Shown piece after piece: positions 1 through 35,056 of a DNA stretch of 35,056 bases; position 1 is the stretch's first letter; every line of letters starts with the position of its first letter. The stretch is from Verrucomicrobiales bacterium. Its GTDB lineage: Bacteria > Verrucomicrobiota > Verrucomicrobiia > Methylacidiphilales > JAAUTS01. The stretch spans positions 1 to 35,056 of the forward strand of contig JAISDC010000265.1 in the NCBI GenBank assembly GCA_031265105.1, given 5' to 3'. The notes under the pieces were generated by a model. That model had not been told where the DNA came from. It was given only the letters and a program-made list of their open reading frames with translations, and did not search any database. Both the position numbers and the translations under genes were made by a program.

Positions 1-26
1 TCCCCTTGGGGACGGGGGCAGCGGCA

Positions 27-224
27 TAATCCCGCAGGGATGAAATATTGATAGCCGCCGGTGTTAACCGGCGGTAGCTGTTTTTACAACGAGCCAACTC
101 CGTAGGAGTGAAATAAAAATGTCGCGCAAAGTCGCTATTTCACCCCGGCGGGGTTGATTGGGGTGATGCTACTTACCGCCGGTTGACACCGGCGGCTATC
201 AATATTTCATCCCTGCGGTATTAT
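27..224. repeat. REPIN-like inverted repeat element
   Basis: Two arms of about 53 bp face each other (27-79 and about 171-224). Both read GCAGGGATGAAATATTGATA followed by GCCGCCGGTG and CAACCGGCGGTA (in the left copy TAACCGGCGGTA), with only a few mismatches. Between them are the smaller words CTCCGTAGGAGTGAAATA and its partial inverse TATTTCACCCCGGCGGGG. The arrangement of two inverted REP-like units around a short spacer fits a non-autonomous REPIN or MITE. The GGGATGAAATATTGATAGCC and CCGTAGGAGTGAAAT words are familiar as dispersed repeats in PVC genomes. No RAYT transposase is present in the window. The element lies downstream of typA and could also fold in its 3' transcript. Confidence 0.8.
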
Positions 225-340
225 CGCTGCTGGCGCGGCACGGCAAAGCAATTGTACCCGGTTCTCGTGCTGGTCAGCAGGTTCGGCATGATGCAATAAC
301 CTGCCAAGGTTATGCGGAACCACTATATCGTGTTGCCAAT

Positions 341-2167
341 TCAAACCTTCGCCCCGGCGCGGCGGCGGGCGGTGGTGCCGAGCAATTTTTTTCGCATCCG
401 CAGGTTCAGCGGGGTGATTTCCAGGTATTCGTCGGTGTTGATATATTCCAGGCACCGTTCCAAGCTCATCTTCAGCGGCGGGGTGAGTTGGATGCCTTTG
501 CCGTCGCCCTGCGAGCGCATGTTGGTCAGGTGTTTGATTTTGCAGGGGTTGGCCAGCATGTCGTCGGGCCGGGAGTTTTCGCCGAAGACCAGGCCCTCGT
601 ACACTTGCTCGGCGGGGCCGACAAACAGGCGGATGCGCTCTTGCAGTTGCGCCAGCGCGTAGGAGGAGGTTTCGCCGGCTTCCATGGCGATGGCGACGCC
701 GTTGGCGCGGCCGCGGAGGTCGCCTTTGTGCGGGCCGTATTCCTTGAAGAGATGGCTCATGACGCCCATGCCTTTGGTGAGGTTGAGCAGGTCGGTCTCG
801 AAGCCGATCAGGCCGCGCGTGGGGATGACGACTTGCAGCAGGACGGTTTTCGATTGGTGTTCCATGCTGACGATTTCGCCCTTGCGCTCGGCCAGGTTTT
901 GCAGCACGTCGCCCAGGTTCTCGCCCGGCAGGTCAACGTACATGGTCTCGTACGGCTCCAGCAGTTCACCGTCGGCGTTTTTATGGAAAATGACTTCGGG
1001 CCGCGAGACCATCAACTCAAACCCCTCGCGCCGCATTTGCTCGACGAGGATGGCGACTTGCATTTCGCCGCGCGCGCTGACGAGGAAGCAGCCGGCGGTG
1101 TCGGTCTCGACGACGCTGAGGCTGACGTTGGTGCGGGTCTCGCGCACCAGCCGCTCCCAAATGTGCCGCGCAGTCAGGAACTTGCCTTCCTTGCCCGCCA
1201 GCGGCGAGTCGTTGACGACGAATTGCATCTGGATGGTCGGCGGGTCGATGGACATGAACGGCAGCGGCGCGCGGTCCTCACGGTCAGCGATGGTCTCGCC
1301 GATGAAGACGTTTTCCAAACCCGCCAGGCCGACAATCGTGCCCGCCGCCGCCTCGTCCAGCTCGATTTGTTGCAGGCCGTTGTAGGATAAAATCTTGGTG
1401 ACCTTGCCCTTCTCCCGGCCGCCGTCCTGTTTCAAGCAGACCAGCGGGTCGCCGACGCGCACCTTGCCGCCGTAAATTTTGCCGTAGGCGATGCGCCCCA
1501 CGTAGTCGCTGTAATCCAGGTTGGCGACGGACATGCGGAACGGCGCGGCGGCGTCCGCTGACGGTGGCGGCACGTGGCTGACAATCGTTTCATACACCGC
1601 GGTCATGCCGGCGGCGCGCAGCTCGTCGGTAATCGCGCCGGGCCAGGCGCGCGCGGCGAAGCCTTCCTTGGCGGAACCGTACAGCACGGGAAAATCCAGT
1701 TGCTCGTCGGTGGCGTTGAGTTCGAGGAACAACTCGAACACCAGGTCCAGCACCTGGTGCGGGCGCGCGTGCTCGCGGTCCACCTTGTTGATGAACACAA
1801 TCGGGCGCAAGCCTTCTTCCAGCGCCTTTTTCAACACGAACTTGGTCTGGGCCTGCGGGCCGTCGAAGGCGTCCACGACGAGGAACACGCAATCAATCAT
1901 CTTCATGATGCGCTCCACCTCGCCGCCGAAGTCGGCGTGGCCGGGGGTGTCCACGATGTTGACGTGGTAATTCCGCCACTTGAAACTGGCGTTTTTGGCG
2001 CGGATGGTGATGCCCTTTTCCTTTTCCAGGTCCATCGAATCCATGACGCGCTCGGCGACGACCTGGTTGGAACGGAACGTGCCGGCCTGGCGAAGAATGG
2101 CGTCAACCAGGGTCGTTTTACCGTGGTCAATGTGCGCGATGATGGCGATATTGCGAAGGTGCTGCAT
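341..2167 (-). CDS. typA: Translational GTPase TypA/BipA
   Basis: Ribosome-associated GTPase of the EF-G/LepA superfamily that acts on 50S assembly and stress adaptation. The 608-residue protein opens with [19 protein letters not shown], carrying the P-loop, followed by the switch I region KGITI, the G3 motif DTPGHADFG and the G4 motif NKVD, then EF-Tu domain 2, the EF-G-like C-terminal domains and the TypA-specific C-terminus. Length matches the family (about 600-615). I chose the ATG at 2167 because family members start two or three residues before LRNIAIIAH; an upstream TTG at 2209 would add 14 unconserved residues. No clear Shine-Dalgarno precedes either start. It appears monocistronic, with repeat-rich spacers on both sides. 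Confidence 0.96.
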
Positions 2168-2600
2168 AAAATAGGGAGAAGAAGGTAGCAGGCGCAACCA
2201 GTTCGGCAAACATGTTTTTCATCGCGTCCCGCCGCGGCGCCAACCTCTCCAATAGCGCGGAACCAAAAAAATTAAAAAAACCTTGCGCCGCGAGGATGGT
2301 TTCCGGCAACGCGGGAGGCGAATCATACGCGGCAGGTGTCGTCACCTGAGTGGCAGATAGCTCTCTGCGTTCCTTGCGTTCTTTCGCGGCCATTAAAAAC
2401 AATCAACCCAACCAACCGAAGAAAAATTGGCCACAAAAAAACACAGAACCCACAAAACTTATTTAAAAAAGTATTTCTCTGTGTTTTTTGTGTTTTTTTG
2501 TGGCCATTAAAAACCATTAAAAAAAATCTGCGTAATCTGCGGATTCGTGTGGTTCAATTTTCTTAGCGCCTTCGCGTCTTCGTGGCCGGAGTTTCCCCGG
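2168..2600. other. Repeat-filled spacer between typA and the PEP-CTERM gene
   Basis: This 433-bp stretch has no credible gene. It contains fragments of several intergenic repeat families: a GCGGCCATTAAAAAC word (about 2387-2400) that recurs as GTGGCCATTAAAAAC near 2500, the palindrome listed separately at 2428-2506, and a tail about 2530-2595 with the words CTGCGTAATCTGCGGATTCG and CTTCGCGTCTTCGTGGCCGG. It must also hold the typA promoter, which I cannot place with confidence. Confidence 0.6.
2428..2506. repeat. Palindromic intergenic element (GGCCACAAAAAAACACAG type)
   Basis: The left arm TGGCCACAAAAAAACACAGA (2428-2447) pairs with the right arm near 2477-2506, which ends TTTTTTTGTGGCCA. 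The loop region contains TAAAAAAGTATTT (2464-2476), a 13-mer that also sits at the edge of the palindromes at 8080 and 12526. It lies between the typA promoter region and the 3' end of the PEP-CTERM gene, so it may terminate transcription of the latter. Confidence 0.7.
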
Positions 2601-3962
2601 TCAGCGGCGGCGGCGGCAGGCGGCCAGCAGCGCGACGCCGGTCAGCAGCAGTGTCCATGCCGACGGTTCGGGGATGACGGTAAGTACCAGGTTGCCGTTG
2701 ACGGCTGCAAGGGTGTACTCCCAGCCGTCGCTGCCGTCGAAGCCGTTCCAGTTGATGTCCCACTTGGCGAGGTCGAGGACACTGTCGGCGTCGTTGGTGT
2801 GAATGAGGGTGTAAACCCCCGCGCCGAGAGTGTCGGCACCGTCGAGGCCGCTGACGTTGAGAAGGTAATCGCTGGCACTGAGGGTGAGCTTGCCGGCGAA
2901 GTCGAGGCTGTCGTAATTGCCGGCGGCGTCAAAGTCCCAGTTGTATTGGAGCGCGGCACCGGCGTCGCTCCACGTGTAAGCGTCGTTGGTGAAGTGCAGG
3001 GTGCCGGTGGAGGCGAAGTCACCGGGGGCAATGAGGTAGGCGCCAGAACTTTGGGTGGTAAACGCGGCGTTGGCGATGGCGCCGTTGCCACCGATGGAGG
3101 TACCGCGCCGCCACTCGGCGAGCTTGGTGAGAGGGTCGGCGCTGTTGTAAATTAAACTGCCGCCGGCATCCCAGAGGCGAACGACAGAACTGTTGTTGAG
3201 GCTGGTGTCCGCGACCAGCAGGCCACCACGCAGGGTGGTGTCGCCGGTGTAGGTATTGGCACCGGTGAGCCTGACGCGGGCGTTGGTCCAAATCGTGAAG
3301 CCGTTGGCACCATCGCCGGTGCCACCGTTGTCCACTTGGTTGATGACAAGCCAACTGACCCCGTTGCCATAAATACTGAGGCCGCGATTGACAGTGTCAC
3401 TGTCAGCGGCGAGGGTGAGTTTGTCGATGGTGAAATTACCGGTTAAACCGCTGTTGATGTAGAATGAACGGTTGTCGGTGGCGCTGACCAGCCAGTCTTT
3501 GACCCAGACATTGCCGCTGCCGCTGCTGCTGCCGCGCGGGCCGAAGCCGAAGCTGCCTTCCTGAATGATGCGAAGGTCAAAGCGGTGGGTAAAATCGTTG
3601 GTGCCATTCTCGAGCTGGATATAGCTGTTATGGGCCATAATCATGTCGCTGCCGCTGAAGGTGTATTCGGTATTGTACATCAGTTGCAGACCGTAGATAC
3701 GCCAGCCGGTGGTGCCGTTCCAAGGGGTGAGGTCATTGGTGACCGTCAGCGAATCTTTGGATAAATCGCGAAACCAAGCGGTGAAGCCGTGGTCGTCGCC
3801 GGCGCCGGTGGCATCTATGTTGGTGCCGCCCGAGAGAGTGTTGTCGGGGGCGTTGAGACTCCAGTCACCCATGTAAGCCCGTGCAGTTGTGGCCGCGCTG
3901 ATGGTGAGCCACAATCCCGCGCCGCAAGCCATTACATTTGTCAAGCCAGCATGTATTTTCAT
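2601..3962 (-). CDS. PEP-CTERM surface protein with autotransporter-associated beta-strand repeat
   Basis: A 453-residue exported protein. Residues 1-29 form a signal peptide (MKIHAGLTNVMACGAGLWLT, ending ATTARA). The body is rich in Gly, Asn, Thr and Asp, and near residues 232-252 carries LTGANTYTGDTTLRGGLLVA, which matches the autotransporter-associated beta-strand repeat (PATR/TIGR02601 type). The C-terminus has the sorting signal VIPEPSAW, a hydrophobic helix and a terminal RRRR. In known systems an exosortase/archaeosortase-type enzyme (EpsH) processes PEP-CTERM proteins; none is in this window. The start at 3962 is preceded by AAAGGGA, a plausible ribosome site. The stop codon lies within a copy of the CGCTGAC word. 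It is divergent from the AraC-type regulator, which could control it. Substrate or role is unknown. Confidence 0.9.
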   Translation of the reverse strand: MKIHAGLTNVMACGAGLWLTISAATTARAYMGDWSLNAPDNTLSGGTNIDATGAGDDHGFTAWFRDLSKDSLTVTNDLTPWNGTTGWRIYGLQLMYNTEYTFSGSDMIMAHNSYIQLENGTNDFTHRFDLRIIQEGSFGFGPRGSSSGSGNVWVKDWLVSATDNRSFYINSGLTGNFTIDKLTLAADSDTVNRGLSIYGNGVSWLVINQVDNGGTGDGANGFTIWTNARVRLTGANTYTGDTTLRGGLLVADTSLNNSSVVRLWDAGGSLIYNSADPLTKLAEWRRGTSIGGNGAIANAAFTTQSSGAYLIAPGDFASTGTLHFTNDAYTWSDAGAALQYNWDFDAAGNYDSLDFAGKLTLSASDYLLNVSGLDGADTLGAGVYTLIHTNDADSVLDLAKWDINWNGFDGSDGWEYTLAAVNGNLVLTVIPEPSAWTLLLTGVALLAACRRRR

Positions 3963-4057
3963 AGTGATTCCCTTTATTGATTAACAGGTAACAAAATATG
4001 GCGGCGGCACAAATTTTACAATGGACGGAACGAGGATAATATGGGACAATCTGATGG

Positions 4058-4072
4058 CGGATAAATTATCCG
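4058..4072. promoter_or_regulatory. 15-bp palindrome CGGATAAATTATCCG, candidate operator
   Basis: CGGATAA-A-TTATCCG is a perfect palindrome around a single central base. It lies in the 111-bp gap between the divergent PEP-CTERM and AraC-type genes and abuts the ATGCGCAT array. Position and symmetry suggest a regulator binding site; there is no direct evidence. Confidence 0.4.
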
Positions 4073-4189
4073 TATGCGCATCAAGGGTATGCGCATCAAG
4101 GGTATGCGCATCAAGGGTATGCGCATCAAGGGTATGCGCATCAAGGGTATGCGCATCAAGGGTATGCGCATCAAGGGTATGCGCATCAA
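4072..4189. repeat. Eight tandem 15-bp repeats (GTATGCGCATCAAGG)
   Basis: Eight near-identical copies have ATG at 4074, 4089, 4104, 4119, 4134, 4149, 4164 and 4179; only the last differs at its end. Each copy contains the perfect 8-bp palindrome ATGCGCAT, so the array offers eight palindromes at exact 15-bp spacing. The unit is five codons long and reads as (MRIKG)n in the frame of the downstream AraC gene, so it may be either its translated N-terminus or an operator array upstream of a start at 4179. Confidence 0.95.
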
Positions 4190-5198
4190 TCTTCGCAGTT
4201 CATCGCGGCCTGCCAACCGCGAGTGCCAGGGGCGGCACGCCTACCTGCCGGACCATGTCTGGCACCGGATGGCGGACCGGCCGCTGTTCGCCGGCCTGCG
4301 CATTCCCAACGCGGGGTTATTCTCGCGGGCGGCGGGGCATTATGTGGAGCGCGTGAACGGCAGCTACGCGGACGAGTTTATTTTTTGCACCGCCGGCCGG
4401 GGGTGGGTGAGCTTCGGCGACGGCCGACGCCAGGCCGTCCGGCCCGGCACGCTGATTTGGCTGCCGGCGCGCCGGCGGCACGCCTACGGCACCGGGAGCG
4501 ACCAGCGCCTGGCTTGGACGATTGAATGGGTGCATGTGGCCGGCCCGGAGGCGGCGGAGTGGGCGGCGTTGCTGGGCTTTCCCGCCGGCGGCGGGCTGCG
4601 GCACTTTGACTTCCGGCGGGCGGCAGGATTGAGCCTGGGCGGCGTGTATGAATATCTGGAGCACGGCGGCGCGCCCGCGGACCTTGCCGCCGCCGGCGCG
4701 GCGCTGCGCATGGCGCTGGCCGATTTCGCGCGCCAGTACGCGGGCGCCGCCAGGCCGGGCGGCAATTCCGCGCAGGAGCGGGTGGCGGCCACGGTGAGGC
4801 TCCTGCGCCAGCATCCGCAACAGACGCCGCGGTTGGCAGAACTGGCGCGCCGGGCGGGGTTGTCCGTGCCGCATTATCGCACGGTGTTCCGGCAGCTCAC
4901 CGGCGGCGCGCCGGTTGACTGGCTCAACCGGCAGCGCATTCTGCGCGCCTGCCGCCTGCTGGAGACGGAGGATGCGCCGGTCAGCGCGGTGGCAGAACAG
5001 ACGGGCTTCGAGGACGCCGGCTATTTCACGCGGATGTTCCGCAAGGTAACCGGGGAAACCCCGCTGGCCTACCGGCGGCGGCGGAGCGGGGACGACGAAG
5101 GCCGGCGGCTATTACCGTCCGCCGCTGAGGATGAGCGTTACCGTCGGCGGTTGGCGCCAATGGCAGCAAGTACTATTACTGGTCAAAAAGTTACCTGA
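4074..5198 (+). CDS. AraC-family transcriptional regulator
   Basis: A one-component regulator. A cupin-like AraC ligand-binding half (FIFCTAGRGWVSFGDG, then RPGTLIWLPARRRHAYGTG) is followed by an AraC-type double helix-turn-helix: RLAELARRAGLSVPHYRTVF and, in the second HTH, PVSAVAEQTGFEDAGYFTRM then FRKVTGETPLAYRRR, the family signature. The coordinates give the longest form (374 residues), with seven MRIKG repeats at the N-terminus. The most likely functional start is the last ATG of the array at 4179 (339 residues), since repeats of this kind are not part of the family. Every in-frame repeat supplies an ATG, so several starts could be used. The C-terminal 40 residues beyond the HTH are not conserved. 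The divergent PEP-CTERM gene is the obvious candidate target. Confidence 0.88.
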   Translation: MRIKGMRIKGMRIKGMRIKGMRIKGMRIKGMRIKGMRINLRSSSRPANRECQGRHAYLPDHVWHRMADRPLFAGLRIPNAGLFSRAAGHYVERVNGSYADEFIFCTAGRGWVSFGDGRRQAVRPGTLIWLPARRRHAYGTGSDQRLAWTIEWVHVAGPEAAEWAALLGFPAGGGLRHFDFRRAAGLSLGGVYEYLEHGGAPADLAAAGAALRMALADFARQYAGAARPGGNSAQERVAATVRLLRQHPQQTPRLAELARRAGLSVPHYRTVFRQLTGGAPVDWLNRQRILRACRLLETEDAPVSAVAEQTGFEDAGYFTRMFRKVTGETPLAYRRRRSGDDEGRRLLPSAAEDERYRRRLAPMAASTITGQKVT

Positions 5199-5371
5199 GC
5201 GGCGCATGATTGATGCTGGGGCCGCGGCGAGATTGCCAAACATCCGCGCTGGTGGATGCTGCCGCACTGTCACGCCGGACCTCGCGAGTTGATTGTCATG
5301 CTGTCTATGGACTGACTCCGTAGGCCAAATTCCAAAAAATCGCCCAGCAGGGACGGCTTGGCGCGGAAATT

Positions 5372-6166
5372 TTATTCCTGCTTGCCGGGCGCGTCCTCCC
5401 AGCCGTCCGCCGCCGCGCGCCGGGCGCGGTCGCGTTCAATCCAGCCGGCGCACAGGAGGCTGATTTCATACAGCAGGTACATCGGCCCGGCCATCGCCAG
5501 CAGGCTGAACAGGTCGGTGGTCGGCATCATGCAGGTGGTGAAGATGAAGATGACCAGAAAGGCGTGCCGCCGGTAGCGGGCCAGGAATTGTTTGGAGACG
5601 ATGCCGAGTTTGGCCAGGATGACGATGACGAGCGGCAGTTCAAAGGACAGGCCGAAGGCAATCAGGAATTGCACGATGAAACTCAGGTATTCGTCCAGCG
5701 CCCAACTGAAGCGCAGGTTAATCCAGTCGCCGAGTTCGACCAGGTACACCAGCGTTTGCGGCAGCACCAGGCAATAACAAAACGCCACGCCGCCGAGGAA
5801 CAGCAGCGCGCCGACGGTGAAGGTCGGCAGCAGCAGCCGGCGTTCCCGCGCCGTCAGCGCCGGCAGGATGAATTGCCCGACGAAGTACAACACGCACGGC
5901 AACGCCAGGATGACGCCGCCCAGCAGGGCCGTTTGCATGATGGTGTTGAGCGAGGACATCGGCGTGTAGGCGATGAGCATCTGGTCGAACGCCACGCCCT
6001 TCGCCTTCGCCGCCAGCTTCAGCGGGTGTTCCAGCAGGAGCAGGAGCGGCTTGACGAACGCCAGGCACAACCCCATGCACACCACCAGCGCGAGGAGGGA
6101 GCGGAACAGCATTTTCCGCAAATCCTCCAGATGCGCAAGAAAGGGCTTGGAACTGTTGTCATCCAC
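5372..6166 (-). CDS. tatC: Sec-independent protein translocase TatC
   Basis: The multispanning core of the twin-arginine translocase, which recognises RR signal peptides of folded proteins. The 264-residue protein starts with the TatC signature FLAHLEDLRKMLFRSLLALV and has about six hydrophobic segments; LPQTLVYLVELGDWINLRFS and FGLSFELPLVIVILAKLGIV match the conserved periplasmic and TM regions. The C-terminus is short and charged (ERDRARRAAADGW). The start is GTG at 6166; no in-frame ATG lies near. TatA and TatB are not in the window. It is last in a minus-strand run below the FHA gene, but a hairpin between them suggests separate transcription. Confidence 0.95.
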   Translation of the reverse strand: MDDNSSKPFLAHLEDLRKMLFRSLLALVVCMGLCLAFVKPLLLLLEHPLKLAAKAKGVAFDQMLIAYTPMSSLNTIMQTALLGGVILALPCVLYFVGQFILPALTARERRLLLPTFTVGALLFLGGVAFCYCLVLPQTLVYLVELGDWINLRFSWALDEYLSFIVQFLIAFGLSFELPLVIVILAKLGIVSKQFLARYRRHAFLVIFIFTTCMMPTTDLFSLLAMAGPMYLLYEISLLCAGWIERDRARRAAADGWEDAPGKQE

Positions 6167-6207
6167 AGCGGGTCATTAAATCACGGCTGAGGGGAAAGCT
6201 AAAGGAT

Positions 6208-6281
6208 GAAAGAAAGTTTGTTGCGGTTGATTAAGTTACGCGGTACCGCGCCAACTAAATAAACTTAACAAACTTTCTTTC
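6208..6281. terminator. Inverted repeat between the FHA gene and tatC
   Basis: GAAAGAAAGTTTGTT (6208-6222) and AACAAACTTTCTTTC (6267-6281) are perfect 15-bp arms around a 44-bp spacer that holds a second palindrome, CGCGGTACCGCG. It sits ten bases after the FHA stop codon. It could terminate transcription of the FHA gene or be a dispersed intergenic repeat. Confidence 0.6.
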
Positions 6282-6290
6282 GCGGTCATC

Positions 6291-6800
6291 TCACCCCGCG
6301 AATGTGACATAGGCCAGATAGCCGGCGCCGGCCAGGGCAATAACCAGGCCGACGATAATCAGCACAGGCAACCGGGCACCGTGATCCTTGGCCGGTTTGC
6401 TGATGGTCACCAGGTTGACGAAGGACGCCGGACGCCCGACGCCGGATTGATTGCGGCCCAGCTCGACACGTTCAGCGGTCGCCGGCGGCGGCGCGGCGAG
6501 CGGGGTGGCGGGGGTATCGGATTCGTAGGCGAACAAAGCGTTGCCGAGCAAGATCAAGTCGCCGGGGCGCAGCAGGCGGTCGGTCACCGGCAGGTCATTG
6601 ACTTTGCTGCCGTTGGTGGAGCCGAGGTCCACCAGCCGGTAATCCCGGCCTTCCTGGCGGAATTCACCGTGGTGGCTGGACACGCTGGTGTGCGGGATGC
6701 ACAACACGTTATCCTCGGCCCGCCCGAAGGTGAGTTGCGGACTGTCCAATTCATACACTTGCCCCGCGAGTTCCGCGGATTTGGCAATTAATTTGGCCAT
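6291..6800 (-). CDS. FHA-domain protein with C-terminal membrane anchor
   Basis: A 169-residue protein with a forkhead-associated domain, a phosphothreonine-peptide binding module. Visible FHA hallmarks are GR at residues 26-27, the S-x-x-H motif (SSHHGEF, about 41-47) and DLGSTNGSKVND (about 59-70). A Pro/Ala linker follows, then a C-terminal transmembrane helix (LPVLIIVGLVIALAGAGYLA). The FHA domain should therefore face the cytoplasm from a tail-type anchor. No Ser/Thr kinase gene is nearby. It lies 40 bp downstream of carA in the same direction. The gap carries an ACTGTCAGCG word. The partner is unknown. Confidence 0.9.
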   Translation of the reverse strand: MAKLIAKSAELAGQVYELDSPQLTFGRAEDNVLCIPHTSVSSHHGEFRQEGRDYRLVDLGSTNGSKVNDLPVTDRLLRPGDLILLGNALFAYESDTPATPLAAPPPATAERVELGRNQSGVGRPASFVNLVTISKPAKDHGARLPVLIIVGLVIALAGAGYLAYVTFAG

Positions 6801-6840
6801 AATGTTTGCTCCAAAGGTCGGTCACTGTCAGCGGCGCAAT

Positions 6841-7998
6841 CTACCGCGTTTCCCTGCCGCGTTCAATCTCTTTGCGAAATTCGGCGAAGAAATAACCGGC
6901 GTCATGCGGGCCGGGCGCGGCCTCCGGATGGTATTGCACGGAGAACGCGCGGTATTTTTTATGCCGCATGCCCTCGCAGGTGCCGTCGTTCAGGTTGATG
7001 TGCGTCACCTCAACATCAGCGGGCAGCGAGCCGGGGTCCACCGCGAAGCCGTGGTTCTGGGAGGTGATGGTCACCCGGCGGTCGCGCAAATCCTGCACCG
7101 GCTGGTTGCCGCCGCGATGGCCGAACTTCAGCTTGAAGGTGCGCCCGCCGAAGGCGTGCGCCATCATCTGATGGCCGAGGCAGATGCCGAACAGCGGCAC
7201 TTTGCCCAGCAAGTCGCGCACGGTCCGGTGCACATAGGTCAGCGCCGCCGGGTCGCCGGGGCCGTTGGCGAGGAATACGCCGTCGGGCTTGAGCGCGAGG
7301 ATTTGCGCCGCCGTGTAATGGGCCGGCACGACGGTCACCGCCAGCCCCTGCTCGCGCAGCCGGCGCAAAATGTTGCGCTTGATGCCGCAGTCGATGGCCA
7401 CGATGCGGAATTTCGCCAGCGGCAGCCGGCCGAGCGCCGGGTTGGCGGCGAGTTGGTAACGGTCGTGCCAGGCCGGCGACTCCTGACTGTCAGCGTCCCA
7501 CTGGTAGGGCGCGGCGCAGGTGACTTCTTTCACGGTGTCCACGCCGACGAGGCCGCCCCACGCGCGCGCCCGGTTGACCGCGTCAGCGTCGGCGATGGCC
7601 GCCGTGGTGATGAGGCCCTTCAGCGCGCCGCTGACCCTGAGCCGCTTGGTCAGCGCCCGCGTGTCCACGCCCTCAAGGCCGACGACGTGGTTGTCGCGCA
7701 AATAATCGCCAAGCGATTGCCGCGCCCGGAAGTTGGACATCCGCGGCGACAGTTGCCGCACGACGAAGCCGGAGGCGTGGACGGCGCCCGACTCAACGTC
7801 AGCGGGGTTCACGCCGTAGTTGCCGATTTCGGGATACGTCATGGTGATGATCTGGCCCTTGTAGGACGGGTCGGTGAGGATTTCCTGATAGCCGGTCATC
7901 GCCGTGTTGAACACCACCTCGCCAAGGCGCTCCCCCTGGGCGCCAATTGAGTTGCCGTGAAACACCGTGCCGTCTTCCAATGCCAGAATCGCTTTCAT
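6841..7998 (-). CDS. carA: Carbamoyl-phosphate synthase small (glutaminase) subunit
   Basis: Hydrolyses glutamine to supply ammonia to CarB for carbamoyl phosphate, the precursor of pyrimidines and arginine. The 385-residue protein begins MKAILALEDGTVFHGNSIGA, with the family segment NTAMTGYQEILTDPSYKGQI. The class I amidotransferase domain has FGICLGHQ with nucleophile Cys273, and HPEAAPGPHDA with His357 and Glu359 completing the triad. Length is normal. It follows pyrC in the same direction, separated by 191 bp that contain a long palindrome (8080-8173). carB is not in the window. Confidence 0.97.
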   Translation of the reverse strand: MKAILALEDGTVFHGNSIGAQGERLGEVVFNTAMTGYQEILTDPSYKGQIITMTYPEIGNYGVNPADVESGAVHASGFVVRQLSPRMSNFRARQSLGDYLRDNHVVGLEGVDTRALTKRLRVSGALKGLITTAAIADADAVNRARAWGGLVGVDTVKEVTCAAPYQWDADSQESPAWHDRYQLAANPALGRLPLAKFRIVAIDCGIKRNILRRLREQGLAVTVVPAHYTAAQILALKPDGVFLANGPGDPAALTYVHRTVRDLLGKVPLFGICLGHQMMAHAFGGRTFKLKFGHRGGNQPVQDLRDRRVTITSQNHGFAVDPGSLPADVEVTHINLNDGTCEGMRHKKYRAFSVQYHPEAAPGPHDAGYFFAEFRKEIERGRETR

Positions 7999-8079
7999 CG
8001 TTAGTGGATCAATTTAGCCCAAAGCAGGTGGAAGCGCAAAATATTTCAGGCCGCGCCGCCCGGATCGGCAACGGCAGTG

Positions 8080-8173
8080 ACTTTTTTACAAGGAGAGCAT
8101 GGAGTTATTGGAGAAAGGTTGATTCAAGCAAAAGCCTTCCTCCAATTCCTCCATGCTCTCCTTGTAAAAAAGT
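8080..8173. repeat. Long palindromic element (ACTTTTTTACAAGGAGAGC type)
   Basis: 39-bp arms at 8080-8118 and 8135-8173 pair with about four mismatches: the left begins ACTTTTTTACAAGGAGAGCA, and the right ends TGCTCTCCTTGTAAAAAAGT. The same core recurs at 12526-12620 and as a half copy at about 19051-19080. It lies between pyrC and carA, which read in the same direction, so a transcript across it would fold into a very stable hairpin and could reduce carA expression relative to pyrC. Confidence 0.85.
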
Positions 8174-8189
8174 ATTTGCGGACAGCCCC

Positions 8190-9488
8190 TTACAGCCGGA
8201 TGCCATCCGCCAGGGTCCACACGATTTTGCCGCCGACCATGGTCAGCGTGGCGCGGCCGGTCAGCTCCATGCCGTGAAACGGGGTGTTCTTTGACTTGGA
8301 CTGGAATTGGGTTTTGTCCACCGTCCAGCGCAACGCGGGGTCGAGCACGGTCACGTCAGCGTCAGCGCCGACCGTCAGCGTGCCTTTGGGCAAGCCGAGC
8401 AGTCGCGCCGGCCGCACCGTCAGCGCCTCGATTACCCTGGGCAGCGTGACGACGCCGGCCGTGGCGAGCTTGGTGTTGAAGACGGCGAACGCGGTCTCCA
8501 GGCCGACGATGCCGAACGGGGCGTCAGTCAGCTCGACTTCCTTCTCATAGTCAGCGTGCGGCGCGTGGTCGCTGGCGAGGTATTCCAGCGTGCCGTCGGC
8601 GAAGCCCGCCAGCAGCGCCTCGATGTCGCGCGGCGTCCGCAACGGCGGGTTCATCTTGAAATTGGCGTCGTAACTTTGCAGCAATTCATCAGTCAGGGCG
8701 AGATGGTGCGGGCAGATTTCGCCGCTGATGGTGACGCCGCGCTGTTTCGCCTCGCGGATGATGCGCGCGCCGCCGGCGGTGGTGACGTGCTGGCAGTGCA
8801 CGCGGCAGCCGGTCAGCTCGGCGAGCAGGACGTTCCGCGCGATGATAATCTCCTCGGCGATGGCGGGCCAGCCCTTGAGGCCGAGCAGGGTTGACCAGTA
8901 GCCCTCGTGCATCACGCTGTCCGCGGTTAGCGCGTAATCCTGGCAGTGGTCCATGACCACGAGGTCGAACATCTTCGCGTATTCCAGCGCGCGGCGCATC
9001 AGCTCGTTGTTCTGGATGCACCTGCCGTCGTCAGTGACGGCGACCACGCCGGCTTTTTTGAGCGAGCCAATCGGCGCGAGCAACTCGCCGCGCAGGCCTT
9101 GCGAGATGCAGCCGGTGGGGAACACGTTGACCGCCGCGGTCTCGCGGGCGCGCTGCAAAATCCAGCCGACCGTGGCCGTGCTGTCCACCGGCGGCGTGGT
9201 GTTGGGCATGGCGACCACGGACGTGAAGCCGCCGGCCGCGGCGGCGCGGGTGCCGCTGGCGATGGTCTCCTTCGCCGTCTGGCCGGGTTCGCGCAGGTGC
9301 GTGTGAATATCAATCAACCCCGGCGCGACGACCAGGCCGCTGACGTTGATTACCTCATGCTCAGCAGCGGCGCGGGGCGAAAATGCCGCGACGATTTTGC
9401 CGTCCTCGACCGGCAAATCGCGCACCGCGTCCTCACCGTCAGCGGGATTAATCACGCGCCCGCCCTTGAATAAAAACGCCTTGCTCAT
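8190..9488 (-). CDS. pyrC: Dihydroorotase (class I, PyrC type)
   Basis: Zinc enzyme of the amidohydrolase superfamily that cyclises carbamoyl aspartate to dihydroorotate in pyrimidine synthesis. The 432-residue protein has APGLIDIHTHLREPG with metal ligands His62 and His64, then VAMPNTTPPVDS, the segment VHCQHVTTAGGARIIREAK, ICPHHLALTDE, and SDHAPH with the catalytic Asp. This layout is the class I form used by Gram-positives and many others, rather than the short E. coli type. It is upstream of carA in the same direction, a natural pyrimidine pair. The CDS contains a cluster of the ACCGTCAGCG word (8371, 8416 and 9435). Confidence 0.96.
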   Translation of the reverse strand: MSKAFLFKGGRVINPADGEDAVRDLPVEDGKIVAAFSPRAAAEHEVINVSGLVVAPGLIDIHTHLREPGQTAKETIASGTRAAAAGGFTSVVAMPNTTPPVDSTATVGWILQRARETAAVNVFPTGCISQGLRGELLAPIGSLKKAGVVAVTDDGRCIQNNELMRRALEYAKMFDLVVMDHCQDYALTADSVMHEGYWSTLLGLKGWPAIAEEIIIARNVLLAELTGCRVHCQHVTTAGGARIIREAKQRGVTISGEICPHHLALTDELLQSYDANFKMNPPLRTPRDIEALLAGFADGTLEYLASDHAPHADYEKEVELTDAPFGIVGLETAFAVFNTKLATAGVVTLPRVIEALTVRPARLLGLPKGTLTVGADADVTVLDPALRWTVDKTQFQSKSKNTPFHGMELTGRATLTMVGGKIVWTLADGIRL

Positions 9489-9687
9489 GCTGACGTGTAA
9501 TTATCAATGGAACCGCCGCCAGCGCAAGGAAAGTTTGCCGCGAAGGCGCGAGGGATTTTTTGTTGGCCACAGAGAAACACCGAGCAGGCACGGAGTTCTA
9601 CAGAATTTTTCTCCGCGGCTCCCGGCGCCTGCCCGGTGTGCGTTGCGGGCTGTGTTTAGAACTGCTGGCCGTGCCGATAGCCGGCGG

Positions 9688-10647
9688 TCAGGCCCCATGA
9701 TTTGACGGGCTGACGATGAACAACCGCCCCGCCCGCCGCTGACAGTGACGGTCCCGGCTAAGGTTCACCCGCGACGGCTTGGGGTCGGTCAGCAACCCGC
9801 GCACGGCTTCGATTTGCGCGAAATCCGCGTCGGTGACGCCGCGCGACGCCAGCCACGCGCGCAAGGCCCGCCGTTGCCACGCGACGCTGTGGCCCGCGCA
9901 CAGTCGCACCGTCAGCGCCGCCGGCCACACGCTCGGCAACTCCCGCTGCCAGTGGACGTTTTCATCCGCGAGGATTTGCGCCGCGCGACGGACGACCGGC
10001 AGCGGGTCGCGACCGCTGAGTTTCCGCAAGTACGGCAGCAACCGCCGCCGCACCCGGTTGCGCAAATAATCCTCGCTGCCGTTGGTCGCGTCCTCCCGCC
10101 AGGTTAGCCGCCAGTGGCGCGCCAGCCGTTCCAGCTCGCGCTTCGTGAACGCCAGCAGCGGGCGCACCATCTCCACCCCGTCCAGCTCGCGCCGCACCGT
10201 CAGCGCCGCCAACCCCGCCGGCCCCGCGCCGCGCAACAATTGCAGGAAAAACGTCTCCACCAAATCGTCCGCGTGATGCGCCAGCAGCAGCGACCGCAGC
10301 TTGCGCCGCCGCAACGCCTGACGGAAAAAAGTCAGCCGCGCCGCCCGCGCCGCCGCCTCGGTGCGCGGCGTCCGCGCTGGCAGACGCTTCACCGTCAGCG
10401 CCAGCCCGCGCGCCCGGCACCAGGCGCGGACAAATTGCTCATCCCCGTCGCTCGCCCGCCCGCGCCAACCGTGGTTGACGTGCAGGCACAGCGGCGCGCG
10501 CCCCAGCCGCCGCAACGCCTCCGCCAGCGTCAGCGAGTCCACCCCGCCGCTGACCGCGACCGCCGCCGGCACTGTCGGCGGGCAGGCCCGCGCCACCGCC
10601 GCCAGCGCGCGCCGCTCCAAGTCCGCGATGTTGTGCCCTTTCACCAT
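9688..10647 (-). CDS. tilS: tRNA(Ile)-lysidine synthetase TilS
   Basis: Modifies C34 of tRNA-Ile(CAU) to lysidine so that it reads AUA. The PP-loop motif SGGVDS is at residues 33-38, followed by LHVNHGWRGRASDGDEQFV, LLLAHHADDLVETFFLQLLR and REDATNGSEDYLRNRVRRRL, all family-specific. At 319 residues it is the short form that lacks most of the C-terminal domains of the E. coli enzyme. I place the start at ATG 10647 because upstream residues (TTG at 10698) are not family-like. It is divergent from sppA with a 100-bp gap. The 199 bp between it and pyrC hold a decayed repeat. Confidence 0.93.
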   Translation of the reverse strand: MVKGHNIADLERRALAAVARACPPTVPAAVAVSGGVDSLTLAEALRRLGRAPLCLHVNHGWRGRASDGDEQFVRAWCRARGLALTVKRLPARTPRTEAAARAARLTFFRQALRRRKLRSLLLAHHADDLVETFFLQLLRGAGPAGLAALTVRRELDGVEMVRPLLAFTKRELERLARHWRLTWREDATNGSEDYLRNRVRRRLLPYLRKLSGRDPLPVVRRAAQILADENVHWQRELPSVWPAALTVRLCAGHSVAWQRRALRAWLASRGVTDADFAQIEAVRGLLTDPKPSRVNLSRDRHCQRRAGRLFIVSPSNHGA

Positions 10648-10747
10648 CAGCGGCCTATTCTCAATGGAAAGCCGCCAACCGCAAACTGAAATCCGCAAGT
10701 TTCTTGCCGCTTGCCGAAGCCGCGATTCAATGCCAGCCTATTACCCG

Positions 10748-11734
10748 ATGAAAAAAACTGTGCTGCTCTTCCTCGGCCTCGGCCTGCTCGGCCTCCTCGG
10801 CCTCAGTCTGCTGGTTAACTGCCTCCTGTTGGCCGCCAACAGCTCCCGCACCCGCGGCGAGGCCAGCGCCTTCCACGCCGTGCACCATTCCGGCCAACCC
10901 GGCGGCGGCCAGGTGGCCATCATCGACTTGCAAGGACTCATCAGCTACGGCGCGCCCGGCTCCGGCCGCCGTAACATGGTTGACGAATGCCTCGCCAAAC
11001 TCAAACAAGCTGGCGAGACCGCCGCCGTCCGCGCCGTCATCCTCCGCGTCAACAGCCCCGGCGGCGAAGTCACCGCCAGCGATGTCATCTACCGCGCCGT
11101 GAAAAAACTCGACCACCAAAAACCCGTCGTCGCCTACATCCAGACCGTCGGCGCGTCCGGCGCCTACTACTCCGCCCTCGGCGCCCGTCATCTCATGGCC
11201 AACGAACTCAGCCTCACCGCCAGCATCGGCGTCATCATGCAGACCATGAACTTCCAGGGCCTGGCCGATAAGGTCGGCGTGCAAAGCCTGACCTTCAAGT
11301 CCGGCAAGATGAAAGATCTCCTCAACCCCTTCCGCCCCGCCACCGACGAAGAACAAGCCTACGTCCAGGCCCTCATTGACGAAACCTACGGCAAATTCGT
11401 CGGCATCGTCGCCAAGGAACGTCAGCTCGACGAGGAACAACTCCGCGCCGGCGTCGCCGACGGCCGCGTCGTCAGCGGCAAAACCGCGGTACACGAGCAC
11501 CTCATCGACGCCACCGGCTACCTTGAGGACGCCATCGCCAAAGCCAGGGAACTCGCCGGCCTTCCCGACCACGCCGAGGTGGTCGAACTCCAGTCCCCCT
11601 TCAGCCTCGCCCAACTGTTCCGCATCCTCGGCCACGCCCCGATTGACAAAATCGAACTCCACCTCGGCCCGCGCGGCGCCGAGCTGCAAGCCGGCCAACT
11701 CTACTACCTGACCGAAATGAACCTGGCGCGCTGA
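10748..11734 (+). CDS. sppA: Signal peptide peptidase SppA (S49 serine protease, short form)
   Basis: Membrane-anchored protease that degrades cleaved signal peptides. Residues 1-27 are a signal anchor (MKKTVLLFLGLGLLGLLGLS). The S49 core follows: VAIIDLQGLISYG, ILRVNSPGGEVTASDVIYRA, YIQTVGASGAYYSALGARHL with the expected catalytic Ser, LTASIGVIMQ, and KSGKMKDLLNPFRPATDEE with the expected catalytic Lys. The 328-residue length fits the single-domain bacterial form. An ATG at 10730 would add six residues (MPAYYP). Neither start has a strong Shine-Dalgarno. The stop codon is embedded in a CGCTGAC word. The next gene starts 27 bp downstream. Confidence 0.94.
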   Translation: MKKTVLLFLGLGLLGLLGLSLLVNCLLLAANSSRTRGEASAFHAVHHSGQPGGGQVAIIDLQGLISYGAPGSGRRNMVDECLAKLKQAGETAAVRAVILRVNSPGGEVTASDVIYRAVKKLDHQKPVVAYIQTVGASGAYYSALGARHLMANELSLTASIGVIMQTMNFQGLADKVGVQSLTFKSGKMKDLLNPFRPATDEEQAYVQALIDETYGKFVGIVAKERQLDEEQLRAGVADGRVVSGKTAVHEHLIDATGYLEDAIAKARELAGLPDHAEVVELQSPFSLAQLFRILGHAPIDKIELHLGPRGAELQAGQLYYLTEMNLAR

Positions 11735-11761
11735 CCCGCCGCCAACCCCGCCGCCCCGACC

Positions 11762-12523
11762 GTGAGCGCCCCCTGGATACCCGTCGCCGTGAACTGCCTG
11801 TTGCTGGCGGCGCTGCTCGTCTCACTGGTCAGCGGCATCCGCTTCATCGTCAACCGCAAAACCATCCTCGCCCGGCGCGGCCGCGTGCCGGCCTGCCCGC
11901 TCACCGTCAGCGACCTGTTACTGCTCGGCGGCGCCCTCGGCCTGGCCGGCGTCTGGCACCTGACCTGGCTGTTGCCGCTGCTCGCCGTCGGCGGAGCCGT
12001 CATCCTATACCGGCGGCGCGGCGTCAACGCGCTCGCCTACTGGCGCTGCCGCCGCGCCGCGCTGCCGTTCTACGCGCGCCAGGGCTTGCGCGGCTACCTG
12101 CTGATTCTCCTGCCGTTCACCGTCAGCGCCCTGCTCGTCGCCGGCCTGTGCCAATGGCTCGGCGTCAGATTCACCCAGCCGCAGGTGGATTGGTTCATGG
12201 AACTGCACAGCGGCCGCCAAATCGCCGGCTTCCTATTCCTCGCCGTCATCATCGCGCCGGTCTGGGAGGAAGTTATCTTTCGCGGCGTGCTGTATCCGTT
12301 CCTGAAACAGCGCCTGCCGGCGGGGTGGGCGGCAGTACTGTCGGCGGCAGTGTGGGCGGCGACGCATCTGCATTGGCCCGTGCTGCTGCCGTTCACCCTG
12401 CTCGGTTGCGCGTTGTGCCTCCTGTATGAGCGGACGGGCAAACTCGGCTGCCCCGTCGCCCTGCACGCGATTTTTAACCTAACCAGCTTGTTGCTGTTAT
12501 TCTTCCTGAAGAGTATGGGGTGA
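11762..12523 (+). CDS. CPBP-family intramembrane metalloprotease (CAAX/Abi type)
   Basis: A 253-residue polytopic membrane protein with the CPBP (Rce1-like) motifs: WEEVIFRGVLYPFLKQRL (motif 1 with the Glu-Glu and Arg), a His in AATHLHWPV (motif 2) and HAIFNLTSLLL (motif 3). The six or more hydrophobic segments and length are typical. Members include prenyl-protein proteases and bacteriocin-immunity or anti-sigma-processing proteins; the substrate here cannot be told. The start is GTG at 11762, after sppA, so co-transcription is likely. Its stop at 12523 is followed at once by the palindrome 12526-12620. Confidence 0.9.
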   Translation: MSAPWIPVAVNCLLLAALLVSLVSGIRFIVNRKTILARRGRVPACPLTVSDLLLLGGALGLAGVWHLTWLLPLLAVGGAVILYRRRGVNALAYWRCRRAALPFYARQGLRGYLLILLPFTVSALLVAGLCQWLGVRFTQPQVDWFMELHSGRQIAGFLFLAVIIAPVWEEVIFRGVLYPFLKQRLPAGWAAVLSAAVWAATHLHWPVLLPFTLLGCALCLLYERTGKLGCPVALHAIFNLTSLLLLFFLKSMG

Positions 12524-12525
12524 AG

Positions 12526-12620
12526 TTTTTTTACAAAGAGAACATGGAGTTATTGGAGGTAGGTTGGCAACAGCTAACGGCCCCCCTCCAATTCCTCCAT
12601 GTTCTCTTTGTAAAAAAGTA
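12526..12620. repeat. Long palindromic element (TTTTTTTACAAAGAGAACATGG type)
   Basis: Second member of the family seen at 8080-8173. The left arm runs 12526 to about 12562 (TTTTTTTACAAAGAGAACAT then GGAGTTATTGGAGG), the right arm about 12584-12620 ends ATGTTCTCTTTGTAAAAAAG. The arms pair almost fully around a 20-bp loop. Relative to the 8080 copy, changes such as AGAGAAC/GGAGAGC occur in both arms, so pairing is kept. It fills the gap between the CPBP gene and thiL and is open in the thiL frame from a GTG at 12520. Confidence 0.87.
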
Positions 12621-12642
12621 TTTTGCCGCTAGGTTCAGCGAC

Positions 12643-13527
12643 ATGGTCACCGCCCACTGTACTGAAGACGACTGGGTCCGCCGCTGGCTGGCGCGCTGGC
12701 CGGTGCCGCGCAACCTCACCGTCGGCGCCGGCGACGATTGCGCGGTGTTGCCCGCGCCGGACGCCGGCTATGACCTGGTGCTCAAGACCGACGCCATCGT
12801 GCAGGACGTGCATTTCACCCTCGCCGACCCGCCGCGCCGCATCGGCGCGAAAGCGGTCAACCGCGTGTTGAGCGACTTCGCCGCGATGGGCGCCGAGCCG
12901 CTCACCCTCACCGTCAGCGTCGGCCTCCCCCGCCACCAGGACCCCGCCCTCGTCGCGCAATGCTACGCCGGCATGGCCCGCGCCGCCGCCCCGTACCGCG
13001 TCAGCCTCGCCGGCGGCGAGACCACCCGCGCCGCCGAACTCTGGTTCAGCGTCAGCGGCCTCGGGCGCGTGCCGCGCGGTCGCGCCGTCCGCCGCGCCAC
13101 CGCCGCCCCCGGCGACCGCCTCCTCGTCACCGGCACCCTCGGCGGCGCGCCGCGCAACGGCAAACACCTCACCTTCACCCCCCGCCTCGCCGAGGGCCGC
13201 TGGCTGGCCGAACACCGCTTCGCCACCGCCATGCTCGACCTCAGCGACGGCCTCGGCAAAGACCTCCCGCGCCTGGCCGCCGCGTCGCGACTGGGCTTCA
13301 CCCTCGACGCCGCCGCCTTGCCCCTCACCCGCGGCTGCGACCCCGCCGCCGCTGTGAATGACGGCGAGGATTATGAACTCCTCTTCACCGTCCGCCCCCG
13401 CCGGCTCCCCGCGCTTCTCCGCACCTGGCCCTTCGCCACCCAACTCACCCCCATCGGCCGCCTGACTCGCCCCGGCGACGTCAACACCGACGGCCTCATC
13501 TTCCGGGGCTACGACCACTTTGACTGA
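12643..13527 (+). CDS. thiL: Thiamine-monophosphate kinase ThiL
   Basis: Phosphorylates thiamine monophosphate to the active cofactor thiamine diphosphate. The 294-residue protein has the AIR synthase-like fold signatures GAGDDCAVL, LVLKTDAIVQDVHF, IGAKAVNRVLSDFAAMGAEP, LAGGETTRA, VTGTLGGAPRNGK, MLDLSDGLGKDLPRL and NDGEDYELLFTV. I chose ATG 12643 because the family begins a few residues before the conserved start (EDDWVRRW aligns with the usual E-F-x-L-I region). A longer in-frame reading from GTG 12520 would translate the palindromic element and is unlikely. It is probably co-transcribed with the CPBP gene. No thiamine riboswitch is visible upstream. Confidence 0.95.
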   Translation: MVTAHCTEDDWVRRWLARWPVPRNLTVGAGDDCAVLPAPDAGYDLVLKTDAIVQDVHFTLADPPRRIGAKAVNRVLSDFAAMGAEPLTLTVSVGLPRHQDPALVAQCYAGMARAAAPYRVSLAGGETTRAAELWFSVSGLGRVPRGRAVRRATAAPGDRLLVTGTLGGAPRNGKHLTFTPRLAEGRWLAEHRFATAMLDLSDGLGKDLPRLAAASRLGFTLDAAALPLTRGCDPAAAVNDGEDYELLFTVRPRRLPALLRTWPFATQLTPIGRLTRPGDVNTDGLIFRGYDHFD

Positions 13528-13549
13528 CCTGGCTGGTGTAATACGTTTG

Positions 13550-13608
13550 CACCACGAAGACACGAAGGTTAATGGGAAAATCCTTCGTGCCTTCGTGTCT
13601 TCGTGGTG
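13550..13608. terminator. Perfect 19-bp inverted repeat after thiL
   Basis: CACCACGAAGACACGAAGG (13550-13568) is exactly complementary to CCTTCGTGTCTTCGTGGTG (13590-13608), with a 21-bp loop that itself contains CCTTCGTG. It lies 22 bp after the thiL stop and belongs to the TTCGTGTCTTCGTGG dispersed repeat family. It can act as a terminator, though no immediate T-run follows. Confidence 0.75.
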
Positions 13609-13705
13609 AATAAAACGTCGGTTTTTTTAACTAACCAAAACCTTCGCATTCTTTGCCTCTTTGTCCCTTTGCGTTAATGCGGCTAATCCCCTATAAACGA
13701 AACCG

Positions 13706-14362
13706 ATGCACAATTTTGTCTTCATCGGCAGCCCCGGCGCGGGGAAGGGCACGCACGCGGCGACGCTCGGTAACCAGCTCGGCCTCCTGCATATTTCCAC
13801 CGGTGACTTATACCGCGACGAGATGGCCGCCGGCACGCCGCTGGGCCTGGCGGCGAAGCGGTTGCTCGACCAGGGGCTGCTGGGCACGGACGCGATGACC
13901 GAGACGTTGTTGCGGCGGCGCCTGGAACGGCCGGACACCGGGGGCGGGTTTATTCTGGACGGTTTTCCGCGCACGCTGGCGCAAACGGAGGTCTTGCGGG
14001 AAATATTGCGGGAACGCGGCCAGTCGCTGACGGCGGCGATTTTTCTGGCGGTGCCGGACCAGTCGGTCATCAAGCGGCTGTCCGGGCGCTTGATTTGCCC
14101 GCGGTGCCGGCAGATTTATCATCGCGAGTATAATCCGCCGCGCCGGCCGGGCTGTTGCGATGTCTGCGGCGCCGCGTTGCGCCGGCGGGCGGATGACCGG
14201 CCGGCGACTATTAAGGAGCGGTTGCGGGTGTTTCACGCGCAGACCGGGCCGATTTTGGCTTATTATCGCGACCGTCAGCTGCTGGTCACGGTGGACGCCG
14301 ACGCGCCGGTGGCGACGGTCGCGCAACGTGTCGAGCAGGCGGCGCGCCGGTTAATACAATAG
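13706..14362 (+). CDS. adk: Adenylate kinase (zinc-LID form)
   Basis: Balances ATP, AMP and ADP. The 218-residue protein has the P-loop GSPGAGKGTH (residues 8-17, with His where Gln is usual), ISTGDLYRDEM, GFILDGFPRTLAQTEVL with the family signature, and a LID with four cysteines (ICPRC and CDVC), the zinc-binding long-LID type. RRADDRPATIKERLRVF completes the LID and core. The start ATG at 13706 has no clear Shine-Dalgarno. The 3' end overlaps the convergent TSUP gene by 12 bp. Confidence 0.95.
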   Translation: MHNFVFIGSPGAGKGTHAATLGNQLGLLHISTGDLYRDEMAAGTPLGLAAKRLLDQGLLGTDAMTETLLRRRLERPDTGGGFILDGFPRTLAQTEVLREILRERGQSLTAAIFLAVPDQSVIKRLSGRLICPRCRQIYHREYNPPRRPGCCDVCGAALRRRADDRPATIKERLRVFHAQTGPILAYYRDRQLLVTVDADAPVATVAQRVEQAARRLIQ

Positions 14363-15097
14363 CCGGAGCGCGCCGAGGATGGCGAATCCCAGGACGAGGA
14401 GTTCAAACAGCCGTTGCGGCATGCGTTGCACCAGCCAGCGTCCGCCCAGTACTCCGCCGGCAATGACCGGCGCCGTGACCAGGGCCAGCGTCAGGCTGGG
14501 CCAGGTGATCAGGCCGAGTTGCGCGCTGAAGGGCGCCTTGAGCAAATTGATGATGCAAAAGAACCACGCCGTGGTGCCGACAAACATCATCTTCGGCAGG
14601 CGCATGGCCAGGAAGAACAGGCTCATCACCGGCCCCGCGGCGTTGGCCAGCATGGTGGTCCAGCCGCCCAGTCCGCCGAGCAGCCAGGCGAACGGCGGGG
14701 AGTGATAGGTGTGTTCCATCCACGCGCCGAACCGGTGGCGCAGCAATTGCAGCGCGCTGAGAATGAGGATGATGCCGCCGATGACCGGGCGTAATTGCCC
14801 GTCGGACAACCACCCCAGGCTGCCCCAGCCGAGCAGCACGCCGATGACCGCCGGCGCGGCCACCCGCCGCAACTGCCGCCAGTCGGCGTGCTGGCGGAAC
14901 ACCGCGATGGCCACCAAGTCGCCGACAATCAGCGGCAGCAGCAACATGCCGGTGGAAGCCTTGACCGGAAAGATTTCGGCGAACACCAGGATGGGAATCA
15001 TGCTGACTCCGGGCAATCCGCCCTTGGCAATCCCGACACAAAACACGCTGATGATGACCAGCAGCCATTGGCTTGGCGCAAGAGACGGCAACGACAT
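14351..15097 (-). CDS. TSUP-family membrane transporter (TauE/SafE type)
   Basis: A 248-residue polytopic protein with the TSUP halves: GIAKGGLPGVSMIPILVF in the first, and LLGGLGGWTTMLANAAGPVM with SLFFLAMRLPKMMFVGTTAW in the second. About seven to eight hydrophobic segments are visible. Family members export or import sulfite, sulfoacetate or related anions; the substrate here is unknown. It is convergent with adk and overlaps its last codons. Its start at 15097 is 151 bp from the start of the GH38-like gene, a divergent pair. Confidence 0.9.
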   Translation of the reverse strand: MSLPSLAPSQWLLVIISVFCVGIAKGGLPGVSMIPILVFAEIFPVKASTGMLLLPLIVGDLVAIAVFRQHADWRQLRRVAAPAVIGVLLGWGSLGWLSDGQLRPVIGGIILILSALQLLRHRFGAWMEHTYHSPPFAWLLGGLGGWTTMLANAAGPVMSLFFLAMRLPKMMFVGTTAWFFCIINLLKAPFSAQLGLITWPSLTLALVTAPVIAGGVLGGRWLVQRMPQRLFELLVLGFAILGALRLLY

Positions 15098-15248
15098 AAG
15101 GGGAACAGGCTAATGCGTTCCGGCCGGAAAGACAATTTTAACCGGGAGTGCCCGGTGAGGCAAAGTTTAGGCGGCGCGGAATCGCAAATAAGGCATTGAA
15201 GCCCGTCGTAAATCCGGCACACTGCCCCACGTGCTTCGTAGCATTTTT

Positions 15249-18020
15249 ATGAAAACCAACACCTCGCCAATCAAAGAAATCAAAGTCGTCTCCAACACCC
15301 ACTGGGACCGCGAGTTCCGCCGCACGTTCGAGAAAACCCGCCGACGCTTGCTGACGATGCTCGATGTCACGCTCGATATTTTGCGCGACGACCCGCAGTA
15401 CGCCTCGTTCACGATGGACGGTCATGCCATCATGATTGACGATTACCTTGAGATGCGTCCCGAACGCCGCCCGCTGGTGGAGCAACTCATCCGCGCGCGC
15501 CGCCTCATCGTCGGCCCGTATTACACGCTGGCGGAGGAATTCAGCATCGGGCAGGAGCCGCTCGTGCGCAATCTGCTCTTCGGCCGCCGCACGGTGGAGA
15601 AATACGGCGGCCAGACCGGCACCGTCGCCTACACGCCGTCGTCGTGGGGGCAGACCGGCCAGTTGCCGCAAATCCTCGCCGAGTTCGGGCAGAAGTACAT
15701 GATGTTTTATCGCGGCATCTCGCACCATGAGGCGCCCGCCGAGTGGTTGTGGCAGGCGCCCGACGGCACGCGCGTCACCGCCAGCCGCTTCGCCGTGTAC
15801 GCGCGTTACAACTGGTATTATCAAGTCCACCGCCCCGTCACGGTCGGCGCGGTGTTTGACAAGACTTACGACTGGGACGCGCACGATGAGGTGCCGGTCC
15901 GCATCGCCGACGGTTTCGCGGGCGAGGACCTGACGTTCGATTTGCAGGCGCCGGAGTTGAAGTATGACCCGTCGCGCTTGCGGCAGGCCATCGAGGATAT
16001 GCTCGACGCTGAGGGTCAGCATTTCACGACGCCGGTGTTTCTCGCCATGCACGGGCATGACATTTCCGTCGCGCACCCGCTGGAGTCGCAGGTCATCCGC
16101 GACGCGCAAAAATTGTTCAAGGGTAAATATAAAATCGAGCACACTGACCTTGAAGGCTTCTGGGCCGCCGCCGAGCGGCACCTCGACCGCGCGAAGATGA
16201 CCGTGCTCACCGGCGAGCGGCGCTCGTACTTGAAGGAAGGCATGTGGACGTTCCTGTTCCCCGGCACGGTCAGCGCGCGCACGTACTTGAAACAAAAGGA
16301 CTGGGCCGCCACCGCGCGGCTGGTGCGTTACGCGGAGCCGCTCGCGGCGCTGACGGCGGCGCTCGGCGCGGAGTATCCGGCGCGTTACCTGGAGCGCGGC
16401 TGGGCGCTGTTGCTGTCCAACCACACGCACGACGCCAACGGCGGTTGCGCGCCTGACGCGGTGTGCGAGGAAATCGCCGGCCGTTGCGCGAAGGCGTCCG
16501 ACATCGCCGACATCGTCAGCGAGGACGCGATGAATTACGTCGCCAAAAACCTCTCGCCCAAAGGCCAGCCGCAGGGCGCGCAACAAGTCGTGGTCTTCAA
16601 CCCGCTGCCGCTGACGCGCGATGTGGTCGCCGCCGTTGACCTTGAAATCCCCGCGGCGCACGGGGCCAAGGCCGTCGCGCTGGTCGCTGACGCTGACCCA
16701 ACCGTCGCGCGCCAGCCTGTCAGCTTTGAAAAATCCAGCTCGTTCGTGGACAGCATCTGGGACGTGCCGCGCATCGTCAGCTCGCACCGCGTCAAGTTCT
16801 ACGCCAAGTTCACCAAACTCCCCGCGCTCGGCTACCGCGCCTACGCGGTGGTGCCGGAGCGGCAGGCGCTGCGGACGCGCGGCTCGCTGGTGGTGAACGA
16901 CCGCGCGCTGGAAAACGAATTTCTCCGCGCCGAGGTCAACGGCAACGGCACCGTCAGCGTCACTTGCAAAAAGACGGGCCGCGTATATGCCAACTTGAAT
17001 TACCTGACCAGCCAGGGCGAGTGCGGCAACGCGTGGAAGCACGTCGCGCCCGCGTTCGACCGCAAATACAATAGCCTCGGCGTCAGCGCCAGCGTCAGCG
17101 TCAGCGAGAGCGGCCCGCTGGTCGGCGCCATCCGCGCGGCGTTCGACTTCGCCGTGCCCGCTGACTATGGCGACGGCACGGGCCGCAGCGAGACGCTGGT
17201 GCCGCTGCCGGTGCAAATCGAGTACCGTCTGCGCCAGGGCGTACCGCGACTGGAGGTCACCATCAGCGTCAACAACACCGCCAAGGACCATTGGCTGCGC
17301 GCGAATTTCCCCAGCCACCTGCAAGTCACCCACAGCGTCAGCGACACGCACTTCGACGTCATTGCCCGCCCCGTCGCGCTGCCCGACTCGACCGGCTGGG
17401 TCGAGGAGGCGTTCGGCACCCACCCGCTGCAAAGTTTCGTCAGCGTCAGCGACGGCCAGGACTGCCTCGCCGTGCTGCCGCAGGGCTTGTACGAGTACGA
17501 GGTACACGAGGACGACGCGGCGACCGTGGCGCTGACGCTGTTGCGCGCGTGCCGCATCAAGCTCGCCGTCAGCGAGGAAAAACTCACCGAGCTGCCCGAC
17601 CCCGGCATCCAGTGCCCCGGCGCGCAGGTATATCAATACGCCATCGTCGCCGCCGCCGGTGACTGGCGCCGCAACGAATTGCCGTGGCAGGCCGCCGACG
17701 CCGCGCACCCGCCGCGCCTCATCCTCAGCGGTCGCGGCCAGGGCGACCTGCCGGCCGAGGCGGGCCTGTTCACGCTCGACAACCCCGCGCTCATCGTCAG
17801 CGCCGTCAAGCAAGCCGAGGACGGCAGCGGCCTCATCATCCGCCTGTTCAACCCCGTGGAAACCACGCAACGCGCCGCGCTGAAATTCCTGCGCCGGCCC
17901 AAGTCCGCCGCCCGCGTCCGCATGGACGAGAGCGTCATCGCGCCGCTGCCGGTCACCAACGGCAAGGTGGCGCTGACGGTCGCGAAAAAGAAAATCTTCA
18001 CGGTGCGGGTGGTGTTATGA
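15249..18020 (+). CDS. GH38 alpha-mannosidase-like protein, catalytic Asp apparently replaced
   Basis: A 923-residue protein with glycoside hydrolase family 38 organisation: N-terminal catalytic barrel with SNTHWDRE (His18 and Asp20 match the zinc ligands), the middle helical domain with SNHTHDANGGCAPDAV (family zinc-His region), then a C-terminal beta-sandwich (about 450-923). The segment that normally reads P-D-S-F-G followed by Q-x-P-Q-I is here TPSSWGQTGQLPQIL, so by eye alignment the Asp nucleophile and zinc ligand is Ser131 (codon TCG at 15639). There is no signal peptide, so it is probably cytoplasmic. I preferred ATG 15249 over 15231. Its stop overlaps the start of the HAD gene (ATGA), a strong sign of coupled expression. 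Many GTCAGCG words occur in the second half. Confidence 0.87.
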   Translation: MKTNTSPIKEIKVVSNTHWDREFRRTFEKTRRRLLTMLDVTLDILRDDPQYASFTMDGHAIMIDDYLEMRPERRPLVEQLIRARRLIVGPYYTLAEEFSIGQEPLVRNLLFGRRTVEKYGGQTGTVAYTPSSWGQTGQLPQILAEFGQKYMMFYRGISHHEAPAEWLWQAPDGTRVTASRFAVYARYNWYYQVHRPVTVGAVFDKTYDWDAHDEVPVRIADGFAGEDLTFDLQAPELKYDPSRLRQAIEDMLDAEGQHFTTPVFLAMHGHDISVAHPLESQVIRDAQKLFKGKYKIEHTDLEGFWAAAERHLDRAKMTVLTGERRSYLKEGMWTFLFPGTVSARTYLKQKDWAATARLVRYAEPLAALTAALGAEYPARYLERGWALLLSNHTHDANGGCAPDAVCEEIAGRCAKASDIADIVSEDAMNYVAKNLSPKGQPQGAQQVVVFNPLPLTRDVVAAVDLEIPAAHGAKAVALVADADPTVARQPVSFEKSSSFVDSIWDVPRIVSSHRVKFYAKFTKLPALGYRAYAVVPERQALRTRGSLVVNDRALENEFLRAEVNGNGTVSVTCKKTGRVYANLNYLTSQGECGNAWKHVAPAFDRKYNSLGVSASVSVSESGPLVGAIRAAFDFAVPADYGDGTGRSETLVPLPVQIEYRLRQGVPRLEVTISVNNTAKDHWLRANFPSHLQVTHSVSDTHFDVIARPVALPDSTGWVEEAFGTHPLQSFVSVSDGQDCLAVLPQGLYEYEVHEDDAATVALTLLRACRIKLAVSEEKLTELPDPGIQCPGAQVYQYAIVAAAGDWRRNELPWQAADAAHPPRLILSGRGQGDLPAEAGLFTLDNPALIVSAVKQAEDGSGLIIRLFNPVETTQRAALKFLRRPKSAARVRMDESVIAPLPVTNGKVALTVAKKKIFTVRVVL

Positions 18021-19000
18021 ATATTCCCGGTCTCGACGCTGACGCTGAACTCATTGCCAAAAACTTCCTCCCGCTGACGGTGGGCGGTGGCGGTCTATTC
18101 CACGCGGGCAAGGACGGCGTGCTGGCCATCCACACGCCGCTCGACCGCGCCAGCGAGTTGATTGTTTACGCGGACAAGACGCTGGTGTTCATCAATTCCA
18201 AAATGGGCCACCCGGCCATCTACCCGCTGCTCCCCGCGCGGTTCGAGGCGCCCGCCGACGCCGTGCTGATGGACCTCGACGGCACCAGCGTCCACAGCGA
18301 GCACTTCTGGATTTGGGTCATCGAGCAAACCACCGCGCGGTTGCTAGGGAACCCGCGCTTCCAACTCGCCGCTGACGATGAGCCGCACGTCTCCGGCCAC
18401 AGCGTCAGCGAGCACCTCAGTTATTGCGTCGCCAAATACTGCCCCGACAAAAGCGTCGAGGAAGCGCGCGACCATTATTTCGACATCACGCGGCACGAGA
18501 TGGCCGAAATCATGGCCGGTCGCGGCCGCCCCAACGCCTTCGAGCCGGCGCCGGGCCTCGACGAATTTCTCCGCAAGCTCAAGGAGCGCAAAATCAAAAT
18601 CGGCCTCGTCACCTCCGGCTTGTACGAAAAAGCGTGGCCGGAAATTCTCTCCGCCTTCCGCGCGCTGAAGCTGGGCGACCCGCTGGAGTTTTACGACGCC
18701 ATTATCAGCGCCGGCCACGCCATCCGCAAAGGCCAGGCCGGCACGCTGGGCGAACTCGCGCCGAAGCCGCACCCGTGGCTCTACGCCGAGACCGCCCGCG
18801 TCGGCCTCGGCCTCGACCCGGCGCGCCGCCATCGCGTCATCGGCATCGAGGACTCCGGCGCCGGCGTGGTCGCCATCCGGCTGGCCGGCTTCAGCGCCCT
18901 CGGCATCACCGGCGGCAACCTTGCCGCCAGCGGCAACGAGCCATTCCTGCGCGCCAACATCAGCACTCTCACCGACGCGCTGCCGCTGATATTGGGGTAA
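18017..19000 (+). CDS. HAD-superfamily phosphatase or phosphomutase-like hydrolase
   Basis: A 327-residue protein of the beta-phosphoglucomutase-like HAD subfamily. Motif I is MDLDGTSVHSE (Asp86 nucleophile, Asp88 acid/base), motif II GLVTSGLYEKAWPEI, motif III near KPHPWLY, and motif IV GIEDSGAGVVAIRLAG. An N-terminal segment of about 80 residues precedes motif I and is unlike the usual family start; its role is unknown. The start ATG overlaps the GH38-like stop by four bases, so the two are probably translationally coupled, suggesting a sugar-phosphate substrate linked to the glycosidase product. That link is inference. Confidence 0.87.
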   Translation: MNIPGLDADAELIAKNFLPLTVGGGGLFHAGKDGVLAIHTPLDRASELIVYADKTLVFINSKMGHPAIYPLLPARFEAPADAVLMDLDGTSVHSEHFWIWVIEQTTARLLGNPRFQLAADDEPHVSGHSVSEHLSYCVAKYCPDKSVEEARDHYFDITRHEMAEIMAGRGRPNAFEPAPGLDEFLRKLKERKIKIGLVTSGLYEKAWPEILSAFRALKLGDPLEFYDAIISAGHAIRKGQAGTLGELAPKPHPWLYAETARVGLGLDPARRHRVIGIEDSGAGVVAIRLAGFSALGITGGNLAASGNEPFLRANISTLTDALPLILG

Positions 19001-19105
19001 ATGCGAGCTTCATTAACGCAAAGACGCGAAGGGACGAAGGCGCGAAGAATTTTTTTACAGGGAGATCATGGAGTTCATGGAGGTTGTTAAAAAAACTGCG
19101 CCAGC

Positions 19106-19310
19106 ACTGGGAGCGCCGTCGTCCCCGACGGCTGGTTCACCTGCTAAGGTTAGTCTGCCGGCAAGATGCCGGCGCTCCCAGTTTAGACTCCGGCGCCAGC
19201 ACCTGGGAGCGCCGTCGTCCCCGACGGCTGGTTCACCTGCCAGGGTTAGTCTGCCGGCAAGGATGCCGGCGCTCCCAGTGTTTGCCGGCTGGATGCCGGC
19301 GCTCCCAGTG
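19106..19310. repeat. Two direct copies of a 77-bp CTGGGAGCGCCG palindromic repeat, plus a third partial
   Basis: Copy 1 (19106-19182) and copy 2 (about 19203-19280) both run from CTGGGAGCGCCGTCGTCCCC through CGACGGCTGGTTCACCTG to GCCGGCGCTCCCAGT. They differ at a few positions. A third piece (19283-19310) repeats TGCCGGCTGGATGCCGGCG and CTCCCAGTG. Each copy is internally inverted (CTGGGAGCGCCG against CGGCGCTCCCAG) and carries the small hairpin GCCGTCG-TCCC-CGACGGC. This belongs to a repeat type frequent in Verrucomicrobia. A half copy of the 8080/12526 palindrome (about 19051-19080) precedes it. Confidence 0.88.
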
Positions 19311-19497
19311 GCCGACTTTCCACGGTAGATTGCCGACTTTCTACGCTTCCTTGCCGGCATTCCGCGCTAGATTGCCAGCTTTCTACGCTTCCTTGCCAAC
19401 TTTCCACGCTAGATTGCCAGCTTTCTACGCTTCCTTGCCAGCATTCTACGCTTCCTTGCCAGCATTCCGCGCTAGATTGCCAGCATTCTACGGTAGA
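19309..19497. repeat. Nine tandem 21-bp repeats (TTGCCAGCWTTCTACGCTTCC)
   Basis: Units begin at 19309, 19330, 19351, 19372, 19393, 19414, 19435, 19456 and 19477, exactly 21 bp apart. Two alternating flavours are seen: TTGCCAGCTTTCTACGCTTC ending in C, and TTGCCGGCATTCCGCGCTAG ending in A. In one frame the units read as heptapeptides LPAFYAS / LPTFHAR without stops. The tract lies between the HAD gene and gcvP and has no start or family support as a protein. Confidence 0.93.
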
Positions 19498-19622
19498 AAA
19501 TTTGCCTTCCTCGACCCCCAGTCAACTTTCCCAAACGCTTAACCAAATGAAAGACAGGCGGTTGCGAGATTCGAGATTTGAGATTTGAGGTTTGAATTAT
19601 TTCCCGGTAAATTCCCCGGCCT
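19498..19622. other. gcvP upstream region
   Basis: This 125-bp leader holds a degenerate run of GAGATTTGAGATTTGAGGTTT words (about 19571-19595), a simple repeat also echoed before the SGNH gene (AAGATTGAGGATTTAAGATT). I see no glycine riboswitch, although glycine-cleavage genes often have one. A promoter must lie here or in the repeat tract. Confidence 0.5.
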
Positions 19623-22478
19623 ATGCAAATTTCTTCCCCTGACTTGTTCGCTGACCGTCACCTTGGGCCGGATGCCGCGGAGGTGGCGGCGATGTTGGCG
19701 GCGCTGGGCGAGCCGGATTTGGCGACGTTGATCGGCAAGGTGGTGCCGGCGGATATTCGGTTGCCGGGGCCGCCGCTGACGGAGGCGCCGCCGCTGACGG
19801 AGCGGGCGGCGCTGGCGCGGTTGCGCGGGCTGGCGGGGCGCAATCAGGTGTGGCGGTCGCTGATCGGGCAGGGGTATCACGGGACGGTGACGCCGGCGGT
19901 GGTGCGGCGGAATATTTTGGAGAACCCCGGCTGGTACACCGCCTACACGCCGTATCAGGCGGAGATTTCGCAGGGGCGGCTGGAAATGTTGCTGGCGTTC
20001 CAGACGATGATTTGTGAGCTAACCGGCCTCGACATTGCCAACGCCTCGCTGCTCGACGAGTCAACGGCGGCGGCGGAGGCGATGATGATGGCGTTCAATT
20101 TGCGCGGCAAGGGCGCCGGGCGGGATACGTTTTGGGTCGAGGAGCAGGTGCATCCGCAGACGCTGGCGGTGGTGCGGACGCGGGCGGCGGCGCTGGGCAT
20201 CAAGGTCAGCGTCGGCGGGCTGGCGGGGTTCGCGGCGGACGGGCAGGTTTTCGGCGCGCTGGTGCAGTATCCGAATACGCGCGGCGTTGTCAGCGAGTTC
20301 GCGGGGCTGGCGGAGCGGTTGCACGCGGACGGCGCGCTGCTGGCGGTGGCGGCGGATATTTTGGCGCTGACGGTGTTGCCGCCGCCGGCGGGGTTCGGCG
20401 CGGATATTGCGGTGGGCAGCACGCAACGGTTCGGGATGCCGCCGGGGTTCGGCGGGCCGCACGCGGCGTTTTTCGCGACGCGCGATGAGTTCAAGCGGCA
20501 GATGCCGGGGCGGTTGATCGGGGTGTCGCGGGACGCGGACGGTCGGCGCGCGCTGCGGCTGGCGTTGCAGACGCGGGAGCAGCATATTCGCCGCGACAAG
20601 GCGACGAGTAATATTTGCACGGCGCAGGTGTTGCCGGCGGTGATGGCGGCGGCGTACGCGATTTATCACGGGCCGGCGCGGTTGCGGGAGATTGCGCTGC
20701 GGGTGAACGCGCTGACGGTGACGTTGGCGCGGTGTTTGCGGCGGGCCGGGCTGCGCGTCGGCGACGGGGAGTTTTTTGATACGCTGACGGTCGGCGTCAC
20801 GCCGGGGCAACGCGGGGAGATTTTGGCGCGGGCAGCGGCGGCGAAAATCAATTTGCGCGAGTACGCTGACGGTGCGCTGGGGGTGGCGTTGGATGAGTTG
20901 TCGGATGAGGATGAGGTGCGGCGGTTGGCGGGCATTTTTGCCGGGGAGGAAGGTTGGTGTGAGCTGAGTGAGTCAGCGTCAGCGGCAGCTCCCGAACTTG
21001 GCAAACTTGCAACCCTAACCAACTCAACAAATTTTCCCCCGCGCCCGCTGACGTTCATGCGGCAGGAGATTTTCAATCGCCACCACTCGGAGACGGAGCT
21101 GCTGCGGTTTTTGAAGCGGCTGGAGAATATGGATTTGTCGCTGACGCACTCGATGATCGCGCTCGGCTCGTGCACGATGAAGCTGACGGCGACGGCGGAG
21201 ATGCTGCCGGTGACGTGGGCGGAGTTCGCTGATATTCACCCGCTCGCGCCGGCGGGACAGGCGGCGGGTTACGCGGCAATGATTGATGATTTGGAAAACT
21301 GGCTCGCGGCGCTGACCGGTTTCGCCGCCGTCTCATTGCAACCCAACTCCGGCGCGAACGGCGAATATGCCGGCCTGCTGACCATCCGCGCGTGGCACGC
21401 GGCGCAGGGTCACGGTCAGCGGGAGGTCTGCCTCATCCCGAACTCGGCGCACGGGACGAATTTCGCGAGCGCGGCGATGGCGGGGCTGCGGGTGGTGGTG
21501 GTGAATTGCGACGCTGACGGTGCGGTTGACCTGGCGGATTTGCGCGAAAAAGCGGCCGCTGCCGGTGACCGGCTGGCGTGCGCGATGGTGACGTATCCCT
21601 CGACGCACGGGATTTTCGAGGCGCGGATTCGGGAGCTGGTGGCGGTGGTGCACGCCGCCGGCGGGCAGGTGTACATGGACGGGGCGAACATGAACGCGCA
21701 GGTCGGGCTGACGAGTCCGGGGGCGATTGGCGCGGATGTGTGCCATTTGAATTTGCACAAGACCTTTGCGATGCCGCACGGCGGCGGCGGGCCGGGGGTG
21801 GGGCCGATTTGCGTCGCGGAACATTTGCGCGCGTTTCTGCCGGGCAATCCCGCTGAGGGTGAACGCAGTGTCAGCGGGGCGCGTTACGGGAGCGCGGGGG
21901 TGTTGTGCATCCCGTGGATGTATCTGGCGATGATGGGCGGCGACGGGTTGGCGCGGGCGAGCGCGCTGGCGATTTTGAACGCCAACTACGTGGCCAAACG
22001 GCTGGCGGGGCATTATCCGGTGTTGTTCAAGGGCGACGGTTATGTGGCGCACGAGTGTATTTTGGATTTGCGCCCGCTGAAGGTGACGAGCGGGGTGGAG
22101 GCGGAGGATGTGGCGAAGCGGTTGATTGATTACGGCTTTCACGCGCCGACGATGTCGTGGCCGATTCCCGGCACGCTGATGGTGGAGCCGACGGAGAGTG
22201 AGTCGCGGGAGGAGCTGGACCGTTTTTGCGACGCGCTGATCGCGATACGCGGGGAGATTGCGGCAATCGAGGGCGGCGTGTTGGACCGCGCGGATAATCC
22301 GCTGAAGGGCGCGCCGCATCCGGCGGAGTCGGTGCTGGCGGATGAGTGGCGGCGGGCGTATGCGCGCGAGCGCGCCGCTTATCCGCTGCCGGTGTTGCGC
22401 GGGAACAAATATTGGCCGCCGGTGGCGCGGGTGGATAATGTGCATGGCGACCGGAATTTGTGTTGCCGCTGCGCGTGA
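19623..22478 (+). CDS. gcvP: Glycine dehydrogenase (decarboxylating), P-protein
   Basis: PLP enzyme that decarboxylates glycine and passes the aminomethyl group to lipoyl-GcvH. At 951 residues it is the single-chain form in which the two homologous halves (GcvPA and GcvPB of other bacteria) are fused. It starts with [13 protein letters not shown] and has [28 protein letters not shown], and in the C-terminal half [41 protein letters not shown], and [19 protein letters not shown], with PLP-binding Lys713. The start at 19623 is immediately before the conserved N-terminus; no Shine-Dalgarno is apparent. gcvT, gcvH and lpd are absent from the window. Codons are strongly G-ending (GCG, CGG), unlike the C-ending usage of eno or sppA. 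Confidence 0.97.
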
Positions 22479-22535
22479 GCCGCCGCGGGGCTTTTCGATT
22501 GCGCTCCGGCGGGCCGGCGCTTATGCTGCGTGGCC

Positions 22536-23000
22536 ATGAAATTCATCAGTCTCCTCACCATCATGTGCCTGCCGCTGACAGTCAGTCTCGCCCAGGACAC
22601 GAACAAAGCCATCGCCAACACGGTCAATGAAGTGCGCTTCCTCGAGCAAAACAAACAGCGCGAGGGCGTCAAGGCCACCAAGTCCGGCCTGCAATACGAA
22701 GTCGTCAAGGAAGGCGCCGGCGAGTCCCCCAAACCCAACCACACCGTCACCGTCCACTACGAGGGCAAACTCATCGACGGCACGGTATTCGACAGCTCCT
22801 ACCGGCGCGGCGCGCCCGCCACCTTCGGCGTCACGCAGGTGATAGCCGGCTGGACCGAGGGCCTGCAACTGATGAAACCCGGCGCGACTTACCTGTTTTA
22901 TATCCCGGCCAAGCTGGCCTACGGCGCGCGGGGCGCCGGGGATAAAATCGGGCCGAACGAGTGCCTGATTTTCAAGGTTGAATTGCTCTCCGTGCGGTAG
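22536..23000 (+). CDS. FKBP-type peptidyl-prolyl cis-trans isomerase, exported
   Basis: A 154-residue protein with an N-terminal signal peptide (MKFISLLTIMCLPLTVSLAQ), a short linker, and one FKBP domain: TKSGLQYEVVKEGAGESPKP, VTVHYEGKLIDGTVFDSSYR, VTQVIAGWTEGLQLMKPGAT, FYIPAKLAYGARG and ECLIFKVELLSV. Its likely site is the periplasm, where it would help fold exported proteins such as the autotransporter downstream. ATG 22536 begins a proper signal peptide; a GTG two codons upstream is possible. It begins 57 bp after gcvP. A large hairpin repeat follows the stop. Confidence 0.94.
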   Translation: MKFISLLTIMCLPLTVSLAQDTNKAIANTVNEVRFLEQNKQREGVKATKSGLQYEVVKEGAGESPKPNHTVTVHYEGKLIDGTVFDSSYRRGAPATFGVTQVIAGWTEGLQLMKPGATYLFYIPAKLAYGARGAGDKIGPNECLIFKVELLSVR

Positions 23001-23002
23001 TT

Positions 23003-23090
23003 TTTTTTAACCACGGATGGACACCGATGCACACGGATAAAAAAAACAAATAAACCATCCGTGTTCATTAGTGTTCATCCGTGGTTAAAA
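23003..23090. repeat. CCACGGATG palindrome after the FKBP gene
   Basis: The left arm (23003-23038, TTTTTTTAACCACGGATGGA then CACCGATGCACACGGAT) pairs with the right arm (about 23056-23090, ATCCGTGTTCATTAGTGTTC then ATCCGTGGTTAAAA). It lies directly after the FKBP stop and can serve as its terminator. It belongs to the CCACGGATG dispersed repeat family common in these genomes. Confidence 0.75.
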
Positions 23091-23392
23091 AAAACGAAAA
23101 AACCCTTGCGCAAGTCCATCAGATTCCATATCGTCACCCCGTCAAATCGTCCAATCGAGTTGTCAAAACCCGCTGAAGATGAACAAGATCAGTCATAACG
23201 TAAGTGAACCGCGCTCACGCGCTCACGCGCTCACGCGCTCACGCGCTCACAGCATGACTTCTGCCCTGACTCTTTAATTTTTCCAGGGAGTTTTGCCCGC
23301 TTTATTCCCCATCCGGCAGCACTCCGGCGTTTCATAACACGTCCCCACTCTATCACCGTCAGCGCCACCTTCGTGGCCGGAGTTAACCCTTT
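23091..23392. other. Autotransporter upstream region
   Basis: This 302-bp gap carries no gene. It contains five perfect copies of an 8-bp repeat (listed separately), one ACCGTCAGCG word (23355-23364), and the sequence CTTCGTGGCCGGAGTT (about 23368-23383), which also occurs near 2577-2592 before the 3' end of the PEP-CTERM gene. The promoter of the autotransporter must be here but I cannot assign it. Confidence 0.5.
23211..23250. repeat. Five tandem copies of GCGCTCAC
   Basis: Five exact 8-bp units run without interruption, 142 bp upstream of the autotransporter start. A short perfect array of this kind is prone to slippage, so copy number could vary between cells and affect promoter spacing. 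Confidence 0.95.
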
Positions 23393-25819
23393 ATGAATCC
23401 ATCCATAATAAACAAACTAACCCTAATATTAACTCTCCTCGCCATCCTCAGCGGCCCACTGGCGGCGCCCTGGCCGGCGTCAGCGGCCACCAGAATTATG
23501 ATTGGCGGCACCCTGGCGGAAGCCGATGCCGGTTACACCCCCAGAGTCGTCGGCGCCGACAGTTGGTCGGCCATCATGCTCGTGCAGGGCGCTCAGTACA
23601 GCGGCACGCGGATCACGGCTGAAAGTTCGATTGACGCCACGGCCTACCCTGAGGGCAGCAAAGCGGTTTGGGCGAATGCCAGCGAGGTGTTCCTTTATAG
23701 CAGCACCATTGCCACAACCGGGTTGGGGGCCGATAGCGTTTTCCTTCACAACGGAGCGATCGGTTGGCTGGAAAATACCACCGTCACCAGCTCCGGCAGC
23801 ATGGCCGCGTCAGTGCGGGTGCAGCACAACGGCAATCTGACCGTCATCGGCGGCACTATTGCCGCCACCGGCAGCAGCGCCACCCCTGTGTTGGTCCATA
23901 ATAACGCCAAGCTCAACGTGAAGGACGCGGTCATTATCAGCAACAATAACCAGGCCGCTGTAACGGCGCTGAGCGGCGGAGAGGTCGGGTTGCATGATAC
24001 CAGCATTCAAGCTCCAGTCACGGGGCTGTCGGTCTCAGACGGCCGGATTTTCGGCAATAACCTGGCAATGACCGGCGCAATTTCGGCGAGTAACAACGGA
24101 GATATAAAACTGCAAGACAGCGTCGTGAGCGGCACCGCCAGCATAATCAGCGTGCACAGCAACGGCTCAGTGACCGTGACCGGCGGCACCTTGACCAGCA
24201 CCGGCAGCAGCAGGAACGTGGCACTCATCCGCGGCGACGGCACCATCAATCTCGACAACGTGGACACCGCCGCCGCCGGCGGCATCTCCACCACCGGGAG
24301 CTTTACCGGCACCGCCACCGTCAACCTCAGCGGCGGCAGCGGCCTCAACGGCGACGCCATCAACAGCGGCAGCGGCGCGCTGACCGTGAACCTCGATCAC
24401 GGCACCATGCTTGGCAATGTTGCCAACCAAGGCGACGGCACGCTGACCATCATCCTTGATAACGACTCAATCGGCACCGGCGGCTTCGCCGGCGGCAACC
24501 TGATCACGGGCAGCGACAGCGGGTGGACCTTCACCAAAGACAGCCACGGCAACTACGGCGAGAATAACGGCGTGTGGAACATCGGCGATTATGAAGTCAT
24601 CTTCGACAACATGATTCACAGCGGTACCGTCACCATCAGCGTCAACAGCGACACCGGCGACGGCGGCTCCATCACCATCACCGATACCGCTGACGGTGAG
24701 GGTACCGTTCACATCAACACCACCGGCAACGGCCAGGCCGACCCGAACAAAGTTCTCCCCGGCATCGTCAGCGGCGACGGCACGGAACACTGGCAATGGG
24801 ATCCCATCGACTGGGGTATCGACACCATCATCAAGGACGGCGACCACTTCATCAAAAACGGCACCAGCCCCGCCGGTGCGGTCTTGAACAGCAGCGTGGC
24901 GATCCAGCAAGCCATGTGGTTCGCGCAGCAAAACAGTTTGCTCAAGCGTATGGGCGAGTTGCGCTATGGAGCGCGGGCGTCCCGCCCGCCAGCGGGCGAG
25001 ACGCCCGCGCGCCATATAATTGAAAACATCTGGCTCAGAAGCTACGGCCAACAGCTCAACGTCGGCAGCAAAGTTTCAGGCAAAGCCTACGAACAACTCA
25101 TCTATGGCGTCGATCTCGGCACTGACCATAAGTTCACCATCAGCGCTGACAGTGACTTGTACTTGGGCGTGTACGCCGGCTACGGTCGCAGTGATATAGA
25201 CTACCGCACCCCCGGCACTGACGGTGAGATTAACAGCTACTACGGCGGCCTCTACGCCACTTGGCTCCACGCCAGCGGCTTCTACATCGACGCCACCTTC
25301 AAAGCTGCCAGTGTCAACAACGACTTGAAAGCCCCCTACGGCAGCACTCAACTCACCGCCAACTACAGTGACGTCAACATCGGCGGCAGCCTCGAAATCG
25401 GGAAGAAGTTCACCTTCGCCGATGATTGGTTCATCGAGCCTCAGTTCCAAGTCAACTACCTCCACATCCTCGCCGAGGATTACACCGCCGGCCCGATGAC
25501 CATCAGCGCCCAAGACCTCGACGCCCTGCAACTCCGCATCGGCAGTCTCTTCGGCAGAACCATCAACCTCACCAACAGCGGCGCATTACAACCTTACGTG
25601 AAGATCAGCGGCGTAGAAACCATCAGCAGCGGTGGCACCCTGCGCAACGGCTACCAACACACCCGCGCCAACACTGACGGTGCCAGAGCCGAACTCGGCG
25701 GCGGCCTCATCTGGCAACTCGACGCTAACAATCAACTCCACCTCGACTACGAAGCCACCTTCGGCGACAAGTACGACAAACCCTGGGGCCTAACAGCAGG
25801 CTACCGTCACCAGTTCTAA
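23393..25819 (+). CDS. Autotransporter outer-membrane beta-barrel protein
   Basis: An 808-residue type V secretion-like protein. Residues 1-32 are a signal peptide (IINKLTLILTLLAILSGPLA, ending WPASAA). The passenger (about 33-510) is a pertactin-like parallel beta-helix of short repeats such as NLTVIGGTIAATGSS and SVTVTGGTLTSTGSS. RMGELRYG, the usual junction, is followed by IWLRSYGQQLNVGS and a 12-strand-type barrel ending TAGYRHQF with the terminal Phe of outer-membrane proteins. Between junction and barrel, residues 526-541 are encoded by an inserted palindrome (24971-25010). No protease motif is visible. A hairpin at 25856-25886 follows the stop. Confidence 0.93.
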   Translation: MNPSIINKLTLILTLLAILSGPLAAPWPASAATRIMIGGTLAEADAGYTPRVVGADSWSAIMLVQGAQYSGTRITAESSIDATAYPEGSKAVWANASEVFLYSSTIATTGLGADSVFLHNGAIGWLENTTVTSSGSMAASVRVQHNGNLTVIGGTIAATGSSATPVLVHNNAKLNVKDAVIISNNNQAAVTALSGGEVGLHDTSIQAPVTGLSVSDGRIFGNNLAMTGAISASNNGDIKLQDSVVSGTASIISVHSNGSVTVTGGTLTSTGSSRNVALIRGDGTINLDNVDTAAAGGISTTGSFTGTATVNLSGGSGLNGDAINSGSGALTVNLDHGTMLGNVANQGDGTLTIILDNDSIGTGGFAGGNLITGSDSGWTFTKDSHGNYGENNGVWNIGDYEVIFDNMIHSGTVTISVNSDTGDGGSITITDTADGEGTVHINTTGNGQADPNKVLPGIVSGDGTEHWQWDPIDWGIDTIIKDGDHFIKNGTSPAGAVLNSSVAIQQAMWFAQQNSLLKRMGELRYGARASRPPAGETPARHIIENIWLRSYGQQLNVGSKVSGKAYEQLIYGVDLGTDHKFTISADSDLYLGVYAGYGRSDIDYRTPGTDGEINSYYGGLYATWLHASGFYIDATFKAASVNNDLKAPYGSTQLTANYSDVNIGGSLEIGKKFTFADDWFIEPQFQVNYLHILAEDYTAGPMTISAQDLDALQLRIGSLFGRTINLTNSGALQPYVKISGVETISSGGTLRNGYQHTRANTDGARAELGGGLIWQLDANNQLHLDYEATFGDKYDKPWGLTAGYRHQF
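24971..25010. repeat. 40-bp palindrome inserted in frame in the autotransporter gene
   Basis: GCGCGGGCGTCCCGCCCGC (24971-24989) and GCGGGCGAGACGCCCGCGC (24992-25010) pair with one mismatch around a 2-base loop. The sequence is read in frame as ARASRPPAGETPAR. The same GCGCGGGCGTCCCGCCCGC word is known to me as an intergenic repeat of Verrucomicrobia. It is far more GC-rich than the flanking codons, as expected for an insertion. Confidence 0.88.
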
Positions 25820-25920
25820 ACCACGAATAAACACGAATTGACACGAATAACATGCAAGAGGCAACCGCTGACCGTGGTTGCCTCTTTCATTAGTGTCCAT
25901 TCGTGTCAATCCGTGGTTAA
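25818..25920. repeat. Nested palindrome after the autotransporter (CCACGAAT outer, GAGGCAACC inner)
   Basis: The outer arms AACCACGAATAAACACGAAT and ATTCGTGTCAATCCGTGGTT are imperfect members of the CCACGGAT repeat family. They enclose a perfect inner hairpin, listed separately. The structure begins at the autotransporter stop codon. Confidence 0.7.
25856..25886 (+). terminator. Hairpin AAGAGGCAACC / GGTTGCCTCTT after the autotransporter
   Basis: Perfect 11-bp arms at 25856-25866 and 25876-25886 enclose a 9-base loop that carries the CGCTGAC word. It lies 37 bp after the stop codon. Stem strength and position fit a transcription terminator, though the T-run is short. Confidence 0.65.
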
Positions 25921-26097
25921 AAATCTCCGCGCCTCCGCGTCTCCGCGGTTAAGTGTTGTTAAAAAATCCTTCGGGCCTTCGTGGTGCAATTATTTTCCGC
26001 CAACGAAAAAATTGTACTGCCAAATTGCGGATTTGCCTTACATTAAACGCCCCGCGCGGTTCATGCCGAGTCGCGCCACAAGAAAGGAAGCCCGGTT
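25921..26097. other. gltA upstream region with decayed repeats
   Basis: The first half holds CTCCGCGCCTCCGCGTCTCC and CCTTCGGGCCTTCGTGGTGC repeat words. The stretch around 26000-26060 is more AT-rich and is the likely promoter region for the citrate synthase gene. No gene is visible. Confidence 0.45.
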
Positions 26098-27390
26098 ATG
26101 TCGGAAACAGCCAAAATAATCATTGCAGATCAGCCTTACGAATTTCCCGTAATTACCGGCACCGAAAATGAAAAGGCCATTGACACGGCCAGGTTGCGCG
26201 ACTTGACCGGTTACGTCACTTACGATGACGGTTACGGCAATACCGCTTCCTGTGCCAGCGCCATCACCTTCATCAACGGCGAGCAGGGCGTGCTGCGTTA
26301 TCGCGGTTATGACATCCAGGACCTCGCCGTTCATTCCAATTTCATCGAGTCCGCCTACCTGGTGGTTTACGGCGAATTGCCGACCATCTCGCAATTGCAA
26401 AACTTCCGCCACTTGATTTTGCGCAACGCCGCCATCCATCAGGGCATGTTCAGCTTTTTCGAGGCGTTCCCCAACAATTCGCACCCGATGGCCATCCTCT
26501 CGGCGATGGTCAACTCCCTCGGCTGCTATTACCCGGAGATGGCGTCCAACAATCGCGAACAGGATCTTGAGCACCTCGACAGCGCCGCGACCATTCTGTT
26601 GTCCAAAGTCCGCACCCTGGCGGCCATGTCCTACCGCATGAAATACGGCCTGCCGTTCATCCATCCGAAGCCTGAGTTGCCCTATTGTTCCAACTTCCTG
26701 CACATGATGTTTTCCGAGCCGTATGCGGATTACAAATTCAACCCGGTCGTGGATCGCGCGCTGAACCTGATTTTGCTGCTGCACGCTGACCATGAGCAGA
26801 ATTGCAGCACCTCGACCGTGCGCATGGTGGCGTCGGGCGGCGCCAACCTGTTCGCCTCCGCCTCCGCCGGCGTCTGCGCCCTCTGGGGGCCGGCCCACGG
26901 CGGCGCCAACATGGCGGTCATTCACATGCTGGCGCAAATTCACCAGGACGGCGACGACGGCTCGCGTTTCGTCGCCGCCGCCAAGAGTGGTGACAAAAGC
27001 AAGCGGCTGATGGGCTTCGGCCATCGCGTTTATAAAAATTACGACCCGCGCGCCAAGATTTTGCGGAAAACCTGCGCCGACGTACTGAATACCCTCGGCG
27101 TCAACGACCCGCTGCTGGATATCGCGCTCAAATTGGAGGAGATCGCCACCCACGACGAGTATTTCCACGCCCGCAGACTGTATCCGAACGTGGATTTCTA
27201 CAGCGGCATCATCATGCGCGCCATCGGCATCCCGGTGGACATGTTCACGGTGATGTTCGCCATCGGCCGGATGCCGGGCTGGATTGCCCACTGGCGCGAA
27301 TTGGCAACCGGTAATTCGCCGATTCACCGTCCGCGCCAAATCTACACCGGTTCCCCGCGCCGGGAATTCACGCCGATTGACCAACGGTGA
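26098..27390 (+). CDS. gltA: Citrate synthase
   Basis: Condenses acetyl-CoA and oxaloacetate at the entry of the TCA cycle. The 430-residue protein has [14 protein letters not shown], the catalytic His in [33 protein letters not shown], the second His in [16 protein letters not shown], and the Asp in [21 protein letters not shown]-terminal features (an extra beta region before ARLRDLTGY) match the type II hexameric subgroup of Gram-negatives, which is often NADH-sensitive; the sensitivity is not shown here. AAGGAAG precedes the ATG, a usable ribosome site. mdh lies 4.4 kb downstream. Confidence 0.97.
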
Positions 27391-27453
27391 GATTATTTGA
27401 AGATTGAGGATTTAAGATTTCCCATCGATGGTTTTGTCGCTTAGCATCGGCGC

Positions 27454-28122
27454 ATGGCATTACCAGTCTTGCAAAACGACACTTGGCTGTTCCACGGGGA
27501 CAGCATCACCGATTACATGCGCCGCGTTGACCCTGAGGGCTGGGGCTACGGTTACGTCCGTCTTATCGCCCAATGGCTGCGCGGGCGCGGCATGACGCCC
27601 GGCTACGAGTTTCCGAAAATCCTCAATCGCGCCACCAGCGGCAACACCATTCGCGTGCTGGCCAGGGATTGGGAGGCGGACGTCATCGCCAGCAAGCCGC
27701 GGGTGTTGTCCATCAAGATTGGCGTCAACGACGTGTGGTCGGGCCTGGTGCCCGGACGCGAGGGGACGCATGTTCCGCTGGACGAGTTCACGGCGACTTA
27801 CGACCGGCTGCTGACGGAGACGCGCGTGAAGCTGCCGTATTGCAAAATCGTGCTGTGCGACCCCATCGGCATCTGGCCGCCGTCACCGTCAGCGGGCAAC
27901 GAGCGGCTGGCGCCGTATTGCGCCGCCATCGCGCGGCTGGCGGAGCAGCATCAGGTCTTCGCGCACGTCAAGCCGCAGGCGGCGTTTCTCCAGGCCAAGC
28001 GGGAACATCCTGAAATTGATTTCACCGCTGACGGTGTCCACCCGACCCCGCCCGGCGACATGGTGCTCGCCATCGCCTGGTTGCGCGCGACCGGCCTGCT
28101 GGACAAGCGGTGCGAGATGTGA
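27454..28122 (+). CDS. SGNH/GDSL-family hydrolase
   Basis: A 222-residue esterase-like protein. The blocks are visible in order: LFHGDSITDYMRR (block I Ser), NRATSGNTIRVLARDW (block II), IKIGVNDVWSGL (block III with Asn) and DFTADGVHPTPPGD (block V with Asp and His). No signal peptide is present, so it is probably cytoplasmic. Family substrates include acetylated sugars, lipids and peptidoglycan acetyl groups; the specificity cannot be told. It starts 63 bp after gltA, with a plausible independent promoter in an AT-richer gap. ACCGTCAGCG words sit at 27885 and 28026 in different frames. Confidence 0.9.
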   Translation: MALPVLQNDTWLFHGDSITDYMRRVDPEGWGYGYVRLIAQWLRGRGMTPGYEFPKILNRATSGNTIRVLARDWEADVIASKPRVLSIKIGVNDVWSGLVPGREGTHVPLDEFTATYDRLLTETRVKLPYCKIVLCDPIGIWPPSPSAGNERLAPYCAAIARLAEQHQVFAHVKPQAAFLQAKREHPEIDFTADGVHPTPPGDMVLAIAWLRATGLLDKRCEM

Positions 28123-28182
28123 TTAAAAAAGTCCAAGGTTTCCGTTGCCAAGCAGAGAGGATTTCCCTAGATAGTACAATTG

Positions 28183-30009
28183 ATGGATAGCGACCTGCAA
28201 CAAATAGTGGAGACTTTGCAACTCACGCATTTGACTCCCAAACTTGAACAACTCACCCCCGGCAATTGCTGCGAGCATCGCAGTTGGGGGATTGGCAAAA
28301 TCCGTGAATGGGACCCGATCGGCCGGAAAGTGATTATTGATTTCGCGGGCAAGGCCGGTCACGCGATGGATTTTGAATACGCCGCGGCCTCGCTGACGCC
28401 GCTGGCCGCCGACCATATTGAGACGCAAAAAATCAACGCAGCGGACGCGGTCAAAAAACTGGCGGCGGAAGACCCGGCGCAGTTGATGCGGGTGGTGACG
28501 CGCAGCCTGGGCCGGCAGGCCAACGCGGTGAAAATCCAGGCGGTGTTGTCGCCGGACGTGGTGGGCGAGGCCGATTGGAAAAAATGGTGGGACGGCGCCA
28601 AGCGGGCGATGAAGAAGGACGCGCGGTTTGTGATTCCCGGCAAGCGCACCGAGGCGATTCAATTTTTTGACGTGGCGCCCGATTACAAAGAGGAAGCCTT
28701 CAGCGCCGTCATCCAGGCGGTGGGGCCGAAGGCCGAACTGGCCGCGGTCGAGCAACTGGTCAAGCACGCCAAGGTGCTGGACGAGGCGGCGCTGCAAAAC
28801 GTCATCAATGACATTGACCAAACCATCACCAAGACGCCGAGTTCGCAAATCGTGGCGGCGGTTGAGCTGGCGCTGGGGCGCGACGAATTGGTGCGGGAAT
28901 CGGGCCGGGTGGCACAGTTCGGCGCGACGAGTGTCAGCCGGTTCGTGCCGCGGGAGGCCAGGGCCTTTGTCGCGCTGGCGGAACAACTGGCGGCGGGCAA
29001 GCAGGGCAAGTTTGTCGAGCGCACGGCGGAAATTTTGCAAGAACGCTGGCACGGGTTCGCGGCGGAGTTGCTGCCTTACGCCAACGGTCGCATCGCGGAA
29101 GTGGTGATTGCCTCCTACAAGCGCGACCAGCGCGTCGGGGAAATCCTGGAAGTGCTGGGCCGCCTGATTCGCGAGCGCAAGTTGCATTATGACTTTTTGA
29201 TTTGGCTGGCAAAGAACCGCCGGGCCGCGGAGTTCCAGCCGCTGATCAACGTGCAGTTGTTCTACGCGATTCTGTCGGTGCTGGAACTCGACACGCTGGA
29301 AGGCAGCCGCAAGTCGGGCCGCCTGCAGGATTTGTTGATTAGCAACAAGGAGTTGATGAAGGATTTGCTGGAAGGCGCGCGCGAGGACGAGGTGCGCGAC
29401 GTGACCCGCGCCATCATGCTCAGCCCGGTGTTCGAGGAACTGGACAAGCGCTCGCTGCTGGCGACATTGGTGAAACTTTATCCGTTCGTGCAGGCGATGA
29501 TCATCGGCCAGGACAGCAAGTCGGACGCCGCCCCGCTGGTGGTGTCGCTGGACAGCCTCACCAAGCGCAAGGCGGAACTGGACGACATCATCAGCCGGAA
29601 GATTCCCGAAAACACCCGCGACATCGCGGTGGCCCGCTCCTACGGCGACTTGCGCGAGAACAGCGAGTTCAAGGCGGCCAAGGAGATGCAGGCGGTGCTG
29701 TTGCGCCGCCGCGCCGAGCTGGAGGCGCTGCTGTTGCGCGCGCAGCCGACCGATTTCAAGGCGGCGGACACCTCCGCGGTCAACATCGGCACCGTGGTGG
29801 AACTGGCCGACACGGTCAGCGGCGAGCGGTTGTCTTACACCATCCTGGGGGCTTGGGACAGCGCGCCGGACCAAGGCATTGTTTCCTACCTGGCCTCGGT
29901 GGCGCAGGTGTTGCACAAGAAAGCTGTCGGTGACACGGCGGATTTGATGCTGGACAGCGGCGGTCAGCGCCAGGTGCGCATTGAAAGCATCCGGGCTTAC
30001 AATCCCTGA
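28183..30009 (+). CDS. greA: Transcription elongation factor GreA, long PVC form with N-terminal extension
   Basis: A 608-residue protein whose C-terminal 170 residues are GreA/GreB: coiled-coil hairpin from SLTKRKAELDDIISRKIPEN with the tip GDLRENSEFKAAKEM carrying the acidic pair that stimulates RNA polymerase transcript cleavage, then the FKBP-like C-terminal domain (GTVVELADTVSGERLSYTIL). The N-terminal 430 residues are mainly helical and start with a module reading WGIGKIREWDPIGRKVIIDF, a Tudor/CarD-like beta strand pattern. GreA normally has about 158 residues; a similar long version is known in Chlamydiae. The start is ATG 28183; a TTG one codon earlier is possible. An AGAGAGGA sequence lies about 20 bp upstream. 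It precedes eno, probably as a separate unit or loose operon. Confidence 0.9.
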   Translation: MDSDLQQIVETLQLTHLTPKLEQLTPGNCCEHRSWGIGKIREWDPIGRKVIIDFAGKAGHAMDFEYAAASLTPLAADHIETQKINAADAVKKLAAEDPAQLMRVVTRSLGRQANAVKIQAVLSPDVVGEADWKKWWDGAKRAMKKDARFVIPGKRTEAIQFFDVAPDYKEEAFSAVIQAVGPKAELAAVEQLVKHAKVLDEAALQNVINDIDQTITKTPSSQIVAAVELALGRDELVRESGRVAQFGATSVSRFVPREARAFVALAEQLAAGKQGKFVERTAEILQERWHGFAAELLPYANGRIAEVVIASYKRDQRVGEILEVLGRLIRERKLHYDFLIWLAKNRRAAEFQPLINVQLFYAILSVLELDTLEGSRKSGRLQDLLISNKELMKDLLEGAREDEVRDVTRAIMLSPVFEELDKRSLLATLVKLYPFVQAMIIGQDSKSDAAPLVVSLDSLTKRKAELDDIISRKIPENTRDIAVARSYGDLRENSEFKAAKEMQAVLLRRRAELEALLLRAQPTDFKAADTSAVNIGTVVELADTVSGERLSYTILGAWDSAPDQGIVSYLASVAQVLHKKAVGDTADLMLDSGGQRQVRIESIRAYNP

Positions 30010-30041
30010 GTCATTTTTTATCAACCAAAAACCAACCCTAA

Positions 30042-31722
<1,681 letters not shown>

Positions 31723-31773
31723 TTTTATTTTCCCCATTGTCAGCGGCCGGTTTTTGCCTATATTGGCCTGACC

Positions 31774-32754
31774 ATGAAAACTCCTGTCCGTGTTGCTGTC
31801 ACCGGTGCCGCCGGTCAAATTAGTTACTCACTGTTATTCCGCATCGCCTCCGGCGCGATGTTCGGCCCCGATCAGCCGGTTATCTTGCAATTAATTGAAG
31901 TGCCCGTGGAGAAAGCCATGCAGGCGCTCGACGGCGTGGCGATGGAACTGGAGGACTGCGCGTTCCCGCTGCTCAAGGGGCTGGTGCTGACCAGCGACGC
32001 GAAGGTCGGCTTCAAGGACGCTAACTGGTGTCTGCTAGTTGGCGCCAAGCCGCGCGGCCCCGGCATGGAGCGCGCCGACTTGCTCAAGGACAACGGCAAA
32101 ATCTTCATCGAGCAGGGCAAAATCATCGACGCCGTCGCCGCTGACAATGCGCGCGTCGCGGTGGTCGGCAATCCCGCCAACACCAACTGCATGATTGCCG
32201 CCAGCCAGGCCAAGCGCCTGCCTGCCGAGCGCTTCACCGCGATGGTGCGCCTCGACCAAAACCGCGCGCAGAGCCAGCTCGCCAAAAAGGCCGGCGTGGA
32301 CTTGACCGAGGTCAAAAACATCTTCATCTACGGCAACCACAGCCCGACCATGTATCCCGCCTACCCGCACGCCACCATCAGCGGCAAGCCGTTGCTGGAC
32401 GTGATTGGCGACAAGGCGTGGCTGCAAGGCCCGTTCTGCGAGACGGTGGGCAAACGCGGCGCGGCCATCATCGCGGCGCGCGGCGCATCGTCAGCGGCCT
32501 CGGCGGCGAACGCGCTGGTGGACCACGTGCGTGATTTGACGACCCCCGGCCGGGTGCACTCCGTGGCGGTGAAATCGAACGGCGCCTACGGCTTCGACCC
32601 GAACGTATGGGCCGGCCTGCCGGTGCGCACCACCGGCCCCGGCTCCTACGAAGTCATCACCAACTACCGCATGTGCGAGTGCTGCCAGGCGAAACTCGCC
32701 GTGACTAACCAGGAATTGGTTGAAGAGCGCGCGGCGGTGTCGGCGCTGCTGTGA
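31774..32754 (+). CDS. mdh: Malate dehydrogenase
   Basis: NAD-dependent oxidation of malate to oxaloacetate in the TCA cycle. The 326-residue protein has the Rossmann start [70 protein letters not shown], and the active-site His in [11 protein letters not shown]. It belongs to the type that resembles Thermus and eukaryotic cytosolic MDH (about 327 residues). In this type the Asp-His pair region usually reads LDHNRA; here it is LDQNRA, a change that is not in the catalytic His. A strong hairpin follows (32787-32820). Confidence 0.95.
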
Positions 32755-32786
32755 TTGGCAATTGATTATTGATGATTGATTATTGT

Positions 32787-32820
32787 CCGCCGCTGACGGT
32801 GATTTCACTGTCAGCGGCGG
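32787..32820. terminator. Hairpin built from an inverted pair of ACYGTCAGCG words
   Basis: CCGCCGCTGAC (32787-32797) and GTCAGCGGCGG (32810-32820) are perfect 11-bp arms with a 12-base loop, followed by TTTGTTGTTG. It lies 33 bp after the mdh stop and between convergent genes (mdh and the XRE regulator). Read on each strand it holds CGCTGACGGT and ACTGTCAGCG, so it is an inverted pair of the dispersed word, as DNA uptake sequences pair to form terminators in Neisseria. Confidence 0.85.
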
Positions 32821-32904
32821 TTTGTTGTTGATGAAAATGGCTACGAAAAAAACTGAGGTGATTTGAATGTCGCTGACGCTGACGCTCACCGTCAGCGGGA
32901 ATTT

Positions 32905-33129
32905 TCACAACCCGCGCAACAAAGTTTCCCAGGAACATTGCAACGCGGCGCGGAGTCGCGCGGCGAGCGGTATGGTGGGATTCTTTTGTCCAGCCTCGAT
33001 TTCTTGCAAAAAACGGCGGCTGATATTCGCCCGTTCCGCCAGTTGTTCCTGCGTTAGCGCAGCTTGGTTTCTCAGGTGATAAAGATTTTGTCCGAAGGTC
33101 TTGGTCGGGTTCTCGGAGGATTTGGACAT
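32905..33129 (-). CDS. Small XRE-family transcriptional regulator
   Basis: A 74-residue protein with little more than a Cro/CI-type helix-turn-helix: GQNLYHLRNQAALTQEQLAE, then RANISRRFLQEIEAGQKNPT and LAARLRAALQCSWETLLRGL. Such solo XRE proteins typically act as dimers on palindromic operators. It is divergent from the repetitive autotransporter-type gene (128-bp gap), and an imperfect palindrome lies 33-50 bp upstream of its start. It may regulate itself and that gene. No toxin gene is adjacent, so a toxin-antitoxin role is not supported. Confidence 0.9.
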   Translation of the reverse strand: MSKSSENPTKTFGQNLYHLRNQAALTQEQLAERANISRRFLQEIEAGQKNPTIPLAARLRAALQCSWETLLRGL

Positions 33130-33161
33130 CCATCAATTTTCCAGAATCGGCAGATTTTGAG

Positions 33162-33179
33162 AGCGAGCTATAGCGCGCT
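33162..33179. promoter_or_regulatory. Imperfect 18-bp palindrome AGCGAGCTATAGCGCGCT, candidate operator
   Basis: The 18-mer matches its reverse complement at 16 of 18 positions. It sits in the gap between the divergent XRE gene (start 33129) and the autotransporter-type gene (start 33258), a typical location for an XRE operator. There is no direct evidence of binding. Confidence 0.4.
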
Positions 33180-33257
33180 TTTTTCTTGCGTTACTTTCGC
33201 CACTCGGTAATATTCGCTGCGTTGCACAAGCAATTTAACAATTAGAAAGAAACTAAA

Positions 33258-35056
33258 ATGAAGACCAACCATATATCCAACTGGGCCGTGTTGCTGCTGA
33301 CCGTCAGCGGCATGACGGCATTGCCGCTGACGATGTCGGCACAAAACCTAATAGTGAACGGCTCCGCTGTCACCCAAACCGGAACCCATTACGAAAGTTC
33401 CAGCGCTGAGGCGGCGTTGTTCATCAGAAGCGGTACGTTCAACGGCACCAACATCATACTGACCGGGACCGGACCGGTCGGCGAAAATGCTTCAAACGCG
33501 GTTCGCCTGGATAGCGGCGCCGCGTTGTCCCTGTATGATAGCACGATCAATGCGTTCAACGGCTTTGCCCTGAACACCAACGCGGTGACGGTTTACTTAC
33601 AGAACACCAATGTTTCCTCGGAGCTTAGCCGTGGCATCAACGTTTATAATACCGCCAGCGTGGTTATGGTTGGAGGCACGGTCAGCTCCGCCGCTAACTA
33701 CGCCTTGTTCGTGGACAACGCCTCCAGTTTTACGGGAACCGATGTCAGCGTAGTCTCGGGTAGCAGTAGCGGGGTTTATGTGAACCGTTCCGGTTCGGCG
33801 GTATTTCGCGGGAAATTGCAAGTCACGGCCGACAGGTCGGCTATTATCGCGACACAAGGCGGCTATGTCGATTTGGGCGAGGACGCGCATTTGACGGGGC
33901 GTGGTGGCATCGAAGTATTCACGAGCGGCACTGTGGTCGGCACTAACACGGAAATCAACGGCGGCGTGGGCGGTTCGGGTAACGCCATCAGCATCAGCGG
34001 CACTGGCAGCGGACTGGTGTCACTGGTCAATCCGACCGCGCAAAACAGCGGTTCCGGCTCATTGATCTCGTTTGGCGGTAGCGGCACCAACACGGTGGAA
34101 ATTGCGGGCGGCAGCCTGACGGCCTCCGGCGATAGCATGGGTATCGTCGCGTCAGGTGCCTTCAATACCGTCAAGGTCAGCGATGGCGGCAGTATCACCG
34201 GCGATGTCACCGGCAGCGGCAGCGCCACCATCGACCTCGGCCTGACCGGCACCAACAGCGGCATCACCGGCGACATCACCGGCAGCGGCGACAGCAGCAT
34301 CACCATCACCGGCAGCGACGGCGCCATCATCACCGGCACCGTCAGCGGCAATGAGAACGCGGTCATCGACCTCACCGTCACCGGCAGCGACAGCATCTTC
34401 ACCGGCGACGTCATCGCCAGCGGCAGCAGCAATGTGACTGTCACCGGCAGCGACGACGCGACCATCACCGGCAACATCACCGGCAGCGAAGACAGCACCA
34501 TCACCATCGGCGGCGACGGCAACATCATCATCGGTGACCTCACCGGCAGCGGCAGTTCAACTATTGACCTCGACCTGACCGGCTCGAACAGCGGCGTCAC
34601 CGGCGACATCACCGGCAGCGGCGACAGCCAAATCGTCATCACCGGCAGCGACGGCGTCATCATCACCGGCACTGTCACCGGCAACAATGATTCCGTCATC
34701 GACATCACCGTCACTGGCAGCGATAGCATCTTCACCGGCGACATCACCGCCAGCGGCAGCAGCAATGTGACTGTCACCGGCAGTGACAGCGCGACCATCA
34801 CCGGCAACATCACTGGCAGCGAAGACAGCACCGTCACCATCGGCGGCGACGGCCCCATCATCATCGGTGACGTAACCGGCAGCGGCAGCGCCACCATTGA
34901 CCTCGACCTGACCGGCACCAACAGCGGTGTCACCGGCGACATCACCGGCAGCGGCGACAGCAAAATCACCATCACCGGCTGCGACGGCGCCATCATCAAC
35001 GGAACAGACCCCGTCAGAACTCAATACCCCCTCACGAATCGCGTCTCCGGCCGCGA
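33258..35056 (+). CDS. Repetitive autotransporter/adhesin-type protein, 3' end beyond the window
   Basis: An open frame from ATG 33258 to the window edge (599 codons, no stop). It opens with a signal peptide (NWAVLLLTVSGMTALPLTMS, cleavage probably after SAQ). The first 310 residues are a degenerate beta-helix resembling the complete autotransporter at 23393, with units such as NAVTVYLQNTNVSSE. From residue about 320 it becomes a highly regular repeat of 111 residues built of five ~22-residue strands such as ITITGSDGAIITGTVSGNEN. Expected downstream parts (barrel) are not in the window. The last 60 bases depart from the repeat pattern. It is divergent from the XRE gene. Confidence 0.85.
   Translation, partial: MKTNHISNWAVLLLTVSGMTALPLTMSAQNLIVNGSAVTQTGTHYESSSAEAALFIRSGTFNGTNIILTGTGPVGENASNAVRLDSGAALSLYDSTINAFNGFALNTNAVTVYLQNTNVSSELSRGINVYNTASVVMVGGTVSSAANYALFVDNASSFTGTDVSVVSGSSSGVYVNRSGSAVFRGKLQVTADRSAIIATQGGYVDLGEDAHLTGRGGIEVFTSGTVVGTNTEINGGVGGSGNAISISGTGSGLVSLVNPTAQNSGSGSLISFGGSGTNTVEIAGGSLTASGDSMGIVASGAFNTVKVSDGGSITGDVTGSGSATIDLGLTGTNSGITGDITGSGDSSITITGSDGAIITGTVSGNENAVIDLTVTGSDSIFTGDVIASGSSNVTVTGSDDATITGNITGSEDSTITIGGDGNIIIGDLTGSGSSTIDLDLTGSNSGVTGDITGSGDSQIVITGSDGVIITGTVTGNNDSVIDITVTGSDSIFTGDITASGSSNVTVTGSDSATITGNITGSEDSTVTIGGDGPIIIGDVTGSGSATIDLDLTGTNSGVTGDITGSGDSKITITGCDGAIINGTDPVRTQYPLTNRVSGR
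34221..35000. repeat. 333-bp tandem repeats (about 2.3 copies) in the adhesin gene
   Basis: The word for S-x-T-I-D-L-D-L starts at 34221, 34554 and 34887, exactly 333 bp (111 codons) apart. The copies encode nearly the same protein, from TIDLDLTGTNSGVTGDITGS to TIGGDGNIIIGDLTGSG, with scattered synonymous and conservative changes. Inside each copy are five shorter strand repeats that share the ACCGGCAGCGGC and GGCAGCGAC words. Confidence 0.93.

Follow-up and report, generated by a model that had tools for sequence, protein, structure and literature searches.

Introduction

REPs are defined, in the passages cited here, by a GT(A/G)G head 5' of a palindrome (PMC2817692, PMC3733652). Two inverted REPs in one hairpin make a REPIN and, in the account on which we draw, REPINs occur in many near-identical copies, in genomes with RAYT-like genes, and are placed in extragenic space (PMC3116915). 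Intragenic REP dimers are nevertheless known from Opitutus terrae, a member of the Verrucomicrobia, and flexible linkers have been proposed as sites that tolerate them (PMC3733652). Rickettsia palindromic elements (RPEs) are likewise palindromes that lie in ORFs without breaking the frame (PMC3767692, PMC2635572), and a case in the same region with a Wolbachia element has also been described (PMC3767692). An old question raised by the Rickettsia elements is whether repeats that invade genes amount to noise that is tolerated or supply material from which proteins are made.

Here we analyse a stretch of 35,056 nucleotides from a Verrucomicrobiales bacterium (the window), in which a 52-bp palindrome is read in frame between the helix and the barrel of an autotransporter. 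With REPINs it shares the inverted doublet, the hairpin, the many near-identical copies and the RAYT-like genes elsewhere in the genome; it is a candidate REPIN-like element by its sequence, but it has a spacer of only 2 bp and is not extragenic (PMC3116915). In the parts of the O. terrae description used here, the dimers come from the same phylum and are also inverted hairpin pairs read in frame, with 20-30 amino acids per dimer and in some cases spacers of 1-2 bp; in contrast, the heads are TATGG/CTGGG here and GTAG/GTGG in the GTAG/CGTC-tagged REPs, and the O. terrae dimers lie in scattered genes, many of DNA synthesis or repair, whereas those described here occupy one homologous linker in a large paralogous family (PMC3733652). 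The likeness to Rickettsia palindromic elements drawn in the original prediction holds for behaviour, but RPEs are 100-150 bp long (PMC3767692, PMC2635572), and the closest known kind is the REP/REPIN dimer.

What is new is that a single homologous linker is occupied across a whole family, and that the repeats which occupy it in two lineages are unrelated. We know of no RPE that has spread through a paralogue family. In the open-licence literature we found no report of palindromic repeats in autotransporters, including those of Verrucomicrobia and of termite-gut bacteria.

The palindrome and its host gene

The features of the locus are as follows.

23393..25819, + strand: autotransporter gene, 808 aa (ORF list, PF03797, TIGR01414)
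24878..24964, + strand: conserved helix region preceding the barrel, AVLNSSVAIQQAMWFAQQNSLLKRMGELR (alignment and model)
24965..25018, + strand: codons for residues 525-542, the linker YGARASRPPAGETPARHI (modelled with low pLDDT; gap in BrkA)
24965..25016, no strand assigned: REP-like dimer (REPIN-like), with outward heads and a 2-bp joint (CA) between the tails (paralogous linkers of two genomes have 108 such dimers)
24965..24989, + strand: left unit, 25 bp, TATGGAGC head followed by the hairpin GCGGGCG-TCC-CGCCCGC (same 25-mer also outside autotransporters)
24992..25016, - strand: right unit, 25 bp, reverse complement TATGGCGCGCGGGCGTCTCGCCCGC, with one head change relative to the consensus
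25019..25816, + strand: autotransporter beta-barrel (PF03797, TIGR01414, Foldseek best match BrkA 3qq2)

A near-perfect 40-bp hairpin had been predicted at 24971-25010, in frame in the linker between passenger and barrel. The hairpin is real, with 18 of 20 arm positions complementary, and the frame reads through it as ARASRPPAGETPAR (residues 527-540), within the linker YGARASRPPAGETPARHI. The 40-mer is, however, the inner part of a larger element of 52 bp (24965-25016), in which 23 of 26 positions are complementary; the next-best centred 52-bp palindrome in the window reaches 18 of 26. As RNA the dimer folds at -46.8 kcal/mol (z = -6.5), and none of 200 shuffles was equally stable. The general form of the unit is the TATGGAGC head plus a short hairpin, GCGGGCG-TCY-CGCCCGC.

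The beta-domain of the 808-aa ORF matches Autotransporter PF03797 with an E-value of 1.8e-40, as well as TIGR01414, and with the preceding helix it has the make-up of a type Va autotransporter barrel. Both its sequence and its predicted fold match BrkA/EspP-type barrels: phmmer aligns it with BrkA at E 2.6e-28, and Foldseek gives BrkA 3qq2 as the best match to the predicted fold. In the phmmer alignment BrkA has a gap of 14 residues, which coincides exactly with the peptide that the repeat encodes, in agreement with the earlier statement that such autotransporters normally join passenger and barrel directly. BrkA has a short linker, whereas the linker here is of 17-21 residues and largely repeat-derived. 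In an AlphaFold2 model with a mean pLDDT of 88, the linker (fragment residues 41-60) is a low-confidence coil leading from a short helix to the first strand; it is loop-like, as expected of the tolerant position that had been proposed. A 41-sequence alignment likewise shows it as a gap-rich stretch between two conserved blocks.

The host genome (G000) is a 3.0-Mb assembly in 289 contigs, and all the genomes compared are fragmented metagenome assemblies. Matches to the barrel number 123 in the host genome, of which many are fragments where a contig ends, and the relatives of the barrel in named genomes are in Verrucomicrobiales MAGs.

Occupancy of the linker across the family

The original prediction implied a single insertion in one gene, by a repeat that is otherwise intergenic. 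Instead, dozens of paralogues in each genome have it, and the dimer is the usual state of the family: among barrels of at least 84% identity in G000 and the congener G002, it occupies 108 of the 117 linkers that could be read. In G000 these are 55 of 62 readable linkers (48 of subtype T1, 6 T2 and 1 T3), leaving out C276, C83 and C9, whose linkers are cut or broken, and in G002 they are 53 of 55 sampled linkers (22 T1, 29 T2 and 2 T3). C53 and C266_5647 were not counted as T1. The two species have different ratios of T1 to T2 (48:6 in G000 against 22:29 in G002; Fisher p = 9e-7).

A 32-base core pattern, allowing three mismatches, was found at 52 places in the 3.0-Mb genome, and its reversed-pattern control at none. 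Of the 50 places listed, 49 have a paralogous barrel directly downstream when compared by eye; the remaining one, on C129, apparently falls at the end of a contig. A search for the 40-mer in intergenic spacers had been suggested as a check, but among the places listed the joined dimer was found only in linkers of the barrel family. The palindrome is dispersed, as predicted, but away from the linkers it takes the form of the single 25-bp unit or of widely spaced inverted pairs.

The subtypes differ in one or other unit. T1 encodes ARASRPxAG[E/G]TPALH, T2 has a second unit GCGGACAAGGATGTCCGC... and the peptide ADKDVRVPY, and T3 has a first unit ...GCATCCTTGC.... The T2 and T3 dimers are 53 bp long, against 52 bp, and right flanks of different length restore the frame. 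All 108 dimers are in frame with helix and barrel, in part by construction since a single frame was used to delimit the linkers. Two of the genes, C193 and C281 of G000, have TAG at the first linker codon, which cuts off the barrel. The linker of C276 is either truncated or out of frame.

In the two genomes, nine close paralogues lack a REP dimer at the linker, and native linkers are present even in barrels of 93% identity. Those of the close paralogues C144, C89, C40, C212, C220, C189 and C153 are 66-75 nt, and the dimer linkers 51-63 nt. Because the two are of about the same length, we infer that the native linker was displaced, and it seems to have been replaced by the dimer rather than split. 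No clean empty site was seen among the linkers of close paralogues, and no target duplication or transposition event was seen. The divergent G000 barrel C53 (50% identity) has a diverged dimer of its own in the linker.

Age of the dimer and selection on it

Between T1 paralogues, the dimer has a synonymous divergence of 0.068 (n = 68) and a pN/pS of 0.97. The helix, at 0.442 (n = 63), and the barrel, at 0.348 (n = 60), are more diverged at synonymous sites, with pN/pS values of 0.17 and 0.20, respectively. The edges are sharp. In finer windows, the 15 bp ahead of the T1 dimer have a pS of 0.415 and the 15 bp that follow it one of 0.259, and the dimer itself has 0.069; the T2 values, in the order before, inside and after, are 0.451, 0.035 and 0.188. 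Within the barrel pS varies, with window 60-90 as low as 0.12. The low value in the dimer relative to its flanks means that the dimer is far younger than its host genes, or that it has been homogenised alone, and a pN/pS of about 1 indicates that the peptide is not selected beyond its frame.

A peptide already encoded by the hairpin in the ancestor of the family, and inherited by duplication, would be expected to be common to two species, in frame and in most paralogues, as is seen. The original prediction took the same peptide with divergent codons as the sign of such an ancestral linker, but the codons of the dimer are nearly identical whilst its flanks are strongly diverged, synonymous divergence being 5-6 times lower than on either side. 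Native linkers in 93%-identical barrels, three congeners without the repeat and the absence of the residues from BrkA argue in the same direction, and we regard inheritance from the family ancestor as very unlikely. Judged by the sequence comparisons, the spread of the dimer was recent and precise, and only its frame has been kept.

The low synonymous diversity could alternatively be explained by constraint on the sequence itself, with the hairpin kept by selection on DNA or RNA, for instance as an mRNA structure or a protein-binding site. The very stable fold fits such a role, as do the low diversity and a few paired changes, which 4 of 32 distinct rows show in the half hairpins. Covariation in the long stem is mostly absent, however: pairs 6/45 and 17/34 are often mismatched. 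Nine close paralogues manage without the dimer, and congeners that lack REPs use other linkers. Selection of this kind is therefore improbable as the reason for the hairpin's persistence.

Probable exchange among barrels

Linkage among sites in 96 complete barrels (53 from G000 and 43 from G002) falls to the background level within about 30 bp, the mean r2 in G000 being 0.25 at 1-5 bp and 0.024 at 30-60 bp. The linker type has a near-background association with flanking sites. Saturation of synonymous sites offers another possible reading of the decay in r2. Given linkage equilibrium beyond about 30 bp, a single tree of the barrels is meaningless.

Of 21 reciprocal passenger pairs listed, we used the 16 with most bits (those left out being C147/L191, C171/L216, C2_9475/L200, C14_3526/L199 and C34/L187). 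The linker type differs in seven of the 16, two of which are native against T2. The far passenger is 94.5% identical in orthologous pairs, but the barrel is only about as alike as in random paralogues. The exception is C212/L240, with a native linker in both species and a barrel that is 94-100% identical; it is also the sole pair of nine testable with the same downstream neighbourhood, the neighbour differing in the other eight. These data suggest exchange among barrels, and the gene family behaves like a freely recombining population. Each of the two genomes, G000 and G002, holds dozens of autotransporter paralogues near linkage equilibrium, with barrels shuffled relative to passengers.

These results bear on whether the palindrome might itself be a site of recombination, at which barrels are joined to different passengers. 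The poor resemblance between the barrels of passenger-orthologous pairs would fit that role, as would the changed downstream neighbours and the native linker of the one syntenic pair. The hairpin can be ruled out as a passenger/barrel cassette boundary, though, since the sequence shared by paralogues begins about 105-120 nt upstream of the linker, which places the hairpin inside the constant module. Linkage is lost throughout the barrel, not at the hairpin only, and C89 and C144, which have native linkers, also have shuffled barrels; moreover, assembly joins within barrels could mimic the synteny result. On balance a recombination site seems a poor candidate.

Misjoining of near-identical paralogues during assembly might also be held to produce the whole pattern, given that these are metagenome assemblies and that the ends of many contigs fall inside barrels. 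Wrong joins there could add to the synteny result, but they would not account for the 30-bp linkage result: the decay takes place over 15-30 bp, a distance that a single short read covers, and the dimers lie inside intact frames in two separate genomes. An artefact of this sort is scarcely credible.

Other repeats in the same linker

The congener G001 has no REP unit, but a dispersed repeat, CATCCTGAGCTTGTCGAAGG, which encodes HPELVEG, lies in the same linker of three of its genes, whose barrels are 46-75% identical to that of the window. The repeat has 15 copies in G001 (at most one mismatch) and none in G000 or G002. In the linkers it is forward twice (FNAPHSSSAHPELVEGL and YNTPHSSSTHPELVEGL) and reversed once (YNDTLRQAQGERGL), and it is missing from the 11 other G001 junctions examined. 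The closest to an empty site in this genome is RYNTPSKGNL (L297) beside RYNTPHSSSTHPELVEGL (L288). The CATCCTGAGCTTGTCGAAGG copies, together with the diverged dimer of C53, indicate that the linker has taken up repeat DNA repeatedly.

Three other linker sequences were considered as possible dispersed repeats, and in no case did the matches show dispersal. The CTCGTC repeats of C153, C189 and C220 match those linkers only, the repeat in the L221 linker has three matches in G002, and the GTGAAGAG-type pattern was found in 307 loci only at the L291 place (as L125, L230 and L291). The G001 linkers NSEERKVKSGD (L291) and NSEERRVKSES (L295), both of the GTGAAGAG type, look alike and have the appearance of a third repeat.

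The unit outside the linkers and a candidate mobiliser

The 15-base arm has 144 matches in G000, of which about 100 were listed, and its control has none. At 20 places inspected away from barrels, the unit stands alone or forms inverted pairs with a long spacer, and the sibling class (CTGGGAGCGCC plus hairpin) is often its neighbour; among the listed places no inverted units joined by 2 bp were found outside linkers. Seven ORFs of at least 180 aa run across non-barrel copies; two have a Pfam domain, with the repeat outside it in both, and the copies examined elsewhere in G000 lie outside recognised protein domains. In a search of 60 genomes, including the host's own, the 23-mer unit (at most one mismatch) gave 150 matches in G000 (control 0) and 136 in G002, none in three other congeners, 10 one-mismatch forms in one genome of the same family and none in the remainder.

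With these 150 matches the unit is, like a REP, a short GC-rich imperfect palindrome in more than 100 copies per genome, and its pairing into one hairpin is that of a REPIN. The name 'REP-like' was chosen because the head is TATGGAGC (CTGGGAGC in the sibling class) and not GT(A/G)G, and because the joined copies are not predominantly extragenic, most of those in G000 being in autotransporter linkers.

Four matches to Y1 transposases were found in G000, three of which match the NCBI RAYT model below its cut-off. None of the four loci, as read, is flanked by a TATGGAGC unit. C187 alone among the candidate RAYTs has REPs beside and inside it, all of the sibling class, and this RAYT-like gene is the only unrelated gene found with an in-frame REP. 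The dimer within it (L262:1635-1705) reads LGAPSSPTACAKKPTRTSAPP, and another REP pair lies upstream.

It is conceivable that RAYT-driven insertion of the dimer took place many times independently, into the same linker of each gene. The sharp 5' edge (pS 0.415 within 15 bp), the uncoupling of linker type from its flanks and the RAYT-like genes in the genome are all consistent with this, and so are the diverged dimer in the 50%-identical barrel of C53 and the other repeat in G001 linkers. However, none of the places listed outside linkers has a dimer with the 2-bp joint, and the native linker is gone rather than split. Furthermore, the derived T2 right unit (GGAC form) was found in G000 in linkers only (4 of 4 matches at no more than one mismatch), which points to copying from linker to linker. 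We consider many separate insertions unlikely, although this deserves more weight than the alternatives above.

In the window itself, the intergenic repeats near 19105-19310 are of the sibling class (CTGGGAGCGCC...) and not the linker-type unit:

19105..19310, no strand assigned: cluster of five units of the sibling REP-like class (CTGGGAGCGCC plus hairpin), with both orientations represented, immediately upstream of the ORF at 19623

Elsewhere in G000, L145:1440-1530 (C59:1640-1730) is a lone linker fragment, with MGELR-like codons and one REP unit, upstream of an arginine-kinase-like gene; it is perhaps the relic of a lost autotransporter.

Proposed entry and spread of the dimer

The explanation that we favour, to which we give a probability of roughly two in three, is that a REP-like dimer entered the linker and spread through paralogues that exchange sequence, under selection for frame only, and that the linker is a recurrent landing site. 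A mobile palindrome dimer would have entered, in frame, the disordered linker between the pore helix and the first barrel strand and displaced the native linker, either once, in the ancestor that this species shares with its closest congener, or separately in the two. The original entry would have been by RAYT-type transposition. In a large family whose members exchange short tracts, the dimer could then have spread recently and precisely, as at least three subtypes, and presumably did so mainly by copying between paralogues. Selection on the linker would act on the reading frame only, and the unrelated repeat of the congener would mark the same spot as one where repeats land again and again. 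The sequence, distribution, frame and relative age of the dimer, its uncoupling from the flanks and the congener's other repeat are the parts of this account that were observed directly.

More tentatively, and with odds well short of even, the linker might be a replicating niche, in which conversion limited to the hairpin multiplies the dimer without a transposase so that joined copies outside are outnumbered, with unrelated repeats in the same role in other lineages.

Stray repeats seem to find in this linker joint a natural docking spot, at which they become protein. In each genome this one linker supplies dozens of parallel cases, with a neutral clock to either side: inserted DNA evolves at a pN/pS near 1 with its frame kept, and a sister lineage has an unrelated repeat at the same spot. 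As a result, the tolerance of a site, spread within a family and the persistence of REPs in coding DNA become directly measurable.

Further repeats in the window

Inverted copies of another repeat (AACCACGGAT...ATCCGTGGTT), at 23000-23095 and 25878-25923, bracket the autotransporter gene, and a related motif lies within 500 nt downstream of nine of the 72 paralogues examined. There are also tandem arrays at 4042-4219 and 19311-19499, with units of 15 bp (GTATGCGCATCAAGG) and 21 bp (GCCAGCTTTCTACGCTTCCTT), respectively. At the end of the window (34167-35010) are long internal repeats of the ACCGGCAGCGGC type, probably belonging to another large, repeat-rich surface protein.

Follow-up and report, generated by a model that had tools for sequence, protein, structure and literature searches.

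A dispersed word resembling DNA uptake sequences in a genus of Verrucomicrobiota, and its facing copies in a probable terminator behind mdh

The hairpin that follows the malate dehydrogenase gene (mdh) in this Verrucomicrobiales genome is probably an intrinsic terminator built from two facing copies of an uptake-sequence-like dispersed word. We also think it reasonably likely that, with this word, genome-wide DNA uptake sequences have arisen independently for a third time, in a (probably termite-gut) genus of Verrucomicrobiota where the word has split into two dialects and where facing pairs have been recruited as terminators. We observe the anatomy of the hairpin, the copy number of the word, its presence on both strands, its origin by substitution, its restriction to one genus, its dialects, the enrichment of its facing pairs at gene ends and the T-tails behind them. 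The window, by which we mean the whole stretch of 35,056 nucleotides that was analysed, is contig C8 of a 3.0-Mb genome in 289 contigs (G000). Gene statistics were taken from a 785-kb sample of its contigs (26%), with gene calls from our own simple caller, which missed the small gene beside the mdh hairpin.

The preliminary description reported two exact arms with a 12-base loop, lying between convergent genes and both copies of the word. The arms are exact (CCGCCGCTGAC, 32787-32797, and GTCAGCGGCGG, 32810-32820, separated by 12 bases), mdh on the plus strand and an XRE-type helix-turn-helix (HTH) gene on the minus strand flank the hairpin (Table 1), and each arm matches the word over at least 11 bp. 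The loop itself is shorter than was described: in the RNA fold, pairing runs further inward through GGTG/CACT with one G.U, so that the stem has 15 bp and a 4-nt loop is left. The pairing of CCGCCGCTGACGGTG with CACTGTCAGCGGCGG is predicted at -31.4 kcal/mol (z -7.7; no shuffle as good), and the hairpin begins 33 nt after the mdh stop. It is best in the mdh direction, because RNA from the opposite strand has A.C in place of the G.U, which interrupts the stem (-27.8 kcal/mol). The tail, TTTGTTGTTG, is T-rich directly after the stem, yet it is a broken and imperfect U-tract. In a pattern scan of the last 10 kb of the window, this hairpin ranks first among terminator-like sites, with the most pairs and the most G-C pairs. 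No Rfam family was found at the mdh hairpin. The second inverted cluster that had been noted nearby is present at 32871-32897, although its hairpin is weaker (-18 to -18.5 kcal/mol; z -2.7 on the plus strand and -3.4 on the minus strand) and is without a good T-tract.

Table 1. Features around the terminator-like hairpin behind mdh (positions in the window)
Feature	Position	Strand	Basis and remarks
mdh, malate dehydrogenase	31774..32754	+	NF003916, E 2e-142; transcript that the hairpin would end
Terminator-like hairpin, two facing word copies, 15-bp stem, 4-nt loop	32787..32820	+	Sequence, RNA fold, conservation in L029 and L032
First arm, minus-strand word CCGCCGCTGACGGTG (reverse complement of CACCGTCAGCGGCGG)	32787..32801	-	Sequence, motif logo
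Second arm, plus-strand word CACTGTCAGCGGCGG	32806..32820	+	Sequence, motif logo
T-rich tail TTTGTTGTTG, 7 T in 10	32821..32830	+	Sequence, terminator scan
Second cluster of facing words CGCTGACGCTGACGCTCACCGTCAGCG; hairpin weaker, closer to the HTH gene end	32871..32897		Sequence, fold
Convergent XRE-type HTH gene, 74 aa	32905..33129	-	Translation; HTH_3 E 1.8e-12

In the window, 11-bp inverted repeats separated by loops of about 3-20 number five. Among 30 Markov-shuffled sequences, 27 had none or one such repeat, two had 2 and one had 5. At 25856-25886, soon after a gene ending at 25819, a perfect 11-bp stem (AAGAGGCAACC/GGTTGCCTCTT) with one word in the loop region forms a second kind of word-bearing terminator-like hairpin. 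A word pair in the opposite arrangement lies at 33302-33332, where the signal peptide of a large, repetitive protein of surface type is encoded, with a similar pair at the corresponding place in locus L032. Also in the window, 12-mers of the type GTATGCGCATCA / TGCGCATCAAGG occur 7-8 times and are probably a separate repeat.

The hairpin is kept, with compensatory changes, after mdh in two related loci, L029 (Mdh 98% identical) and L032 (89%). All 15 stem pairs are standard in all three sequences, even where the bases differ: pair 12 is G.U in the window, G-C in L029 and A-U in L032, pair 11 reads C-G, U.G and C-G in the same order, and pair 1 reads C-G, C-G and A-U. The L029 and L032 hairpins fold at -33 and -35 kcal/mol (z about -9). 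Three other relatives (L030, L031 and L033) have, as judged by eye, unrelated ordinary terminator-like hairpins after mdh instead, and the word pair is therefore a replaceable way to build a terminator there.

The consensus of the word is TCACnGTCAGCGnC, about 12-14 bp, and its logo over 785 kb of the genome reads T(.49)C(.77)A(.88)C(.56)n G(.75)T(.69)C(.99)A(.92)G(.94)C(.94)G(.96) n C(.54). Logos were anchored on the word; a free EM search was discarded when it drifted to codon periodicity. The form GTCAGCGGC has 1217+1218 copies against 53+57 for its reversed control (2435 vs 110). Both strands carry the word, without bias in the per-contig strand balance (chi2 64 on 51 df, p 0.10), and its spacing is mildly clustered (CV 1.22). 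The logos reveal neither conserved flanks beyond about 14 bp nor AT-rich flanking tracts. Two further repeats were seen beside the word: tandem arrays of an 8-base unit, CGTGAGCG (AGCGCGTGAGCG has about 100 matches in 785 kb), form a separate family at L009, L010 and L155 of G000 and also in G002, and CACCGGCAGCG / TGCCGGTG words, over-represented in G000 and G001, could be either a lesser form of the main word or a by-product of protein repeats.

The word is confined to one genus. CACnGTCAGCGnC has 2018 copies in G000 and 1808, 1154, 960 and 25 in the congeners G002, G003, G004 and G001; G005 and G006 have 3 each, and among 384 genomes of the class no genome outside the genus has more than 68. 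When 80 mdh loci were screened for further dispersed words, nothing comparable turned up outside the genus. The closest named relatives are the metagenome-assembled Verrucomicrobiales genomes Gx481_bin192, Cf509_bin41, Pc512_bin95 and Gx481_bin94, which, from their sample codes and the nature of the data set, we take to be probably termite-gut samples; bins of this kind may be impure.

G001 was placed in the same genus but is poor in GTCAGCG (0.40/kb) and rich in GTTAGCG and ATTAGCG. Its dialect, TCGYSRTTAGCGnC (logo TCG[CT][CG][AG]TTAGCG n C), keeps the layout of 14 positions and departs from the main word chiefly at positions 3 and 8. Over 50.8 kb of orthologous alignment, 11 of 46 aligned dialect words of G001 share column and strand with a word of G000, against 0.06 expected at random. 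The random-placement null ignores shared ancestry, so the excess reflects homologous sites that changed dialect, not independent gain.

The preliminary description expected inverted pairs to be enriched at gene ends, and on the sampled contigs of G000 they are. CGCTGAC-(3-20)-GTCAGCG occurs 9 times within 150 nt after called stops, against 1.5 expected (6-fold, Poisson p 3e-5), and 14 times against 2.4 when one base may be degenerate, whereas the opposite arrangement has no occurrence there. Neither arrangement was found within 150 nt before the starts of called genes, and inside genes the facing pair is found 15 times (29.8 expected). A smaller sample of G002 (219 kb) does not have the gene-end excess (1 vs 2). 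With gene ends disregarded, the whole genome of G000 has no excess of facing pairs (274, against 301 in the opposite arrangement), but that of G001 does (134 against 88). The facing-pair excess in G000 is confined to gene ends, and only gene-end position and T-tails separate the two arrangements there.

T-tails test the arrangements more sharply. They were scored as T5 within 8 nt after a hairpin, and distinct hairpins were counted by hand from listings. Facing and opposite arrangements with such tails number 40 vs 3 in G001, where the difference is clearest, 13 vs 5 in G000, 11 vs 4 in G002, 12 vs 1 in G003 and 20 vs 5 in G004, or 96 vs 18 in the five congeners together, and both outgroups have 0. 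The mdh hairpin falls outside this count because its tail is broken. Two examples of T-tailed word hairpins, each between convergent genes, are GCCGCTAACCATGACCTCACGGTTAGCGGCTTTTTT in G001 and AAAAAGCCGCTGACGATGGCAGTCATCGTCAGCGGCTTTTT in G002, and each dialect appears to build its putative terminators from its own word.

Within genes, the word is selected at the DNA level. Called genes contain the word 7-mer 1978 times, against 467 with synonymous codons shuffled within genes (about a 4-fold excess) and 180 with codon order shuffled. Five of the six reading frames are used, and the sixth would give an in-frame TGA. Between G000 and G001, whose orthologues have a median of 72.6% amino-acid identity, the 135 aligned word sites contain no gaps; at 13 the word is exact, and at 104 the encoded residues differ. 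None of 39 sites aligned to G006 is gapped either. Copies of the word were thus made by substitutions, amino-acid changes included. The same kind of alignment test showed that the Haemophilus USS are not insertions (PMC1626085). The longest genes that lack the word fall into two kinds, strongly constrained ones (nusA, dnaN, pta, glpX, ketol-acid reductoisomerase) and ones of mobile type (MuF, HipA).

By our rough gene calls, word density is 3.25/kb in genes and 1.87/kb between them. In-gene density rises with GC content, and thus the word, being GC-rich, may simply be better suited to coding sequence. A single tRNA-adjacent integrase island (L159, G000:C66, 6455-18500) encodes an integrase, AbiEii and an AAA_13 protein; over its 12 kb we count 5 words against an expectation of 36, although its lower GC (about 0.5) by itself lowers word density; its flanks have 31 words in 6.5 kb.

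Most likely, the word is a motif that the DNA-uptake machinery of the genus prefers. Fragments bearing it would be taken up more often and return to the genome by recombination, and point mutations that create or improve a copy would then spread by molecular drive, a model discussed in PMC7811141. The abundance of the word would most likely result from such biased uptake and recombination. Copies that happen to stand face to face behind a stop codon could be kept or refined as terminators. We infer that RNA polymerase would terminate at the hairpin, that a pilus-type receptor would bind the word and that uptake would be biased towards DNA carrying it. The genome encodes ComEC, DprA, PilB/PilT-type (T2SSE-family) ATPases and a secretin. 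Word-poor relatives have the competence and type IV pilus genes just as this genome does, so this machinery permits the uptake reading rather than supports it.

The word might be read inside the cell, as a Chi-, KOPS- or parS-like signal for recombination, replication or the nucleoid, and be merely reused by terminators. Chi-like sites share with the word their small size, asymmetry and large numbers; they are rare in foreign DNA, and the scarcity of the word in the integrase island (one lower-GC example) fits this too. Chi and KOPS typically follow replication direction, however, whereas the strands are balanced here contig by contig, and we rejected a strand-polar signal of that kind on this ground. 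A length of 12-14 bp with graded flanks, a density of about 1/kb, often at places where residues differ from the orthologue, and the appearance and change of dialect within one genus, unlike known segregation signals, make an intracellular role unlikely. It is highly improbable that the word serves a defence system as a label of self DNA, for example as the target of a BREX-like or phosphorothioation modification. Some such systems typically recognise asymmetric cores of 6-7 bp, and copies are few in the single foreign island that was examined. Defence recognition sites, however, are as a rule avoided or neutral rather than driven to a density of one per kb, and such a label would explain neither the facing pairs at gene ends nor the graded 14-bp flanks.

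An ordinary terminator hairpin that looks like the word by chance or through GC-rich composition is improbable as well, even though the three relatives without the word pair do have unrelated terminator-like hairpins after mdh. Against it stand the match of both arms to the word over at least 11 bp, the 6-fold excess of gene-end pairs in one arrangement only, and the use by the other dialect of its own word. It is scarcely conceivable that the word is a REP/MITE-like mobile repeat, or that it reflects in DNA a repeat at the protein level. The copy number is high and some copies are in tandem (GTCAGCGTCAGCG), but the flanks are not conserved past about 14 bp; the gap-free alignments at 135 word sites against G001 rule out a mobile repeat at these sites, and a protein-level repeat was rejected on the use of five of six frames.

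The uptake-sequence reading is favoured by our analysis, not proven. The open-access literature that we searched yielded no account of uptake sequences in Verrucomicrobiota. Neisseria and Haemophilus use such words as marks of self when selecting DNA for uptake. Uptake tags of this type have so far been described only in the Neisseriaceae and Pasteurellaceae, the two families for which strong uptake preferences are described (PMC7811141). A 2026 terminator survey of thousands of genomes names the same two families for terminators made from uptake words, with Verrucomicrobiota going unmentioned (PMC13020248). If the reading is true, it would add an independent example from a different phylum, in which a single genus carries the word and close relatives differ between two dialects. 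It would provide a separate lineage in which to test molecular drive, the question of the receptor and the reuse of uptake words as terminators. The dialect split would also be a direct comparison for finding the receptor, that is, the minor pilin that changed with the word.

The assignment to the uptake-sequence class made in the preliminary description is partly supported: by copy number, occurrence on both strands, origin by substitution, dialects and gene-end pairs, but not by distribution, since the word is denser in genes, unlike in Neisseria and Haemophilus. The uptake sequences of these two genera are under-represented in coding sequence (PMC7811141); such a distribution is usual for the class, though not part of its definition. 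Like the DUS of Neisseriaceae (PMC3630211, PMC2397512), the word has about 2000 copies per genome on a 12-mer scale and on both strands, dialects that differ at few positions, and facing pairs as terminators, putative ones here. DUS are rare in recently acquired DNA; the one island here, of lower GC, has 5 words vs 36 expected. It differs in its unrelated sequence and phylum and in being denser in genes, whereas Neisseria copies are mostly intergenic. An uptake effect and a receptor, ComP, belong to DUS; for this word both are proposed. With the USS of Pasteurellaceae (PMC1626085, PMC7811141, PMC1852404) it shares a frequency of about one copy per kb, substitution rather than insertion, two dialects in one family, a preference for one facing arrangement and participation in terminators, which are putative here. 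Its sequence is unrelated to theirs, and it is without AT-rich flanking tracts and not depleted in coding DNA.

In Neisseria and Pasteurellaceae, Kingsford et al. (PMC1852404) found that facing uptake words form terminators, with one of two arrangements preferred. Their argument, that a frequent word together with its complement offers stems ready for use, appears to fit the word of this genus too. The pairs described here resemble these Rho-independent USS/DUS terminators (PMC1852404, PMC13020248) in their position behind stops, in the T-tract after the stem and in the strong arrangement bias. They differ in that the motif has its extended half turned towards the loop, and therefore the T-tails lie outside the word and arise separately.
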